Positions 1-64,000 of a stretch of DNA of 64,000 nucleotides are shown here, piece by piece. The stretch is taken from positions 1 through 64,000 of the forward strand of contig CANHGM010000004.1 in assembly GCA_947460345.1 (NCBI GenBank). The letters are read 5' to 3'. This DNA is from Bacteroidota bacterium. Lineage in GTDB: Bacteria > Bacteroidota > Bacteroidia > UKL13-3. The position numbers were made by a program, and so were the translations under genes. The notes beneath the pieces were generated by a model that was not told where the DNA came from, ran no database searches, and saw only the letters and a program-made list of their open reading frames with translations. The first letter of the stretch is position 1, and each line of letters opens with the position of its first letter.

Positions 1-3000
1 AATAAAAAAGCATCAATAAATTGGGTAGCTTATAAAGGATTTGCCAATGATTCTCAGTTTGTTGAAAGATATATCAATGGTACTTGGGTAACGATATATA
101 AAACAGATACTTCAACATCATATATTGATTCTAATTTAGGATGTAATGTTACCTACTACTACCGCTTGAAAACTTATGCTTCAAATGGGTATATTAGTTA
201 TTCTGATTCTGTATTTGTAACGCCATTTGATACCGTAAAACCAAAGCCAGTTAAGGTTGAGTATTTATCTATTGTGAATGATACTCAAGTGGATATTCAT
301 TGGAAAAAAAGCCCTGATTTTGATGTAAAGAATTATGAAATTTGGAGAAGTGATAATGGCGGAATTTTTTCGAAAATTGCTGATTTAAATGATGTAAATT
401 CATTTATTGACACCAATACACATCCTCAACTAATTAAACATTGTTATTATATAATTGCATACGATAGTTGTAGCAGTCTTAATAGGTCTATTGCTTCTGA
501 TACAGATTGCACAGGCAGTATTTGGCATTCATTTAAAGGATGTTATCCTGAAATAACTTTACATTGGACCCCTTATCAAACTTTTGAAACAGGATTGTAT
601 AAATATAGAATTGTTAGAACAGATAGTATTGGGAACAAAGTTTATTTTAATGTAAACCCTAATTCTAATAGTTATGAAGATAGCAGCTTGATTGAAGGAT
701 CTATATATTGTTATGTTATTGAATCAATTGATAGTAGTTTTAAAGATACTGCTAAAAGCTTTGAGTATTGTGCTATACCTTTTGTTTCAACTAAACCTTC
801 TAAAGCCAATATAAAATATATTACAATCTCACAAACAGGAAATAGTTTTGGATCTATAGAAATAGCATGGTCAAGAAATTCATCAAAAGATACTTTAGCA
901 ATTGGCTATAGACTATTTCATTCAAGTACAACAGTTCCATCTGATTTTACATTGTTATACACAACTACAAATTTAAATGATACTATATATACTCATGACA
1001 GTATTAATACTTCAAATGCAAGACATTATTACTATATAGAAATATTTGATTATTGTAACAGAACTGGTGATATTTCAAGTATTCATAGTCCTATCAATTT
1101 GATTGCTTCTGCAGGCAATCTTCAATCAAGTTTAGTTTGGAATAGATACGAAGGTTGGTTAGTAAGTGGGTATGATATATACAGAAATTGGACTCAAAAT
1201 GGAAATACCTATTCTTGGTATATGGCACAAGTAGACTCAGGAACATTTTCATTTGTAGACACGAATGTAAGTTGTGGGATAGATTATCAATATATTATTT
1301 CAGCCAATGAAATATCAGGGCTATATACTACTTTAAGTAATTACGATTCATCTTTGGTTTTCGATACCATACCTCCATTGCCAATCAAAATAAATGTGGC
1401 TTCAGTAGCAGCAACAGATTCAATTAAAGGTATTATTCAAATTTATTTTAATGCTGCCAATGAAAAAAATAAGAATGGTTATAAGATATATAGAAGCATA
1501 GATGGGAATACTTATACATTACTAAATAATTTTATCAATAATATTTCAGGAACTTTGATATATATTGATTCAAATATTAATACCAGAAGTTCTGTTCATA
1601 GTTATTTTATAACTGCAACTGATAGTTGTGGCAACGAGTCAACGCCAAGTGATACCCATACAGTTGTAAATTTAAATGCATTGGCTGTAAATGAAGCAGT
1701 AGATATAAATTGGACTGCTTATAAAGGATTTACATCAACTGAGTATACCATTGAAAGAATGGATGATGCTCAGTTAAACTGGATTGAAATTGTTAAATTA
1801 CCTGCTGGAGCAAGTCAGTTCTATGATTCATCTGTTATATGTAACAGAGTTTATTATTATAGAATAGCATCTAGAGATATTAACAACAATATCTTAATCA
1901 GTTATAGTGATACTCAATATGTGCTTACTTTTGATATCACGGCTCCACAACCGGTTGAATTTAAAAGAGTCAGTGTTAGTCATACAAGTGATTGGGATGG
2001 AAATGTTATAGTTGAATGGAATGAAAGTGTGAGTAACGATGTAGCACAATATGTAATTGAAAGAAGACTAAAAGATGATATTTCATGGGTGCAAGCGGGA
2101 GTTACAGGAAAGGTTTCTAGTTTTGTTGATGCCGGTTTAAATACAGTTGACACGGTGTATATATATAGAATTAAGGCTATTGATAGTTGTGGCAACGAAA
2201 GTGTATATAATACTATTGATCATGGAACAATAAACATTCATTCAGCTCCTGCAGAACAAAGCATCTTTCTTAATTGGGGAGCATATATAGGTTGGCCTGC
2301 TAAAAGTTATAGGTTGTATAGGAATGGTGAGTTTTTAGCCAATGTAGATAGTATTACTTACCAGTATTTAGATACACCACTTACATGTACTCAATTAATG
2401 AATTATCAGATTGTAGCTATAAATAGTGTAGATACTAATATTGTTAGTTTTTCTGACTCAACTTTAAATAGGGCAGTAGACCATACACCACCAACACCTA
2501 CATACTTAAAGTATGCAACTGTTGATACTTCAAATCAGCAAGTAAAATTAGAATGGAATAAAGCTGGCGGATTTGATGTAGCATATTATGAGATTTATAG
2601 AAAATATAATGGTACAAAAGGTTGGAGTAAAATACATACTGCCCAATCAGCTGATACAGTTTATTTTGATAAAGTAGATCATTTTGATGGTAGTTTGTGT
2701 TATAGAATAGTTTCGTCAGACTCTTGTTCTAATTTTAGTGAACCAAGTAATGAAGGTTGTTTAGTATATCTATCTGGTAAAAGTGGAAATTTCTTAAATA
2801 GTATTCAATGGAGTCCATATACTGATTGGAAAGGTAAAATTAAAAAATATGAACTTTGGAAAACTGAAGATAAGAATCCAAAAACTTTAATCGCTTCTAT
2901 AATTGCAGACTCACTTAAATGGCTCGATTCTATATTAACGTATGATGTTAGAACATTCTGTTATAGAGTAGCTGCCTATGAAGATACGGGTAGTTATGGT

Positions 3001-3315
3001 GCTATAAGTTGGAGTAATGAAGTGTGTTTACAACAACAGCCAATCTATTGGATTCCAAGTGCTTTTACACCTAATGATGACGACTTGAATGAGACCTTTG
3101 GCCCTTCAGGTATTTTTATTGATCGTTATGAAATGACTATATATGATCGTTGGGGTGAAAAAATATTTATTTCGTCACCACAACAACAACGTTGGAATGG
3201 TAAGTTTAACAATGGGTCTTTTGTTCCTGGCGGTTTGTATATGTACCAATTTAAATTCTATAGTTACGATGGTAGAATGTATAATGTTCCGGGTACAGTT
3301 TATATATTAAGGTAG
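1..3315 (+). CDS. Large secreted Fn3-repeat protein with T9SS type B (CHU_C) sorting domain, 5' end missing
   Basis: The frame is open from the first base of the window, so the start lies upstream; at least 1104 residues are present. It is built from about nine repeats of roughly 100 residues with fibronectin-III-like features. Each repeat has a W near its start, a Y-x-I-x-R strand, and an ending around D-S-C-x-N-x-S. The last 90 or so residues (about 3040-3312) carry a gliding-motility-associated C-terminal domain: the FTPNDDDLNE stretch, YDRWGEKIF, then a W-N-G and G-G-x-Y core. This domain directs T9SS type B export and surface attachment. The repeats suggest adhesion or binding, but no catalytic domain is visible in this part. 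It faces the rhomboid operon tail to tail. Confidence 0.85.
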   Translation, partial: NKKASINWVAYKGFANDSQFVERYINGTWVTIYKTDTSTSYIDSNLGCNVTYYYRLKTYASNGYISYSDSVFVTPFDTVKPKPVKVEYLSIVNDTQVDIHWKKSPDFDVKNYEIWRSDNGGIFSKIADLNDVNSFIDTNTHPQLIKHCYYIIAYDSCSSLNRSIASDTDCTGSIWHSFKGCYPEITLHWTPYQTFETGLYKYRIVRTDSIGNKVYFNVNPNSNSYEDSSLIEGSIYCYVIESIDSSFKDTAKSFEYCAIPFVSTKPSKANIKYITISQTGNSFGSIEIAWSRNSSKDTLAIGYRLFHSSTTVPSDFTLLYTTTNLNDTIYTHDSINTSNARHYYYIEIFDYCNRTGDISSIHSPINLIASAGNLQSSLVWNRYEGWLVSGYDIYRNWTQNGNTYSWYMAQVDSGTFSFVDTNVSCGIDYQYIISANEISGLYTTLSNYDSSLVFDTIPPLPIKINVASVAATDSIKGIIQIYFNAANEKNKNGYKIYRSIDGNTYTLLNNFINNISGTLIYIDSNINTRSSVHSYFITATDSCGNESTPSDTHTVVNLNALAVNEAVDINWTAYKGFTSTEYTIERMDDAQLNWIEIVKLPAGASQFYDSSVICNRVYYYRIASRDINNNILISYSDTQYVLTFDITAPQPVEFKRVSVSHTSDWDGNVIVEWNESVSNDVAQYVIERRLKDDISWVQAGVTGKVSSFVDAGLNTVDTVYIYRIKAIDSCGNESVYNTIDHGTINIHSAPAEQSIFLNWGAYIGWPAKSYRLYRNGEFLANVDSITYQYLDTPLTCTQLMNYQIVAINSVDTNIVSFSDSTLNRAVDHTPPTPTYLKYATVDTSNQQVKLEWNKAGGFDVAYYEIYRKYNGTKGWSKIHTAQSADTVYFDKVDHFDGSLCYRIVSSDSCSNFSEPSNEGCLVYLSGKSGNFLNSIQWSPYTDWKGKIKKYELWKTEDKNPKTLIASIIADSLKWLDSILTYDVRTFCYRVAAYEDTGSYGAISWSNEVCLQQQPIYWIPSAFTPNDDDLNETFGPSGIFIDRYEMTIYDRWGEKIFISSPQQQRWNGKFNNGSFVPGGLYMYQFKFYSYDGRMYNVPGTVYILR

Positions 3316-3334
3316 TATAGATATATACCTTGTT

Positions 3335-3360
3335 GTTTGAATACATAGGTAAATTCAAAC
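3335..3360. other. Hairpin between convergent genes
   Basis: GTTTGAAT and ATTCAAAC form an 8-bp stem with a 10-nt loop, 20 nt after the stop of the Fn3-repeat gene. No T run follows, so it is not a classical intrinsic terminator; it may stabilise an mRNA 3' end. The rest of the 212-bp gap (3316-3527) is AT-rich, and I see nothing else in it. Confidence 0.3.
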
Positions 3361-3527
3361 TAACATGTTTATTGCTTCAAACAGAATTTGATTTTTAATT
3401 ATTTCGATAGAAATTTTTAGATTTGATAAAAACTTATAGTATTAAAAGATACATATATATCAATCTAATTGGATATGAAGACTAACAGGAATGAAGAATT
3501 TTAAACAAGGTAAATTTACTCTTTTAC

Positions 3528-4433
3528 CTACTTATCTGGGTTGCTTGCTTTAAATAAAATTTCCTTTTCTGATTGATTTAAGCTCTCATAACCTGAAGCA
3601 CTAATTTTATCTAATATCATATCTATTTCTTCTTGACTAGGTTTTCGTTTGGCATTCGGTTTTATATATGTTTTTGAAGGTTCATATACCTTCATATTGG
3701 GCACATATTTTTTAGATTTAGGTGCAGGTTTCAATTTTCTTTTTAAAGACTTAAACCAATCGAAATTGCTATATATAGCTTTTATGTATAAAAAACCAAA
3801 AAGTGCACCACCCACATGAGCAATTTCTCCACCAGCATTACTTCCAGCCATACTTAACATACTCATCAAGGCAAAAAATAGGGCTATAAATGGAAGCCTA
3901 ATAAAGAAAATTCCAAACACACTCATTTCATACCTAGGTAGTAAAGTTGCTGCAGCAGAAATAATAGCCATTACTGCTGCACTTGCACCAGCTAAAGTTG
4001 AGATATTAATATAAGGGTGAAATGCAGGTAATAAATTGAATAACAATATAAATAAGAACCCACCACTGATACCTCCCCATAAATATACTTGCAATAATCT
4101 TTTGCTTCCTAAATACTCTTGAAATAAACTACCAAAAACATAAAACATCATCATATTCATAAGTATATGCCAAATGCCTTGGTGCCAAAACATATATGAA
4201 ATTATAGTCCATGGCTGTATGATATATGAAGAAAGTGATGACGGTAATACTAAGTATTTTATAATATAAAGATCAACAGGAGTAGAAGCGTTAATATTGG
4301 TATTTCCCATTTTAAAGAAAACATTAACTACATTAATTAAAGCAAATATTGAAACATTGATGATAATTAATTTCATCACCAAATCCTGCCGCTTATACTT
4401 ATAACTCAAACTGTCAAAAAAAGAGTTTGCCAT
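3528..4433 (-). CDS. Rhomboid family intramembrane serine protease
   Basis: A 301-residue polytopic membrane protein. It has the rhomboid core: an HILMNMMMF helix (about 89-97), a serine-bearing GAS motif with Ser151 in LAGASAAV, and His206 in AHVGG. Ser and His form the family's catalytic dyad, which cleaves membrane proteins within the lipid bilayer. The motif is GASA instead of the common GxSG; this is tolerated in many annotated rhomboids but is worth noting. A basic cytosolic tail of about 75 residues follows the last helix. It is the downstream member of a pair with another rhomboid, 9 nt apart, so they are probably co-transcribed. The substrate is unknown. Confidence 0.85.
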   Translation of the reverse strand: MANSFFDSLSYKYKRQDLVMKLIIINVSIFALINVVNVFFKMGNTNINASTPVDLYIIKYLVLPSSLSSYIIQPWTIISYMFWHQGIWHILMNMMMFYVFGSLFQEYLGSKRLLQVYLWGGISGGFLFILLFNLLPAFHPYINISTLAGASAAVMAIISAAATLLPRYEMSVFGIFFIRLPFIALFFALMSMLSMAGSNAGGEIAHVGGALFGFLYIKAIYSNFDWFKSLKRKLKPAPKSKKYVPNMKVYEPSKTYIKPNAKRKPSQEEIDMILDKISASGYESLNQSEKEILFKASNPDK

Positions 4434-4442
4434 TTTATGTTG

Positions 4443-5276
4443 TTAATATATTGATTTGTTTTTGTGTTGCCAAAATTTTATTAGAATATACCCAAATATC
4501 ATTCCGCCTATATGAGCAAAGTGTGCCACATTGTCCCCAGGGTTGTTTTGATACGCTGAATAAATTTCTAATCCCCCATGAAGTAATACAATGTATTTGG
4601 CTTTAATAGGAAAAAGAAAATATAAATACAACATTACTTCACTAAATAAAATTCCAAAAGCGATGATTAAACCAAATACAGCACCTGAGGCACCTACAGT
4701 AGCAATATCTCGTCTTGCTGTATAGAAATTGTTTATGGCTTGTGAAGCAACTTCTTTGTATTGTTCATTCAGTGGTTCTTTGTGCCATGCTATAGCGAAT
4801 TCCTCAGCATCTAGTTCTTTTTCATCTTTGGTAAATGAAAGAGAGTGGTGAGCTGAAGAGCTACTTTCAGCAAAACTTAAAAAGGTTTCTTCATTTGGGT
4901 TGGTTATATATTGTTCATAAACTTTTGTCAGTTTGTTTGTCTCTACATAGCTAATACCTCCATGTAATGCCACAGCACCCAAAGCTGTAAATAAATAATA
5001 TTGTAAAAATTTCTTGCCTCCCCATTGGCTTTCAATCATAGGCCCATATATAATAAGAGCAAACATGTTTGAAAAAAGATGGGTTAAATTGCCATGCATA
5101 AATATATGAGTGATAATTTGCCAAGGTTCAAATAAAGGGGAACTAATATCGTGCATACCAAGAATTTTGGTAGAATCAATTCCGAATGTTTGCTCAATCA
5201 AACTAGTAATAAAAAATACTACTATATTGATTAATGCAATCCATTTAACTATTGGTGTAAGACGAAAAGGGGGCAT
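4443..5276 (-). CDS. Rhomboid family intramembrane serine protease
   Basis: A 277-residue membrane protein with the full rhomboid signature: HGNLTHLFSN (61-70), GASG with catalytic Ser197, and His255 in AHIGG. Between the helix near residue 110 and the catalytic-serine helix there is an insert of about 75 mostly polar residues (about 112-187), rich in S, E and K, that must lie outside the membrane. It is a paralogue of the downstream rhomboid gene. The ATG is preceded by an ATAATATAT run, the start context seen at many genes here. No promoter matching the TAnnTTTG consensus is visible in the 67-bp gap upstream. Confidence 0.88.
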   Translation of the reverse strand: MPPFRLTPIVKWIALINIVVFFITSLIEQTFGIDSTKILGMHDISSPLFEPWQIITHIFMHGNLTHLFSNMFALIIYGPMIESQWGGKKFLQYYLFTALGAVALHGGISYVETNKLTKVYEQYITNPNEETFLSFAESSSSAHHSLSFTKDEKELDAEEFAIAWHKEPLNEQYKEVASQAINNFYTARRDIATVGASGAVFGLIIAFGILFSEVMLYLYFLFPIKAKYIVLLHGGLEIYSAYQNNPGDNVAHFAHIGGMIFGYILIKFWQHKNKSIY

Positions 5277-5343
5277 ATATATTATAGAACGTAAAATTCA
5301 TGCCTATAGTTGGATTACTGACATAAATTCTTAAAAAAAGATT

Positions 5344-6792
5344 TTATTTTTTTACTTTTTCAAGCAATTTGTATAATGATTCTCCACTTTTTATAAATAC
5401 CAATATAGGATCGTTGCTTTGGTTTTCTAAATCAAATTTAATAATCATGTTTAACAGTTTTTCCTTGTTTTGCTTCTCTCTACTTCCTGTGAAGGATAGT
5501 AAAAGTTTGTAGAATAAACGTGCATTATCAAATGTGCCATTCCCTTCTAATTCTCTAAGTTTTCTTGCTACACTTCTTAAATGTGATTGAGCTAAATCAA
5601 TGTCTTCTGATAGAATATAACAAAGTGTTAAAAACAACCTAGCTTCTAGTTCAGCTCTCGGACTGTTTTTAAAACTAATATCATTCATCATTCTCACCAA
5701 AACTCCTGTTGCTTCTTGATATTTTTGGCCATAAAAACTAGCTGCAGCTCTATATAGCATAAAGTTATAGTAGTTTGGCTTGTCATCTCTATCTGGTTCA
5801 AATTCTTTTAACAATTGAACTGTTTCATCATATAATTTGTGTTCGATATTGTTTTTAAATGCTCGCTCTAGTTTTCTAGTTAAGAACAATGTTGGATAAC
5901 TACAATGGTTATATAATAAAAACGTAGAAATGTTTTTATCTAATTCTTTAAAGTGGTCTTCTGATGCCCTAATGTTTACATTTTTTCTTTCAAATTCAAA
6001 AGCTAAAAAATGATAGGATAATTTTAAATGGGTATATAGTTTGTCATTCGGATTTTTCTTAATGATTTCCTCCATTCTAGTTATCAGTTCTTGAACAGTT
6101 TCTTCAACCCCGGCTTTTTTTTCTATTGGCAAAATTAACATATATGCCACATCCATGATACATCTATACATAGCCATATGATGAGACTCATATAGTTTGC
6201 CTACATGATACAACTCTTGCTGAAGTAAACTTAAAACTTGAAGCGTTGTTTCATCTCTATTAAAATGCCAATCGGCTAGTTTTTTAAAAAATTCCATCAA
6301 CAAATCACCTGCTTTATCCATAGCAATGGTGTATGCTATATGCCTATTATATAATTGCGTATATTCATAATACTTTGGTGTATGCATATGTAATTTTTTT
6401 AATGCATCATATACACTGGCCAATTTATAAGGACTATCATGAACTTGAATATCTTGCTCTAATTTGTGAAGAATAGTGATAGCTTTTCTTCTATTCATCG
6501 TATATAGTAAATCTGGAATGTCTTCTACTTTGTGAAGAACATCAGTACTATTCACCGAAAATCTGTTTGATAAAAAATCTTGAACTTTATCTAATAGCCT
6601 TGATTTAAGCGTGTAATACGCACTATCGTTAACTTTCAGTAACTCTTTTATTTTATCGTCTCTATAATTATTCTCTCTGAAATATATAAATAGTTTTAAG
6701 AATTTGTCTGCTCCTGTTCTTTCAAGTTGTTTTCTTACACCTTCAAATTCGTCTGGTTGAAGCTGAACTATTATGCTTTTTAACTTTGACAT
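5344..6792 (-). CDS. Conserved helical protein of unknown function
   Basis: A 482-residue soluble protein without a signal peptide or transmembrane segment. The composition and spacing (many L, K, E and Y; amphipathic repeats of about 35 residues in the middle and C-terminal parts) suggest a stack of alpha-helical hairpins of TPR type, but I cannot match a named family. The N-terminal 75 residues (LERTGADKFLKLFIYF, then DDKIKELLKVNDSAYYTLKSRLL) look like a small helical domain with a helix-turn-helix-like end. The reading frame is long, uninterrupted and begins with a normal ATG, so it is a real gene. A role as a protein-protein scaffold is inference only. Neighbours give no functional hint. 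Confidence 0.75.
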   Translation of the reverse strand: MSKLKSIIVQLQPDEFEGVRKQLERTGADKFLKLFIYFRENNYRDDKIKELLKVNDSAYYTLKSRLLDKVQDFLSNRFSVNSTDVLHKVEDIPDLLYTMNRRKAITILHKLEQDIQVHDSPYKLASVYDALKKLHMHTPKYYEYTQLYNRHIAYTIAMDKAGDLLMEFFKKLADWHFNRDETTLQVLSLLQQELYHVGKLYESHHMAMYRCIMDVAYMLILPIEKKAGVEETVQELITRMEEIIKKNPNDKLYTHLKLSYHFLAFEFERKNVNIRASEDHFKELDKNISTFLLYNHCSYPTLFLTRKLERAFKNNIEHKLYDETVQLLKEFEPDRDDKPNYYNFMLYRAAASFYGQKYQEATGVLVRMMNDISFKNSPRAELEARLFLTLCYILSEDIDLAQSHLRSVARKLRELEGNGTFDNARLFYKLLLSFTGSREKQNKEKLLNMIIKFDLENQSNDPILVFIKSGESLYKLLEKVKK

Positions 6793-6872
6793 ATGTAAAT
6801 AGTTTTAAATAAGGTAATTTAATTCAAAAGAAAAGAAAATAATTCAAATAAAAAAATATAAAATGTAAAAAA

Positions 6873-7892
6873 TTACATCTGGTCTTTATATCTTAAATAG
6901 AGAATAGTTGCATTTTTAGTAGATTCTGAAACTGAAATAAAATTATAGGATAATTTAGATCTTATTTTTTCAGAAGAATATCTTTGAATACTTACTGCAG
7001 AAGTAGCTATTTCTTTAGTTACAAATAAGTTGTTAAATCCTATATTTTCAAGTATCCTAGAAATAAAAGCTATCTTTTGCCCTAGCCATTTTTTAACTTC
7101 ATATTTTAACTCTGGTTTGTTAAATCCTTTAGCAATTAAATTGAAATATTCTTGATAGGAAATGTTTTCTGATATGAGTAAAAATCTCTCGTTTTTAATT
7201 TGCTTATCTACTAACATCAGTAAAGCTTTACACACGTCTCTCACATCCACAACTCCATTTTCGCCTAAACTATAAAATGTTAATCCATGATATATTTTTT
7301 TATATGTGGTACAACTTCCTCTATTCCAATCTCCAAATCCACTTATGATGCCAGGGTTAACTATATATGCAGTGAGACCTTCTTCAATTCCTCTAAAAAC
7401 TTCTAGTTCAGCTTTGTGTTTTGTTTTAGCATATATAGATTGGTTTTTATCATCTTTCCATGGGGTGTTTTCATTAGCAACTATTCCTTCTTCTGGTTTG
7501 CCTATAGCTGCTGTACTACTTATATATGCAATTTTTTTTATGCCTTTATAAAGCATCGCATTTATAATGTTTTTTGTGCCTATAACATTAACTTCATTTA
7601 AAGCTTGTTCATCTTTTTTGTGAAATGAAACCAAAGCTGCTGCATGAAAAACCATATCGCAATTTTCTATCGCATCTTCCAAACTAAAAACATCCATCAA
7701 ATCACCCTCAACCCATTCTAGTTGATGTGTATCCAATATCTTTTTAGATTGAAAACACACTTCATATATGGTCATAAAATACTTTAAACTTGACTCTGCT
7801 CTTTTTAATGCTCTAACATTCTCACCTCTTGATAGCAAATTACAAATTAGCCAACTACCTGTAAAACCTGTTCCTCCTGTTACAAATACCAT
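6873..7892 (-). CDS. NAD(P)-dependent epimerase/dehydratase (extended SDR)
   Basis: A 339-residue extended short-chain dehydrogenase/reductase. The Rossmann nucleotide-binding motif is at the very N-terminus (TGGTGFTG, 5-12), the active-site serine region is YISSTAAIG (123-131), and the catalytic Tyr/Lys pair is Y154-x3-K158. The layout resembles dihydroflavonol 4-reductase or 3-beta-hydroxysteroid dehydrogenase-like SDRs, whose bacterial members act on varied sugar, lipid or aldehyde substrates; the substrate cannot be told from sequence. It lies 11 nt downstream of the DUF3298 lipoprotein gene on the same strand and is probably the last gene of that transcript. The start is preceded by AAAAATAT. 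Confidence 0.88.
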   Translation of the reverse strand: MVFVTGGTGFTGSWLICNLLSRGENVRALKRAESSLKYFMTIYEVCFQSKKILDTHQLEWVEGDLMDVFSLEDAIENCDMVFHAAALVSFHKKDEQALNEVNVIGTKNIINAMLYKGIKKIAYISSTAAIGKPEEGIVANENTPWKDDKNQSIYAKTKHKAELEVFRGIEEGLTAYIVNPGIISGFGDWNRGSCTTYKKIYHGLTFYSLGENGVVDVRDVCKALLMLVDKQIKNERFLLISENISYQEYFNLIAKGFNKPELKYEVKKWLGQKIAFISRILENIGFNNLFVTKEIATSAVSIQRYSSEKIRSKLSYNFISVSESTKNATILYLRYKDQM

Positions 7893-7903
7893 ATATTTTT
7901 TAT

Positions 7904-8977
7904 TTATATACTTTTGATTTTTAAAGGATTGTCTTTTTTTATCAAGTTACCTAGTTGATTATATGGCACAAAAAACTTTGGTAATCCTTGTGCATATGCT
8001 CCAATTTCATATGCCCCATATTGAAACAATAAGCCATCTTTTAATATACCCACATTATCTGGCACATAAAACTCAGAATTTGAAAAATTCCACTTGCCAA
8101 TTTCGCCATTTTCAGCTTCAAAAAATGCTTTAGAAATTGAATTTAATTTAGCTTTTTGCAAAGTGTCAATCATGTCATATAAATATATAAGCTTCTTATG
8201 TGTTAAGTCAATGTTCTTATAAGTACTTATCGGCATACCATGTGCCCCACCAGTAAATATATAACCATTTTGGTTTATACAAATATAATCTTCAGCAAGT
8301 TCAATTGGTAAATTACTTTCATATACACTGATATAGTTTTCGCCTTCTAAATAATTATAAAGAGTATCTATTTTATATATTAAATTTTGTAATGTGCTAT
8401 TAGCTTTTTTATTTTCTGTTTTATATTCTGGCCAAAACAAAGTTAAAGTGCTACAGGAAGTATCCCAAGGTAAATCTAAATTCCCATTTTTCTTGTTTGA
8501 TTCAGCTAGCCTACAATCCTGTTCAAATTTATTTCGTATATATATATATTGTTTGTTTGATGTAATATTATAAGCTTTATAAGTTTTTGCGTCTTTCTTA
8601 GGCTCTTGATAATTAACTTCATACTCTTGGTTGTCTTTTTTATGCATTTTAACAAGTCCAATTTCATAATAATCTTTATCCATTAAATTAAAAAAATAAC
8701 CTGAATCTGGATAATATATACCCGTCAAATCTTGTGGGGTGTTTTTGTTGATGGTATAACTTCCAAAGAGCTTTAATCCAGTGGTACTATAAGTTGTATC
8801 TTTTACAGCAGCTATAGTTAATATGATACTTTCAGTTGAAGATTTTTTCCATGAATATTTCATCACAAGCCCTTCTTCAAAACTAACTGAAATTGATTGT
8901 ATGTTTTTATTATAATTCTCGTTTTTACATGAAACTAAAATTAATAAAATAACTATATAAATATGATTTTTTTTCAT
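7904..8977 (-). CDS. Lipoprotein with DUF3298 (RsiV-like) domain
   Basis: A 357-residue protein with a lipoprotein signal: a basic start, a hydrophobic stretch and the lipobox LVSC with Cys17 as the predicted lipidation site. The C-terminal half matches the DUF3298 type: a GGAHG turn, the following ISTYKNIDLTHKKLIYLYDM strand-helix, and a final VPYNQLGNLI. This domain occurs in the anti-sigma factor RsiV and in many secreted proteins, where it can bind lysozyme or peptidoglycan-related ligands. No sigma factor gene is adjacent, so an RsiV role is unlikely. Its ATG overlaps the stop of the upstream acetyltransferase gene by 4 nt (ATGA), so translation is probably coupled. Confidence 0.8.
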   Translation of the reverse strand: MKKNHIYIVILLILVSCKNENYNKNIQSISVSFEEGLVMKYSWKKSSTESIILTIAAVKDTTYSTTGLKLFGSYTINKNTPQDLTGIYYPDSGYFFNLMDKDYYEIGLVKMHKKDNQEYEVNYQEPKKDAKTYKAYNITSNKQYIYIRNKFEQDCRLAESNKKNGNLDLPWDTSCSTLTLFWPEYKTENKKANSTLQNLIYKIDTLYNYLEGENYISVYESNLPIELAEDYICINQNGYIFTGGAHGMPISTYKNIDLTHKKLIYLYDMIDTLQKAKLNSISKAFFEAENGEIGKWNFSNSEFYVPDNVGILKDGLLFQYGAYEIGAYAQGLPKFFVPYNQLGNLIKKDNPLKIKSI

Positions 8978-9411
8978 ATATTTTTTTTCATTTTAATATG
9001 TTTAATTGTCCCAAACAAAGTAGGGGCATTTGCTATTTTTTTATAACCATTTTTAAGATAAAAATCCGAAATAGTTTCTCGTGCATTTAATACTATTGTT
9101 TTTTTTTGGTCGCTTAAAGCTTTTTCTTCCAAAGTTTGTAAAATCATTTTCCCTAATCCTAAATTCTGAAATTCTTCTTTTACACACATATATCTAACTT
9201 GTGCCTCTTTATTATTATTGTAGTGTAAACGTCCTGCTGCCAAAATGCTTTGTTCTTCATCTATTATCATGGCATGAAATGACTGATTTTCTAACTCGTC
9301 TTTCTCGCTTCCTTTTTCTTGTCCCCATGGTGCTCTCAGTATTTCAAACCTCAATTGATAATAATCGTTGAACTCTTTTTCTGTAGTAGGACTTTTGAGA
9401 ATATATTTCAT
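8974..9411 (-). CDS. GNAT family N-acetyltransferase
   Basis: The protein has a GNAT fold: LRFEILRAPWGQEKGSEKDE near the N-terminus, then the acetyl-CoA site Q-N-L-G-L-G-K (motif A), then LNARETISDFYLKNGYKKI. The acetyl acceptor is unknown. The frame stays open to an upstream ATG at 9489, which would add 26 residues. I prefer the ATG at 9411 for two reasons: family members normally begin just before the KSPTTEKEF strand, and a perfect -7 element (TAATTTTG, minus strand, 9421-9428) sits 9 nt upstream of 9411, inside the longer frame. It is first in the operon with the DUF3298 and SDR genes and is divergent from secA. Confidence 0.85.
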   Translation of the reverse strand: MKYILKSPTTEKEFNDYYQLRFEILRAPWGQEKGSEKDELENQSFHAMIIDEEQSILAAGRLHYNNNKEAQVRYMCVKEEFQNLGLGKMILQTLEEKALSDQKKTIVLNARETISDFYLKNGYKKIANAPTLFGTIKHIKMKKNI

Positions 9412-9420
9412 TGCAGTTGG

Positions 9421-9428
9421 CAAAATTA
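9421..9428 (-). promoter_or_regulatory. Candidate -7 promoter element for the acetyltransferase operon
   Basis: On the minus strand this reads TAATTTTG, a full match to the Bacteroidota -7 consensus TAnnTTTG. No TTG lies at the usual 19-21 nt upstream, so this is a -7-only candidate. If real, it fixes the acetyltransferase start at 9411. Confidence 0.35.
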
Positions 9429-9579
9429 AGTTTTCTTTCCCATAATTCGCGATTTTGTGAATTAGTGCCAATATTTCATGTTTTGACATAAGGCAAAGTA
9501 ATTGTTTCGTGGTAATTTCTATTTCAGCATTACCTTCGCAGATTAGAACTCAATTTACTTTAAATTAAATAACATATAT

Positions 9580-12500
9580 ATGATCGGTAGTATTTTTAAA
9601 GGCATTCAAAAAATATTTGGAGGCTCAAAAACAGAAAAAGATTTAAAAGATGTTTACCCTTTAGTTGATGAAATCAATAAGCATTTTGAAACTTATAAAA
9701 ACTTTTCACATGATCAACTAAGAGCTAAAACACTTGAGCTAAAAAAAAGAATTTCTGATTTTTTAGCTTCTATAGATACAGAAATTGCGGATTTAAAACT
9801 TCAAATTTCCATTAATCCAGAAATGGATATTGAAGAAAAAGACATCATTTTTGGCAAAATTGATGAATTGAATAAAGAAAGAGATACTGAACTCGAAGTT
9901 GTTTTAAATGATATTTTACCTGAAGCTTTTGCTATTGTTAAAGATACTGCTAGAAGATTTTCTGAGAATACTGAATTAAGAGTTACGGCTTCTGAATTTG
10001 ATAAAAAACTAGCTGTTGAAAAATCGTTCGTGTCTATTTCTGGGGAAAATGCAATATATAAAAACTATTGGGAAGCTGCTGGTAACAAAGTAGTTTGGAA
10101 CATGGTTCATTACGATGTTCAACTTATTGGAGGTATTATTCTTCATCAAGGTAAAATATCTGAAATGGCAACTGGCGAAGGTAAAACATTGGTGTCTACG
10201 CTGCCTGCTTTCTTAAATGCACTTAGTGGTCAAGGAGTTCATATTGTTACTGTTAATGATTATTTAGCTAGACGTGACTGTGAGTGGAATGGTCCAATTT
10301 TTAACTTTCATGGCATAAGTGTAGATTGTATTGATTATCACGAACCTAATAGCGAAGAAAGAAGACAAGCGTATTTTGCAGATTTAGTTTACGGTACCAA
10401 TAACGAATTTGGTTTTGATTATCTCAGAGATAACATGGCTAGAAACTTAGATGACCTTGTTCAACGTAAACACCATTTTGCAATGGTAGACGAAGTTGAT
10501 TCTGTTTTAATTGACGATGCCAGAACACCACTAATCATTTCAGGTCCTGTTCCCAAAGGTGACGACCAAGAATATTTTACCTTAAAACCTTCTATTGAGA
10601 AATTATTTGAAGCACAAAAAAGATATATTAACACAGCTTTAATTGATGCCAAAAAACTTATAGCTGACGGTAACGAAGCAGAAGGAGGGAAGTTGTTATT
10701 AAGAGCTCATAGAGGCCTTCCTAAAAACAAAAATTTAATTAAGTTTTTAGGTGAAACAGGTATGAGAAACTTGTTAACCAAAACAGAAAGCATCTATTTG
10801 GCTGAGCAACAAAAACGTATGCACGAAATAGATGAAGCTCTGTATTTTGTAATTGAAGAAAAAGTAAACAGTGTGGAACTCAAAGAAAAAGGTATTGAAC
10901 TTATTACTGGTGCGGGCAATGACCCTAACTTCTTTATCATGCCTGATGTGGGTGCAAGTGTGGCTGAAATTGAAAAAAGTAGTCTAACTGAAGAAGAAAA
11001 ACGCACTCAAAAAGAAGAGCTTATGCGTGATTTTTCATTGAAAAGTGATCGTATACATTCTATTAACCAATTATTAAAAGCCTATACTTTATTTGAAATT
11101 GATATTGAATATATAATTGATGGAGGTAAAGTTAAAATTGTAGATGAACAAACGGGTCGTGTGATGGAAGGTAGAAGATATAGCGATGGTTTGCATCAAG
11201 CTATTGAAGCAAAAGAAAATGTGAAGGTTGAAGCGGCTACGCAAACATATGCTACTATTACATTGCAAAATTTCTTTCGTATGTACCATAAATTAGCTGG
11301 TATGACAGGTACTGCTGAAACAGAAGCTGGTGAGTTTTGGGAGATATATAAATTAGATGTGGTAGTGATTCCAACTAACCAATCTTTATCTAGAAAAGAT
11401 GAAGAAGATATTATATATAAAACGAAACGCGAAAAATATAATGCTGTAATTGACTCTGTTGTAAAACTTCAGGAAGCCGGAAGACCTGTTCTTGTTGGAA
11501 CAACTTCTGTTGAGGTTTCTGAATTAATAAGCAGAATGTTAAATTTACGAAAAGTTAAACATAATGTGTTAAATGCTAAACAACATCAAAGAGAAGCTGA
11601 TATTGTAGCTGAAGCAGGCCAAAGTGGTACTGTTACCATTTCTACTAATATGGCTGGTCGTGGTACTGATATTAAACTTGGACCTGGCGTTAAAGAGTTA
11701 GGCGGGTTAGCTATTATAGGAACTGAAAGACATGAGAGTAGACGTGTTGATAGGCAGCTACGTGGACGTGCCGGTAGACAAGGTGATCCCGGGTCTTCAA
11801 TATTTTTTGTTTCTTTAGAAGATGATTTGATGCGTTTGTTTGGCTCTGAAAGAATTGCCAGTGTGATGGATAGAATGGGTATGAAAGAAGGCGAAGAAAT
11901 TCAGCATTCTATGATTTCTAAATCTATTGAAAGAGCTCAAAAGAAAGTAGAACAAAATAATTTTGGTACACGTAAACGTTTGTTAGAATTCGATGATGTA
12001 ATGAATTCTCAACGTGAAGTTGTTTATAGTAAAAGGAGAAATGCTTTATATGGTGATAAACTCTCTTTAGATATGAATAATATGATTTATGATTTTGCTG
12101 AAGAAATGATTGCAAATTATAAAGATGATAATGACTTTGAAGGCTTTGAAATGGAATTGATTAGGGTTGCTGCATTTGATGCTCCTTTCTCATCTGATAT
12201 TTTCAAAACCAAAAAACATGAAGAATTAACTCAAACTTTGTTTGAAAATTTAATGGAGTTTTATCAACATAAAAACGAAGTTCAACGTCAAAAAGCTTTG
12301 CCTGTAATCTTAAATATAGCCAAAGAAAATAGTAATAACATCTCAAATCTAGGTATCCCTTTTACTGATGGACACCATGTAATGAATGTGACTATTGATT
12401 TCAAAAAAGCTATTGAAACTGAAGGCAAAGAGATCTTTCATGCTTTTGAAAGATTTGGAGTTTTACATGTGATAGATGATGAATGGAAAGAACATTTACG

Positions 12501-12903
12501 TGCGCTAGATGATTTAAAACAAGAAGTATATAATGCTCAACTTGAACAAAAAGATCCTTTGTTGATATATAAGCTTGAGTCGTTCAATCAATTTAAATCT
12601 ATGCTTCATAGAATTAACAAAGATGTATTGTCAATGCTTATGAAAGGAGTTATTCAAGGACATGATAGCGTTGGTGAAGCAAAGGCTCCTGTTCGACAAC
12701 AAGCTCCTAAACTTCAAATGAGTAGAGAAGACAATGTTACTCAAACCAGAACCCAAGCCCCAGAATATAATACATCATCAACGGCAGATGCTCCTAAACC
12801 TCAGCAAGTAAAAGGCGTATTAAAAGTAGGTAGGAATGAGCCTTGTCCTTGTGGTTCTGGTAAAAAGTTTAAATCTTGTCATGGCAAAGACTTATTAGAT
12901 TAA
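9580..12903 (+). CDS. secA: Preprotein translocase ATPase SecA
   Basis: A 1107-residue SecA, the motor that pushes unfolded preproteins through SecYEG. Walker A is at 197-203 (ATGEGKT), followed by TVNDYLA, the DEVDS Walker B region, and the second RecA-like domain with TNMAGRGTDIKLG and QLRGRAGRQGDPGSS. The C-terminus ends in the zinc-binding SecB/membrane-contact motif CPCGSGKKFKSCHG. It is longer than E. coli SecA (901 residues) because of insertions in the N-terminal region and around residues 330-420, as is usual in Bacteroidota. The ATG is preceded by AACATATAT. The only promoter candidate is an imperfect TACCTTCG at 9531. The secY gene lies in the ribosomal cluster of this same window. 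Confidence 0.98.
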   Translation: MIGSIFKGIQKIFGGSKTEKDLKDVYPLVDEINKHFETYKNFSHDQLRAKTLELKKRISDFLASIDTEIADLKLQISINPEMDIEEKDIIFGKIDELNKERDTELEVVLNDILPEAFAIVKDTARRFSENTELRVTASEFDKKLAVEKSFVSISGENAIYKNYWEAAGNKVVWNMVHYDVQLIGGIILHQGKISEMATGEGKTLVSTLPAFLNALSGQGVHIVTVNDYLARRDCEWNGPIFNFHGISVDCIDYHEPNSEERRQAYFADLVYGTNNEFGFDYLRDNMARNLDDLVQRKHHFAMVDEVDSVLIDDARTPLIISGPVPKGDDQEYFTLKPSIEKLFEAQKRYINTALIDAKKLIADGNEAEGGKLLLRAHRGLPKNKNLIKFLGETGMRNLLTKTESIYLAEQQKRMHEIDEALYFVIEEKVNSVELKEKGIELITGAGNDPNFFIMPDVGASVAEIEKSSLTEEEKRTQKEELMRDFSLKSDRIHSINQLLKAYTLFEIDIEYIIDGGKVKIVDEQTGRVMEGRRYSDGLHQAIEAKENVKVEAATQTYATITLQNFFRMYHKLAGMTGTAETEAGEFWEIYKLDVVVIPTNQSLSRKDEEDIIYKTKREKYNAVIDSVVKLQEAGRPVLVGTTSVEVSELISRMLNLRKVKHNVLNAKQHQREADIVAEAGQSGTVTISTNMAGRGTDIKLGPGVKELGGLAIIGTERHESRRVDRQLRGRAGRQGDPGSSIFFVSLEDDLMRLFGSERIASVMDRMGMKEGEEIQHSMISKSIERAQKKVEQNNFGTRKRLLEFDDVMNSQREVVYSKRRNALYGDKLSLDMNNMIYDFAEEMIANYKDDNDFEGFEMELIRVAAFDAPFSSDIFKTKKHEELTQTLFENLMEFYQHKNEVQRQKALPVILNIAKENSNNISNLGIPFTDGHHVMNVTIDFKKAIETEGKEIFHAFERFGVLHVIDDEWKEHLRALDDLKQEVYNAQLEQKDPLLIYKLESFNQFKSMLHRINKDVLSMLMKGVIQGHDSVGEAKAPVRQQAPKLQMSREDNVTQTRTQAPEYNTSSTADAPKPQQVKGVLKVGRNEPCPCGSGKKFKSCHGKDLLD

Positions 12904-13316
12904 TTATAGCTTTGGGAAATACTGTTATAGAAAGTAAATCTACTGAGATACAAAAATCTTCAGAAGAAGTATATAGGTTTTTGATAGATTTACAAAATCA
13001 CCAACTTATAATGCCTGAGCAGGTTATAAACTATATGGCCTCACCCAATGAGTGTTCATATACAATAAATGGCACAGGAAACTTATCTCTTAAATTAGAT
13101 GAAACAATAACAAACACAAGTATTACCCTTATTCCCAAGGGTAAAGTACCTTTTGATTTTAAGTTGTTATGGTTAATAGAAGATACCAAAAATGGTTGCT
13201 TGGTAAACAGTAAATTAGATGCTCAAATGTCTTTTTTAATTAAAGCTGTTGCTGCAGGTCCTTTAAAAAACTTTCTAGACCTACAAATAGATGGTTTAAC
13301 AAAACATTTTAGCTAG
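12876..13316 (+). CDS. Small SRPBCC-like protein
   Basis: Up to 146 residues with the START/SRPBCC pattern: an N-terminal strand IESKSTEIQKSSEEVYRFL, a central run of beta strands, and a long C-terminal helix (KNFLDLQIDGLTKHF). These folds bind lipids or other hydrophobic ligands; the ligand is unknown. The start is uncertain. The ATG at 12876 lies inside secA and would overlap it by 28 nt. The in-frame TTG at 12912, 8 nt after the secA stop, gives a protein beginning just before the conserved first strand and may be the true start. It is probably co-transcribed with secA. Its 3' end overlaps the convergent murG end by 8 nt. Confidence 0.75.
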   Translation: MSWQRLIRLIIALGNTVIESKSTEIQKSSEEVYRFLIDLQNHQLIMPEQVINYMASPNECSYTINGTGNLSLKLDETITNTSITLIPKGKVPFDFKLLWLIEDTKNGCLVNSKLDAQMSFLIKAVAAGPLKNFLDLQIDGLTKHFS

Positions 13317-14406
13317 TCTTAATCAAATCTTTTACGACTTCTAAAATTCTTTTTCGAGAATCTCTAATAGCAAATGGGTCTAAGTTTTTAATTAGATTGT
13401 TTTGTAACGATTCGTTATTTATGAGTTCTAAAACTCTGTCTACAAGTTGTTCCTCTGAGTCAGAATCTTTTACTAAAATAGCAGCTTGTTTATTTACTAA
13501 AGCTAATGCATTTTTAGTTTGATGGTCTTCTGATACATTGGGTGATGGAACTAAGATGGCAGGTTTTTTAGCAACAGCAATTTCTGATATAGAACTTGCT
13601 CCAGCTCTTGAAATTACTACATCAGCAATACTATATGCTAAATCCATTTCATAAATAAAATCTGTCACTTTTATCGCTTCACAATTCAAGCTTTTTAATT
13701 CTTCAAAATAATTTTTACCCGTTTGCCATAATACTTGAATTTGATTTTGATCTATTTTATGAATATCTTTTTTGATACTATTGTTAATAGTTCTAGCTCC
13801 TAAACTTCCTCCTATAATCAATATCGTTTTTTTATCTTTATCAAAATTAAAATGCTGATATCCCTTTTCTTTCTTGTTGCTTAAATCTAAAATATCTGTT
13901 CTGATGGGGTTCCCAGTTTTTACTATTTTATTTTGCTCAAAAAATTTCTCCATCCCATCATAGGCTACACATATTTTATTTGCTTTTTTACTAAGCCATT
14001 TGTTTGTAATACCAGCATATGAGTTTTGCTCATGTATCATCGTCGGTATTTTTCTTTGTGCAGCTGCATATAATAAAGGACCACTTGCAAACCCTCCAAC
14101 TCCAATTGCTATATCAGGTTTGAAGGTATTGATTATTTTATGAGATGTGATGATACTTGAAATTAGTTTGATTGGAAATAATAAATTAGAAATAGTTACT
14201 TTTCTTTGTAAACCACTAATCCATAAACCTTCAATCTTATATCCAGCCTTAGGTACTTTTTCCATCTCCATTTTGTCTTTTGCTCCAACAAATAAAATAT
14301 CTGCATTCGGATATTGTAATTGTATCTCTTGAGCAATTGCCACTGCTGGATATATATGTCCTCCAGTTCCACCACCTGAAATAATTACTTTAATATGCTC
14401 TTTCAT
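13309..14406 (-). CDS. murG: UDP-GlcNAc:lipid I N-acetylglucosaminyltransferase MurG
   Basis: A 365-residue enzyme that adds GlcNAc to lipid I to give lipid II on the inner face of the cytoplasmic membrane. The glycine-rich loop 1 is SGGGTGGH (10-17), HEQN is at 125-128, and the C-domain loop is GGSLGAR (199-205). A RAGASSISE segment near 270 binds the UDP-sugar. Length is typical for the family. It is the last gene of the dcw run here, 34 nt after ftsW. The usual following genes murC, ftsQ, ftsA and ftsZ are absent; instead the secA-SRPBCC transcript converges on it with an 8-nt overlap. Confidence 0.97.
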   Translation of the reverse strand: MKEHIKVIISGGGTGGHIYPAVAIAQEIQLQYPNADILFVGAKDKMEMEKVPKAGYKIEGLWISGLQRKVTISNLLFPIKLISSIITSHKIINTFKPDIAIGVGGFASGPLLYAAAQRKIPTMIHEQNSYAGITNKWLSKKANKICVAYDGMEKFFEQNKIVKTGNPIRTDILDLSNKKEKGYQHFNFDKDKKTILIIGGSLGARTINNSIKKDIHKIDQNQIQVLWQTGKNYFEELKSLNCEAIKVTDFIYEMDLAYSIADVVISRAGASSISEIAVAKKPAILVPSPNVSEDHQTKNALALVNKQAAILVKDSDSEEQLVDRVLELINNESLQNNLIKNLDPFAIRDSRKRILEVVKDLIKTS

Positions 14407-14440
14407 GATACTTCATATTTAAATATTTAGAGAATTGATT

Positions 14441-15637
14441 TTATTCTGAAATACTTTGATCAACAGTATTATTTGTTTTTGTAATGTCTGTTTCTTTTTC
14501 AACTATATTTTCACTTTCCTCCGCACTTCTACTCACACTTAAAATAATACCAAAGGCTACACTATTAAATAAGATAGATGTTCCTCCCATACTTACTAAT
14601 GGTAAAGGCAAACCTGTCACTGGGAATAAATTAACAGCAACTCCCATGTTTATAAAAGCTTGTATAACTAAACTAAATGCCAACCCCGTAGCTAATAATG
14701 CTCCAAATGCTCGTGGACTTTTTATTACTATTCTAATGCATCTAAACAGAAAAATTAAATATAAGAATATAATTCCCATGCCTCCAATCAGACCATATTC
14801 TTCAATAATTATAGCAAATATAAAATCAGAATAGGGGTGAGGTAAAAAATTTCTTTGTGTACTATTACCAGGTCCTTTACCTAAAACGCCACCTGTAGCT
14901 ATTGCTATTTTCGCTTGTTGATTTTGATAGCTGCCACCTTCATCCCCTTTCTCTGTAAAAGTTTCAATCCTGTTTTTCCATGTTTCGAGTCTACCTTTTG
15001 TAGGTGTATATAATGCTATCATTATAAGTATGGATAATGCCAGTGCTCCAACACCAATTAATAAGAATATATATTTAAGACTTATTCTACCTATAAACAT
15101 TAATAGCAAGCTAGTAGCAAATAATACTGCAGCAGTTGAAAGGTTTGCAGGGGCTATTAATGAGCATATCAATACAACCCAAATAAGTATTGGTAAAAAT
15201 GCTTTTTTAAAGTCTTTTATATCATCTTGGAATTTTGACAATTGCCTCGCAACAAACATAATTAATGCCATCTTGGCTAAATCACTTGTTTGAAAAGTTT
15301 GATTAATTATGGGTAATTGTATCCATCTTTTTGCATCATTTATATCTACTCCCCAAATAAGTGTATATATAAGTAATGGAACTGATATAACCACTAGATA
15401 TAATGAAACACGTGAATATATTCTATAGTCTACCAAATGGCACAAATACATAAAAAACAAACCAAAGATTAGAATAAATATATGTTTTAATACTTTAATC
15501 TCTGTATTACCTCCATATTGTGTAAATGCAATTGTTCCGGTACTACTATATACAGCAAGCACTCCAAATATGGATAGTACTATAATTACGAACCATATAA
15601 CTGAATCTCCTTTAGTTTTTTGAAGTATGTTTTCCAC
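14441..15637 (-). CDS. ftsW: Septal peptidoglycan glycosyltransferase FtsW (SEDS family)
   Basis: A 398-residue SEDS-family protein with about ten membrane helices. It shows the start VLAVYSSTG, the conserved extracellular loop WIQLPIINQTFQTSDLAK, and the C-terminal signature GLPLPLVSMGGTSILFN. SEDS proteins polymerise lipid II. Its place in the dcw cluster with ftsI, its cognate transpeptidase, argues for FtsW over RodA. The polar C-terminal tail of about 30 residues is rich in E, T and N. It lies between murD (45 nt upstream) and murG (34 nt downstream). Confidence 0.95.
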   Translation of the reverse strand: MENILQKTKGDSVIWFVIIVLSIFGVLAVYSSTGTIAFTQYGGNTEIKVLKHIFILIFGLFFMYLCHLVDYRIYSRVSLYLVVISVPLLIYTLIWGVDINDAKRWIQLPIINQTFQTSDLAKMALIMFVARQLSKFQDDIKDFKKAFLPILIWVVLICSLIAPANLSTAAVLFATSLLLMFIGRISLKYIFLLIGVGALALSILIMIALYTPTKGRLETWKNRIETFTEKGDEGGSYQNQQAKIAIATGGVLGKGPGNSTQRNFLPHPYSDFIFAIIIEEYGLIGGMGIIFLYLIFLFRCIRIVIKSPRAFGALLATGLAFSLVIQAFINMGVAVNLFPVTGLPLPLVSMGGTSILFNSVAFGIILSVSRSAEESENIVEKETDITKTNNTVDQSISE

Positions 15638-15682
15638 TAGTTATTAACAAATTACTGAAAGTTCAGAAATAATTGAAAATAG

Positions 15683-17029
15683 TTATAAATTTTTAACATA
15701 TTTTTTGAACATTCTACCTCTTTCTTGATAATCTGCAAATCTGTCAAAACTTGCACATGCAGGGCTTAATAATACGGTATCACCTTTTTGAGCCAATTGA
15801 AATGAAACTTGAACTGCTTCTTGCATACTTGTTGCATTTATCATCATCTCTACATCGTTTGAAAAGGCTTCGTGAATTTTTCTATTGTCATTCCCTATAC
15901 ATATAATAAATCTAACTTTGTCTTTAACTAAAGATTTTAATTTTGTATAGTCGTTGCCTTTATCTTGTCCGCCTGCAATCCATATAATTGGGTTTTCTTG
16001 GCTTTCTAATGCAAACCATGCTGCGTTAACAGTTGTAGCTTTTGAATCGTTTATAAATTCAACGCCACCTACTTTCCCAACACTTTCTAGCCTGTGTTCT
16101 ATGCTTTGAAAATCAGTGAAGCTTTCTCTAACAACTGCTTTACTAATGTCTAAAACATCTGCAGCAATTCCGGCGGCCATAGCATTGTATGCATTGTGGC
16201 GTCCTTTTAATGACATGTCGTTTTGGTCGTACATATTTTCTTGTTTTTTATTGGGTTGAGTATTGATATGGATAATTTTTTCTACTTGAAATGCTCCTGG
16301 TAAAGTTTTTTCGAAACATGAGAAATTATATTTCTTAGCTTTCCCTTTATTTAAATGAATATTATTAATTAGAAGTTCACTGTCTTGTGAATATATAAAA
16401 TGATCGTCTTCTGTTTGGTTTTGTGTAATTCTAAATTTGCTAGCTATATATTTATTGATATCATAGTCATACCTATCAAGATGGTCTGGTGTTATATTGG
16501 TTAGAATAGCTATGTTTGCTCTAAAGTCAAACATTCCATCAAGCTGAAAACTGCTAATTTCTAAAACATAATAATCAAATATATTTAAAGCGACTTGCCT
16601 TGCAAAGCTTTTACCTATATTGCCTCCTAATCCTACATTTAAACCAGCTCTTTTTAATATATCATATAGCAAGCTTGTAGTAGTGGTTTTTCCATCTGTA
16701 CCTGTTATACAAATAGTATATGCTTGTGTGTATTTTCCAGCAAATTCAATTTCTGATATAATTGGTATGTTCTTCTGTTTTAATTTAGTAATGATCGCTA
16801 CGTGGTCAGGTATTCCAGGGCTTTTTACTACTAAGTCAGCATTTAAAATGAGTTCTTCTGTGTGTTTGTTTTGTTCATATATAACATTGTATTCATTCAA
16901 CTCATTTATATATTGCTCTTTAATTGTTTCTTTATCACTTAAGAATACATCATATCCTTTTTTTAGTCCTAGAATGGCTGTTCCAGTACCAGTTTCTCCT
17001 GCTCCTAATATGACTAATCTCTGTTTCAA
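15683..17029 (-). CDS. murD: UDP-N-acetylmuramoyl-L-alanine--D-glutamate ligase MurD
   Basis: A 448-residue Mur ligase that adds D-glutamate to UDP-MurNAc-L-Ala in the cytoplasm. The N-terminal UDP-binding Rossmann part starts LGAGETGTG (8-16). The ATP-binding P-loop is TGTDGKTTTT (109-118), followed by LTNITPDHLDRY and the C-terminal domain with NDSKATTVNA and LLSPACASFDRFADYQERG, the last typical of MurD. The end of the mraY gene lies 1 nt before its start region, so the operon is tight. Confidence 0.97.
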   Translation of the reverse strand: MKQRLVILGAGETGTGTAILGLKKGYDVFLSDKETIKEQYINELNEYNVIYEQNKHTEELILNADLVVKSPGIPDHVAIITKLKQKNIPIISEIEFAGKYTQAYTICITGTDGKTTTTSLLYDILKRAGLNVGLGGNIGKSFARQVALNIFDYYVLEISSFQLDGMFDFRANIAILTNITPDHLDRYDYDINKYIASKFRITQNQTEDDHFIYSQDSELLINNIHLNKGKAKKYNFSCFEKTLPGAFQVEKIIHINTQPNKKQENMYDQNDMSLKGRHNAYNAMAAGIAADVLDISKAVVRESFTDFQSIEHRLESVGKVGGVEFINDSKATTVNAAWFALESQENPIIWIAGGQDKGNDYTKLKSLVKDKVRFIICIGNDNRKIHEAFSNDVEMMINATSMQEAVQVSFQLAQKGDTVLLSPACASFDRFADYQERGRMFKKYVKNL

Positions 17030-17030
17030 A

Positions 17031-18263
17031 TTATCTTGTTTTTAACGTGATAATGGTGATGATTGCTAACATGATTCCGATAACCCAAAACCTTGATACT
17101 ATTTTACTTTCATGATATCCTTTTTTCTGAAAATGATGATGTAAGGGAGACATTAATAAGATTCTTTTTCCTTCACCATATCTTTTTTTAGTATATTTAA
17201 AATAACTAACTTGTATCATTACACTTAAGTTTTCAGCTAAGAAGATTCCACACAAAACAGGTATTAATAATTCTTTCCTTATTATGATTGCAAAAGCGGC
17301 TATAATTCCACCTAATGCCAAACTTCCTGTGTCTCCCATAAACACTTGTGCCGGATAAGTATTATACCATAAGAAACCTATACATGCTCCAATAAATGCA
17401 CCTGCAAAAATGGTAAGTTCTCCTAAGTGTGGTATATACATGATATTTAGATAGTCTGAAAATATTATATTGCCTGATACATAAGCTAAGATGGCAAGTG
17501 TAAGTCCTATAATACCTGATGTGCCTGCAGCTAAACCATCTATACCATCTGTTATGTTTGCTCCATTTGATACAGCAGTAATAATAAAAATTACTACTAA
17601 TATATATATAAGAACTGCCCATTTTGAACCTAAAATTTTTGCATAGTCAAATTCATTTCCTTTGACAAATGGAATTGTTGTAACAGTAGTTTTAAACTGT
17701 TTTGTATAAACTGTTTTACCTTCAACTTTCTCAGGATAAAGGGTATATTCGGAGTTGTTTTTACCTATACTCTCTGGGACAAAATCCTTAACAACAACAA
17801 CAGGACTATAATGTAAAGTTAATGCAACACCTAATCCGCATATGACTTGTCCAATAATCTTAAACCTTCCAGCTAATCCTTGTTTGTTCTTTTTAAATAC
17901 TTTTATATAGTCATCTAAAAATCCGATCATACCTAACCAAACGGTAACACATAACATCAGAATTATATATATATTCCAAAGTCTTGCAAACAATAATGTA
18001 GGAATTATAATGGCAGCAATTATAATTAATCCGCCCATGGTAGGTGTGCCTTGTTTTGCTTCTTCACCTTCTAATCCAAGTTTTCTTACAGTTTCTGCAA
18101 CTTGTAGTTTGTGAAGCATTTTTATGAGTTTGCCTCCAAAAACTAACGATATTAGTAATGAAACTATAATAGCCATAGATGCTCTAAAAGATATATAGTT
18201 AAATAAACCTGCTCCAGGTATATTAAAATGTTGTTCTAAGTATTGAAATAAGTAGTATAGCAT
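17031..18263 (-). CDS. mraY: Phospho-N-acetylmuramoyl-pentapeptide transferase MraY
   Basis: A 410-residue integral membrane enzyme that moves phospho-MurNAc-pentapeptide from UDP onto undecaprenyl phosphate, making lipid I. Family motifs are present: TPTMGG, the Mg-binding [34 protein letters not shown] and the final [18 protein letters not shown]. Between the fourth and fifth helices there is an extra segment of about 55 residues (about 157-212), which makes it longer than E. coli MraY (360 residues); such an insert is usual in Bacteroidota. It lies 4 nt after murE. Confidence 0.97.
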
Positions 18264-18267
18264 ATAA

Positions 18268-19731
18268 TTATTTTTCTAATAATTGTAATTGTTCGATTAG
18301 AATTGCTTTGTCATCAAATGGGTACTTTATACCTTGAATCTCTTGATAGTTCTCATGTCCCTTACCTGCAATGAGTATAATGTCACCTTTCTGACTCATA
18401 TTAATAGCGGCTTTTATTGCTTCTTTTCTATCAGTAATTTTCAATGATTTTTTATATAAGTGACTTGGAACACCAGCTTGCATTTCTGACAGAATTTCTT
18501 CTGGATTCTCGCTTCTGGGATTGTCTGACGTCAATATTACTTTATCACTATGAGTAGTGGCTATTTCAGCCATTACAGGTCTTTTAAGTTTGTCTCTATC
18601 TCCACCACATCCTACAATAGTTATTAATTGTTCGTTACGTGTTCTTATATCATTTATTGTTTCAATCACGTTTTGAAGAGCATCTGGGGTATGAGCATAA
18701 TCTACAATTCCATGGATGCCACTAACTGACATTATATATTCAAATCTTCCTTTAACACTCTTTAATCCACTTAAATGCTGGATGATTTTATCTCTATCTT
18801 CACCTAATAGTATTGCAGCACTATATACTGCTAGTAAATTATAAGCATTAAATTTACCAATCAATTTAAACCAAACTTCTAAACCATCTATGTTTAATAA
18901 CAAACCATTAAAATCACATTCAATGATTTTGCATTTAAAATCAGATATGTTTTGTAATGCATAAGTGTATTTTACAGCTTTAGTGTTTTGTAACATAACC
19001 AATCCGTTCTTGTCATCTTTGTTTGATAAAGCCCAAGCATCAGCATTTACTTCGTCAAACAATTTTTTCTTAGCTTTTATATACTCTGAAAATGTTTTAT
19101 GATAATCTAAATGGTCATGTGTAATATTGGTAAATATTAATCCTTCAAAACGAATACCTTTAATTCTATTTTGATGTATCGCATGGCTGCTAGCTTCCAT
19201 AAATGCATATGAACAACCTTTGTTCGCCATCTCATCTAACAAGCGATTTAAACTTACAGCGTCAGGTGTGGTATGAGTAGATATTGATATTTCTTCACCT
19301 ATAATGTTTTGAACAGTTGAAACTAATCCACATGTATATCCTAATGATTTGAAAAGATGGTATAATAAACTAGCTGTTGTTGTTTTACCATTAGTGCCTG
19401 TTACAGCAACTATTTTCATTCTTTCACCCGGATGGTTATAAAACTCTGAAGCTAGTATTCCTAAACTTTCAGACGTGTCGTTGCATACTATATATGTTAT
19501 TTCTTTGTTTAAATTTTTAGGTAATGTTGAACAAAGAATTGCCTTGCAACCATTCTGTATTACTTGTTCTATATATATATGCCCGTCGGTTTGTGTTCCG
19601 ATAATGGCTACAAACAAACTATCAACCACAGCTTTTCTAGAATCTATTTCAATAGAATTAATAACTAACTCGTCATTCCCAATTATTTGGAATGATTTAT
19701 TCTCATTTATGAGCTGTTTTAATTTCTTCAT
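18268..19731 (-). CDS. murE: UDP-MurNAc-tripeptide synthetase MurE, meso-diaminopimelate type
   Basis: A 487-residue Mur ligase. The P-loop is TGTNGKTTT (111-119), followed by [15 protein letters not shown] and [10 protein letters not shown]. The DNPR motif at 403-406 is the known marker of MurE enzymes that select meso-diaminopimelate over lysine, so the peptidoglycan is predicted to be of the DAP type. It acts in the cytoplasm on UDP-MurNAc-L-Ala-D-Glu. The start is an ATG, 58 nt downstream of ftsI. No murF follows it here, unlike the proteobacterial order. Confidence 0.97.
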
Positions 19732-19789
19732 TTTATTTTATTCTGAAATATTTGGATGATTTGAATATTATTTTATATATTTTTTGTTT

Positions 19790-21895
19790 TTAATTAATGC
19801 TTGTTCCTAGCGTAACTAATGTCCCTTTATAAATATTAGTTCCTTTTTCAATGCTTTGACTTGATACAATACCTGGTGAATTAAATTGAACTACTATTCC
19901 TATGTTCTCTAGTATATATATTGCATCTTTTAATCGCATCCCTTTTACATCTGGCATTTTGTTTTTTAAGAATGTGTTTTTTTCTCGCATAGTTGATTGG
20001 TTGTTTTGGCTTTTAACTTCTGACCAATCACTATAACTTTTGGTATTTGCCCAAACTTTTTGCCCAAGACTAGTTAAAACAATTTTATAGTCATTTGAAT
20101 ATCCATTTCCTTTAACTGTTTTTAAAGATGTAGGAGTAGAATCAATTACATTTGTTTTAGGGGTGACATTAGTTGCATATACTTTGTCAGCTATTTCTTT
20201 AAAAACAGGGCCTGCTACTACAGAACCATAATACGGACCTTTAGAAGGTTTGAACACAATTACCATACATGTATACTGTGGATTTTCTGCAGGAAAAAAC
20301 CCACAAAAACTAGATTTATAAACTTCGATATATTTTCCGTTTTCAACAATTCTTGCTGTTCCTGTTTTTCCTCCAATTGTATAAACTTCGTTTTTTAAAT
20401 TTCTAGCTGTGCCATGATCTACAACTCCTTTTAGCATTGGCATTACTCTGTCTATTGTTTCTTTTGATACGATTTGTTCATTCAATACTTCTGTTGGAAA
20501 TGTTTTAATCAATTTTCCTGTTTGTTCAATTTTAGTGACAAGTTGCGGTTTTACCATTTTGCCGTGATTGGCTACTGCGTTGTAAAGCATTAAAGTATGC
20601 ATCGGTGTGATTAATACTTCATATCCAATAGACATCCAAGGTAATGTTGGCTCACTCCAACTTTTATCTTTAGGTGTTTTAATTAGGGGTATACCTTCTC
20701 CTGGCAAGCCAATATGGATTGGTTGAGAAAGTTTAAAATCATTAATTAAATGATTGGTGAACTTTGATGGGTTGTTTTGATAATGTTTCCAAACAAATTT
20801 ACTGATACCGACATTAGAAGAAAGCTCAAATGATTTTTGTAAAGTAAGAAGTCCATGTCCTCCATGTTCACTATCTCTCATAATCCTATCAGCAAACTGG
20901 GTTGTTCCATCTTCTGAATTTACTGTTTCTTCATTAGTTACTAGTTTGTCTTCTAGTAATGATAGAACAGATGCAAGTTTGAATGTGCTTCCTGGCTCGG
21001 TTATTTCATTAATTGCATAATTTTTATCTTCAACTAATGTTCCGTCTTCTCTGTGTGTTAAATTAGCAATAGCTTTAATATGGCCTGTTTGAGTTTCCAT
21101 TAAAATTACACATCCATGAGATGCATTTTGAGTTTCTAATGCATGTGTAAGAGCGTTCTCAGCTACATCTTGCATGTTCATATCTATTGTTGTGTATACA
21201 TCATAACCGTTTTGAGGCTCTATATCATTGTCATCAGATAAAGGTACCCAGTTTCCACCCATAATTTTTTGCATCAATCTTTTACCAGGCTTCCCTTTAA
21301 GGTATTCATCAAATCCTGCTTCTATTCCAACAGATTTGCCAGCATCTCTATATAATCCTACAGTTCTAAATGCAAGAATGCCAAATGGAGTTTCTCTTAT
21401 GTTGTTTTCTTCTACCAAAAGTCCACCTTTGTTTTTTCCAAGTCTAAAAATTGGAAGTTTTTTTACAGATTTTAATTGCTCATAATTTAACTTTCTTTGA
21501 AGTCTTAAATATCTATCATGCCTTTTTCTTCCTTTGTTTAATAGTGTTTTATATTCTCTTGAAGAGTAATCATCAAATGTTTGAGAAAGCAGAAATGAAA
21601 GTGAATCTATATTCTTATCCCAAACCTCTTTAGTTAAACCTGCTGCTCTTGTATCAAAATATATATCATATACCGGAACTGAAGTTGAAAGCAAATTTCC
21701 ATCAGCGGCATATATATTCCCTCTTGATGCTTCTATACTCCTGTAGTCAGTTGTGAGACTGTCAGCCATTGCTCTCCATTTATTGCCTTCTTTAAATTGA
21801 ATTTTTGTAGCATAAGCCATTATAACACATGCAAAAGCTACTATAAAAAAGTAACTTAAATATACACGTATTAATATGGTTTGTTTTGGACTCAT
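19790..21895 (-). CDS. ftsI: Septal transpeptidase FtsI (class B penicillin-binding protein) with PASTA domain
   Basis: A 701-residue class B PBP. An N-terminal membrane anchor (about 8-28) is followed by a dimerisation domain and the transpeptidase domain with all three active-site motifs: S303-T-F-K306, S359-S-N361 and K510-T-G512. Ser303 is the acyl-enzyme nucleophile that beta-lactams target. A C-terminal PASTA domain (about 638-701, from MPDVKGMRLKDAI) may bind peptidoglycan stems or beta-lactams. It acts in the periplasm with FtsW at the division site. It sits 3 nt after the FtsL-like gene. Confidence 0.96.
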   Translation of the reverse strand: MSPKQTILIRVYLSYFFIVAFACVIMAYATKIQFKEGNKWRAMADSLTTDYRSIEASRGNIYAADGNLLSTSVPVYDIYFDTRAAGLTKEVWDKNIDSLSFLLSQTFDDYSSREYKTLLNKGRKRHDRYLRLQRKLNYEQLKSVKKLPIFRLGKNKGGLLVEENNIRETPFGILAFRTVGLYRDAGKSVGIEAGFDEYLKGKPGKRLMQKIMGGNWVPLSDDNDIEPQNGYDVYTTIDMNMQDVAENALTHALETQNASHGCVILMETQTGHIKAIANLTHREDGTLVEDKNYAINEITEPGSTFKLASVLSLLEDKLVTNEETVNSEDGTTQFADRIMRDSEHGGHGLLTLQKSFELSSNVGISKFVWKHYQNNPSKFTNHLINDFKLSQPIHIGLPGEGIPLIKTPKDKSWSEPTLPWMSIGYEVLITPMHTLMLYNAVANHGKMVKPQLVTKIEQTGKLIKTFPTEVLNEQIVSKETIDRVMPMLKGVVDHGTARNLKNEVYTIGGKTGTARIVENGKYIEVYKSSFCGFFPAENPQYTCMVIVFKPSKGPYYGSVVAGPVFKEIADKVYATNVTPKTNVIDSTPTSLKTVKGNGYSNDYKIVLTSLGQKVWANTKSYSDWSEVKSQNNQSTMREKNTFLKNKMPDVKGMRLKDAIYILENIGIVVQFNSPGIVSSQSIEKGTNIYKGTLVTLGTSIN

Positions 21896-21898
21896 TTT

Positions 21899-22228
21899 TT
21901 ATTTTTCTGATGTTGTTCCATATATGATTTTAACCGGAGGTTTACCTATTGGTTTTAGTCCAGTTCCATCGAGTCTTTTAAAAACCTCTGTTTGTTTGCT
22001 GTTGCTCATTAAGTCTTTTTTTATGCTTATATATTCGCTTCTAAGTTCTTTTATATGTGTCATGAGTTTGCCTGATTTGACCACTACCTTATTTGCATAG
22101 TGTGCATTGGCTATATAAAACATGCCAATTAGAAATAAATAAAAAACAAAAGGCAAAAGCTTGTTTATACTCTTTGTATTTATAAAGAAATCAAATTCAG
22201 ATATTTTTACTAATGGACTTTTGCTCAT
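21899..22228 (-). CDS. FtsL-like cell division protein
   Basis: A 109-residue bitopic protein. A cytoplasmic N-terminal 24 residues are followed by one membrane helix (about LLPFVFYLFLIGMFYIANAH) and a periplasmic helical part of the coiled-coil type (MTHIKELRSEYISIKKDLM). Size, topology and position between rsmH and ftsI match the Bacteroidota FtsL-like protein, the partner of FtsI and FtsW in septal synthesis. Sequence similarity in FtsL is low, so the call rests mainly on context. It lies 1 nt after rsmH. Confidence 0.85.
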   Translation of the reverse strand: MSKSPLVKISEFDFFINTKSINKLLPFVFYLFLIGMFYIANAHYANKVVVKSGKLMTHIKELRSEYISIKKDLMSNSKQTEVFKRLDGTGLKPIGKPPVKIIYGTTSEK

Positions 22229-22229
22229 A

Positions 22230-23138
22230 TTATATTTTTTCTGCTACCCTTAGTCTTGCACTACGAGCCCTTGAATTTGATTTGATTTCTTCTTCACTTG
22301 CTGGGGTGTCTTTCCCTATTGCTTTAAAAGGTTTAACTGAATTGCCATATAAGTCTTTCTCAATTTCACCTTCAATGCTTCCTTTTATGATTAAATTTTT
22401 AACAAGTCTATCTTCTAAACTATGATAACTAAGCACGACCAATCTACCAGTAGGTTTTAAGCAATCAATACATTGATTTAAGAAATGTTTAAGTGAATTT
22501 ATTTCATCATTTACTTCAATTCTTAATGCTTGAAATAATCTACTATAAAAACTATACTCATCATTTTTGGGAGCAAATGGTTTGATGATGTTTAATAAAT
22601 CGTTTATGGTTTTAAAAGGGCTAAAAGCTGCTTGATTGGATATGGCAATTGATATCTTATATGATTGGTTTATTTCGCCATAATTTTTTAAAACCTCATT
22701 GATTTGAGTTTGACTATATTCATTTAAAAGTGATGCTGCAGATAGTTTTTGTTCTCTGTCCATTCTCATATCTAATTCAGCATCGAAACGATAGCTAAAC
22801 CCTCTTTCGCCTTCATTTAATTGAAAGCTACTTACTCCAAGATCTGCTAAAATTCCATCAACTTTTTCAGCATTTAAATAAGTTAAATAGTTTTTCATAA
22901 ATCTATAATTATGATGAACTATAATTAATCTAGGATCGTCGATTAAATTTTGTTGGGCATCGCTGTCTCTATCAAAAGCAATCAGTTTTCCTTTTGAACT
23001 TAATTTGTTTAAGATGAGTTTGCTATGGCCTCCGCCGCCAAATGTAACATCAACATATACCCCATCAGGATTTATATTGAGTCCATCTATACATTGATGG
23101 GCCATCACAGGTAAATGATATACTTGCTCTGTAGTCAT
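22230..23138 (-). CDS. rsmH: 16S rRNA (cytosine(1402)-N(4))-methyltransferase RsmH
   Basis: A 302-residue methyltransferase. The S-adenosylmethionine-binding loop is VDVTFGGGGHSKLIL (about 29-43). Further family motifs are ADLGVSSFQLNEGERGFSYRFDAELDMRMD in the middle and SYHSLEDRLVKN toward the C-terminus. It modifies C1402 of 16S rRNA near the P site. Its place directly after mraZ (1 nt gap) is the standard dcw start. Confidence 0.97.
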   Translation of the reverse strand: MTTEQVYHLPVMAHQCIDGLNINPDGVYVDVTFGGGGHSKLILNKLSSKGKLIAFDRDSDAQQNLIDDPRLIIVHHNYRFMKNYLTYLNAEKVDGILADLGVSSFQLNEGERGFSYRFDAELDMRMDREQKLSAASLLNEYSQTQINEVLKNYGEINQSYKISIAISNQAAFSPFKTINDLLNIIKPFAPKNDEYSFYSRLFQALRIEVNDEINSLKHFLNQCIDCLKPTGRLVVLSYHSLEDRLVKNLIIKGSIEGEIEKDLYGNSVKPFKAIGKDTPASEEEIKSNSRARSARLRVAEKI

Positions 23139-23612
23139 TTATATCGTACCTTCTGGTCTGTGAGGCTTGTTTTTACCCATTACTTGCTCAGCTAAACTGG
23201 CAAATTCGTCTGGTGTTAAGTTGAGCTCTTGCTCATAAACTTTTGAACTCCAGATTTCAATACGGTTGCTATATGCAAACAGTACCACGTCATTATGAAT
23301 CTCAGCATATTCTTGTAGTTTTTTAGGAAGTAAAATTCTATCTGAATTGTCAATACTAATTTCTTGTGCCCCGTTGTTAAAAACCCTAATAAATTGACGA
23401 TCTTTTCTATCAAATAAGTTTAACGCTTCTAACTTGTCGGTTTCTTTATCCCATTCTTTTTTGGTAAATAAAGTCAAGCATTTATCGAAACCACGATTTA
23501 TCACGAGCACCTCTTGTGCATCAGGCGGTAATTGCTTCTTAAGCTTTGCAGGAATGACTAACCTGCCTTTACCGTCAATTTTACATTCGTATTCGCCTAT
23601 AAATTGTGACAT
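23139..23612 (-). CDS. mraZ: Transcriptional regulator MraZ
   Basis: A 157-residue protein with two AbrB-like swapped-hairpin halves: MSQFIGEYECKIDGKGRLVIPAKLK at the N-terminus and NNGAQEISIDNSDRILLPKKLQEYA in the second half. In E. coli MraZ is a ring-shaped DNA-binding protein that represses its own dcw operon by contacting TGGGA repeats. Here two such repeats lie 43-57 bp upstream of its ATG, so autoregulation is expected. It is the first gene of the cluster. Confidence 0.96.
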   Translation of the reverse strand: MSQFIGEYECKIDGKGRLVIPAKLKKQLPPDAQEVLVINRGFDKCLTLFTKKEWDKETDKLEALNLFDRKDRQFIRVFNNGAQEISIDNSDRILLPKKLQEYAEIHNDVVLFAYSNRIEIWSSKVYEQELNLTPDEFASLAEQVMGKNKPHRPEGTI

Positions 23613-23636
23613 ATCAATTAATTATCATCGACGGTA

Positions 23637-23644
23637 CGAATGTA
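23637..23644 (-). promoter_or_regulatory. Candidate -7 element of the mra operon promoter
   Basis: On the minus strand this reads TACATTCG, one mismatch from TAnnTTTG, about 25 nt upstream of the mraZ ATG. No clear TTG lies at the expected distance. It sits 11 bp downstream of the proximal TGGGA pair, so MraZ bound there would cover the space where the polymerase binds. Confidence 0.35.
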
Positions 23645-23654
23645 AATCAACTTT

Positions 23655-23669
23655 TCCCATTTTCTCCCA
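23655..23669 (-). promoter_or_regulatory. MraZ-type operator: two TGGGA repeats with 5-nt gap
   Basis: On the minus strand, TGGGA (23669-23665) and TGGGA (23659-23655) stand in direct repeat with a gap of 5 nt, giving a 10-bp period so both face the same side of the helix. This matches the known MraZ recognition pattern. The position just upstream of mraZ and of its -7-like element supports autoregulation. Confidence 0.65.
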
Positions 23670-23681
23670 CTTTTTTAAAAT

Positions 23682-23690
23682 TGTGGATAA
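23682..23690 (-). promoter_or_regulatory. Perfect DnaA box beside the MraZ operator
   Basis: The minus strand reads TTATCCACA, the full DnaA-box consensus, 12 bp from the TGGGA pair. Only one copy is visible here, so it is not an origin. It could be a DnaA regulatory site for the mra operon, or chance in AT-rich DNA. Confidence 0.4.
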
Positions 23691-23753
23691 ATTTACCTAT
23701 TTATTTTAATTTTAATTAATTTAAAATGCATAAAATCAATTAAATAAATATAG

Positions 23754-23768
23754 TGGGAATTTGTGGGA
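23754..23768 (+). promoter_or_regulatory. Second MraZ-type operator, opposite orientation
   Basis: On the plus strand, TGGGA (23754-23758) and TGGGA (23764-23768) again have a 5-nt gap. This pair points toward the isomerase gene, about 100 bp from the mraZ-proximal pair and also about 100 bp upstream of the isomerase -7 element. It may serve looping between pairs or control of the divergent gene. Confidence 0.5.
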
Positions 23769-23869
23769 CTATTTTATTATTTTAACATTTTTTAAGCAGT
23801 TTTTTTATTTTTATTTTGGTTTTATAAAATTGGTTTATTCTTATTAAAAAAATATACATAGTCTTGGAT

Positions 23870-23877
23870 TAACTTTG
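23870..23877 (+). promoter_or_regulatory. -7 promoter element of the isomerase gene
   Basis: TAACTTTG followed by CA, a full match to TAnnTTTG, 17 nt upstream of the ATG. No TTG is found 19-21 nt further upstream, so the -33 element is weak or absent. The mRNA leader would be very short. Confidence 0.5.
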
Positions 23878-23894
23878 CAAACAAAAAAATATAT

Positions 23895-24884
23895 ATGAGT
23901 AACAATCAACTTCAATACGACGCACTTTCAAAGTTTAGCTATCAAATTCGTTTTGCTTTAGAAAATTTTACTTCTCACGGTATTGATATTTCAAATTATA
24001 ATAATATAGTTATAGGTGGACTTGGTGGTTCGGGTATAGGTGGAAGTATTGTGAAAGGTTTTATGACTGATAAAATCAAGCTTCCGATAGAAGTTATTTC
24101 TGATTATCATCTGCCGGCATATGCAGATCATAAAACCATCCTTGTTTTAGGTTCTTATTCAGGAAATACAGAAGAAACATTAACGATGTTTGAATTAGGT
24201 AAACTGGCTCAATGCAAGATATTGGTTTTAACTTCTGGTGGTAAATTAAAAGAGCTTGCGGAAAAAGAGGGTCTTAAAATATACCCAATTGAAGGCGGTT
24301 TCCAACCGAGAATGGCATTAGGCTATTCTTTAACTTATTTGTTGTTGATTTTTGGAGAATTTGTTGATATAAATTATATAGAAGATTTAAATACAATTGC
24401 TTCAAGCCTCGATCATTATGATGATTATTTGATAGCCGCTGAAGATATATATAAATCTACACTTAAGCATTTAGACAAAAAAACTGTTATAGTTACTGAT
24501 GCAGGTTTTGAAGCGGTTGGGATTAGGTTTGCTCAACAAATTCAAGAAAATGCAAAGGCAGAAGCTTTTGTATGCGTAGTTCCTGAAGCTAATCATAATG
24601 TTATTGAAAGTTATTATGGCCAAGTGCCTTCAATCTTTGTTTTTATTCATGCCGATACAAATGAAAGAGTTTCTCAGAGATTCGAATTTTTAAGGTCTAT
24701 GTTAGAAGTTGAAAATAATAAAATTATTGATATTCATGTTGAAGAATATAGCGTACATACTATATATGAAATTATATATAGGTTAGATTATTATTCTCTT
24801 TTAGTAGCAGATTATAAAGGTGTTGACGCATTAAATGTGCCTAACATTATGGAGTTAAAAGGTTTCTTAGATGATGTAAAATAA
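23895..24884 (+). CDS. Bifunctional phosphoglucose/phosphomannose isomerase
   Basis: A 329-residue protein with two SIS (sugar isomerase) domains. The first holds GGLGGSGIGGSIVKGF (about 42-57) and the phosphosugar loop GSYSGNTEETL. The C-terminal part has EANHNVIESY, which carries the conserved His near the active site. The family interconverts glucose 6-phosphate or mannose 6-phosphate with fructose 6-phosphate. Length is typical. The ATG follows AAAAAAATATAT. It is divergent from the mra operon across a 282-bp region carrying two TGGGA pairs. The ABC exporter gene starts 14 nt downstream and is probably in the same transcript. Confidence 0.92.
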   Translation: MSNNQLQYDALSKFSYQIRFALENFTSHGIDISNYNNIVIGGLGGSGIGGSIVKGFMTDKIKLPIEVISDYHLPAYADHKTILVLGSYSGNTEETLTMFELGKLAQCKILVLTSGGKLKELAEKEGLKIYPIEGGFQPRMALGYSLTYLLLIFGEFVDINYIEDLNTIASSLDHYDDYLIAAEDIYKSTLKHLDKKTVIVTDAGFEAVGIRFAQQIQENAKAEAFVCVVPEANHNVIESYYGQVPSIFVFIHADTNERVSQRFEFLRSMLEVENNKIIDIHVEEYSVHTIYEIIYRLDYYSLLVADYKGVDALNVPNIMELKGFLDDVK

Positions 24885-24898
24885 TATTTAAGAATCAA

Positions 24899-26641
24899 AT
24901 GGTTTTCAAACAAAATATAGCCATATATAGTGCTAGTCGTTTGAAGAGCATATTAAATAAGTCTGAACTAAGTATTTATTCTAGACTAATTTATTTATTA
25001 ATTATAAGTGTTTTTTTAGATGCATTGAGCTTGTTGTTGCTTCTTCCTATATTAAATATTCTAACTTCTCACGAAAAAATTAGTTTGCATAGAATATGGG
25101 GTAAACTATATAAATGGCTATCTTTTAGTGAACAAGAACATTTTTTATTGTTTATGATACTTTTAGTTTTTATAATTTTTTTAGTTAAAAATATTTTTTC
25201 AATTTATATAACAAATAAACTTTCAAAGTTTTCTCATCAAACAGCTGGTAGAATAAGTTTAGCTAATTTTAAATATTTTATAAACAAAGATTTATTGTTT
25301 TATAAAAATCATAAGAAAGCCGATTTAATAACGAATATCATGTTCGTTCCATCTGCATTTGCAAATGGAGTGATGCTTCCTTTTGCTATTTTAATTTCGG
25401 AAAGTATTCTTATAGTATTTTTAATCATTGGTATAGCTGTTTTTAAACCCATATTATTTGCATTATTAATTTTTACAATTGCCCCAGTATTGTTTTTTGT
25501 ATATAAATCATTAAAAAAACAAATGTATCAAATAGGGGTTGAAAGAAACAAATCTTCAACTGATTCATATAATCAATTGCTTGAATCTTTTAATTTAGAT
25601 ATTGAACTTAAACTAAACAACAAGCAAAATTGGATGTCTCAAAAGTATATGTATTTTCAAGAAAAGGTTAACAAATTCGATTCTCATATATATACATATT
25701 CATCTGTGCCTTCTAGATTAATAGAACTAGCAGCTATAGCATCTTTAGGTTTGGTGATGTTTGTTGGTGTAAAACTAGGCATCGATCAAAATCAAATATT
25801 TTATCTGATTAGTATTTTTGCTGCAGCTTCATTTAGAATGATTCCTTCGTTAAATAGAGTTACAAATTCATTGTTAAAAATAAAGAATTATCAATATACT
25901 TTAACTATATTAAACGAAGAATATATAATTGAAAATAATATATCAAGTAAGTTGGTTTATTGGAAAGAATCGTTAGAATTTAAAAATATAAAATTTAAAT
26001 TTAATGACTCTGAAACTGCCATATATGAAGATATAGATTTTGATATAAAACTTGGTGAATGTGTTTTGTTACAGGGAAATTCTGGTGAAGGTAAATCAAC
26101 ATTATTGTATATATTGTCTGGTTTAATATCGCCTCAATATATGCAAGTTTTTATCGACCATAAAGAACTTTCAAATAATATTTCAGAAACCTTAAACAAC
26201 TTAACTTCTATTGCCAAACAAGATGTTGCTATAGTTAATGGTTCACTATTCGAAAATATATCTTTATCTAATTCTCATTCAAATGAGGATGTAATATATA
26301 TAAATAAATTGATTCAAATGTGTTGTATAGACGAAGTTGAATTGCATATGAAATCATACAATTCTGGATTAGCTGGAGAGCATGGAATTAAACTGAGTGG
26401 AGGGCAGAAACAAAGAATTGGCTTGGCAAGGGCATTGTTTAAAAAACCTCAATTGTTGCTGTTAGATGAAGCTACTTCATGGCTAGATGTTGAAACTGAA
26501 AAGCTTGTATTAGATAATGTATTTAAACATTGCAAAGAAAATAAAATCGCAGTTTTATTTGTATCTCATAACCAACAACAGTCTGTTTCTTTTGATAAAA
26601 AAATGATACTTGAAGGAAAAAAAATAATGTCAAATAATTAA
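24899..26641 (+). CDS. ABC transporter, fused permease and ATP-binding protein
   Basis: A 580-residue half-transporter of the exporter type. About six membrane helices in residues 25-320 are followed by the nucleotide-binding domain: Walker A GNSGEGKST (393-401), Q-loop around KQDVAIV, signature LSGGQ (499-503), Walker B LLLLDEATS (about 522-530) and the H-loop histidine in FVSHN. It likely works as a homodimer, exporting a lipid-linked or hydrophobic substrate (MsbA- or flippase-like). Substrate cannot be told from the sequence. Neighbours (sugar isomerase upstream, small DUF4286 protein downstream) fit a cell-envelope role only loosely. Confidence 0.9.
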   Translation: MVFKQNIAIYSASRLKSILNKSELSIYSRLIYLLIISVFLDALSLLLLLPILNILTSHEKISLHRIWGKLYKWLSFSEQEHFLLFMILLVFIIFLVKNIFSIYITNKLSKFSHQTAGRISLANFKYFINKDLLFYKNHKKADLITNIMFVPSAFANGVMLPFAILISESILIVFLIIGIAVFKPILFALLIFTIAPVLFFVYKSLKKQMYQIGVERNKSSTDSYNQLLESFNLDIELKLNNKQNWMSQKYMYFQEKVNKFDSHIYTYSSVPSRLIELAAIASLGLVMFVGVKLGIDQNQIFYLISIFAAASFRMIPSLNRVTNSLLKIKNYQYTLTILNEEYIIENNISSKLVYWKESLEFKNIKFKFNDSETAIYEDIDFDIKLGECVLLQGNSGEGKSTLLYILSGLISPQYMQVFIDHKELSNNISETLNNLTSIAKQDVAIVNGSLFENISLSNSHSNEDVIYINKLIQMCCIDEVELHMKSYNSGLAGEHGIKLSGGQKQRIGLARALFKKPQLLLLDEATSWLDVETEKLVLDNVFKHCKENKIAVLFVSHNQQQSVSFDKKMILEGKKIMSNN

Positions 26642-26647
26642 ATAAAA

Positions 26648-26947
26648 ATGTATATATATAATGTTACAGTTAAAATAGATCTTGATGTTAAAGATTTATG
26701 GATAAAATGGATGAAAGAAGTGCATATACCAATGGTAATGCAAACTGGTTGTTTTCTTGATTATAAAATGCTCAGACTTATGCTTGATGAAGAAGATGGA
26801 GATACATATGCTATTCAATATTATGTAGATAGTATAGAAATATTAGAACAATATCAAAAAGAACATGGACCTGATTTAAGAAATGAAACCGAAAAAATAT
26901 TTAAAGACAGATATGTTGCTATAAGAAGTGTATTAGAAGTAATTTAA
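26648..26947 (+). CDS. DUF4286 family protein
   Basis: A 99-residue protein with the DUF4286 pattern: MYIYNVTVKID, then W-x-x-W-M-K-E-V-H-I-P, and YAIQYYVDSIEILEQYQ. It looks like a ferredoxin-like alpha/beta fold related to ABM-type small proteins. Function is unknown for the family. It starts 6 nt after the ABC transporter stop and is probably co-transcribed. Confidence 0.82.
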   Translation: MYIYNVTVKIDLDVKDLWIKWMKEVHIPMVMQTGCFLDYKMLRLMLDEEDGDTYAIQYYVDSIEILEQYQKEHGPDLRNETEKIFKDRYVAIRSVLEVI

Positions 26948-26956
26948 TCAAAACTT

Positions 26957-26976
26957 TATATATATATATATATATA
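26957..26976. repeat. (TA)10 dinucleotide repeat
   Basis: An uninterrupted 20-bp TA run between the DUF4286 gene and the hydrolase pseudogene, ending 14 nt before the pseudogene's ATG. Such a tract can slip during replication and can melt easily. Confidence 0.8.
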
Positions 26977-26990
26977 CTTGTTAAGTAAGG

Positions 26991-27793
26991 ATGAAATATA
27001 TATATATTGTTGTTGTTTTTTTAGTTTTTATTCAAACTAGAATAGATGATCAAACTAATGTTAAAGAAGAATTTAATCAAGAAATGGTTCAATATTCATT
27101 AGGTGATCAAGTTTTTTAAGGATTTGTTTCTTATAAAAATTCCGATCAAAATAAAAAACCCATAGTATTAATTATACATGAATAGTGGGGGATGGGTGAT
27201 TATGTTAAAAACAGAGCTAAACAATTAGCAGCGTTAGGTTATTTAGTTTTTGCAATTGATTTATATGGTAAAGGTAAATATGCGGATAATCCAACAGAAG
27301 CAGGTAAGTTAGCTAGTGAGCTGTATAAGAATCCTGATATTGCTAAAAAAGATTTGATGCAGCCTTGTTAAAAATTAAAACATATGCAAATACTGATACC
27401 AATAGAATTGCTGCAATAGGCTATTGTTTTGGTGGAGCAATGGTGCTAAATATGGCTAGACTGGGTGAAGACTTAAAAGGGGTTGTCAGTTTTCATGGAA
27501 ATTTGAGAGGGGTAAAAGTTGATAAAAATCTATTTAAATCAAAGGTTTTAATTTGCCATGGTGAAGCAGATCAATTTGTGACACAATCTGAAGTAAAATA
27601 CTTTAAATCAGAAATGGATTCTCTAGGTTTGGATTATAAGTTTAAGTCATATCCTATAGCAACGCATGCATTTTCTAATCCTGATGCAACAGAAATTGGT
27701 AAAAAGTTTTCAATACCTATAGCTTATGATAAAAATGCAGATTTAACATCATGGATTGATATGAAAAAGTTTTTAAAGAAGGTGTTAAAATAA
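26991..27793 (+). pseudogene. Dienelactone hydrolase family protein, disrupted
   Basis: Read through its lesions, this is a secreted dienelactone-hydrolase-like alpha/beta hydrolase of about 267 residues with an N-terminal signal-like stretch (MKYIYIVVVFLVFIQT). Lesion 1 is a TAA at 27117-27119, within what should be V-F-x-G-F. Lesion 2 is a TAG at 27183-27185, in the conserved HEWWG motif, where TGG became TAG. Lesion 3 is a frameshift near 27345-27352, where one A is missing from a six-A run and the frame moves from A-K-K to F-D-A-A-L. The family's catalytic residues are still readable: Cys in GYCFGG, Asp in GEADQF, His in ATHAF. The 3' part alone (27365-27793) stays open and could be miscalled as a gene. 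Confidence 0.85.
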
Positions 27794-27801
27794 AACAATA
27801 G

Positions 27802-30800
27802 TTATTGCTTTATAATTGTTTTTCCTTTGCCATTCATACTGTGATATTCTCCTCTATACATTGCATCTGCACTCACTGGTCCAAGTTTGAATTCACCTGG
27901 CGAAACACATCTAACTAAATAGTAAAAATTCCTGGTTTTATTGTCGAGAGAAGTAAAGTAGTTTATCCTATCATCTCTCATATCAAAATAATCTGAAGTT
28001 GAAGCATCTTTTATCCAATTAGTTTCAGGTATTGCATTTATTCTAGGATTTTCAATCTCAAAGCCCGCTGGTAACATGTCTGTAATAACAATGTTTTCTA
28101 TATATCTATTTTCTAAAGTTGATGCAGACAATTTTACTACCAATAAATCATTTTGTTTTAAATTATTTAAGTTTACTAGTTTGCCATACCTGTCAAAATA
28201 GGTTCTTCTTACTTTTATTTTATTGTCTTCTTCTTTAAAACTGCCGTCTATAGTTATACCCTCTATAACTGAAAAGTAATATATTGGTGCATTACCATTG
28301 GTTTTTATAGTAACTTTTTTACCTATAATATTTTTATCAATGATGATGTCTTTTCCATTGAAGTTTGCTATGTTTATACCATTGCAAAATATACTTGCAT
28401 GAGAATTTTTGTTTTCATTCTTAATTGTTTTCATATATTTACCTAAAGCCATTAAACACCATGATGCTTCTTGGGTATTGATGAATGTAGCATTGGCCAT
28501 TTCTATAGAAATATCTCTTACCATTTGAGCTGTTTTAGGATTGTTTGGTTCTTTCTCTGCCATAACATTTAGCATAATTGCAGATTCTCTTAAATAGCTG
28601 TGAAAAGAACCTCCAAATTCACTTTCATAAGTTGTTGTGTTTTTTGTTTGGATAATAGACTTGTAACTTGAGTTATCTCCTATTGAAGCAAAAGCTGCTC
28701 CTAATAGATATTTGCCTTCACTTGTCAACTTATCAATATTGTTTTTTAAGTAATTCATGCTGCTTATGTCTGCTTTTCCTGCAATAGCCAACACATATAC
28801 ATCATAACAATATTCTTGCTTTAAAATCTGTTGTTCAATCCATTTGTTGTCTTTTCTTGATCTATGAAATTCAGATTCTTTATATCTTAGTTTGCTTAGA
28901 AGATATTCAAGACTTCTATTTATAATTTGATTATTTACTTCATAACCAGCTTTTTTAGATTCTAGTAAAAAGTGTGTGGCATAAGCAGTTCCCCAATGAC
29001 TTTCATAACTTTCGCCTGGCCAATATGAAAAAGCTCCATTATATAACTGCATACCATTAATTTTTTTTATTGCTTCTTGTATAAAATATTTTGATTGGAA
29101 TTTTAAACTCGAATTGTTTTTTTCGGTATATGGTAACAATTCAGAAATATATAGTTGAGGAAAAGCTGCAGAAGTTGTTTGCTCTATACATCCATAAGGA
29201 TAATGAACTAAATAATCTAAACTCTTAGCAAATTGTGCCATTGGCGATTGGCTTATAACTATTTTTGCTTGGCTATATTGTGGGATAAATTGACTGCTAA
29301 AATTTAATTCTTTAGTTTTATTAGCTTCTATTATTCCACCATCTGATATTTTCTGAAGTCCTGCTGATGGTCTAATTGTAATATTGGTATTGTGGGTAAA
29401 GACTTCTGATGAAGTATTATAAGTCATGTTGATTTGACCTTGCCCCATACCTTGAGAATATAGTTTGTACATCACAGTTTTTTCACTATTTGCAGGAATA
29501 TATATGTTTTGACTGCTTATTCCAGATACTGTTAAATTACCACTTACTTGTATGTTTGATTTGCCTTGAATCGGATTTTTAGTAGTATTAGAGACCATCA
29601 TAGGTATATACGCTGTATCGCCTGGACTTAAAAATCTCGGAATTGACGGACTTAATATAATAGGATCGCTCACAGTCATTTTCTTTTCAGCACTTCCAAA
29701 ACTTTTGCCTCTATGCACAACAGTCATAATTCTCAAACTGCCTGAAAATTGTGGGATATTAAAAGTATATATTGCTTCACCCTTACTGTTTAATTTTAAT
29801 GGCCCACTCCAAAGTGCAACCAAATTTATTCTGTTATTGGCTAGAGGGTTGGCTCTTCCTTCCATTTCAGCTATTTTTTGAGCGTAACCATCTCCACCTG
29901 TTTTAGATTTTTTACCTCCAAGTTCTGGCATTAAGAAAGGATATATATCATAGCTTGATACATTAAGTGCTCTTTTTTGATAAAAGAAATTATATATATC
30001 TGGTGTTTCATACCCTTTAATATTTAATATACCTTCATCAATTACAGCAATAGTAACTTCTGCATCTATTCCTGGAGTTGTCTTTACTTTAATTGTTTGT
30101 TGCTTTTTTGAACGTGATAAATCTGCAGCAATTATTTGAATCGGGAGTTTTAAATTATTTTTTTCAACTTTAATTGAATGGTAGCCATGGGCAACAGTAA
30201 GTGGCATTTTGTCATCTATAGATTGATGAAATAAAGTAGCAGATATATATACATTCGGACAATATTCATCTTTCATTTTTATACTGATTGATGCAGATTT
30301 TTTATCTGTTTTTATATAATGATATTCGTTTATTTTTTCACGTTCTACAGTTACTAAAAGTGTACCTGAAAAAGGTGTTTTGAATAGTATTTTTGCTTCT
30401 TCACCCGTATTATATGTTTTTTTATCAGTCTCAATTGTTACGATTCCTTCATTGTTGGTTTCGAAAGAGTTGCTGTTTGTGTACCCCATTCCCCAAGCAC
30501 TATATCTAATAGCTGTATATGTATCGCTGCCTGGTAAAGATATTCGTAATTCATAATCTCCTGAATTTGAAGGAGTAGTTATATACTCTCCACCTCCACT
30601 AGGAATTGTTATATAATTATCTATTAAAACTTTTTCTTTTCCATTGCTCTTAATACTATATCCGTTGTCTCCTGTAGTCATCCAACTAAACCATTCTACT
30701 TGCACCAATTTTATTCTTGCTTTTGTTGTAGTTGTTATGCCATCTTTAGTCACTGCAATCAGTGGTATTTTAATTTTATCTCCAACCCCATACCAATATT

Positions 30801-33243
30801 CTTGTTGCTTTGCCCCAATAAATATATTTTGAGTATATACATTAAATACATTTCCTTTGTGAACGGGTCTTCCGGTCTCGTCAAAAACTGTGGTATATAA
30901 TGTTCCGTTCATCAAACCCGAATTTGAAATTGATTTGGGAAATTCATATTTTATTTTTGCCATTCCATTATTGTCCGTCACTCCTTGTGATAAATTTCTG
31001 TCAATATTTAAGTACTTGTTGTTAACAATGTCAAATTGGTAGTCTTTATATTTTTCTGGTGAAAATCTTTTGTAACTTAAGCTAACTTCATATTCATAGT
31101 TTCTTTGAGTAGCAGGTGTTCCATATAAATTTTTTGCGTATAAAATTCCTGTAATAGAATCGTTTAATGTAAATTCTGATTTATTTATTTTGGTAGAAAT
31201 TTCTATTTTGTCAGGCATGAATTCTTCTACAGAAATTGTTTTGGTTTCTAATAGTATGTCATTAGCTGTTAAAACCTCAAGTGTGTAATTTCCTGTTAAT
31301 GCAGAAGCTGGTAATGGAATATCTAAACCAGTGCTCCCCATATTATTTAGTTTTTGTATTACAGATTTATACTCTTGCCCATTGGGGAGTAATAGTTTAA
31401 TTTTTATTGGATAATCCTTTATAGTTTCCCATAGGTTGTTTCTTAAGATAAACCTTGAATGGATTATTTCACCTGGTCTATATATGTCTCTATCTCCATA
31501 TATAAATGTTTGCAAACCACTTGTGTTTATTTTGTATCCATCTACATCAAATCTTGATTGCAGCACTTCAGCATCGTTTAAAAGCATAAAATTAAAATCG
31601 TTTTTTATATAAGTACAAACCATTGCTGGAATAAAAGTATTTGATTTTAAATTTCTAAAAACGCCAACACCATCATCATTGGTCTGTGTCTCTGATATTA
31701 CTTGGTTATTAAACGATATCAACTTTATTAGAGCATTTTTAATAGGTTTAGTTTCACTTAAGCTATTTGTAAAGACCCAAATTTCATCATTTGTTTTCTT
31801 GGCCATAATCCCCACATCACTTATAGAAATTAATTTAGCATCTGCTATATAAGTGTTTTCATCTGAAGATTTAACTACCACTAAATATACTCCTTTGTAT
31901 TGTTCTAACTTATTTGAACTAATATGTAACAATTTACTATGGCCAATTTGAGCTAAATCTTTTGTTTCTATATCTTTCTCTTCAATCATATTGCCATATT
32001 GTTCCATATCATAATAATCGTAGCTATAGCCTGATAGTCTTCCATCTTCATTTCTAGAAGTTCCTCTGTGTCTCGATATAAATGAATTAATATTGTTTTC
32101 AAATATTTTATATATACTCACATTTACTTTTTTAATATTGGTTATATTTACAGCAATATTTTTTAACCCTTTTGAATTTAAATATATACCTTTTTTGTTA
32201 GCAAATGAAATATTAGATTCTTGTCTATTAAATCCAATATCTTCAGTATATGTTTCGGCCATTTTTCCTCCTAATCTGCCTATAATGCTTTTGTCAATTT
32301 TAAGTTGATAAATACTCCAATCATTAAACATGCTTTTAAGCCTAAAACCATTAGGCAATAATTCCACTTGGTATAAAATTTTAGTTGAATAGTTTTCTAT
32401 AGAAACTGATTTGATTATTTCTTCACTTGAGATAGGTTGATTGGTTTTCACTTCTATCATAGATTCATTGTTCTCATAAATACTTTTTATATTTATAATT
32501 TCAAGTTTGTTTGGAGGTGCAATTTGATTTGAAAGTGAATTTTCTTCTGTAGTTTTATACGATGTATTTATACATGGTAATCCTTTTTGAACTATTATCT
32601 TAATTGATATATTGTTTTTAGAAGTGGTTTCTAAATTAGGCACTTCAATTTCTATATCATTGCTATTTTCTTGGGTTATCACTTTAAATGAAACTTCTTT
32701 GTTATCAATTATAGTTTTTAAATATTTTTCTATATCTGAAACATTAACAGGTAAATTAAAATTTAAATCGATTTTTAAATTTACTTTGTTGTTTTGTTCA
32801 ATAGATTCTTGCCAAAAACTTTGTATGCTTTCTAATTTTAAATATGGTGTATGAAAAGAAAAGGTTTCATCATTTATTTCGTATTTTTTTATTTTACATA
32901 TTTCTGTAATCTTGGATGTTAATTTTAATATATATGAGCTACAAGCTTTAAAGCCATTTAAAGGAACAAACATTAATTCTTTATTGGATGTCCATCTGTA
33001 TATGCCTCTCACACTTGGAGTAATATTAAAGTATTGTGTCGAGTCAACTTTGCCTAAAAGTGAATCAGGACATATATCTTTATCAAAAGTAAATATTAAG
33101 TTTTGTTGCATAGTAACTTCATCAACGAAATTGTGATGCTCTACATATAATGTGTTTGATTTGTTCTTACATGAAACGATAATTAAAATTAAAAATAATA
33201 TTATATAATTAATTTTATTTGATACAGTTTTTGGAAATTTCAT
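27802..33243 (-). CDS. Alpha-2-macroglobulin family lipoprotein
   Basis: A 1813-residue protein with a lipoprotein signal (LILIIVSC, lipidated Cys25). It has a series of macroglobulin-like beta domains, an extender region with DIYRPGEIIHSRFILRN typical of bacterial A2M, and the thioester motif C1352-I-E-Q1355 in YGCIEQTTSAAFP inside an alpha/alpha-barrel thioester domain. It ends in a receptor-binding-like beta domain. Bacterial A2Ms trap and covalently bind attacking proteases in the periplasm or at the surface. The usual partner gene pbpC (PBP1C) is not adjacent. A promoter with both elements lies about 125 bp upstream. It converges on the hydrolase pseudogene with an 8-nt gap. Confidence 0.92.
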   Translation of the reverse strand: MKFPKTVSNKINYIILFLILIIVSCKNKSNTLYVEHHNFVDEVTMQQNLIFTFDKDICPDSLLGKVDSTQYFNITPSVRGIYRWTSNKELMFVPLNGFKACSSYILKLTSKITEICKIKKYEINDETFSFHTPYLKLESIQSFWQESIEQNNKVNLKIDLNFNLPVNVSDIEKYLKTIIDNKEVSFKVITQENSNDIEIEVPNLETTSKNNISIKIIVQKGLPCINTSYKTTEENSLSNQIAPPNKLEIINIKSIYENNESMIEVKTNQPISSEEIIKSVSIENYSTKILYQVELLPNGFRLKSMFNDWSIYQLKIDKSIIGRLGGKMAETYTEDIGFNRQESNISFANKKGIYLNSKGLKNIAVNITNIKKVNVSIYKIFENNINSFISRHRGTSRNEDGRLSGYSYDYYDMEQYGNMIEEKDIETKDLAQIGHSKLLHISSNKLEQYKGVYLVVVKSSDENTYIADAKLISISDVGIMAKKTNDEIWVFTNSLSETKPIKNALIKLISFNNQVISETQTNDDGVGVFRNLKSNTFIPAMVCTYIKNDFNFMLLNDAEVLQSRFDVDGYKINTSGLQTFIYGDRDIYRPGEIIHSRFILRNNLWETIKDYPIKIKLLLPNGQEYKSVIQKLNNMGSTGLDIPLPASALTGNYTLEVLTANDILLETKTISVEEFMPDKIEISTKINKSEFTLNDSITGILYAKNLYGTPATQRNYEYEVSLSYKRFSPEKYKDYQFDIVNNKYLNIDRNLSQGVTDNNGMAKIKYEFPKSISNSGLMNGTLYTTVFDETGRPVHKGNVFNVYTQNIFIGAKQQEYWYGVGDKIKIPLIAVTKDGITTTTKARIKLVQVEWFSWMTTGDNGYSIKSNGKEKVLIDNYITIPSGGGEYITTPSNSGDYELRISLPGSDTYTAIRYSAWGMGYTNSNSFETNNEGIVTIETDKKTYNTGEEAKILFKTPFSGTLLVTVEREKINEYHYIKTDKKSASISIKMKDEYCPNVYISATLFHQSIDDKMPLTVAHGYHSIKVEKNNLKLPIQIIAADLSRSKKQQTIKVKTTPGIDAEVTIAVIDEGILNIKGYETPDIYNFFYQKRALNVSSYDIYPFLMPELGGKKSKTGGDGYAQKIAEMEGRANPLANNRINLVALWSGPLKLNSKGEAIYTFNIPQFSGSLRIMTVVHRGKSFGSAEKKMTVSDPIILSPSIPRFLSPGDTAYIPMMVSNTTKNPIQGKSNIQVSGNLTVSGISSQNIYIPANSEKTVMYKLYSQGMGQGQINMTYNTSSEVFTHNTNITIRPSAGLQKISDGGIIEANKTKELNFSSQFIPQYSQAKIVISQSPMAQFAKSLDYLVHYPYGCIEQTTSAAFPQLYISELLPYTEKNNSSLKFQSKYFIQEAIKKINGMQLYNGAFSYWPGESYESHWGTAYATHFLLESKKAGYEVNNQIINRSLEYLLSKLRYKESEFHRSRKDNKWIEQQILKQEYCYDVYVLAIAGKADISSMNYLKNNIDKLTSEGKYLLGAAFASIGDNSSYKSIIQTKNTTTYESEFGGSFHSYLRESAIMLNVMAEKEPNNPKTAQMVRDISIEMANATFINTQEASWCLMALGKYMKTIKNENKNSHASIFCNGINIANFNGKDIIIDKNIIGKKVTIKTNGNAPIYYFSVIEGITIDGSFKEEDNKIKVRRTYFDRYGKLVNLNNLKQNDLLVVKLSASTLENRYIENIVITDMLPAGFEIENPRINAIPETNWIKDASTSDYFDMRDDRINYFTSLDNKTRNFYYLVRCVSPGEFKLGPVSADAMYRGEYHSMNGKGKTIIKQ

Positions 33244-33281
33244 TGATTTGTTTTGATTGAATAAAGTTGGCTTTTATATAA

Positions 33282-33295
33282 ATATATATATATAT
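33282..33295. repeat. (AT)7 dinucleotide repeat
   Basis: A 14-bp uninterrupted AT run in the leader region of the A2M gene, about 40 nt upstream of its ATG. Confidence 0.6.
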
Positions 33296-33298
33296 CCG

Positions 33299-33559
33299 AA
33301 AAATTCGAATGATGGGGTATGTATGCTTTAAAATTTTGTGAAATAATGTGTTATGATTTAACTAAACAAATGTATGTGAAATGTTTTTGTATAAACAAGA
33401 CCTCATAATAAATTAATATGTACACAAAATCAGTTAGTTATGTATTTGGTGCAATAAATTTATGGTTTTTGTAGTATTTTATTCTCTTATAAATGACTGA
33501 AAAAATACATCTTGTTTTATAACTATTTTTTATCTTTTTTTGCTTTAAACGTTTTTAAT
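33299..33559. other. AT-rich divergent intergenic region
   Basis: Together with 33244-33298 this forms the 316-bp gap between the divergent A2M and RDD genes. It holds the A2M promoter (33367-33398) and the AT repeat. For the RDD gene I see no perfect TAnnTTTG element; TGTATTTG near 33439 is one mismatch away. No RNA gene or further ORF was recognised. Confidence 0.5.
33367..33398 (-). promoter_or_regulatory. Promoter of the A2M gene
   Basis: On the minus strand a TTG (33398-33396) is followed after 21 nt by TACATTTG (33374-33367), a full match to the Bacteroidota -33/-7 consensus. Transcription would start near 33360 and leave a leader of about 117 nt that contains the AT repeat. Confidence 0.55.
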
Positions 33560-34012
33560 ATGAATGATGATATATTAGATGAAGATGTAGCATATATACC
33601 CTATAACCATAAAGTTAATAAATTTACAAGGTTTATAAATGGATTTGTAGATTTAATGGTATGCTTTTTTTTGTCAAGTAGGTTTAGTCCTACATCCTAT
33701 ATTTTACCTTATATATTATATTCTGTCTTTAATTTTCCTGAAAATTCAGATTTTATTCGTATATATATATTCCCTTTAATTAATTCACTTTTTTACTTTT
33801 TCTTTCTTGAAGTGAGCACACAACAAACTATTGGTAAGATAGTTACCAGAACAAAAGTTTTCACTGTTGAAGGTTATAAGCCTACATCTGTTCAAATATT
33901 TATTAGAACAATAACAAGACTAATTCCAATAGATGCTATTTCTTTTTTGTTTAATTATAATTTACATGATAAAGTATCTAAAACTATTGTAACTAAAATT
34001 TCAAAATTTTAA
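33560..34012 (+). CDS. RDD family membrane protein
   Basis: A 150-residue protein starting MNDDILDEDVAYIPYNHK. The RDD pattern is seen as R-F-I-N-G-F-V-D-L-M in the first membrane helix (where Asp is kept), followed by two more hydrophobic segments. TIGKIVTRTKVFTVEG is typical for the stretch before the last helix, which carries I-R-T-I-T-R-L-I-P. The family is poorly defined; members have been linked to transport. An in-frame ATG at 33512 would add 16 residues, but the ATG at 33560 fits the family start better. It overlaps the convergent SRPBCC gene by 4 nt. Confidence 0.8.
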   Translation: MNDDILDEDVAYIPYNHKVNKFTRFINGFVDLMVCFFLSSRFSPTSYILPYILYSVFNFPENSDFIRIYIFPLINSLFYFFFLEVSTQQTIGKIVTRTKVFTVEGYKPTSVQIFIRTITRLIPIDAISFLFNYNLHDKVSKTIVTKISKF

Positions 34013-34470
34013 ATTTTATTTTTGAAATATTCTAATATAGTTTTTTCTCTGTAATTAAATATTTCTTCAACTTTTAATTTTACGAATAAATGATGGGGAA
34101 TAAACTCAAAAATACCACCTGGAGATTGGTATTTCACAGTATCAGTCATTAATGTTTTATTGCCAAAATCTTCAAAAAGATGTTCGTGAATCCAAAGTTT
34201 ATATGGTCCAGATAATTGTTCATCTACAAATTTTTTGCCTGGTTCCCATGCTGTTATTTTAGTTTTCCAATTAAAAGGTATTCCAAGCATTTTTATCTCA
34301 TAGTCTATAAGTGTTCCTACATGCATATGGATTGGAAAAGGAGTGATTATTTTAAAATTCAAAGAATCAGGTGTAATTTTATTTAGATTATAAGCATCAG
34401 AAAAAAAGTTAAATACTTCATCTATGGGTCTTTCAATAATGGTTTTCTTTTCTAATATATGTGGCTTCAT
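34009..34470 (-). CDS. SRPBCC family protein
   Basis: A 153-residue START/SRPBCC-fold protein: IERPIDEVFNFFSDAYNLNKITP at the N-terminus, the beta sheet with MLGIPFNWKTKITAWEPGKKFVDEQLSGPYKLWIHEHLFED, and a C-terminal helix with YREKTILEYF. This subgroup is often annotated as a cyclase/dehydrase or cell-division-inhibitor-like protein because it can stand beside or be fused to SDR genes, but here no SDR is adjacent. It likely binds a hydrophobic ligand; function unknown. Confidence 0.8.
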   Translation of the reverse strand: MKPHILEKKTIIERPIDEVFNFFSDAYNLNKITPDSLNFKIITPFPIHMHVGTLIDYEIKMLGIPFNWKTKITAWEPGKKFVDEQLSGPYKLWIHEHLFEDFGNKTLMTDTVKYQSPGGIFEFIPHHLFVKLKVEEIFNYREKTILEYFKNKI

Positions 34471-34501
34471 AAACTTAGAAACAATTTAACATTTATTTAG
34501 T

Positions 34502-34528
34502 TTTGGTATATTTATTTACTTATTTTTG
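34502..34528 (+). promoter_or_regulatory. Candidate promoter of the T9SS cargo gene
   Basis: TTTG (34502-34505) and a perfect -7 TATTTTTG (34521-34528) with a spacer of 15 nt, shorter than the usual 19-21. It lies 17 nt upstream of the ATG at 34546. Confidence 0.4.
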
Positions 34529-34545
34529 GCTTTTAAATTTAATTT

Positions 34546-35583
34546 ATGAAACATTTATATATTTTATTACTTTGTTTTTTAACAACTAGTGTTGCTAAAG
34601 CTCAATCGCTTACAGCTAACGAATTTCCAGCTATTGATGATACACTTAAGATGTGGACAGTATCGGATACTTCAAATATTGTATCTCCTTCAAAAAACAT
34701 GGCAACTTGGGATTACACAAGTTTGAAATTAGATAAGTCTAAGTCATTAAATTATAAATTTATAAAACCATCTACTGCAACTAATGGGGCTAAATTTACT
34801 ACAAGTAATATTGCATGTGAAGAACCTGGCCAACCTGCTAATACTGTATTTTACAATAGAACATCTAATAGTGTAGAAGTGGTTGGTGTTAACAATTTGA
34901 CAGGTTCAGCCTTGCCTTATTCTGACAAAGAAAAATGGCTCATATATCCTTTAAATGCTATCAATGGAAGTTCAAGTGATACTTATGGTGGTTCTGCTCC
35001 AGGTTTATTAGGATCTCAAACTATTAGAAATGGTTCAATAGTTACTGAAGGATATGGGTTTGGTGAGTTGAAATTGCCAGGTAAAACATATAAAAATGCA
35101 ATATTAGTGAGATTAGAATCTAATTATACTGATTCTTTAAAATCTACTTTTGGAAGCATAGCTACTGTTATGAAAGAAGAAAGATTTTTGTGGTTTGTAT
35201 CAGGTAATAGGGGATGGGTATTCGAAATTAAAAATACTGCTACTTCTATTGGGGTCGGTGGACAAACTCAAACCAAAACAGTATATATGAGACAAGCTCA
35301 AGATTCTTTATCTAACATTGGTTTTAATCAAATTTCAACAAATGATTTTGTTGTAGTTTATCCCAATCCTACTTCTGATTTATTGAATGTTGTATTTAAT
35401 GTATCAACTCCTATGAGTTCTTATATTTATATATCAGATATTGCCGGTAAAAAAGTATATGAGTCTGATAAAATAATTTATAACCAAGAAACTAATTCAT
35501 TTATATTTAATACTGAGAGTTTAACAAGTGGTATATATTTTATCAATATTAATCAAAAAGTTGTTAAATTCGTTAAAAACTAA
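34546..35583 (+). CDS. Secreted protein with T9SS type A sorting domain
   Basis: A 345-residue protein. A Sec signal peptide (MKHLYILLLCFLTTSVAKAQ, cut near residue 20) is followed by about 245 residues of a secreted beta-rich region that I cannot assign to a family. A type A T9SS C-terminal domain (about 272-345) has VYPNPTSDLLNV, IYISDIAGKKVY and LTSGIYFININ, ending in KFVKN. It is predicted to cross the inner membrane by Sec and the outer membrane by T9SS, with removal of the C-terminal domain. The M16 protease gene begins 14 nt downstream. Confidence 0.88.
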   Translation: MKHLYILLLCFLTTSVAKAQSLTANEFPAIDDTLKMWTVSDTSNIVSPSKNMATWDYTSLKLDKSKSLNYKFIKPSTATNGAKFTTSNIACEEPGQPANTVFYNRTSNSVEVVGVNNLTGSALPYSDKEKWLIYPLNAINGSSSDTYGGSAPGLLGSQTIRNGSIVTEGYGFGELKLPGKTYKNAILVRLESNYTDSLKSTFGSIATVMKEERFLWFVSGNRGWVFEIKNTATSIGVGGQTQTKTVYMRQAQDSLSNIGFNQISTNDFVVVYPNPTSDLLNVVFNVSTPMSSYIYISDIAGKKVYESDKIIYNQETNSFIFNTESLTSGIYFININQKVVKFVKN

Positions 35584-35597
35584 GTTTAGATTTAACT

Positions 35598-36830
35598 ATG
35601 GAAATCAATCAATTGGATAATGGGTTAAGATGGGTGTATTTTCCATATTCAAATCTTCAGGTAAGTTATTGTAGTTTAATCATCGATGTTGGTTCTTCCA
35701 ACGAATCTATCGAAGAATTGGGTATGGCTCACTTCATGGAACATATGATGTTTAAAGGAACCCAAAAAAGAAAAGGAATTCAAATTATAAGTGAATTAGA
35801 CAATGTAGGAGGTGAGCTTAACGCATTTACTACCAAAGAAAAAACATGTATACATGCTTCTTTTGGAAGTAATTATATAAAAAATACAATAGATTTAATT
35901 TGTGATATAGCTATGTTTTCTCAGTTTCCTGAAAAAGAAATTGAAAAAGAAAAACAAATAGTACATGATGAAATCAATATGTATTTAGACAATCCTGAAG
36001 AAAGTATATATGATGATTTTTTAGAAAAAATATATCCCAATCATCCCTTAGGTAGATCAATATTAGGAACACATAATGATGTAGATAAGTTTAGCAAAGA
36101 GAGGTTGTTGAATTTTGTTAAAAATCATTACTCAACTGATAAAATGGTTTTTACTATTTTTACTTCTTTAGATTTTAAATTAATTGAAAAATTACTAGTA
36201 CAAGCAACTGCTAATTATCCAATTTTAAAAAATAAAAGTATAGATCAAATAAAGCCAACTAAATACAAGAAATTTATCTCTCAAAAAGAAAGTGATTTTG
36301 TGCAAACGCACTGCGTTTTAGGAAGCAATGTTTGTAGTGTTAAAGATAATGAAAAATTTGCTTTGGCCATGTTAAATAATATATTAGGTGGTCCATTTAT
36401 GAATAGCAGATTGAACTTAGCTATAAGAGAAAAATATGGTTTTTGTTATAATATATATTCTGATGTTCAACTTTTTAAAAACAGTGGAGTTTTTACTGTA
36501 AATTTTGCAACAGAAAAAAAATATATAAATAAATGTAAAGAGTTAGTAAATATTGAACTTAATAAACTTTGCAATAAAAATATAACTTCAACACAATTTA
36601 AAACGGCTCTAAAACAAGTTTCAGGACAATTGCAATTAAGTTGGGACAATCCATCTGGAATGGTCACAACGTTAGGAAATGCTTTATTAGACAATAATAA
36701 AATCTTAACAGCGGATGAGGTTTTTCAGAAATTTAACCAATTAACTCCCGAGTATTTAAATGAAATCGCTAATAAATATTTAAAAAGCGATAGGCAAAGT
36801 GAGTATATATATATGCCACAAAAAAATTAA
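35598..36830 (+). CDS. M16 family zinc metalloprotease
   Basis: A 410-residue pitrilysin-type peptidase with the inverted zinc motif H45-F-M-E48-H49 and the third ligand Glu125 in VHDEINMYLDNPEE, exactly 76 residues after His49 as in active members. The C-terminal half has the second M16 domain with LGGPFMNSRLNLAIREKYGFCYNIYS. All catalytic residues are present, so it should be an active subunit. There is no signal peptide, suggesting a cytoplasmic site. Related Bacteroidota proteins are annotated as processing-peptidase-like. It is co-oriented with the T9SS cargo gene 14 nt upstream. Confidence 0.93.
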   Translation: MEINQLDNGLRWVYFPYSNLQVSYCSLIIDVGSSNESIEELGMAHFMEHMMFKGTQKRKGIQIISELDNVGGELNAFTTKEKTCIHASFGSNYIKNTIDLICDIAMFSQFPEKEIEKEKQIVHDEINMYLDNPEESIYDDFLEKIYPNHPLGRSILGTHNDVDKFSKERLLNFVKNHYSTDKMVFTIFTSLDFKLIEKLLVQATANYPILKNKSIDQIKPTKYKKFISQKESDFVQTHCVLGSNVCSVKDNEKFALAMLNNILGGPFMNSRLNLAIREKYGFCYNIYSDVQLFKNSGVFTVNFATEKKYINKCKELVNIELNKLCNKNITSTQFKTALKQVSGQLQLSWDNPSGMVTTLGNALLDNNKILTADEVFQKFNQLTPEYLNEIANKYLKSDRQSEYIYMPQKN

Positions 36831-36833
36831 CGA

Positions 36834-37313
36834 CTATTTTTCTTCTTCTAATATTTTTTGTAACTCACCTTTAAGCTGATTTAAATACCTAACTTTATAG
36901 GGTTTGCCATCACGTTTTATTATAAACAATTGAGGTAAGTTGGGCATACTGCCAAAGTTTTTTCTAAACTTCTTATCAAACGGTGTATCAGCAGCATATG
37001 TTTGTTCCCAAGAAGCAGGATGTGTTTGTATAAATTCTTCCCACTTTCTTTTTTTATTGTCTAATGATAGACTTATTAACCTAATGTGTTGGTTGTTAAA
37101 TTCTTTATCAAGACCTGCAAGTATTTCATGTGATCTTACACAGTTTAAACACCATGTCGCCCAAAAATAACAAACCCAGATTTCATTTTTTGGCTTTGAA
37201 TAATTGTCTAAAAAATATACAATATCTAACTCTCTTATTGGTTTGCTTTCCTGTGTTGGTTTTCCATTAAAAAGTATAAACCCTATAGTGATTAAAATGA
37301 GTGTCTTTTTCAT
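36834..37313 (-). CDS. Thioredoxin-like (TlpA-type) exported protein
   Basis: A 159-residue protein with an N-terminal signal-like hydrophobic segment (3-16) and a thioredoxin fold carrying W-C55-L-N-C58 in FWATWCLNC. The fold continues to a cis-proline-like LPQLFIIKRDGK. Such proteins reduce or shuffle disulfides in the periplasm. The CLNC pair is unusual compared with CxPC, and the absence of proline at that site may alter the redox potential. It follows the thioesterase gene by 38 nt and faces the M16 protease gene tail to tail with 3 nt between. Confidence 0.85.
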   Translation of the reverse strand: MKKTLILITIGFILFNGKPTQESKPIRELDIVYFLDNYSKPKNEIWVCYFWATWCLNCVRSHEILAGLDKEFNNQHIRLISLSLDNKKRKWEEFIQTHPASWEQTYAADTPFDKKFRKNFGSMPNLPQLFIIKRDGKPYKVRYLNQLKGELQKILEEEK

Positions 37314-37328
37314 CTATATAATTTTTAT

Positions 37329-37336
37329 CAAAAGTA
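37329..37336 (-). promoter_or_regulatory. -7 element upstream of the TlpA-like gene
   Basis: The minus strand reads TACTTTTG, a full -7 match, 15 nt upstream of the ATG, but no TTG lies at the right distance. It may allow expression apart from the thioesterase gene. Confidence 0.35.
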
Positions 37337-37351
37337 ATACTATTTTTTATA

Positions 37352-37771
37352 TTAAGAAATGATTTCAATAAATTTACTAGAAAATTCTTGCGGTTTAGTT
37401 GTTGTATAATCATATCCTAATATTCCTGTTTTGGCTATAGCAAGTTTCTTATTGGTTGTTTTATTTTCTATTTCATAATATATATCAAATATTTTTGGAG
37501 TGATGTCTTTTACCCCAATATCAATTTTTAATTTATGACCATAAAAGCCTTCTGAGAGGTAGTTAATCAAAGCATCTGTCATAATCACTCCTGTACCATC
37601 TATACTTTTCTCTGAGTGGCCTAAATGATGAAAAAATCTAACTCTAGATTCATGTATGATAGATAAAACAGAATCGTTACCTAAATGATTCCCATAATTT
37701 ATATGTTGAACTAGTATTTCTATCTCAGTAGAAAATAGAATTTTATCAGGCATTTCAAGTTTTATTCTCAT
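37352..37771 (-). CDS. Acyl-CoA thioesterase-like hot-dog protein
   Basis: A 139-residue 4HBT-type hot-dog protein: VQHINYGNHLGNDSVLSIIHESRVRFFHHLG holds the central helix region, then MTDALINYLSEGFYGHKLKIDIGV and AKTGILGYDYTTTKPQ. Family members hydrolyse acyl-CoA thioesters in the cytoplasm; the acyl chain is unknown. It lies just after the terminator of the 2424-residue protein gene, so it needs its own promoter, which I could not identify. Confidence 0.82.
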   Translation of the reverse strand: MRIKLEMPDKILFSTEIEILVQHINYGNHLGNDSVLSIIHESRVRFFHHLGHSEKSIDGTGVIMTDALINYLSEGFYGHKLKIDIGVKDITPKIFDIYYEIENKTTNKKLAIAKTGILGYDYTTTKPQEFSSKFIEIIS

Positions 37772-37795
37772 TTTATTTCTGTATACTTCTTATAT

Positions 37796-37828
37796 AAAAA
37801 GGCTGCTTCGAATGAAGCAGCCTTTTTT
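37796..37828 (-). terminator. Intrinsic terminator of the giant T9SS cargo gene
   Basis: An 11-bp GC-rich stem (AAGGCTGCTTC and GAAGCAGCCTT) with a 4-nt loop, flanked by A and T runs. On the minus strand it ends in a U run 20 nt after the stop at 37849. The stem is symmetric, so it could also stop plus-strand transcripts. Confidence 0.9.
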
Positions 37829-37848
37829 ATTTATGATAAACTTTTAAA

Positions 37849-40800
37849 TTATTGTTTAATAACTCTAATAGTTTTTACTTCAATATTGTTCATCAAAGTA
37901 ATTAAATAAACACCAGAAGCTAAGTTAGCTCCATTGATATTCATTAAGTTTTGACCTTGTTGAGTAGCGAAGTTGCCATTATATACAACTTTTCCATTTA
38001 TATCAGTCATTCTAACAGATAATAAGCTATTTACTTCAGAAACAAAATCAATTGTTAATTCATTAATAAACGGATTTGGATAAACACCATTTATTTGATT
38101 TGTGTAAGAATTAGAATTTGAAGTGTTGTTTGTAAATACTGGAGATAAAGGAGTATTAGCTGAATCTGATAATGTGTAAATTGTAACTGTTGAATTTAAA
38201 ACAACTACTCCGTTTCTATTAACATATCCAGTTGGATTATTTGCAGTAGTTGGAGTACAACCAGTAATATTAGACCATGAAGCACCGCTGTTAGTTGATT
38301 TGTTAAATCTTAATTTACCTCTATCGGCTCCAGATAATTCTGTTGTATCATAGGACATTTCAAATAAAGAAGCTGTTACAGTGTTAGCTGAAGAAACTGT
38401 GAAGTTACGTTTAATACTAATTCCAGTTCCACTTGTATATACATTATGTTTTCTAGTTAAAGTAGTAACACCTGGAGCACCGCTAGTACTTAATTTTAAA
38501 CCTAAACCAGCAACATTGTTATTAGATAAAGCTGAAGCAAAATTTCTAGTTGTTTTAATACTTCCTGTACTACCTCTGAAAGTTTGATTTGCAGCTTCAC
38601 TAACTGATGCATTTGTGCCTAAAGTAATTGTAGAACCATTTAAGTTAACAAATCCTTTAGTAATACTAGCTAATGATTTCACATAGAATAAACTATCTAC
38701 TGTAAAGCCATTTGGAATATTAATTAAAATTGAATTTACAGTATCTAAATTCAAAGTACTAAGATTAGCAGCACCTGCATTTCCTAAGATAAACAATGTA
38801 CCAGTATTTTGGCTATTTTTAATTTTACCAAAAGTTCTATTAACTGCAACAGTAGATAAACTAGTAGAACCTAAATTTAAATTAAATCCATTTTGCTCGA
38901 TGGAACCATTTGTTAAAGTTAATATGGAACCAATTGTAGAATTAGCACCTAACTTAACTCCATTTGGTCTGTTTAATGTTAAATTACCATTTGAACTAAA
39001 TTTGAAATTAGTAATTTGAGGAGCAGAAGCATTTCCAAGTATAGCTAAAGTAGATGAAGTAGCTGAATTACCACCTATTATAGAAGAAGAAGCTCCAGAA
39101 ATTATATTTCCTGTACTGCTTGAAGTAGTTCCTACAGTAATAGTAATTGAAGGGTTTATTACTAACATACCAGAAGTTAATGTTAATGTACCATTTATTT
39201 GCATGTTTTGAGCAAAACGAGCAACTCCAGAAGTAGCATCTATTTCAACGTTTTCGTATGTTCCTGTACTTATTCCAGTAAATGTAGAATAACCTACACT
39301 TCTTTGAGATAAGATTTTACCTGATCCATTGATTGTTCCATTGTTTGTAATGTCTTTCTTACAAGTTAAAGTAAATCCTGCTGTAGCAACAGTTGCAGCT
39401 CCATTATTTATAAAGTAGTCATTAACAGTTGTGTTTCCTAACATTGTATATGTTCCAGTTGAAGCATTTAGTCTTAAAGCAAAATAATTCCAAGCTGGTA
39501 AGTTTGTAGCAGCATTTAATGTTAACCATCCACTGTTGTGATTGTATGTGAAATTAGAAGAAGGTGCAGTAATAGTACCGCTTACTTGTAAGTTACCACC
39601 ATTGTTAATAGTTAAAGAAGTTGCAGTATCTACAATTAAATTATTACAATAAACAACTGAAGAAATAATTGGATAAGTTGGTCTTCCAGCACCAATTCTA
39701 ACATTGGTTGATGAAGTAGGAACAACTCCATTACTCCAGTTAGCAGCTAAAGGCCAACTTGAGCTAGAATTACCAGCCCAAAATCCTACAGGATTAGCTA
39801 CACATATTTTAAATCTACCAGTTCCTCCGGCTCCACCTAAGAAATGGTAAACTCTCACAGCATAAAAATTGCCAGGAACTAAAGTTGTTAAACTTACTAC
39901 TTCAGAAGCATTAGTACCTGAATTGTTTTGACAAGCAACTTGGTTACCTGAGATAGCATTAGTTGTATCAGCGGTAGCACCTAAATTAAATATTTGAACA
40001 ACAGGATTAAAGGTAGTACCTGGAGCTACAGGTGTAACAGTTACAGTATGAGCAGAATAACCTGCTTGGAAATAGTACCATATATCTTTAGATGCAGTAC
40101 CTGTACATACAGTTTGTGATGAACCATTTGCAAAAGTTGTTCTTTGAGTTGAACTTAATACACATGAAGTGTTTGAATTTAATAAAATCATTCCATTCAT
40201 ATTATCATTAAAAGGGGTAATTGGTGCATCATATGCAAACAATGCAAAATCTCCTAAGCTAGTAGCAGTATTTCCAGAACCTGTACCACTATGGAATACC
40301 CTTACATAATAAGTACCTGCTGATAAATTAATAATTGTATCTTCAGTTAAACTTAAACCTGTTTTATTGATACATGGAGTTACTTGAGTTAAACCTGAAT
40401 TAAATATTTGGAAAACACCATCAAATGAAGGTGAAGAACGTAAGTCAAATTGTAACGCTCTAGAAGATGGTAAAGTGAATGTAAACCAAACGTCATCGTC
40501 AGCATTTCCTGAAGAAGCAGCTATACCACTGTTAGTAGCACCTTCTGTTCTGTTCACTGCACAATATTCTGTTGGAGCATCAGTATCTAATGATAAAGTT
40601 AATGCACCAGTAGATTCATCATTAGTTATAGCCGGGTTTACAGTTCCTGAACCATGAGTTCCAGATGTAAATTCATACATAGAATAACATGCAGGTGCCA
40701 TTGATAAATTATCTTTTGCAGATTCAGTGAATACAGAAGAGTTAGATTGTTGTAAAGATAATACTTCATCAACACCAGCAGTTGTTGTTGTAAAACTATT

Positions 40801-43800
40801 CATACCAATTGAATATGAATATTCGCCTATAGATGTACCATCAAATGCACCCATGTTACCATAAATGTATTGGATTTTACTTCCATTCTCATAAAGTTTA
40901 ACTTGGAAATTCATATTAGGACCAGGGTAAGAAAATTTCTCCATACCAGCCCACTCTACAGTTAAAATTCTGTTAGGTGAAGTTCCTGTTACTAAATATT
41001 TTAAACTTTGATCTAATTGTGATGCACTTGAATAATATGCAGGTGCTTGGTATCCAGTACAAACTAAATCATCCCAGAAAGGAGCTAAGATTGCATTTTG
41101 AGTAGATGAGTTAGAAGTAATAGCATTAGACCAAGTGGTAGCTGTAACAGATGCACCATTTAAAGTCATCCAACCATTAGTACAAGCTCTAAAACTTGCT
41201 ACATTTTGACCTTGGTAGTTAAAGGTGAAAGGCATAGTAATAGCTCCACTTGTTTGGTCATCTCCACTAGTTCCCGTGAATCCAAATGAATTACCAGAAC
41301 CCATAATAGAATTAAACGCTACGTTTGTAGTACGTGTAATTGAATAATCAACAGGCACAAACACATTAATTGTTGATCCAGTTGAGTCATTTGAATTATC
41401 ACCATCACCTGTTACTACACCTTTAAATTTGAAAGTATAATTACCAGCAGTTGATAAATCACAAGTTGTAGAAACTGTAACATTTATAGATGAATCATGA
41501 GCCAATGTTCCTGAAGATACAGTTGTTGTTGTAAAAGTTTGACTGATTGGACCTGAAACAGATGATGTAACTACTAAATTATTAGTAGAAAAATTAATTG
41601 AATTTAATCCTGTATTTTTAAACTTAAATGTAATAGTTTTATTTGTTCCATAGTATCTTGGACTAGGAGACGTCATAGAAATTGCAGATATGTCAGTTGC
41701 AGGAGGGGTATATACTCTAAAATTATCAATATCAAAATAGTAGTCACCACTTGCCCATGTACCTTCAAATCTGAACATAGCATCTGATCCACTGTAAGCA
41801 GATAAGTCAACTGTTCTTGTTGCAAATGACATTGAAGTAGTGTGCATACCAGAATATACAGAGTCAATTGTAACATAAGTAGCACCACAGTCAAACGAAG
41901 CTTTTAATAACATATAGTTGCCAGATCCATAAGTAGTAGCAGTGGTTGGATAACTTGACCAATCAACAATTCTATAATCATAAGCTAAATTTGTTCCAGT
42001 GGCAACAGGTCCATATTTCACTGTGTATAAACTACAAGCAATTGCAGTGCTATATAAATTATATGCTGCTGAATAAGTGCTTGCATTTCCATGACCACTA
42101 AGAGCAGACATATTTCCAGACCAACCTGAAGGCAATGATCCAGCATTTTCAAAATTAACTTTCACAGGCAAAGAAATAGGAGCTGTTTTAGTAGCTGAAG
42201 TAGCAAGTGTATCATTAGAAGCATCGCCATCACCAGTTACTTCTGTCCATGCCTTGATGTTGTATGTACCATTGGCAGATAAATCTAAAGTAGTTGTAAC
42301 ATTTACGTTGTTAGTAGCACCAGATGCCAAAGTACCAGATGTTAAAACAGTAGAAAATGTTTGTGTTACAGCACCAGTTGTTTTAAATGCAACAGTTACA
42401 TTTTTTACACTGAAATCAATACTTGCAGTTCCTGTATTTTTGATAGTTACTGTAGCTGTTTGGTTACTTCCACCACAAGTTGATGTAGTAGGAGTTACAA
42501 CTGCAGTTACTCCCATATCGGTAGGAGCTGGCTCATATACTTTGATTCTATCTAAATGCATATTGTTACCATAATTGCTTAGACCATCTAGCCCTATTTT
42601 AACCACTTGACCTGCATAAGCAGATAGATCTACAACAAACTTAGTCCATTTTGCAGCACCAGCAATCTGACGTGGGAATGCTTGGACTCTGCTGTATGAC
42701 GCACCATTATTTGTAGATACTGCCACAGAAATGGTATCAAAATAGGTATTTAATCCATTGTCTTGAGACATATAAAATTCCAATTTTGGAGAAGTCAAAC
42801 TTGTAAAGTCTAGACAAGGAGAACCCAATCTAGCTGAAGTACCCGCAGAGTAGCTGTAACTATTGTAATAAGCAGCTCCACTTCCAAACTGAGGCGTCAA
42901 AGTTGGATTAGCTAAAGTTGTAGAGAACAACCATAATCCAGTGCCTGTCAATTGAGTATTTGTCCAGCCACTAGGCAATGATGTTTCAAAATCTATTGTA
43001 TATGGGAAACTTGAAACCTTATTCACTGAGAAACTGCTAGCTAATGTATCGTTTGATTTATCAACATCATAAGTTAACTCAGTAAAAGATTTGAAGTTAT
43101 ATGTTCCATTAGCCGACATGTTATAAGTAGTTGTTAAAGTAGTATCAAAAGTTCCGTTCGCTGCTATTTTGCCACCTAGTTTTTTAATAGTAAATGTTTG
43201 AGCATTGGTTCCAGTAATAACTACTTTAATAGGAATAGTATCAACTGCACAATCTATTGCATAGGTATTGTTAAAGTTTTTCACTCTAACAGAAATTGTC
43301 ATATTTGAATCACCACATCCAATAGTAGCTGTAGTTGGAGATAACAATGTTAGAACTCCTACATTAACCCCAACTAATGGTTTCATATCTCTTTCATCAG
43401 CTCCAATATCAGGTGCAGTTCCACCACCATTTACTGATGTAGGGCCTGGACGAACTTGATTGTCATAGTCAAAGTTTAAACCGCTAATAGTTAATCCTCC
43501 TGATTCTAATAAAGTAGCAGTAGAAGAATTATAATTTAAATGTAAATCATTGCTATCAGCAAAAGTAGCATTTATATTCACAGTATTAGCCTCGCCTGTA
43601 GATGAAGTTAAGTTTGCAAAAGTGCTTTGATTTGCATTCTTCATATAACCATAAAAAGAGACTGTGCTTGTTCCTGTAGAACTTACATAGTAACTGTTAT
43701 TTGAAATAGAGCTAAAACAAGTTGATGAAGTTGATGGGTTCATTGAAACCAAACCATATATTTTATTTGAAGATGTCCATCCTGGTTTATTTCCAGCAGT

Positions 43801-45123
43801 ATTTCTAATAATATTATTATTAAAAGCAACACCTCCTGTAATTCCTGATGTAATCATAACGCCAATTGAAAAGGCGTCTGTAGTACTTGAGCCAAGTGTA
43901 TTTCCATATAAATTTATTGAATTATAATACATAAATACACCAGCGTCTGCTGATGTACCATTTAAGCGAATACCATTTACATTATCTGTACTAATTATTG
44001 TAGACCATGTATCTCCTTTTAAGCCAGAAATCATATTGTTAGCAATTGCTATATTAGATGCTGTTTGAGCACCCATATTAACAAAAATACCATATGTACC
44101 ATATCCTCCAGTACCTGTGTAGTTCAAATTATATATTTTGTTTGCATCAATACTTATATTTGAACAATAGGTTCCTGAAGTTCCAAGTTCAATACCACGT
44201 AAATCTCCAAAAACATTGTAAAATGTATTGCCAATATTATTTCCAGTAATTCTACAATTAATGGCTGCAGACATTAAAATTCCTGCACTATTACCAGCAC
44301 CTGAAACTGTATTTGCACCAAACATTTCCCATGTATTGGTTCCACCAATTATATTATTAGCTATAGTCCAACCATTGGCTCTATTGGCTAAAGTTGAATT
44401 TCCTCTAATAACTATACCGTTTCTAACACCGTAAAAAGTGTTATTAATCACAGCACATCTGTTGTTGTTAGCTGAAGCTGCAGTAGAAGAATAGGTTGTA
44501 GCACCACCCATGTAAACCCCCGCATAAGTATATATTCCAGCAGAAGCATTAGATAAATTGTTTTTACCGCCAATGAAGATACAATTTTTTATCGTATCTT
44601 GAACACAAGAGTCTGTAGCTGCAGATAAACCAATAATTGCATTGGTGGTTACTCCATTTGCAGAAGGAACTAACCATGTTAAATTTTTGCTTGTAGTTCC
44701 ATTATTAGAACCATCAATAGTAAAATACTTGGTACCATTCATTCTAAACAATGAAGTGTTAGCTGCAGGAGAAGCTACAGTAGTTGTAGTAATAGTTACT
44801 GTGTTACCAGAAGCTGGTCTAAATAAAATAGGTCTTGTAATGTTACCTAAATAGGTCATTATTGGGATTACAGAGTCAACTTGTCCTGAGGTAATCTCAA
44901 CAATAATTTGACCTGAACCTGAGGTACCTGCGGTGTTTAAGTAATTCACGAAACCACCAAAGGTTCTAAACGAAGTAGGGTAGTTGTTTGTACCATTAAT
45001 AGTATACGTACTACCGCCAGACAATTGGGCATTTGCTTTTGTTAAGCTAAGCCCGATGATTGCTAAAAGAAAAACCGATTTTGCGATTTTTGCTAATAAA
45101 TTGTGTGTGTAATGTTTAATCAT
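37849..45123 (-). CDS. 2424-residue T9SS-secreted multidomain surface protein
   Basis: Sec signal peptide (1 to about 32, LTKANA). Residues about 40-580 are a right-handed parallel beta-helix region rich in N-N-x-I repeats, ending in DIGADERD. Then come three CARDB-like beta domains (each with a C/N-x-T-x-x-F-x-x-K-N start and a G-D-x-D-x-S-N-D-T end). They alternate with two lectin/MAM-like sandwich domains (F-E-x-x-x-x-L-P-S-G-W starts). A beta propeller-like segment, two PPC-like domains, a second repetitive beta-helix rich in T, N and S, and a type A T9SS sorting domain (VYPNPFINELTIDF to IRVIKQ) follow. It is most likely an adhesin or matrix protein; no catalytic motif is seen. It has its own promoter and terminator and is monocistronic. 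Confidence 0.88.
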   Translation of the reverse strand: MIKHYTHNLLAKIAKSVFLLAIIGLSLTKANAQLSGGSTYTINGTNNYPTSFRTFGGFVNYLNTAGTSGSGQIIVEITSGQVDSVIPIMTYLGNITRPILFRPASGNTVTITTTTVASPAANTSLFRMNGTKYFTIDGSNNGTTSKNLTWLVPSANGVTTNAIIGLSAATDSCVQDTIKNCIFIGGKNNLSNASAGIYTYAGVYMGGATTYSSTAASANNNRCAVINNTFYGVRNGIVIRGNSTLANRANGWTIANNIIGGTNTWEMFGANTVSGAGNSAGILMSAAINCRITGNNIGNTFYNVFGDLRGIELGTSGTYCSNISIDANKIYNLNYTGTGGYGTYGIFVNMGAQTASNIAIANNMISGLKGDTWSTIISTDNVNGIRLNGTSADAGVFMYYNSINLYGNTLGSSTTDAFSIGVMITSGITGGVAFNNNIIRNTAGNKPGWTSSNKIYGLVSMNPSTSSTCFSSISNNSYYVSSTGTSTVSFYGYMKNANQSTFANLTSSTGEANTVNINATFADSNDLHLNYNSSTATLLESGGLTISGLNFDYDNQVRPGPTSVNGGGTAPDIGADERDMKPLVGVNVGVLTLLSPTTATIGCGDSNMTISVRVKNFNNTYAIDCAVDTIPIKVVITGTNAQTFTIKKLGGKIAANGTFDTTLTTTYNMSANGTYNFKSFTELTYDVDKSNDTLASSFSVNKVSSFPYTIDFETSLPSGWTNTQLTGTGLWLFSTTLANPTLTPQFGSGAAYYNSYSYSAGTSARLGSPCLDFTSLTSPKLEFYMSQDNGLNTYFDTISVAVSTNNGASYSRVQAFPRQIAGAAKWTKFVVDLSAYAGQVVKIGLDGLSNYGNNMHLDRIKVYEPAPTDMGVTAVVTPTTSTCGGSNQTATVTIKNTGTASIDFSVKNVTVAFKTTGAVTQTFSTVLTSGTLASGATNNVNVTTTLDLSANGTYNIKAWTEVTGDGDASNDTLATSATKTAPISLPVKVNFENAGSLPSGWSGNMSALSGHGNASTYSAAYNLYSTAIACSLYTVKYGPVATGTNLAYDYRIVDWSSYPTTATTYGSGNYMLLKASFDCGATYVTIDSVYSGMHTTSMSFATRTVDLSAYSGSDAMFRFEGTWASGDYYFDIDNFRVYTPPATDISAISMTSPSPRYYGTNKTITFKFKNTGLNSINFSTNNLVVTSSVSGPISQTFTTTTVSSGTLAHDSSINVTVSTTCDLSTAGNYTFKFKGVVTGDGDNSNDSTGSTINVFVPVDYSITRTTNVAFNSIMGSGNSFGFTGTSGDDQTSGAITMPFTFNYQGQNVASFRACTNGWMTLNGASVTATTWSNAITSNSSTQNAILAPFWDDLVCTGYQAPAYYSSASQLDQSLKYLVTGTSPNRILTVEWAGMEKFSYPGPNMNFQVKLYENGSKIQYIYGNMGAFDGTSIGEYSYSIGMNSFTTTTAGVDEVLSLQQSNSSVFTESAKDNLSMAPACYSMYEFTSGTHGSGTVNPAITNDESTGALTLSLDTDAPTEYCAVNRTEGATNSGIAASSGNADDDVWFTFTLPSSRALQFDLRSSPSFDGVFQIFNSGLTQVTPCINKTGLSLTEDTIINLSAGTYYVRVFHSGTGSGNTATSLGDFALFAYDAPITPFNDNMNGMILLNSNTSCVLSSTQRTTFANGSSQTVCTGTASKDIWYYFQAGYSAHTVTVTPVAPGTTFNPVVQIFNLGATADTTNAISGNQVACQNNSGTNASEVVSLTTLVPGNFYAVRVYHFLGGAGGTGRFKICVANPVGFWAGNSSSSWPLAANWSNGVVPTSSTNVRIGAGRPTYPIISSVVYCNNLIVDTATSLTINNGGNLQVSGTITAPSSNFTYNHNSGWLTLNAATNLPAWNYFALRLNASTGTYTMLGNTTVNDYFINNGAATVATAGFTLTCKKDITNNGTINGSGKILSQRSVGYSTFTGISTGTYENVEIDATSGVARFAQNMQINGTLTLTSGMLVINPSITITVGTTSSSTGNIISGASSSIIGGNSATSSTLAILGNASAPQITNFKFSSNGNLTLNRPNGVKLGANSTIGSILTLTNGSIEQNGFNLNLGSTSLSTVAVNRTFGKIKNSQNTGTLFILGNAGAANLSTLNLDTVNSILINIPNGFTVDSLFYVKSLASITKGFVNLNGSTITLGTNASVSEAANQTFRGSTGSIKTTRNFASALSNNNVAGLGLKLSTSGAPGVTTLTRKHNVYTSGTGISIKRNFTVSSANTVTASLFEMSYDTTELSGADRGKLRFNKSTNSGASWSNITGCTPTTANNPTGYVNRNGVVVLNSTVTIYTLSDSANTPLSPVFTNNTSNSNSYTNQINGVYPNPFINELTIDFVSEVNSLLSVRMTDINGKVVYNGNFATQQGQNLMNINGANLASGVYLITLMNNIEVKTIRVIKQ

Positions 45124-45147
45124 TTTGTAAAATGTTTATAGGGACTT

Positions 45148-45180
45148 CAAATTTAATAAAATAAATTAAAAAAAAACAAA
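45148..45180 (-). promoter_or_regulatory. Promoter of the giant T9SS cargo gene
   Basis: On the minus strand TTTG (45180-45177), a 21-nt T-rich spacer, and TAAATTTG (45155-45148): both elements match the Bacteroidota consensus. The -7 element lies 24 nt upstream of the ATG. Confidence 0.65.
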
Positions 45181-45241
45181 TTTATTTTATGACTAATTTA
45201 TAACTTAATGTTTATGAATAGTTAATATATTGCACTCCATT

Positions 45242-46036
45242 ATGTATTTTGAATCAAAAAACGAGAAAAAGCGTACTTTACTTTTTATTAGTTTGTCATT
45301 TTTCTTTCTTACCAATGCTATAGTTGCTGAATTTATGGGTGTTAAGATTTTCTCTCTTGAAAAACTTCTTGGCATAGACATAATTATATTCAATTTGTTA
45401 GGTGAAAAAATTGAAGGAATCAGCTTTACTTGTGGTGTTTTGCTTTGGCCACTTGTATTTATTATGACAGATATTATTAATGAATATTACGGAAGAAAAG
45501 GTGTTAGGCTTTTATCATATTTAGCAGCATTGATGATATGTTATTCTTTTTTTATGTTGAATGCTGCTATGAAAACACCGCCAGCTCCTTGGTGGATATT
45601 TAGTAGTAACTATGGCGATAAACTAAATTTTAACGAAGCTTATAATGGTGTGTTTGGCCAAGGGTTAAATATCATTGTTGGTTCATTGGCTGCTTTTATC
45701 ATCGGTCAATTTGTAGATGTATATATATTCCATGAAATAAAAAAACGTACAGGAAATAAAAATATATGGTTAAGAGCCACTATATCTACTTTGTTCTCTC
45801 AGCTTATAGATAGTTTTGTGGTATTGTTTATAGCTTTTTATGTGGCTAAAATGGGCCAACCCAACCAGTGGAGTTTGAGTTTGATATTTGCAGTAGGTCT
45901 AGTAAATTATATATATAAATTTATCATGGCTTTTTTGCTTTCGCCACTTATATATGTTGCCCATTATTATATAGACCGTTGGTTAGGAAAAGAATTATCA
46001 AATCAAATGATGAAGCGAGCAGCAGGGGAGGATTAG
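45242..46036 (+). CDS. Queuosine precursor transporter (YhhQ/QPTR family)
   Basis: A 264-residue membrane protein with about six helices. It carries AEFMGVKIFS, WPLVFIMTDIINEYYG (the conserved D-x-x-x-E-x-Y-G of the family), and the C-terminal LRATISTLFSQLIDSFVVLFIAF. Members import 7-deazaguanine precursors such as preQ0 or preQ1 for queuosine in tRNA. An in-frame TTG at 45230 would add 4 residues, but the ATG at 45242 is preferred. It is divergent from the giant cargo gene and converges with the plug-protein gene with a 2-nt gap. Confidence 0.88.
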   Translation: MYFESKNEKKRTLLFISLSFFFLTNAIVAEFMGVKIFSLEKLLGIDIIIFNLLGEKIEGISFTCGVLLWPLVFIMTDIINEYYGRKGVRLLSYLAALMICYSFFMLNAAMKTPPAPWWIFSSNYGDKLNFNEAYNGVFGQGLNIIVGSLAAFIIGQFVDVYIFHEIKKRTGNKNIWLRATISTLFSQLIDSFVVLFIAFYVAKMGQPNQWSLSLIFAVGLVNYIYKFIMAFLLSPLIYVAHYYIDRWLGKELSNQMMKRAAGED

Positions 46037-46038
46037 GT

Positions 46039-47304
46039 TTATCTATTCCCTATTTTTCCTGAATTAACTAGAGCCATTCCCACAAGTTCATCATATCCAT
46101 ATTGTATATTTTTATGATAAACCCAAACGGCATATTCATTTTCTGTTTCCATATGATTTCCCTCAATCTCTGTATCATTTGGTTTGTTTTTTTCACTCGA
46201 AACATATATATAATTATATACTCCCTGTTTAAACATGGCTTTTAGTTCATATCTATAATGTTGCTCGTTCCAATTTAATTTATATTGCGGATACAATTGC
46301 CAGTCTGTCATTTCTCCAAATAAATATACATCGTTCTCTAATTTAGTTGTCATCGGTAGTGTAAAAAACATTTCACAATAGTCGGCATCGGAGTTAGGAT
46401 CAATGCCTTGGTCTTTATTCCCAAAAGCCCTTCTACCATTAAAATCATTCCATAATATATATTGTTTTGCTGTTTTTACTTCGTCTGGTAACAATACGCA
46501 ATGCCAATATTTATCTAAATTTTTGCTATTTACATTTTGTGAAAATTTTCGAAGTGTTCTAGTATCAAAAATTCTAAATTCATTAACCCCATTAAATAGA
46601 TTTATATCTTCGTAATTATAGTTTAGTTTGTTATTTACTATATATTGAGGTTTAAGTCCTGATATGGTATTATCCCATCTGTTGTTTTGTTGGTATACAA
46701 TTTTTACATCTTTCATTGGTTGAGGCATATTGTAATTATTGTAATCCACTTCAACATCAAGTTCCTGTTTATTGAATCTGTATTTTACATCAGTTGCAGG
46801 TTTAATTGAAGCAATTGTATTTACTTGTCTATTTAGTACCATAAACCTTCTTGTAATGACCACATCATTCACATCAAAATTTCTAAAAACTTTAAGAATA
46901 TAATTACCAGCCCACAATATTTGGATTTCATCAGTAGGTAATGATTTTTGATAATGAACATATTTTACATAAGTACCTTGTGAAAATTGAAAATTATCTA
47001 TATTACCAAAAGGCATTCCTTTACAGTACATATTAAAATCAAATTCAGAGACATTCCAATTAGCATCACATAGAGTATAAGTGTATTGATAATAATCGTT
47101 ATTAGATTTTAATTCATCAAAGTTTAGATTTAATTTTTCGTTTGTGTTTAAATTTATAATAGGCATAGCACTACCATCAGAGGTGGTAAGTTGAACAGAC
47201 TGAATGGTATTTTCATAGGTATAATTTTCTTGCAACAAAGTTTTTTGAGCATATATACTTATGTTACATATGAAGTAAAAAAATAATATTCTATATTTTA
47301 TCAT
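46039..47304 (-). CDS. Type IX secretion system plug protein (DUF5103)
   Basis: A 421-residue secreted protein: signal peptide MIKYRILFFYFICNISIYAQ, then DUF5103 features including TYTLCDANWNVSEFDFNMYCKGMPFGNIDNFQFSQGTYVKYVHYQ, LPTDEIQILWAGNYILKVF and a C-terminal FFTLPMTTKLENDVYLFGEMTDWQLYPQYKLNW. DUF5103 is the family of the Plug protein that closes the periplasmic side of the SprA translocon. That fits the T9SS cargo genes in this window, although no other T9SS structural gene is nearby. The assignment is by family pattern. Confidence 0.85.
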   Translation of the reverse strand: MIKYRILFFYFICNISIYAQKTLLQENYTYENTIQSVQLTTSDGSAMPIINLNTNEKLNLNFDELKSNNDYYQYTYTLCDANWNVSEFDFNMYCKGMPFGNIDNFQFSQGTYVKYVHYQKSLPTDEIQILWAGNYILKVFRNFDVNDVVITRRFMVLNRQVNTIASIKPATDVKYRFNKQELDVEVDYNNYNMPQPMKDVKIVYQQNNRWDNTISGLKPQYIVNNKLNYNYEDINLFNGVNEFRIFDTRTLRKFSQNVNSKNLDKYWHCVLLPDEVKTAKQYILWNDFNGRRAFGNKDQGIDPNSDADYCEMFFTLPMTTKLENDVYLFGEMTDWQLYPQYKLNWNEQHYRYELKAMFKQGVYNYIYVSSEKNKPNDTEIEGNHMETENEYAVWVYHKNIQYGYDELVGMALVNSGKIGNR

Positions 47305-47350
47305 ATTTTAGGACAATAATAACGATATAAATGGTAATTATGAATAAATA

Positions 47351-47382
47351 AAAAAACCACTCAATTATGAGTGGTCTTTTTT
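47351..47382 (-). terminator. Intrinsic terminator of the ribosomal protein operon
   Basis: An 8-bp stem (ACCACTCA and TGAGTGGT) with a 4-nt loop, and A/T runs on both sides. On the minus strand it lies about 20 nt after the rplQ stop and ends the spc-alpha transcript. Confidence 0.85.
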
Positions 47383-47400
47383 ATTTGTAAGATTATTGTA

Positions 47401-47895
47401 TTATTCACCTTCTGGAGTTGAATTTTCTTCAGCTTCAGCTGTTGGAGTATCAGTTTTTTTAGTTTTAGCAACTCCGCTACCTCTTCTTGATTTTTTAGCT
47501 CCTGCTTTTTTAGCTTTAGAGTTTGTATCAATAAATTCGTTGAAGTCAACTAATTCCATTAAACACATTTCAGCATTGTCGCCCATTCTATTACCAAGTT
47601 TTAATATACGTGTATATCCACCTGGACGATCCGCAATTTTATCAGCAACTGGACCAAATAATTCTTGAACTGAATATTTATTTTGTAAGTAACTAAATAC
47701 AGTTCGACGGTTGTGAACGCTATCGCTTTTGCTTTTTGTGATTAATTTTTCTACAAAAGGTCTAAGAGCTTTAGCTTTAGCAACAGTAGTTTGTACTTTC
47801 TTATTTAAAATTAATGAAGAAGCCATATTGCTCATCATTGCTTTGCGGTGAGGGGCAGTTCTGCCCAAGTGATTAAATCCTTTTCCGTGTCTCAT
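47401..47895 (-). CDS. rplQ: 50S ribosomal protein L17
   Basis: A 164-residue L17 with the conserved start [20 protein letters not shown] and the family core up to about residue 125. A lysine-, alanine- and then glutamate-rich tail of about 40 residues follows ([14 protein letters not shown] to the acidic end), absent from E. coli L17 (127 residues) but common in Bacteroidota. It is the last gene of the operon, 16 nt after rpoA, and followed by a terminator. Confidence 0.98.
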
Positions 47896-47911
47896 TTTCT
47901 ACTTTCAGTTA

Positions 47912-48904
47912 TTAGTCCTCGTTTAATTTAAATTTAGATAGATCCATACCAAAGCTTAAACTTTTTTCACGAACCAACTCATCTAATTCGCTAAGAGATT
48001 TTTTACCAAAATTTCTAAATTTCAATAAATCATCAATATTGTAGCTAACTAAATCAGCTAAAGTTCTTATTTCGGCTGCTTTTAAGCAATTGTATGCACG
48101 TACAGACAGATCTAGATCTGATAATGGTGTACGTAATATTTTTTTCATCGCTAATTGGTTTTCGTCAACCTCATTAGAAATTTCTTTTACTTCTTTTTCA
48201 AGAGTGATATTTTCATCTGTCAATAAAAGGTAGTGCTGAATTAAAATTTTTGCAGCTTCTTTTAAAGCGTCTTCAGGATGAATAGACCCATCAGTTTGTA
48301 TTTCTAGAACTAATTTATCATAGTCAGTTCTTTGTTCAACACGAAAGTCTTCGATTGAATATTTAACATTTTTGATAGGAGTATAGATAGCATCAATAGG
48401 AATTAATCCAATTGATGAATCTTTAGGTTTATTTTCTTCAGCAGGAACATAGCCACGACCTTTATCAATAGTTAATTCAATATCTAAATTAACATTTCCT
48501 TGGATATTACAGATTACTAAATCAGGGTTTAATACAGTAAAATTTTGACTAAATTTTTGAATATCCCCTGCAGTTAATTGTTCTTTTTTCTTTACAGAAA
48601 CAAAAACTTTTTCACCATCCATACCCTTTTCATTAGCTTTAAATCTTACTTGTTTAAGATTTAAAACGATATCAGTAACATCTTCAGTTACTCCCTTAAT
48701 AGTACTAAATTCATGATCAACACCATTTATTTTGATACTAGTAATGGCATAACCTTCGAGAGATGAAAGTAATATGCGGCGTAAACTGTTTCCTATGGTA
48801 ATTCCGTATCCTTTTTCAAGAGGTCGAAATTCAAATTGGCCAAAGAATTCAGTTTCTTTGTGCATTATTACCCTATCAGGCTTTTGGAATGCAAGAATTG
48901 ACAT
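47912..48904 (-). CDS. rpoA: DNA-directed RNA polymerase subunit alpha
   Basis: A 330-residue alpha subunit. The N-terminal assembly domain has [30 protein letters not shown]. The C-terminal domain has [27 protein letters not shown] and [16 protein letters not shown], the helix-hairpin-helix part that contacts UP elements and regulators. Length is normal. It sits between rpsD and rplQ as in most bacteria. Confidence 0.99.
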
Positions 48905-48920
48905 TTTTTTATTAAATTTA

Positions 48921-49529
48921 TTATTTTGAATAAAGTTCTACTATAAGTTGCTCTTTAATATTTTCTGGTATTTGGTCACGATCAGGATAAGTAATAAATT
49001 TACCTACCATTTCTTTTCCATTCCATTCTAACCAATTCCAACGGTTAGTAGTTTTACCTTGAAGAGAGTCAACTATAACTTCAAGAGATTTTGATTTTTC
49101 ACGAATTCCTATTTCGTCACCTGGTTTCAATTGATAAGAAGCAATATTTACTACTTTACCATTAACAGTAATGTGTCTATGTGAAACTAATTGACGAGCA
49201 CCATTACGAGTAGGTGCAATACCTAAACGATATACAGTATTATCTAATCTTGCTTCTAAGAATTTTACTAAGTTTTCACCAGTTACACCTTTAGCTACTG
49301 CAGCTAAGTGGAATAATTTTGCGAAATGACGTTCTAAAACACCATATGTGAATTTTGTTTTTTGCTTTTCGTTCAATTGAACAGAATACTCACTTTGTTT
49401 AGATCTTTTGCGAGTTTGTCCATGTTGGCCTGGAGGGTAATTTCTACGCTCTAAAGCTTTATCTGGTCCAAAAATTGGTTCACGAAAACGTCTTGCAATT
49501 TTGGATTTTGGTCCTGTATATCTAGCCAT
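48921..49529 (-). CDS. rpsD: 30S ribosomal protein S4
   Basis: A 202-residue S4, primary 16S rRNA-binding protein and, in E. coli, the translational repressor of the alpha operon. It has the S4 RNA-binding domain with [32 protein letters not shown]. The N-terminal region lacks the four-cysteine zinc site seen in some S4 forms, as expected for this lineage. It lies 25 nt after rpsK. Confidence 0.98.
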
Positions 49530-49554
49530 GTTCTTTTCTTATTCTTATTTAAAA

Positions 49555-49944
49555 TTATACTCTGCGATGTTTAGGAGGGCGACAACCATTATGTGGAAGA
49601 GGAGTTACATCTTTAATTGATAAAACCTCTATACCTACTGTTGCTAAAGTTCTGATAGCAGATTCACGTCCTGATCCAGGCCCTTTTACAAAAACATCTA
49701 CTTTTCTTAATCCTAAGTCATAAGCTACTTTAGCACACTCATTACAAGCAACTAAGCCTGCATATGGGGTATTCTTTTTAGAACCTTTGAAACCCATCTT
49801 TCCAGATGAAGCCCAAGAGATTACTTGACCTGTAGCATTTGTTATTGATATAATAACATTATTAAAGGTGGCCTTAATGTGCACTTGCCCGTGAGCATCT
49901 ACATTAACAACACGTTTTTTGGTAACTTTTTTGGCTGTAGCCAT
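49555..49944 (-). CDS. rpsK: 30S ribosomal protein S11
   Basis: A 129-residue S11 of the platform, with [39 protein letters not shown] and the C-terminal [19 protein letters not shown]. The latter is the part that lines the mRNA path and the Shine-Dalgarno groove. It lies 24 nt after rpsM. Confidence 0.98.
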
Positions 49945-49968
49945 ATCTATTATGTTATTTAATTTTTA

Positions 49969-50346
49969 TTATTTAGTTACTTTCTTCTTACCGGCAACAG
50001 TACGGCGTTTACCTTTACGAGTACGTGAATTGGTTTTAGTTCTTTGTCCACGAACAGGTAATCCTTTACGGTGACGTAGACCTCTGTAGCAACCAATATC
50101 TAATAGACGTTTGATATTTAATTGTTTTTCTGAACGTAATTCACCTTCAATAGTCATATTGTCGGTAATGAATTTACGAATAGATGCTAAATCATCATCA
50201 TCCCAATCAGAAACTTTTTTCTCAAATGGAATTCCAGATGTTGCTAAAATTTTTTTAGCTGTAGCACGGCCAATACCATAAATGTAGGTAAGACCAATTT
50301 CTCCTTGTTTGTTTTTAGGTAAATCAATACCAGATATCCTTGCCAT
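49969..50346 (-). CDS. rpsM: 30S ribosomal protein S13
   Basis: A 125-residue S13 of the head, starting [26 protein letters not shown]. It has the [25 protein letters not shown] region and a basic end that reaches toward the P-site tRNA. It is 6 nt after rpmJ in transcription order. Confidence 0.98.
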
Positions 50347-50352
50347 GTTTTA

Positions 50353-50469
50353 TTAACCTTGTCTTTGTTTAAATTTAGGATTCTTTTTGTTAATTACATA
50401 AAGTTTTCCAAATCTGCGTACGATTTTACAATCTACGCTACGTTTTTTGATTGATGCTCTAACTTTCAT
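50353..50469 (-). CDS. rpmJ: 50S ribosomal protein L36
   Basis: A 38-residue protein, [20 protein letters not shown] at its N-terminus and ending KQRQG, with the L36 pattern. Of the four zinc ligands of the zinc type (C11, C14, C27, H33 in E. coli numbering) only Cys14 is kept, so it is the zinc-free form. It sits between infA and rpsM with 4- and 6-nt gaps, the usual order. Confidence 0.97.
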
Positions 50470-50473
50470 GTTC

Positions 50474-50692
50474 TTATTTATATCTATATGTTATTCTTCC
50501 TTTGGTTAGGTCGTAGGGTGACATTTCTATTGAAACTTTATCTCCAGGTAATATTTTTATATAATGCATTCTCATCTTACCTGATATGTGACATACAATT
50601 TCGTGGCCGTTTTCTAACTGAACTCTAAACATTGCGTTAGAAAGTGATTCAGTTATAATTCCATCTTGTTTTAAAACTCCGGCTTTACTCAT
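50474..50692 (-). CDS. infA: Translation initiation factor IF-1
   Basis: A 72-residue OB-fold protein: [21 protein letters not shown], then [21 protein letters not shown] and the end [11 protein letters not shown]. It binds the ribosomal A site during initiation. It has its own promoter with both elements, directly upstream in the gap after secY. Confidence 0.98.
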
Positions 50693-50709
50693 TTTATTTT
50701 AAAGGGCTG

Positions 50710-50740
50710 CAAAAGTATGACTTTTTTTTTAATTTAACAA
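50710..50740 (-). promoter_or_regulatory. Internal promoter before infA
   Basis: On the minus strand TTG (50740-50738), a 20-nt spacer and TACTTTTG (50717-50710) followed by CA. Both elements match the Bacteroidota consensus, 18 nt upstream of the infA ATG. It would drive infA-rpmJ-rpsM-rpsK-rpsD-rpoA-rplQ separately from the upstream genes. Confidence 0.65.
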
Positions 50741-50748
50741 CCATTTTT

Positions 50749-52104
50749 TTAAGCTGATGCCATTGCACCTGAAGTACGGCCTTTTATTCTTCCAGTTTTC
50801 ATTAATCCATCATAATGACGCATTAATAAATAGCTTTCTATTTGTTGTAATGTATCAAGAACGACACCTACTAATATAAGCAATGATGTTCCTCCATAGA
50901 ATTGAGCAAATTGTTGGTTAACACCTAACAACGATCCAGCGAATGTTGGGAGTATTGCAACAATAGCTAAAAAGAATGCTCCTGGTAAGGTTATTCTTGA
51001 CATGATACTGTCAATAAAATTTTCAGTATGAATTCCTGGTTTTACACCTGGAATAAATCCATTATTTTTCTTTAAATCGTCAGAAATAGTTTTTGCGTTT
51101 ACAGATATTGCAGTATAGAAATAGGTAAAAATGATAATTAACATAGCAAATACCACACTATAGCCAACGGATCTGTAATCTAAAAATGATTTGATAAAAT
51201 TACTAAAACCTTCTGAATTTACTAATTGAGCAATTGATGATGGAATAAACATGATAGCTTGAGCAAATATAATAGGCATTACACCTGCAGCATTTATTTT
51301 TAAGGGTAAGTAGTTTCTACCACCTGCTATTTGTCTATTGCCTATTATTCTTTTAGCGTATTGAATAGGAATTCGTCTTGTACCTTGAACAAGCATGATT
51401 ACACCCATTACAACAAATATCAGAGCTACGAGTTCAACTAAAAATATAACTAATCCTCCAGTTGCTTCATTAAATCTAAAAGAAAACTCACCTATTAATG
51501 CTTGTGGTAAGCGTGCGATGATTCCCACCATTATAATTAGAGATACACCATTACCTAAACCTTTATCAGTAATTTTCTCTCCCAACCATAATATAAACAT
51601 TGTACCAGCTGTAATTAAAACAATTGATGTAAATGTCCATAAGAATTCTCCCATCATATCTATACCCCAAATAGCATCTCTATTTTCTGTTTTCAGAGAA
51701 ACAAGATAACCAATTGATTGAACAGCTGTAATAGCAATGGTTAAAAATCTAGTATATTGGTTCATTTTACGTCTACCATCTTCACCTTCTTTTTGTAAAC
51801 GTTGAAAGAATGGTAGAGCTAGTGTTAGTAATTGAATAACAATAGAAGCAGATATATAAGGCATTATGCCTAGGGCAAAAACTGAACCTCTTAAAAATGC
51901 TCCTCCTGCAAAAGTGTTTATTAGACCTAATAAACCACCTTCGCTTTTTTTAGCTGTCTCTTCTAGCATTGCTGCATCAATTCCGGGTAATACTAAAAAA
52001 GTACCAACACGGAAGATTGCTAAAAATAGTAACGTATTGATAATGCGATTACGCAGTTCTTCTATACGCCAAATGTTTTGTAAGGTACTGATAAACTTTT
52101 TCAT
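50749..52104 (-). CDS. secY: Preprotein translocase subunit SecY
   Basis: A 451-residue, ten-helix channel protein. It has the plug and lateral gate region with LNTFAGGAFLRGSVFALGIMPYISASIVIQLL, the QEGEDGRRKMNQYTRFLT loop, TRRIPIQYAKR, and the cytosolic loop GFIPGVKPG. It works with SecA, encoded at 9580-12903. The ATG shares one base with the rplO stop (TAATG), so translation is coupled. Confidence 0.98.
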   Translation of the reverse strand: MKKFISTLQNIWRIEELRNRIINTLLFLAIFRVGTFLVLPGIDAAMLEETAKKSEGGLLGLINTFAGGAFLRGSVFALGIMPYISASIVIQLLTLALPFFQRLQKEGEDGRRKMNQYTRFLTIAITAVQSIGYLVSLKTENRDAIWGIDMMGEFLWTFTSIVLITAGTMFILWLGEKITDKGLGNGVSLIIMVGIIARLPQALIGEFSFRFNEATGGLVIFLVELVALIFVVMGVIMLVQGTRRIPIQYAKRIIGNRQIAGGRNYLPLKINAAGVMPIIFAQAIMFIPSSIAQLVNSEGFSNFIKSFLDYRSVGYSVVFAMLIIIFTYFYTAISVNAKTISDDLKKNNGFIPGVKPGIHTENFIDSIMSRITLPGAFFLAIVAILPTFAGSLLGVNQQFAQFYGGTSLLILVGVVLDTLQQIESYLLMRHYDGLMKTGRIKGRTSGAMASA

Positions 52105-52550
52105 TATATATTTTCTATTTTACCACCAGCAGTTTCGATGGCTAATTTAGCTTTTTCAGAAAATTTATGTGCTTTAATTTCTAAAGCAGAAGTGATTACA
52201 CCTCTAGCTAATATTTTAACTTTATCACTTTTAGATAGAAGTCCGTTTGCTTGAAAAACTGTTAAATCAAAAGATTTAATATTCTTTTCTTCACTAAGTC
52301 TTTGAAGCATATCTAAATTGATAGCTACGTATTCTACTCTGTTGATGTTTTTAAATCCAAATTTAGGAACACGTCTTTGTAAAGGCATTTGACCACCTTC
52401 AAAACCTACTTTTGAAGAATAACCAGCTCTAGATTGAGCTCCTTTGTGTCCTTTTGTAGAAGTTCCACCATGACCAGAACCTTGTCCACGACCAATTCTT
52501 TTTTGTTTTTTGGTGGCTCCCTTTGCAGGTCTTATGTTATGCAATTCCAT
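52104..52550 (-). CDS. rplO: 50S ribosomal protein L15
   Basis: A 148-residue L15 with the N-terminal glycine- and lysine-rich extension MELHNIRPAKGATKKQKRIG, GRGQGSGHGGTSTKGHKGAQSR, and FEGGQMPLQRRVPKFGF. It binds 23S rRNA in the centre of the large subunit. It overlaps secY by 1 nt. Confidence 0.98.
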   Translation of the reverse strand: MELHNIRPAKGATKKQKRIGRGQGSGHGGTSTKGHKGAQSRAGYSSKVGFEGGQMPLQRRVPKFGFKNINRVEYVAINLDMLQRLSEEKNIKSFDLTVFQANGLLSKSDKVKILARGVITSALEIKAHKFSEKAKLAIETAGGKIENI

Positions 52551-52562
52551 TTTTTCTATTTA

Positions 52563-52742
52563 TTAGATGTTTTCTACTTTGATCAAATGATTAACTTTTT
52601 TTACCATTCCCATTATTTGAGGGGTTGCTGTGTGTTCAACAACTTGGTTCATTTTGCGCAAACCTAGAGCCTCTAAAGTTTTCTTTTGAGTTTCTGGTCT
52701 ATCTATTTTACTTTTTACTTGAGTGATTCTAATTTTTGTCAT
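52563..52742 (-). CDS. rpmD: 50S ribosomal protein L30
   Basis: A 59-residue L30: MTKIRITQVKSKIDRPETQK, then LEALGLRKMNQVVEHTATPQ and GMVKKVNHLIKVENI. It lies between rplO and rpsE with gaps of 12 and 13 nt, as in most spc operons. Confidence 0.97.
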   Translation of the reverse strand: MTKIRITQVKSKIDRPETQKKTLEALGLRKMNQVVEHTATPQIMGMVKKVNHLIKVENI

Positions 52743-52755
52743 TGTTCTACAATTA

Positions 52756-53274
52756 TTAACCGTTAAACACTTTATTCATTGAAATCCCTCTTTGTTCAGC
52801 TACAGAAGCCGCATCTCTCATGTTTGAAAGTGCATTTATAGTTGCTTTAACCACATTATGAGGGTTTGATGAACCTTTTGATTTAGCAAGTACATCTGTG
52901 ATTCCAGCACTTTCTAAAACTGCACGCATTGCACCACCGGCGATTACGCCTGTACCATGTGCAGCAGGTTTTAAAAACACTCTACCTCCTCCGTATTTAC
53001 CAACTTGTTCGTGAGGAACAGTACCTCTGATTACAGGTACTTTTATTAAGTTTTTCTTTGCATCTTCTGTTGCTTTAGTTATAGCATCGGCAACCTCAGA
53101 AGCTTTTCCTAGACCATGGCCTACGATACCTTTTCCATCACCTACAACTACAATAGCAGAGAAACTAAATGTTCTACCACCTTTTGTAACTTTGGCTACA
53201 CGATTTACGGCAACCATTTTCTCTTTAAGTTCTATTTCGCTTAATCTAACTTTTTTTACGTTTTCGTTTGTCAT
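52756..53274 (-). CDS. rpsE: 30S ribosomal protein S5
   Basis: A 172-residue S5. The double-stranded RNA-binding domain has [24 protein letters not shown]. The C-terminal domain has [39 protein letters not shown]. It helps decode accuracy at the back of the 30S body. Confidence 0.98.
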
Positions 53275-53284
53275 TGTAGTTTAT

Positions 53285-53632
53285 TTAGAAAATTAATCCT
53301 CCTTCACGAGCACCTTCAGCCAATGATTTGATTCTGCCATGATATAAGTATCCACTTCTATCAAAAACAACTTGTTTAATACCAGCAGATAATGCTTTTT
53401 CAGCAATCATCTTACCAACTATAGCAGCTGTTTCTACTTTGGTTACTTTTTCGGCTAATTTAGCTGATGAAGCAGCTACTATTGTTTTGCCATTTACGTC
53501 GTCAATAATTTGTGCGTAAATTTGTTTATTACTACGGAATACAGATAATCTAGGTTTAGTTTCTGTTCCTGAAATACTGCCACGAATTCTGCGACGTATT
53601 TTAATTCTTCTAATGTTTTTTTCAAATGCCAT
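53285..53632 (-). CDS. rplR: 50S ribosomal protein L18
   Basis: A 115-residue L18 that binds 5S r[35 protein letters not shown], and the end [26 protein letters not shown]. It lies 10 nt upstream of rpsE in transcription order. Confidence 0.98.
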
Positions 53633-53653
53633 TTGAGTATTTTGTTAAATGGA

Positions 53654-54211
53654 TTATTTTTTACCTGCTGATTTTCCAGCTTTTCTACGAAGTATTTCGC
53701 CAGTGAATTTAATACCTTTTCCTTTGTATGGCTCAGGTTTACGAAGTGAACGGATTTTTGCTGCTACTTGACCTAATAATTGTTTATCAGCACTTGATAA
53801 TAATATCATTGGGTTTTGACCTTTTTCAGTTTTAGTTTCTAGTTTCACTTCTGTAGGTATTTGCATATATACATGATGTGAAAAACCTATTGTTAAATCT
53901 AGAATTTGTCCATCATTTGCAGCTTTGTAACCTACCCCTACTAACTCTTGAGAAGTTTTATATCCTTCAGAAACACCCTTAATCATGTTAGCTATTAAAG
54001 ATCTATATAAACCATGTAATGCTTTATGACGTTTTTGTTCTGTTGGTCTTTCTAAAATTATTTTAGAATCTTCTTGTTTGATAATAATTTCTGGATCAAC
54101 TTTTTGCTCTAAAGTACCTATAGGGCCTTTAACGCTTACAATATTATTAGATGATATTTTTACTTCAACATTTGAAGGTACATCTATTGGATTTTTTCCT
54201 ATTCTTGACAT
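53654..54211 (-). CDS. rplF: 50S ribosomal protein L6
   Basis: A 185-residue L6 with two related domains: MSRIGKNPIDVPSNVEVKIS and GPIGTLEQKV first, then VGVGYKAANDGQILDLTIGFSH and the final RSLRKPEPYKGKGIKFTGEILRRKAGKSAGKK. It stands near the sarcin-ricin loop. Confidence 0.98.
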   Translation of the reverse strand: MSRIGKNPIDVPSNVEVKISSNNIVSVKGPIGTLEQKVDPEIIIKQEDSKIILERPTEQKRHKALHGLYRSLIANMIKGVSEGYKTSQELVGVGYKAANDGQILDLTIGFSHHVYMQIPTEVKLETKTEKGQNPMILLSSADKQLLGQVAAKIRSLRKPEPYKGKGIKFTGEILRRKAGKSAGKK

Positions 54212-54232
54212 CTTACTTTATGTATTTAAAGG

Positions 54233-54628
54233 TTAATAAATGTAACATAATACTTCACCTCCAACATTTAGTTGACGTGCTTGTTTATCTGTAATAACAC
54301 CTTTAGATGTTGTAATAATTGCAGTTCCCAAACCGTTGATAACTCTAGGTAAGTTTTCATGAGAACGATATTGTCTCAATCCTGGGCGGCTAATTCTTTT
54401 TAATGTTCTAATAGCTGAAGCTTTAGTTACAGGGTGGTATTTTAAAGCAATTTTAATAATACCTTGTGGTGGAGTATCTTCAAATTTGTAATTAAGGATA
54501 TAACCTTGTTCAAATAATACTCTAGTCATTTCCTTTTTCAAATTTGAAGAAGGAATTTCAACAATACGATGGTTGGCTTTAATAGCGTTTCTCAACCTCG
54601 TTAAATAATCTGCTATTGGATCTGTCAT
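54233..54628 (-). CDS. rpsH: 30S ribosomal protein S8
   Basis: A 131-residue S8: [20 protein letters not shown] at the start, [33 protein letters not shown] and the end [10 protein letters not shown]. In E. coli it represses the spc operon by binding its mRNA. A 61-nt gap precedes it, without a clear promoter. Confidence 0.98.
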
Positions 54629-54689
54629 TTATTTATTTATTTTGGAGTTACAATTATTAGATTGCACTTTCCGGTTGTTTTTATTTTAA

Positions 54690-54959
54690 TTACCAAGAGG
54701 CTTTTCTTACACCAGGGATTAATCCTTTTAGAGCTAATTCTCTAAATTTGTTACGACAAATTCCGAAGTCACGAATATAACCTTTAGGTCTACCTGTTAA
54801 TTTACATCTGTTCTTCAATCTAACTGGAGATGAATTTTTAGGTAATTTTTGAAGTCCTTCATAATCTTTAGCTTCTTTTAATGCTGCTCTTCTATCAGCA
54901 TAAAGAGCTACGATATGTTCACGTTTAACTTGACGAGCTTTTATTGATTCTTTTGCCAT
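54690..54959 (-). CDS. rpsN: 30S ribosomal protein S14, zinc-independent type
   Basis: An 89-residue S14 of the long, zinc-free type: it has [29 protein letters not shown], without the paired CxxC of the short form, and ends KASW. It lies 3 nt after rplE. Confidence 0.97.
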
Positions 54960-54962
54960 GAT

Positions 54963-55514
54963 TTATTTAGTTTTAAAAGGCATACCAAATTGTTTTAACA
55001 ACTCTTGACATTCTTCATCTGTTGTAGAAGTTGTTACGAAAGTGATATCCATTCCATTGATTTTATTTACTTTATCAATTACAATTTCTGGGAAAATGAT
55101 TTGTTCTTTTACACCTAATGTGTAATTTCCTCTACCATCAAATCCTTTATTTTCTAATCCATTAAAATCACGAACACGTGGAATAGAAATAGAAATTAAA
55201 CGATTTAAAAATTCATACATTTTATCACCTCTAAGAGTTACACGAACACCTACTGGAACTCCTTTACGTAATTTAAAGTTTGATATATCTTTTTTAGATT
55301 TAGCTGCAACAGCTTTTTGACCACTAATAGAAGTCATTTCAGTAACAGCATTGTCAATTAATTTTTTATCAGCAACTGCATCTCCTAAACCTTGATTTAA
55401 ACAAATCTTAGTTATTTTTGGAACTTGCATAACAGATTTATAGCCAAATTTATCCATCATTTCTTTAACAATGGTTTCACTATAATGCTTTTTTAATTTA
55501 GTTTCTTGTTTCAT
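54963..55514 (-). CDS. rplE: 50S ribosomal protein L5
   Basis: A 183-residue L5 that binds 5S rRNA and touches the P-site t[74 protein letters not shown]. It lies 18 nt after rplX. Confidence 0.98.
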
Positions 55515-55532
55515 TTTAATTTCCTATCAATA

Positions 55533-55874
55533 TTATTTGATAAATTCACCTGTCTTTTTTGAAAAACGTTGAAGGCTTCCTTCTTCATTTAATTTTCTAC
55601 CTGTTCTAACGCCTTTGTTTCCTTCTAGAATTAAGACATTTGAGATATGTATTGGCATTTCTTTTTCTATAATACCACCATTTGGATGGTCACGATTAAC
55701 ATTTGGTTTTAAATGTTTTTTAACAATATTAACACCTTCAATTAATACCCTACGTTTTTCAACTATTACTTCAATTACACGACCTTTTTTTCCTTTGTCG
55801 TCACCAGAAATAACAACAACTTGGTCGTTTTTCTTAATGTTTAGTTTTGGTTGCTTATTGTATTTGCGTTCCAT
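55533..55874 (-). CDS. rplX: 50S ribosomal protein L24
   Basis: A 113-residue L24 with the KOW motif (IKKNDQVVVISGDDKGKKGRVIEVI, about 14-38), then GVNIVKKHLKPN and GGIIEKEMPIHISNV. It begins assembly of the 50S subunit at the 5' end of 23S rRNA. Confidence 0.98.
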   Translation of the reverse strand: MERKYNKQPKLNIKKNDQVVVISGDDKGKKGRVIEVIVEKRRVLIEGVNIVKKHLKPNVNRDHPNGGIIEKEMPIHISNVLILEGNKGVRTGRKLNEEGSLQRFSKKTGEFIK

Positions 55875-55886
55875 TTTTACTATTGA

Positions 55887-56255
55887 TTAAAGCACTTCAG
55901 GTGCTAGTGAAACTATTTTCATAAATTGTTTTTCACGCAATTCTCTAGCTACTGGGCCAAAAATACGTGTACCTCTTGGTTCGTCGTTGTTGTTAAGTAA
56001 AACACAAGAGTTGTCATCGAAACGAATGTAAGATCCATCAGCACGACGAATTTCTTTTTTTGTTCTAACAACAACAGCTTTTGCTACTGTACCTTTTTTT
56101 ACACCACCTGAAGGTAATGCATCTTTAATTGAAACTACTATTTTGTCACCTATTGAAGCGTAACGTTTTTTAGTTCCACCTAAAACGCGTATCACAAGCA
56201 CTTCACGTGCTCCTGAATTATCTGCTACTTTAAGTCTTGATTCTTGTTGTACCAT
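55887..56255 (-). CDS. rplN: 50S ribosomal protein L14
   Basis: A 122-residue L14: [20 protein letters not shown] at the start, [60 protein letters not shown]. It makes an intersubunit bridge. It lies 1 nt after rpsQ. Confidence 0.98.
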
Positions 56256-56256
56256 G

Positions 56257-56532
56257 TTATTTAGCTTTTTCTATAATCTCAACTAACCGCCAACGTTTGT
56301 TTTTGCTCATAGGGCGGGTTTCCATAAGTTTTACGATATCATTAATACCACTTTCATTTTTTTCATCATGTGCCATGAAAGTTGAAGTAGTTTTAACAAA
56401 CTTACCGTATTTTGGGTGTTTTACTTTACGTTCAACAGCTACAACAATAGATTTCTCCATTTTGTTGCTAACCACTTTACCAGTGATTACTTTTCTATCG
56501 TTACGTTCTAAAGTAGTATTTACTTGTTCCAT
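56257..56532 (-). CDS. rpsQ: 30S ribosomal protein S17
   Basis: A 91-residue OB-fold S17: [30 protein letters not shown] and [16 protein letters not shown]. It lies 20 nt after rpmC in transcription order. Confidence 0.97.
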
Positions 56533-56552
56533 TTTTTGCTCGTAATTATTAA

Positions 56553-56756
56553 TTAGGCTTTAACCTCTTGATGTCTACGTTTATTTATTTCAGTTAACAA
56601 TCTTGCGATGTCTTTTGATGATTGTCTGATACTAGCTGGATTCTCAAGAGAAGCAACTGCATTTTGAAATCTTAATTTTGTTAAATTCATTTTTTCTTCA
56701 GCCAAAAGTTTTTTGATTTCGGCATTAGTCATTTGAGCTATTTCTGAATATTTCAT
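56553..56756 (-). CDS. rpmC: 50S ribosomal protein L29
   Basis: A 67-residue, all-helical L29: [32 protein letters not shown] and [15 protein letters not shown]. It lies near the exit of the peptide tunnel. It is 20 nt after rplP. Confidence 0.97.
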
Positions 56757-56776
56757 CTGTTTGTTTTTTGAATTAA

Positions 56777-57202
56777 TTAAGACGCTGAATCGTAATCTGG
56801 TTTAATAACAAAATTAGTTGTAACTGGTAATTTTTGAGCAGCCAATCTCATAGCTTCTCTTGCAATTTCTAATGGTACACCATCTGCTTCAAATATGATT
56901 GTTCCTGGTTTGATAACAGCTACCCAATATTCTGGGGCACCTTTACCTTTACCCATACGAACCTCTGCAGGTTTTTTTGTAACTGGCTTGTCTGGGAAAA
57001 TTCTAATCCAAACATTTCCTTCACGTTTCATAAAACGGGTTACCGCTATACGGGCTGCTTCTATTTGTCTGCTTGTAATCCATGCAGGCTCCAAAGACTT
57101 TAACCCAAAAGAACCGAACTCTATACGGTGACCTCTTGTGGCCAAACCGCGATTACGGCCTTTTTGCATTTTTCTGAACTTAGTACGTTTCGGTTGTAAC
57201 AT
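56777..57202 (-). CDS. rplP: 50S ribosomal protein L16
   Basis: A 141-residue L16: [20 protein letters not shown] at the start, [34 protein letters not shown] and [21 protein letters not shown]. It stands at the A site of the 50S subunit. Normally rpsC lies directly upstream. Here there is a promoter and then tpiA-pdxJ, so rplP is the first gene of the operon. Confidence 0.98.
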
Positions 57203-57239
57203 TATTATATATACTTAACTGAGTTTCTTTAATTTGTAT

Positions 57240-57256
57240 TTACCCTAAATTTTTGG
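57240..57256 (-). other. Small hairpin in the rplP leader
   Basis: CCCTAAA-TTTT-GGGG can fold into a short stem (three G-C pairs, one G-U pair and two A-T pairs) just downstream of the predicted transcription start. It might take part in control of the operon, but its stability is low. Confidence 0.25.
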
Positions 57257-57261
57257 GGCTG

Positions 57262-57294
57262 CAAAGATAGGAAGTTCATCTCTTAAAAACAAAA
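57262..57294 (-). promoter_or_regulatory. Promoter of the rplP-led ribosomal operon
   Basis: On the minus strand TTTTG (57294-57290), a 20-nt spacer and TATCTTTG (57269-57262) followed by CA: both elements match the Bacteroidota consensus. The predicted leader is about 53 nt. This promoter makes rplP the first gene of the operon. Confidence 0.7.
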
Positions 57295-57382
57295 TGCTTT
57301 CAATATTTTTTTTTGAAATTAATTGATTGTTTGAATTTTCTACTTTCTTGTTGAAGATTTAAATGTGTAATTTGTTTTGTGT

Positions 57383-58099
57383 TTATTTTTGTAACTCTCT
57401 TAAATATAGCTGAATAGAGTTTTGAAATCCATAATATAGTGCATCGCAAATTAATGCATGTCCTATGCTTACTTCTAATAAATTGGGGATATGTTCTTTG
57501 AAATATTTTAAATTAGAAAGGTCTAAATCATGCCCAGCATTTAATCCTATGCCTAATTGATTTGCTCTATCAGCTGCCAAAATGTATGCTGAAATTGATT
57601 GTGCTTTGTTGTTTTTAAATCCATAAGCATAGGGTCCCGTATAAAGTTCTATTCTATCTGTTCCAGTTTCTTTTGCACCTTCTATCATTTTTACATCTGC
57701 ATTGCAGAATATGGAGACTCTAATATTTTGATTGTGCAACTCTGAAATAATTTCTTTTAAATAACTTTGATGAATAATGGTATCCCAGCCTTGATCGCTA
57801 GTGAGACTATTATCAGCATCAGGAACTAAAGTTACTTGCTCGGGTTTTATATCAGTTACAAGTTTTAAAAAATCTGCTGTTGGTTTGCCTTCAATATTAA
57901 ATTCTTGATTAACAACGTTTTTTAATTGATACACATCAGCGTATCTGATATGTCTTTCATCTGGTCTGGGATGTACAGTAATACCTTGAGCACCAAATAG
58001 CTGAGCGTCAATGGCAACTTTTATAATGTCCGGATTGTTACCACCTCTCGCATTTCTTAAAGTAGCAAATTTGTTAATATTGACACTAAGTTTAGTCAT
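57383..58099 (-). CDS. pdxJ: Pyridoxine 5'-phosphate synthase
   Basis: A 238-residue TIM-barrel enzyme of the DXP-dependent vitamin B6 pathway. It condenses 1-deoxyxylulose 5-phosphate with 3-amino-2-oxopropyl phosphate. Motifs: LSVNINKFATLRNARGGNNPD at the N-terminus (N-x-x-A-x-x-R-x-x-R), GITVHPRPDERHIRYADV, and the end GLNAGHDLDLSNLKYF and EVSIGHALICDAL. It lies 6 nt after tpiA in transcription order. Confidence 0.97.
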   Translation of the reverse strand: MTKLSVNINKFATLRNARGGNNPDIIKVAIDAQLFGAQGITVHPRPDERHIRYADVYQLKNVVNQEFNIEGKPTADFLKLVTDIKPEQVTLVPDADNSLTSDQGWDTIIHQSYLKEIISELHNQNIRVSIFCNADVKMIEGAKETGTDRIELYTGPYAYGFKNNKAQSISAYILAADRANQLGIGLNAGHDLDLSNLKYFKEHIPNLLEVSIGHALICDALYYGFQNSIQLYLRELQK

Positions 58100-58105
58100 A
58101 TGTTA

Positions 58106-58870
58106 TTATTGTGCAGCTTTAACAATTTCTGTAAAGCTTCTAGATTGAAGTGCCGCACCTCCAATTAATCCACCATCTATATCTTTTTGAGAAAATAACT
58201 CTACAGCGTTATCAGGTTTTACACTTCCACCATAAAGAATTCTTAAAGACTGAGCTGTTTCATTTCCGTATTTTTCAACTAATAAATCTCTAATAAAAGC
58301 ATGTATCTCTTGTGCTTGTTCGGTTGAAGCAGTTACTCCAGTTCCTATGGCCCACACAGGTTCGTATGCGATTACCATGTTTTTCATCACTTCTGCAGAT
58401 AAGTGAAATAAACCTTCTGAAACTTGGTTTTCTATAATGTTAAAATGTTCGTTGTTATTTCTTTGCTCTAAAGTTTCACCACAACAGTACATCACTTTAA
58501 GGGATTGAGATAGAGCAGTATTTACTTTTTGCGCTAATAATTGATTTGTTTCCCCAAAATATTGTCTTCTTTCGCTGTGTCCTAAAATAGTCCACTGGCA
58601 CCCTATACTTTTAAGCATTGCTGCAGAAACTTCACCTGTATATGCACCTGAAAGTTCTTGATGACAATTTTGAGCTCCAATTTTAATGTTTTTTTGACCT
58701 TGGGTTAAATTAATTAAACTACTTAAAGCTATAAATGGCGGGCATATAACTACCTCTACATTTCCAATAACTTCATCTCTGACCATATTTATGATTTCAG
58801 AAGTAAGTTCAATACCTTCTTGAAGGTTTTTATTCATTTTCCAATTTCCAGCAACTAATTTTTTTCTCAT
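58106..58870 (-). CDS. tpiA: Triosephosphate isomerase
   Basis: A 254-residue TIM-barrel enzyme of glycolysis. It has N-x-K in GNWKMNK (near 10-14), the catalytic His in ILGHSERRQ, the catalytic Glu in AYEPVWAIGTG, and the phosphate loop LYGGSVKPDNA with GGLIGGAAL. All catalytic residues are present. It is the first gene of the tpiA-pdxJ pair, with a perfect -7 element 24 nt upstream. Confidence 0.98.
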   Translation of the reverse strand: MRKKLVAGNWKMNKNLQEGIELTSEIINMVRDEVIGNVEVVICPPFIALSSLINLTQGQKNIKIGAQNCHQELSGAYTGEVSAAMLKSIGCQWTILGHSERRQYFGETNQLLAQKVNTALSQSLKVMYCCGETLEQRNNNEHFNIIENQVSEGLFHLSAEVMKNMVIAYEPVWAIGTGVTASTEQAQEIHAFIRDLLVEKYGNETAQSLRILYGGSVKPDNAVELFSQKDIDGGLIGGAALQSRSFTEIVKAAQ

Positions 58871-58893
58871 GAATTTTTTTTATTTTAGGTCTG

Positions 58894-58901
58894 CAAAAGT
58901 A
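58894..58901 (-). promoter_or_regulatory. -7 promoter element of tpiA-pdxJ
   Basis: The minus strand reads TACTTTTG followed by CA, a full match to TAnnTTTG, 24 nt upstream of the tpiA ATG. I see no TTG at the usual -33 distance. Confidence 0.5.
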
Positions 58902-59003
58902 AAATATAAAACTATTTTTGAATTAAAATTTATTTCTCTCTTATAAATATAATTTTTAGGCACAATATTCGTTAGTATTGAAGCACTTCAAATAAATCCC
59001 ATT

Positions 59004-59435
59004 ATGAAAAATATTCCAGCGTTATTATTGATGTTTATTTGTGTAAATTTAGCTAAAGCACAAAATGTTAATTTTTTTAATGGTACATTTCAACAAGCTA
59101 AAGAAAAATCTGCTTTAGAAATAAAACCATTAATGGTATATATTACTGCAGTTTGGTGTGGCTACTGTAAATACACAGAGAATGTAGTTTTTAAACAAGA
59201 CACTGCTTATGATTATTTTAATGAAAATTATATATGTGTAAAACTAGATGAGAAGAGCAAAGAAGCCAAGCAATTAAAAAGAGAATATATGGTAGAGGTT
59301 TTGCCGGCTTATATCTTTTTTGATTCAAAAGGTAAGTGTATTAGACACTATGATGGTTTTTTGTGTGCTGATAAATTGAAGACTGAAGCTATAAAAGCCA
59401 AAAACAAAAAGAAGAAAATATTTGATTTAAATTAA
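59004..59435 (+). CDS. Exported thioredoxin-like protein
   Basis: A 143-residue protein. The signal peptide MKNIPALLLMFICVNLAKAQ (cut near 19-20) is followed by a thioredoxin fold with the redox pair C52-G-Y-C55 in AVWCGYCKYTE and the cis-proline region VEVLPAYIFFDSKG. The fold resembles the DUF255/thioredoxin_7 type. It is probably a periplasmic disulfide reductase or isomerase. It is divergent from tpiA and lies 137 nt before exbB on the same strand. On the plus strand TATTTTTG at 58913-58920 fits a -7 element, but it is 84 nt upstream. Confidence 0.85.
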   Translation: MKNIPALLLMFICVNLAKAQNVNFFNGTFQQAKEKSALEIKPLMVYITAVWCGYCKYTENVVFKQDTAYDYFNENYICVKLDEKSKEAKQLKREYMVEVLPAYIFFDSKGKCIRHYDGFLCADKLKTEAIKAKNKKKKIFDLN

Positions 59436-59450
59436 TTCATTCGACTATAA

Positions 59451-59471
59451 TATTGGTCAACAGAACCAATA
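59451..59471. other. Inverted repeat between the thioredoxin-like gene and exbB
   Basis: TATTGGT and ACCAATA form a 7-bp stem with a 7-nt loop, 15 nt after the thioredoxin-like stop. There is no T run, so it may be a processing or stabilising hairpin or an operator. The rest of the 137-nt gap shows no clear promoter. Confidence 0.3.
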
Positions 59472-59572
59472 GGCTGGCTTTCTTTTCAACAAAAGTTTAA
59501 AAGTCCCATTTACCATTAGGTGCATTTAGTACATTAATTTGCTGATTATTAAATTTTATAAATAAATCAAAA

Positions 59573-60247
59573 ATGAAATTATTGCAAGTAGTAACCAATG
59601 CCGCAGTGCCTCAACCTACCGCTACCAAAAGTATGAGTGTGTTTGACTTAATTGTTAAAGGAGGGCCAATTATGATTCCTATTATCATATTAAGTATTAT
59701 AGCAGTATATGTTATTATAGAAAGATTGATTACGATAAAACAAGCCATGAAGCATGACCCTAGTTTGATACCTAGTATTAAAGATCATATACATAGTGGC
59801 AATATTAAAGCAGCTAAAGCATTGTGTGAGAGGGTTAACACACCTACTTCAAGACTTATCAGCAAAGGTCTTACAAGAGTTGGCCGCCCATTAAAAGAGA
59901 TAGAAGCAAGTATGGAAAATACAGGTAAGTTAGAAATGGCAAGACTTGAAAAGAGAATTCCTATTCTAGCCATTGTTTCAGGAGCGGCACCCATGTTTGG
60001 ATTCTTAGGTACAGTTATAGGAATGATGATAGCCTTTAATGATATTGCAGCTCAAGGCAATGTGGATATTAAAGGAATAGCGGATGGTATTAACGTGAAA
60101 ATGGTGACCAGCGCTTCTGGTTTAATTGTAGGTATTATAGCCTATTTTGGATACAATATTTTAACTATGATGGTGAATAAAGTAGTGAACCAAATGGAGA
60201 CCGCATCACTTGACTTTATTGAAATTTTAGAAGAGCCAAGTAATTAA
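59573..60247 (+). CDS. MotA/TolQ/ExbB proton channel family protein
   Basis: A 224-residue inner-membrane protein with three helices (about 29-48, 125-150 and 173-195). It carries the ExbB signature in RIPILAIVSGAAPMFGFLGTVIGMMIAF and SASGLIVGIIAYFGYN. With the ExbD protein it forms the proton-driven motor for a TonB-like protein. An N-terminal leader of about 25 residues precedes the first helix. It is followed by the exbD-like gene after 15 nt. Confidence 0.92.
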   Translation: MKLLQVVTNAAVPQPTATKSMSVFDLIVKGGPIMIPIIILSIIAVYVIIERLITIKQAMKHDPSLIPSIKDHIHSGNIKAAKALCERVNTPTSRLISKGLTRVGRPLKEIEASMENTGKLEMARLEKRIPILAIVSGAAPMFGFLGTVIGMMIAFNDIAAQGNVDIKGIADGINVKMVTSASGLIVGIIAYFGYNILTMMVNKVVNQMETASLDFIEILEEPSN

Positions 60248-60262
60248 CAACCAAGCGATACC

Positions 60263-60658
60263 ATGAATTTTAAAAGAAAAAATCAAGTATTGTCTAATTT
60301 CAATGCAGCACCGATGAATGATATCATCTTTTTCCTGCTGTTGTTTTTCTTGCTTACTTCATCATTTGCTATACCTACTTTTTTGAAGGTAGCCTTAGCA
60401 AAAGCTGATGGAGAAGGAGCAGTAAAACAAACCATTGCGATAACCATTACTTCAGATAACAAATACTTTATAGAACAAAACGAAATACCTACTGATCAAA
60501 TTGAAATGAAAATGATAGAGTTGACCGCAGGTAAAGAGAATGTAGTGATCAATTTAAGAAACGACAAAGCAGCCAATTGGGAAGCTATAGCCAAAGTAAT
60601 GAACCAAGCTAATAAGATGAAGGCTGCAGTTATATTAGCAACTGAAGCAAACAAATAA
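60263..60658 (+). CDS. ExbD/TolR family biopolymer transport protein
   Basis: A 131-residue protein with a short cytoplasmic start, one membrane helix with the essential aspartate (Asp20 in APMNDIIFFLLLFFLL), and a periplasmic domain. The domain includes KQTIAITITSDNKYFIEQNEIP and VVINLRNDKAANWEAIAKVM, the usual ExbD fold. It sits between exbB (15 nt) and the TonB-like gene (4 nt). Confidence 0.92.
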   Translation: MNFKRKNQVLSNFNAAPMNDIIFFLLLFFLLTSSFAIPTFLKVALAKADGEGAVKQTIAITITSDNKYFIEQNEIPTDQIEMKMIELTAGKENVVINLRNDKAANWEAIAKVMNQANKMKAAVILATEANK

Positions 60659-60662
60659 ACAA

Positions 60663-61484
60663 ATGATTATTCAATCTAATATTGGGTCATCTTCTAAAGA
60701 AGGAAAAAGCTGGGGTTTGATTGCCACTATTGGTTTTCATGCTTTAATACTTGCTTTAATTTTATTGTTAGTTATACCAGAACCTGAATCACATCCATTA
60801 GACCCAGTTATTATGGTAAATTTTGGAGACCCTGATATGGGTGGTCCCAGCACTGAAATGGCAGGAGGAAGCGGAGCTGAAGCCACTTCAGAAAGCGAAC
60901 CCGTTGAAAGTCCTTTAGAGAATAATGAAGAAATTATTGATAATCCAAATGCAGATGTAGTTGTAAATGCACCTAAGAAGACTGAAAAAACTACTACGAC
61001 TAAAGCCAAACCTACCAAAGTAGAGACTCCTAAAGAAAGGAAGCCAGAAGAGGGTAGTACCTTTAACAAAAAAGGTAGAACTAAAAAAGGCACAGGTGAT
61101 GGGAATAGCAATGGGCCTGGTAGTTCTGAAGGTAGAGGAGATGGATTGATACCTGGAGAACAGGGCAGTCCAAATGGAACGATAGACGGAACCAAAGACG
61201 GTAATGATCATTTAAAAGCTCAATACAGACCCAAACAGATCAAGAAAGCTGTATTTGAGGATGAAGAAACTGACGATCCCAATCCTAAAAAAATGTATGT
61301 AATTGTTACAGTAGATTGTAGTGGTGTTATCAAGAAAGTGAGTATTGATACTAAAAATCCATCTGACACTAAAAACTTTAAGTATATTAAAAACAAGTTG
61401 ATAGGCGAAAAGTATTTTGATGCGAGAGACAACTGTAAAGGTTTTGCACAGTGGCCATGGGAGATAGTGATTACTCCTAACTAA
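60663..61484 (+). CDS. TonB-like energy transducer
   Basis: A 273-residue protein. A membrane anchor (about 18-39: IATIGFHALILALILLLVI) is followed by a periplasmic linker of about 140 residues. The linker has an acidic E/S-rich part, a K/T/P part and then a G/N/S-rich part (GDGNSNGPGSSEGRGDG). The small C-terminal domain (about 208-273) has YVIVTVDCSGVIKKVSID and ends WPWEIVITPN. The arrangement and place after exbB and exbD make it a TonB-type transducer, although the C-terminal domain has a low match to classical TonB. The two cysteines in that domain (near 217 and 262) could form a disulfide. Confidence 0.8.
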   Translation: MIIQSNIGSSSKEGKSWGLIATIGFHALILALILLLVIPEPESHPLDPVIMVNFGDPDMGGPSTEMAGGSGAEATSESEPVESPLENNEEIIDNPNADVVVNAPKKTEKTTTTKAKPTKVETPKERKPEEGSTFNKKGRTKKGTGDGNSNGPGSSEGRGDGLIPGEQGSPNGTIDGTKDGNDHLKAQYRPKQIKKAVFEDEETDDPNPKKMYVIVTVDCSGVIKKVSIDTKNPSDTKNFKYIKNKLIGEKYFDARDNCKGFAQWPWEIVITPN

Positions 61485-61488
61485 AGAA

Positions 61489-62778
61489 TTACAATCTAAA
61501 GTTTATAGCAAACAATATATTATGTTGTTGTTTTCTTAAATCGGGGATGAAACTTCCGGGTGTTCCTTGCCAACCATCGCTTGAGGTAGTGCCATTGACC
61601 CCTGCATAATAAGGGGTATTTGAAAACCGGCTACACCATTCAGCTCTAAAAGTGATATTTTCATTAGGCATCCAATCTACACATATAGCTGTTTCCCATG
61701 CTTTGAAATCAGCATGATCCCAAGTTGTTTTTGGGTAAAATTCGCCACTAGGCAAAGGGGGCATCACTAAATATCTACCTGGGTTTGAAATATAACCACC
61801 TCTGATAGTTGCAGCCCATGTATTTTTATTGAACCATATTCTATTGGCTACATTAGTTCCTATAAACATATAGTTGGGTGTTTCAGGGATAGATATAAAT
61901 CCAGGTCTTATCGTTTGATTTCCGTAATGGTTATTAATACTAATGGCAGCTTTGCTTATACCTTTTTTGTTTTCTTTATTTATATATTGAAATTGAATTG
62001 AGTGGTCGTGATGAAAACGTCTTAAATTGATTTCTTTGTTGTCGTGGCCCCAATATATATCAGCATCAAACACCCAATTTTGAGTTGGTCTGTAATTGAT
62101 ACTAAGCACTTGCCCAAAACCCTCGTGATATTTAGCGTAAGTCTGCCAACCATTCACAAGTTGATAGTCTATTTCAAGTTTTTCTGTTGGATATATTTGG
62201 CATCTAATTCCAGTGAAATAATACGGAGTGAAATCAGCCACAAAAGCATGTTGATAATTCCAATTCTCTTGAGAGAGGAAGCTTTCTTGACCTATGGGAG
62301 AAGTTAAAATACCCATTTCTATATTGAGGCCATTCCACTTGTCAAAATGATAGCCAGCTGCTGCTTCTCTTATGTTTCTTAAATTGCTAATTGACTCGTT
62401 CCAACCCCTTGATTTTGATGAATCAGCATCGTTTACTTGGGTTAAAATTTGACCAGTATGGTAATAAAATCTGGCAATAATATTTTTATAATTAGTACTT
62501 AAACCAAAGCTTAAATGATTGGGAACGATTTCGTTGTGTCTAGCAACACCTGTAGAGCCAACCAAAACATGGTCGTCAGGTTGGTTGAAACTAAAATTAT
62601 AGTATGTATCGAAATATATCATACCTTGGATAGTTTCATTTTTTAGTAAAAAGTTTTTTTGACGATTTACTCCGTTTAGCCATGTAAAATCACCAAAAGC
62701 AAATGGTTCTTTTTTTGACTGAGCAGATAAGAGCTCTAAAGAAAAAATATATACAATAAAAAGCAGTCGAAGTCTCAT
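61489..62778 (-). CDS. Outer-membrane beta-barrel porin (OmpL-like/BBP2 type)
   Basis: A 429-residue protein. The signal peptide MRLRLLFIVYIFSLELLSAQ is followed by alternating amphipathic strands with many aromatic residues, such as YFDTYYNFSFNQP, NIIARFYYHTGQ and WVFDADIYWG. Its final strand ends in an aromatic-basic pattern (NILFAINFRL), an outer-membrane assembly signal. It fits the porin family annotated as putative beta-barrel porin-2. The substrate is unknown. A strong promoter lies 47 nt upstream. It converges on the TonB-like gene with a 4-nt gap. Confidence 0.85.
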   Translation of the reverse strand: MRLRLLFIVYIFSLELLSAQSKKEPFAFGDFTWLNGVNRQKNFLLKNETIQGMIYFDTYYNFSFNQPDDHVLVGSTGVARHNEIVPNHLSFGLSTNYKNIIARFYYHTGQILTQVNDADSSKSRGWNESISNLRNIREAAAGYHFDKWNGLNIEMGILTSPIGQESFLSQENWNYQHAFVADFTPYYFTGIRCQIYPTEKLEIDYQLVNGWQTYAKYHEGFGQVLSINYRPTQNWVFDADIYWGHDNKEINLRRFHHDHSIQFQYINKENKKGISKAAISINNHYGNQTIRPGFISIPETPNYMFIGTNVANRIWFNKNTWAATIRGGYISNPGRYLVMPPLPSGEFYPKTTWDHADFKAWETAICVDWMPNENITFRAEWCSRFSNTPYYAGVNGTTSSDGWQGTPGSFIPDLRKQQHNILFAINFRL

Positions 62779-62824
62779 GTTACTAGTTGCAAAGACATAT
62801 ATAGTTTGTTTGTCTTAACAAGTG

Positions 62825-62856
62825 CAAAAGTATGTTAAATTGAAAGAAGCAGCAAA
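62825..62856 (-). promoter_or_regulatory. Promoter of the porin gene
   Basis: On the minus strand TTTG (62856-62853), a 20-nt spacer and TACTTTTG (62832-62825) followed by CA: both elements match the Bacteroidota consensus, leaving a leader of about 40 nt. Confidence 0.7.
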
Positions 62857-62940
62857 TAATCAATAAGGGCAATAACATACATAAACGTAATTTAAATATA
62901 CTATTCTAATATTTATTAACCATATTTGCAACAAGAACCC

Positions 62941-64000
62941 ATGGATATAATAGATAAAACAAGCACTATATTAATGTCTACATTGAATTTCTTTAGGAGA
63001 AGAGACACGATGAATATTGCTGAAAATGATCTGTTTTTAGAAAGTAATAATAGCTCTAAGATTCAATCAGCACCTCCAATTAAATTATATATATACGGAA
63101 ACGGAATGTATAATGAATTAAAAGTAAACAGTGTTTCAGAGCTATGGCCACTAGTTGAGAAATACAAATCGCTTGGTAAAATATGGATTGATGTTGAAGG
63201 CAGAGGAGATTTAGCATTTATACATCAAATAGGTAAATATTTTGACTTGCATGAGTTAGAAATGGAAGATGTTTTTAATATACATCAAAGACCAAAGGTA
63301 GAGTATTACGACCATCATTTGTTTGTAATAAGTAGGATGATATATTTTAGTCAGACACACAAATCATTGATAAATGAGCAAGTTGCTTTTTTTGTTTTTG
63401 ATAATATATTGTTGACTTTTCAAGAGGAACATGAAGATGCATTTGATGGGGTTAGAGAAAAGATGAAGAAAAACCATTCAATGCTTTGCAATGGCAATAT
63501 TTTCTTTTTAGCATGGGCATTAATGGATGCTATAATTGATCAATATTTTGTGATTTTAGATGATTTAGGTGTGAGGTTGGAAAAGATTGATAACCAGTTG
63601 TTACACAATCCACAAAAATCTAATTTATTAGAAATACAATCGTTGAAAAGGGAGGTAATGTTTTTGAGAAAAGCGATATTGGCTGAACGAGATAAGTTTG
63701 CTGAAATTGAAAGGCATGATTTTGAATTGATTGATGCCAAAACCCGAATATATTTAAGAGATACATACGACCATACTTCGCAAATATTAGATATAATTGA
63801 AAGCCAGAAAGAGATTAGCTACTCATTGATGGAAGTATATTTAAGTGCACAAAATAATAAGATGAGTGAAGTAATGAAAGTGTTGACAGTTATATCTAGT
63901 GTGTTCATTCCATTGACTTTTATAGTAGGCGTATATGGGATGAATTTTTCTAGAACTGACGCTCAAGGGAAAGATTTACCTTTAAATATGCCTGAATTGT
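62941..64000 (+). CDS. corA: Magnesium/cobalt transport protein CorA, 3' end missing
   Basis: At least 353 residues, open to the end of the window. A variable N-terminal cytosolic part is followed by the CorA core: IWIDVEGRGDLAFIHQIGKYFDLHELEMEDVFN, HLFVISRMIYF, a long helix, and the first membrane helix. The periplasmic signature GVYGMNF contains the GMN selectivity motif. The second helix lies beyond the window. The ATG at 62941 is assumed; in-frame ATGs at 62974 and 63010 are alternatives. It transports Mg2+ as a pentamer. The region between the porin and corA genes (62779-62940) holds the porin promoter and a one-mismatch -7 (CATATTTG near 62924) for corA. Confidence 0.93.
   Translation, partial: MDIIDKTSTILMSTLNFFRRRDTMNIAENDLFLESNNSSKIQSAPPIKLYIYGNGMYNELKVNSVSELWPLVEKYKSLGKIWIDVEGRGDLAFIHQIGKYFDLHELEMEDVFNIHQRPKVEYYDHHLFVISRMIYFSQTHKSLINEQVAFFVFDNILLTFQEEHEDAFDGVREKMKKNHSMLCNGNIFFLAWALMDAIIDQYFVILDDLGVRLEKIDNQLLHNPQKSNLLEIQSLKREVMFLRKAILAERDKFAEIERHDFELIDAKTRIYLRDTYDHTSQILDIIESQKEISYSLMEVYLSAQNNKMSEVMKVLTVISSVFIPLTFIVGVYGMNFSRTDAQGKDLPLNMPEL

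Follow-up and report, generated by a model that had tools for sequence, protein, structure and literature searches.

The window analysed here, meaning the whole 64,000-nucleotide stretch of DNA, carries two oppositely oriented arrays of short repeats in the gap between mraZ and a divergent isomerase gene. The locus raises the question of what the second, inverted array does: whether it would let MraZ control the isomerase gene, or whether it would act together with the first array on the mraZ promoter. The features that bear on this question are as follows.

17031-23138, minus strand: rest of the mraZ operon in the window (rsmH, ftsL-like, ftsI, murE, mraY)
17031-18263, minus strand: mraY, named from its translation
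18268-19731, minus strand: murE, named from its translation
19790-21895, minus strand: ftsI, named from its translation
21899-22228, minus strand: ftsL-like gene, with profile matches
22230-23138, minus strand: rsmH, with profile matches (Pfam/TIGRFAM-type families)
23139-23612, minus strand: mraZ, 157 aa, first gene of the division and cell-wall cluster
23637-23644, minus strand: predicted -7 element of mraZ, TACATTCG, one mismatch to the consensus TAnnTTTG
23655-23670, minus strand: proximal putative MraZ array, GTGGGAGAAAATGGGA, two units at a 10-bp period; the aligned class consensus has GTGGTAAAAA three times over
23671-23752, no strand: spacer between the arrays and proposed loop DNA, 82 bp, AT-rich, holding a DnaA box
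23677-23680, minus strand: slot of the degenerate first proximal unit, GTGG in most relatives and lost in the window
23682-23690, minus strand: perfect DnaA box, TTATCCACA, adjoining the proximal array, one of 7 in the genome
23753-23768, plus strand: distal putative MraZ array, GTGGGAATTTGTGGGA, in inverted orientation; an inverted array is conserved in 23 of 44 families
23870-23877, plus strand: predicted -7 element of the isomerase gene, TAACTTTG, 102 bp past the distal array
23895-24884, plus strand: bifunctional phosphoglucose/phosphomannose isomerase (PF10432, TIGR02128), divergent from mraZ

The mraZ locus and its two arrays

The product of mraZ matches PF02381 (E=1.1e-27) and scores 116.8 bits against TIGR00242, over the family cut-off, and both of its DXXXR motifs are intact (D13-R17 and D88-R92, residues that are invariant in the alignment). 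A single-chain model of this MraZ was of low confidence (mean pLDDT 51.6) and served only to retrieve the titles of related entries. The array upstream of mraZ has the properties of known MraZ operators, consisting of direct repeats with a GTG(G/T) core and a 10-bp period; it overlaps the predicted mraZ promoter, and the adjacent gene encodes an MraZ with DXXXR motifs.

The preliminary description had placed pairs of the form TGGGA-N5-TGGGA at 23655-23669 on the minus strand and at 23754-23768 on the plus strand, and both are present at these coordinates, where they read TGGGAGAAAATGGGA and TGGGAATTTGTGGGA, respectively. The pattern occurs twice in the 64-kb window, against 0.07 occurrences expected from dinucleotide shuffling, with both copies falling in the 282-bp gap between mraZ and the isomerase gene. 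Three exact matches were found in the 3.0-Mb genome, among which the pairs in the mraZ gap are the only two that are intergenic; the third (C53:1257) lies inside a reading frame resembling a secreted protease. When one mismatch was allowed the genome yielded 79 matches, compared with 52 for the reversed pattern, which is near background. A genome-wide MraZ regulon defined by TGGGA-N5-TGGGA was considered and rejected, since there is no other intergenic exact site. A G precedes each pair, giving the full units GTGGGAGAAAATGGGA (23655-23670, minus strand) and GTGGGAATTTGTGGGA (23753-23768, plus strand), which stand 99 bp apart from start to start with 82 bp in between.

Occurrence of both arrays across Bacteroidia

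An MraZ was identified in 86 of the 97 relatives and, class-wide, in 354 of 395 genomes. Upstream sequence of mraZ was read in 216 loci, and 172 of these, picked irrespective of motif and drawn from 44 families, were usable. The proximal array is nearly universal in the class loci, being composed of GTGG units with the consensus GTGGTAAAAA, usually three in number. TAnnTTT, or in its longer form TAnnTTTG, is the -7 promoter element of Bacteroidota, and in 62 of 105 genera TAnnTTT follows the last GTGG by 15-16 bp. The window matches this layout, with a degenerate first unit, two further units in place, and TACATTCG 16 bp from the start of the last of them; the slot of the degenerate unit falls 10 bp on the upstream side of the first GTGG, beside the DnaA-like box, as in relatives. 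The earlier assignment of the proximal pair to the mra operon is supported, and the pair sits at the class-consensus place and ends 16 bp before the -7 element. The comparison with related genomes, which the preliminary description had called for, divides its claim about the repeats. Exact TGGGA was rejected as the conserved signal, for relatives carry GTGG with other following bases and even the closest relatives do not conserve TGGGA itself; the GTGG unit at a 10-bp period and the architecture of two arrays are conserved. Judged by sequence comparison, the exact letters are lineage-specific and the two-array architecture is not.

The distal array was looked for in 84 upstream regions. CCAC-N6-CCAC was present between -280 and -100 in 31 of the 84 regions as opposed to 1 of 84 between -600 and -420; other CCAC spacings between -280 and -100 occurred in 0 to 6 of the 84 sequences, and same-strand GTGG-N6-GTGG occurred there in none of the 84. 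A scoring matrix built from proximal units alone found an opposite-strand array in 72 of the 172 regions (43 genera, 23 of 44 families) and a same-strand array in only 1. The distal array has the same period as the proximal array, exactly 10 bp, and the 6-base spacer between its units has an A-tract consensus identical to that of the proximal spacer; arrays hold 2 to 4 units. Furthermore, at +4 and +5 after GTGG the proximal and distal letters agree more often than in shuffled data, with p 0.009 and <0.0002, respectively, by genus and p 0.01 and 0.02 by family. On the most economical view a single protein, MraZ, would read both arrays, and the region has in this respect what a looping pair requires, namely two putative sites for the same protein, which share a motif to the extent that a matrix made from one array finds the other.

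A pattern scan of the class recovered the layout in 54 of 395 genomes, compared with 5 for the reversed control. The layout is most densely documented in family f19, where it was seen in 184 of 200 genomes, in 142 of the 146 good ones, and in 24 of 24 genera; a search for further genomes with the pattern in families f3 and f27 gained none. Elsewhere in the phylum the pattern is rare (16 of 395 genomes, some of these 16 being chance matches, and 2 for the reversed control). It precedes mraZ in at least one lineage there, f90, where five species have it at a distance of 104 bp; further cases outside the class have 76-91 bp. When 84,980 species were scanned for a version of the pattern that included TTATCCACA, 17 stretches came back, each immediately upstream of mraZ. 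No recognisable distal array is present in about half of the families, so that it is dispensable in some lineages. Family f33 (L010, L129, L135 and others, with many sampled genera) has no distal array by either the strict pattern or the matrix cut-off, and at least one locus in it retains a single TTTACCAC half-site; the distal array was possibly lost secondarily in this family.

Array spacing and explanations of the distal array

The distance between the arrays, counted between the distal array and the first proximal slot, is quantised, with values at about 61, 71, 82, 94, 105 and 116 bp. Family-level distances are 61, 71-72, 82-84, 92-95, 98, 100, 114-118, 135 and 191 bp, and they are best fitted by a period of 10.8-11.2 bp, with R about 0.7. 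According to the set and the null used, the latter being either uniform or made of values jittered by 6 bp, p ranges from <0.0005 to 0.008; these p-values take family clusters as independent, and shared ancestry could inflate their significance. A period of 10, the register of the repeats, gives an R of only 0.3-0.4. The distances in f19 are 102-110 bp among the loci listed. A few out-of-phase distances occur as well (98, 86 and 90 bp, and about 200-211 bp in family f45), and other classes of the phylum show a mixture of values (104, 80, 89, 76 and 91 bp). With families taken as independent units, the spacing is held to whole helical turns, as looping pairs demand.

Several side observations concern the spacer. 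Several genomes of one genus (g3 of family f1, L047-L062) keep the distal array at exactly 191 bp, which is far past the usual range and yet near a whole number of turns. A mid-spacer motif like TGTAACCTT or TGAAACCTT recurs in families f19 and f10. A perfect TAnnTTTG is found in the spacer of some families (L005, L076, L116, L168, L216 and L219 among them), with 9 in the direction of mraZ against 2.9 expected and 0 in reverse, and it is possible that this is a second mraZ promoter inside the proposed loop. Such a second -7 element was rejected as the source of the phasing because its positions vary.

The presence of the same paired sites across many Bacteroidia, roughly whole turns apart, suggests that MraZ folds this DNA into a small loop. 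In the mechanism that we propose, the proximal GTGG array would cover the -33 region of the mraZ promoter while the distal inverted array would lie about 7 to 11 helical turns upstream; an MraZ oligomer, which is a ring in studied family members, would most likely grip both arrays at once and close a small loop, and the loop would raise the local concentration of MraZ at the promoter and tighten mra/dcw autorepression. The region is, in our judgment, probably a bipartite, loop-forming MraZ operator that serves to tighten autorepression of the mra/dcw operon. Looping had been raised in the preliminary description, and the exclusive inversion of the distal array (72 against 1) together with helical phasing across families lends it strong support. 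A loop closed by a protein calls for arrays of this kind, always inverted and whole turns apart, which is why we infer that an MraZ oligomer would hold both. We likewise infer that MraZ binds the two arrays, that one oligomer or two joined rings bridge them, and that the outcome is repressive. Simple wrapping of the DNA round one ring is disfavoured because wrapping asks for direct repeats and the arrays are strictly inverted; this strict inversion is compatible with DNA that doubles back like a hairpin, or with a pair of joined rings.

The arrays could also both bind MraZ in the absence of looping, in which case the distal array would be an auxiliary or decoy site, or would carry a separate ring that alters local DNA structure. 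That half of the families manage without a distal array would sit well with such a role, which nevertheless leaves both the exclusively inverted orientation and the helical phasing unexplained, and we regard it as unlikely. The quantised distances might instead have arisen through gain and loss of 10-bp units at one ancestral spacing, free of any helical constraint, as the variation of arrays between 2 and 4 units and the existence of some differences near 10 (82-83 versus 92 in family f10) would allow. However, the phasing survives when distances are anchored on the DnaA-like landmark, the best period is near 11 while period 10 yields only the low R given above, and the steps from 71 to 82 (f3) and from 82 to 117 (f27) do not come in tens. 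If distances were unphased to begin with, 10-bp changes of register could not bring them into phase, though combined with shared descent they could mimic part of the phasing; as an account of the whole pattern we find unit gain and loss scarcely credible.

The remaining alternative is that the distal array is an MraZ operator of the divergent gene, in this locus the isomerase gene, and so joins division to sugar-phosphate supply, as the preliminary description had proposed. The upstream neighbour is often divergent and the distal array faces it, but the -7 element of the isomerase gene, at an offset of 107 from the outer GTGG, is 102 bp from the distal array and hence too far for direct occlusion, and across loci a divergent -7 element lies anywhere from 6 to 150 bp from the distal array whereas the proximal array keeps to 15-16 bp from the mraZ -7 element. 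Neighbours also differ by lineage and belong to many unrelated families. An isomerase gene beside mraZ had no match in any other fetched locus; by sequence look, the other upstream neighbours comprise an alpha/beta-hydrolase-like family in 13 loci from 13 families, as well as ABC transporters, an MscL-like channel and lipoproteins. Moreover, the distal array is kept behind codirectional upstream genes in G242 (a Cys/Met PLP enzyme, PF01053) and G398 (an anticodon-binding domain of the glutamyl-tRNA synthetase type, PF19269), the two Pfam-checked loci on which the codirectional evidence rests. The site is neither conserved with the isomerase gene nor held at a fixed place relative to its promoter. 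Because, among the loci fetched, the isomerase gene adjoins mraZ only in the window, the distances are scattered and codirectional cases exist, control of the isomerase gene by MraZ is unsupported and very unlikely, and the same observations favour a bipartite, loop-forming operator.

The DnaA-box-like element and known MraZ operators

The word TTATCCACA is strongly avoided in the genome, with 7 occurrences versus 54 for the reversed word. The position that it occupies beside the proximal array is kept as TTWTNNACA in 112 of the 172 loci, 10-13 bp before the first unit, the commonest forms being TTTTCAACA, TTATCAACA and TTTTCCACA; outside the window's own family the commonest forms differ from the standard DnaA box at one base. 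TTWTCCACA is concentrated at this position, which accounts for 23 of its 35 occurrences over 97 genera, compared with 2 for the reversed word. The DnaA-box-like site by the proximal array is, as a putative DnaA site, the second conserved element of the region.

Further boxes in the genome lie at L274:2035 and at L278:2032 and 2155. One perfect box stands just before a gene with a gyrB-like start and one before an HU-like gene with a second box, TTATGCACA, nearby, both gene names being taken from sequences; that the boxes are few and placed before such genes suggests a small DnaA regulon. In f19 (L205, L211, L216 and L217) a further TTWTCCACA-like box is often seen immediately beyond the distal array, and both arrays may be flanked by DnaA-like sites. 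We raise tentatively, as conceivable though doubtful, the further idea that an MraZ-closed loop holding a DnaA box controls the division operon across Bacteroidia, and that DnaA, by binding within the loop or at its edge, opens or stabilises it and so ties expression of the division genes to the replication cycle.

MraZ has been described elsewhere as repressing its own operon from such repeats and as forming rings, including an octameric ring in a Mollicute MraZ (PMC7761207), and the published Mollicutes core is (AAAGTGK-N3)x3 (PMC5282649). The class consensus (AAA)GTGG fits this core (PMC5282649; PMC7761207), and the mraZ repeats described for Mollicutes, E. coli and Burkholderia are likewise direct repeats with a GTG core and a 10-bp period at the mraZ promoter. 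In the available portions of those accounts one array is described, whereas the Bacteroidia have a second, inverted array 60-120 bp upstream and in phase with the first. The Mycoplasma genitalium MraZ-promoter complexes (PDB 9r4j, 9sz7) contain a protein of the same family as the MraZ of the window; their titles refer to MraZ on its promoter and on a four-box promoter, and in these titles neither a second inverted array nor a loop is mentioned. Among the open-access papers searched, which cover the literature in part and exclude preprints, none was found to describe either a MraZ loop or a second MraZ array in inverted orientation. A further parallel is with the short loops of Lac repressor, which also combine two sites, one oligomeric regulator and helical phasing. 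Models of Lac repressor loops in vivo give 10.95-11.60 bp per turn (PMC1762422), and the best array period of 10.8-11.2 bp matches this fitted in-vivo helical repeat (PMC1762422). The systems differ in the protein involved, in that the MraZ sites are arrays of 10-bp units, and in that MraZ represses its own operon.

Few bacterial regulators are as widely conserved as MraZ, and a mirrored, phased second array retained in much of the Bacteroidia would give its ring a task, that of bridging two DNA segments. The proposed loop is open to study with spacer mutants in cultivable relatives. The adjoining DnaA-box-like site suggests one concrete way in which Bacteroidia might coordinate replication with division genes.
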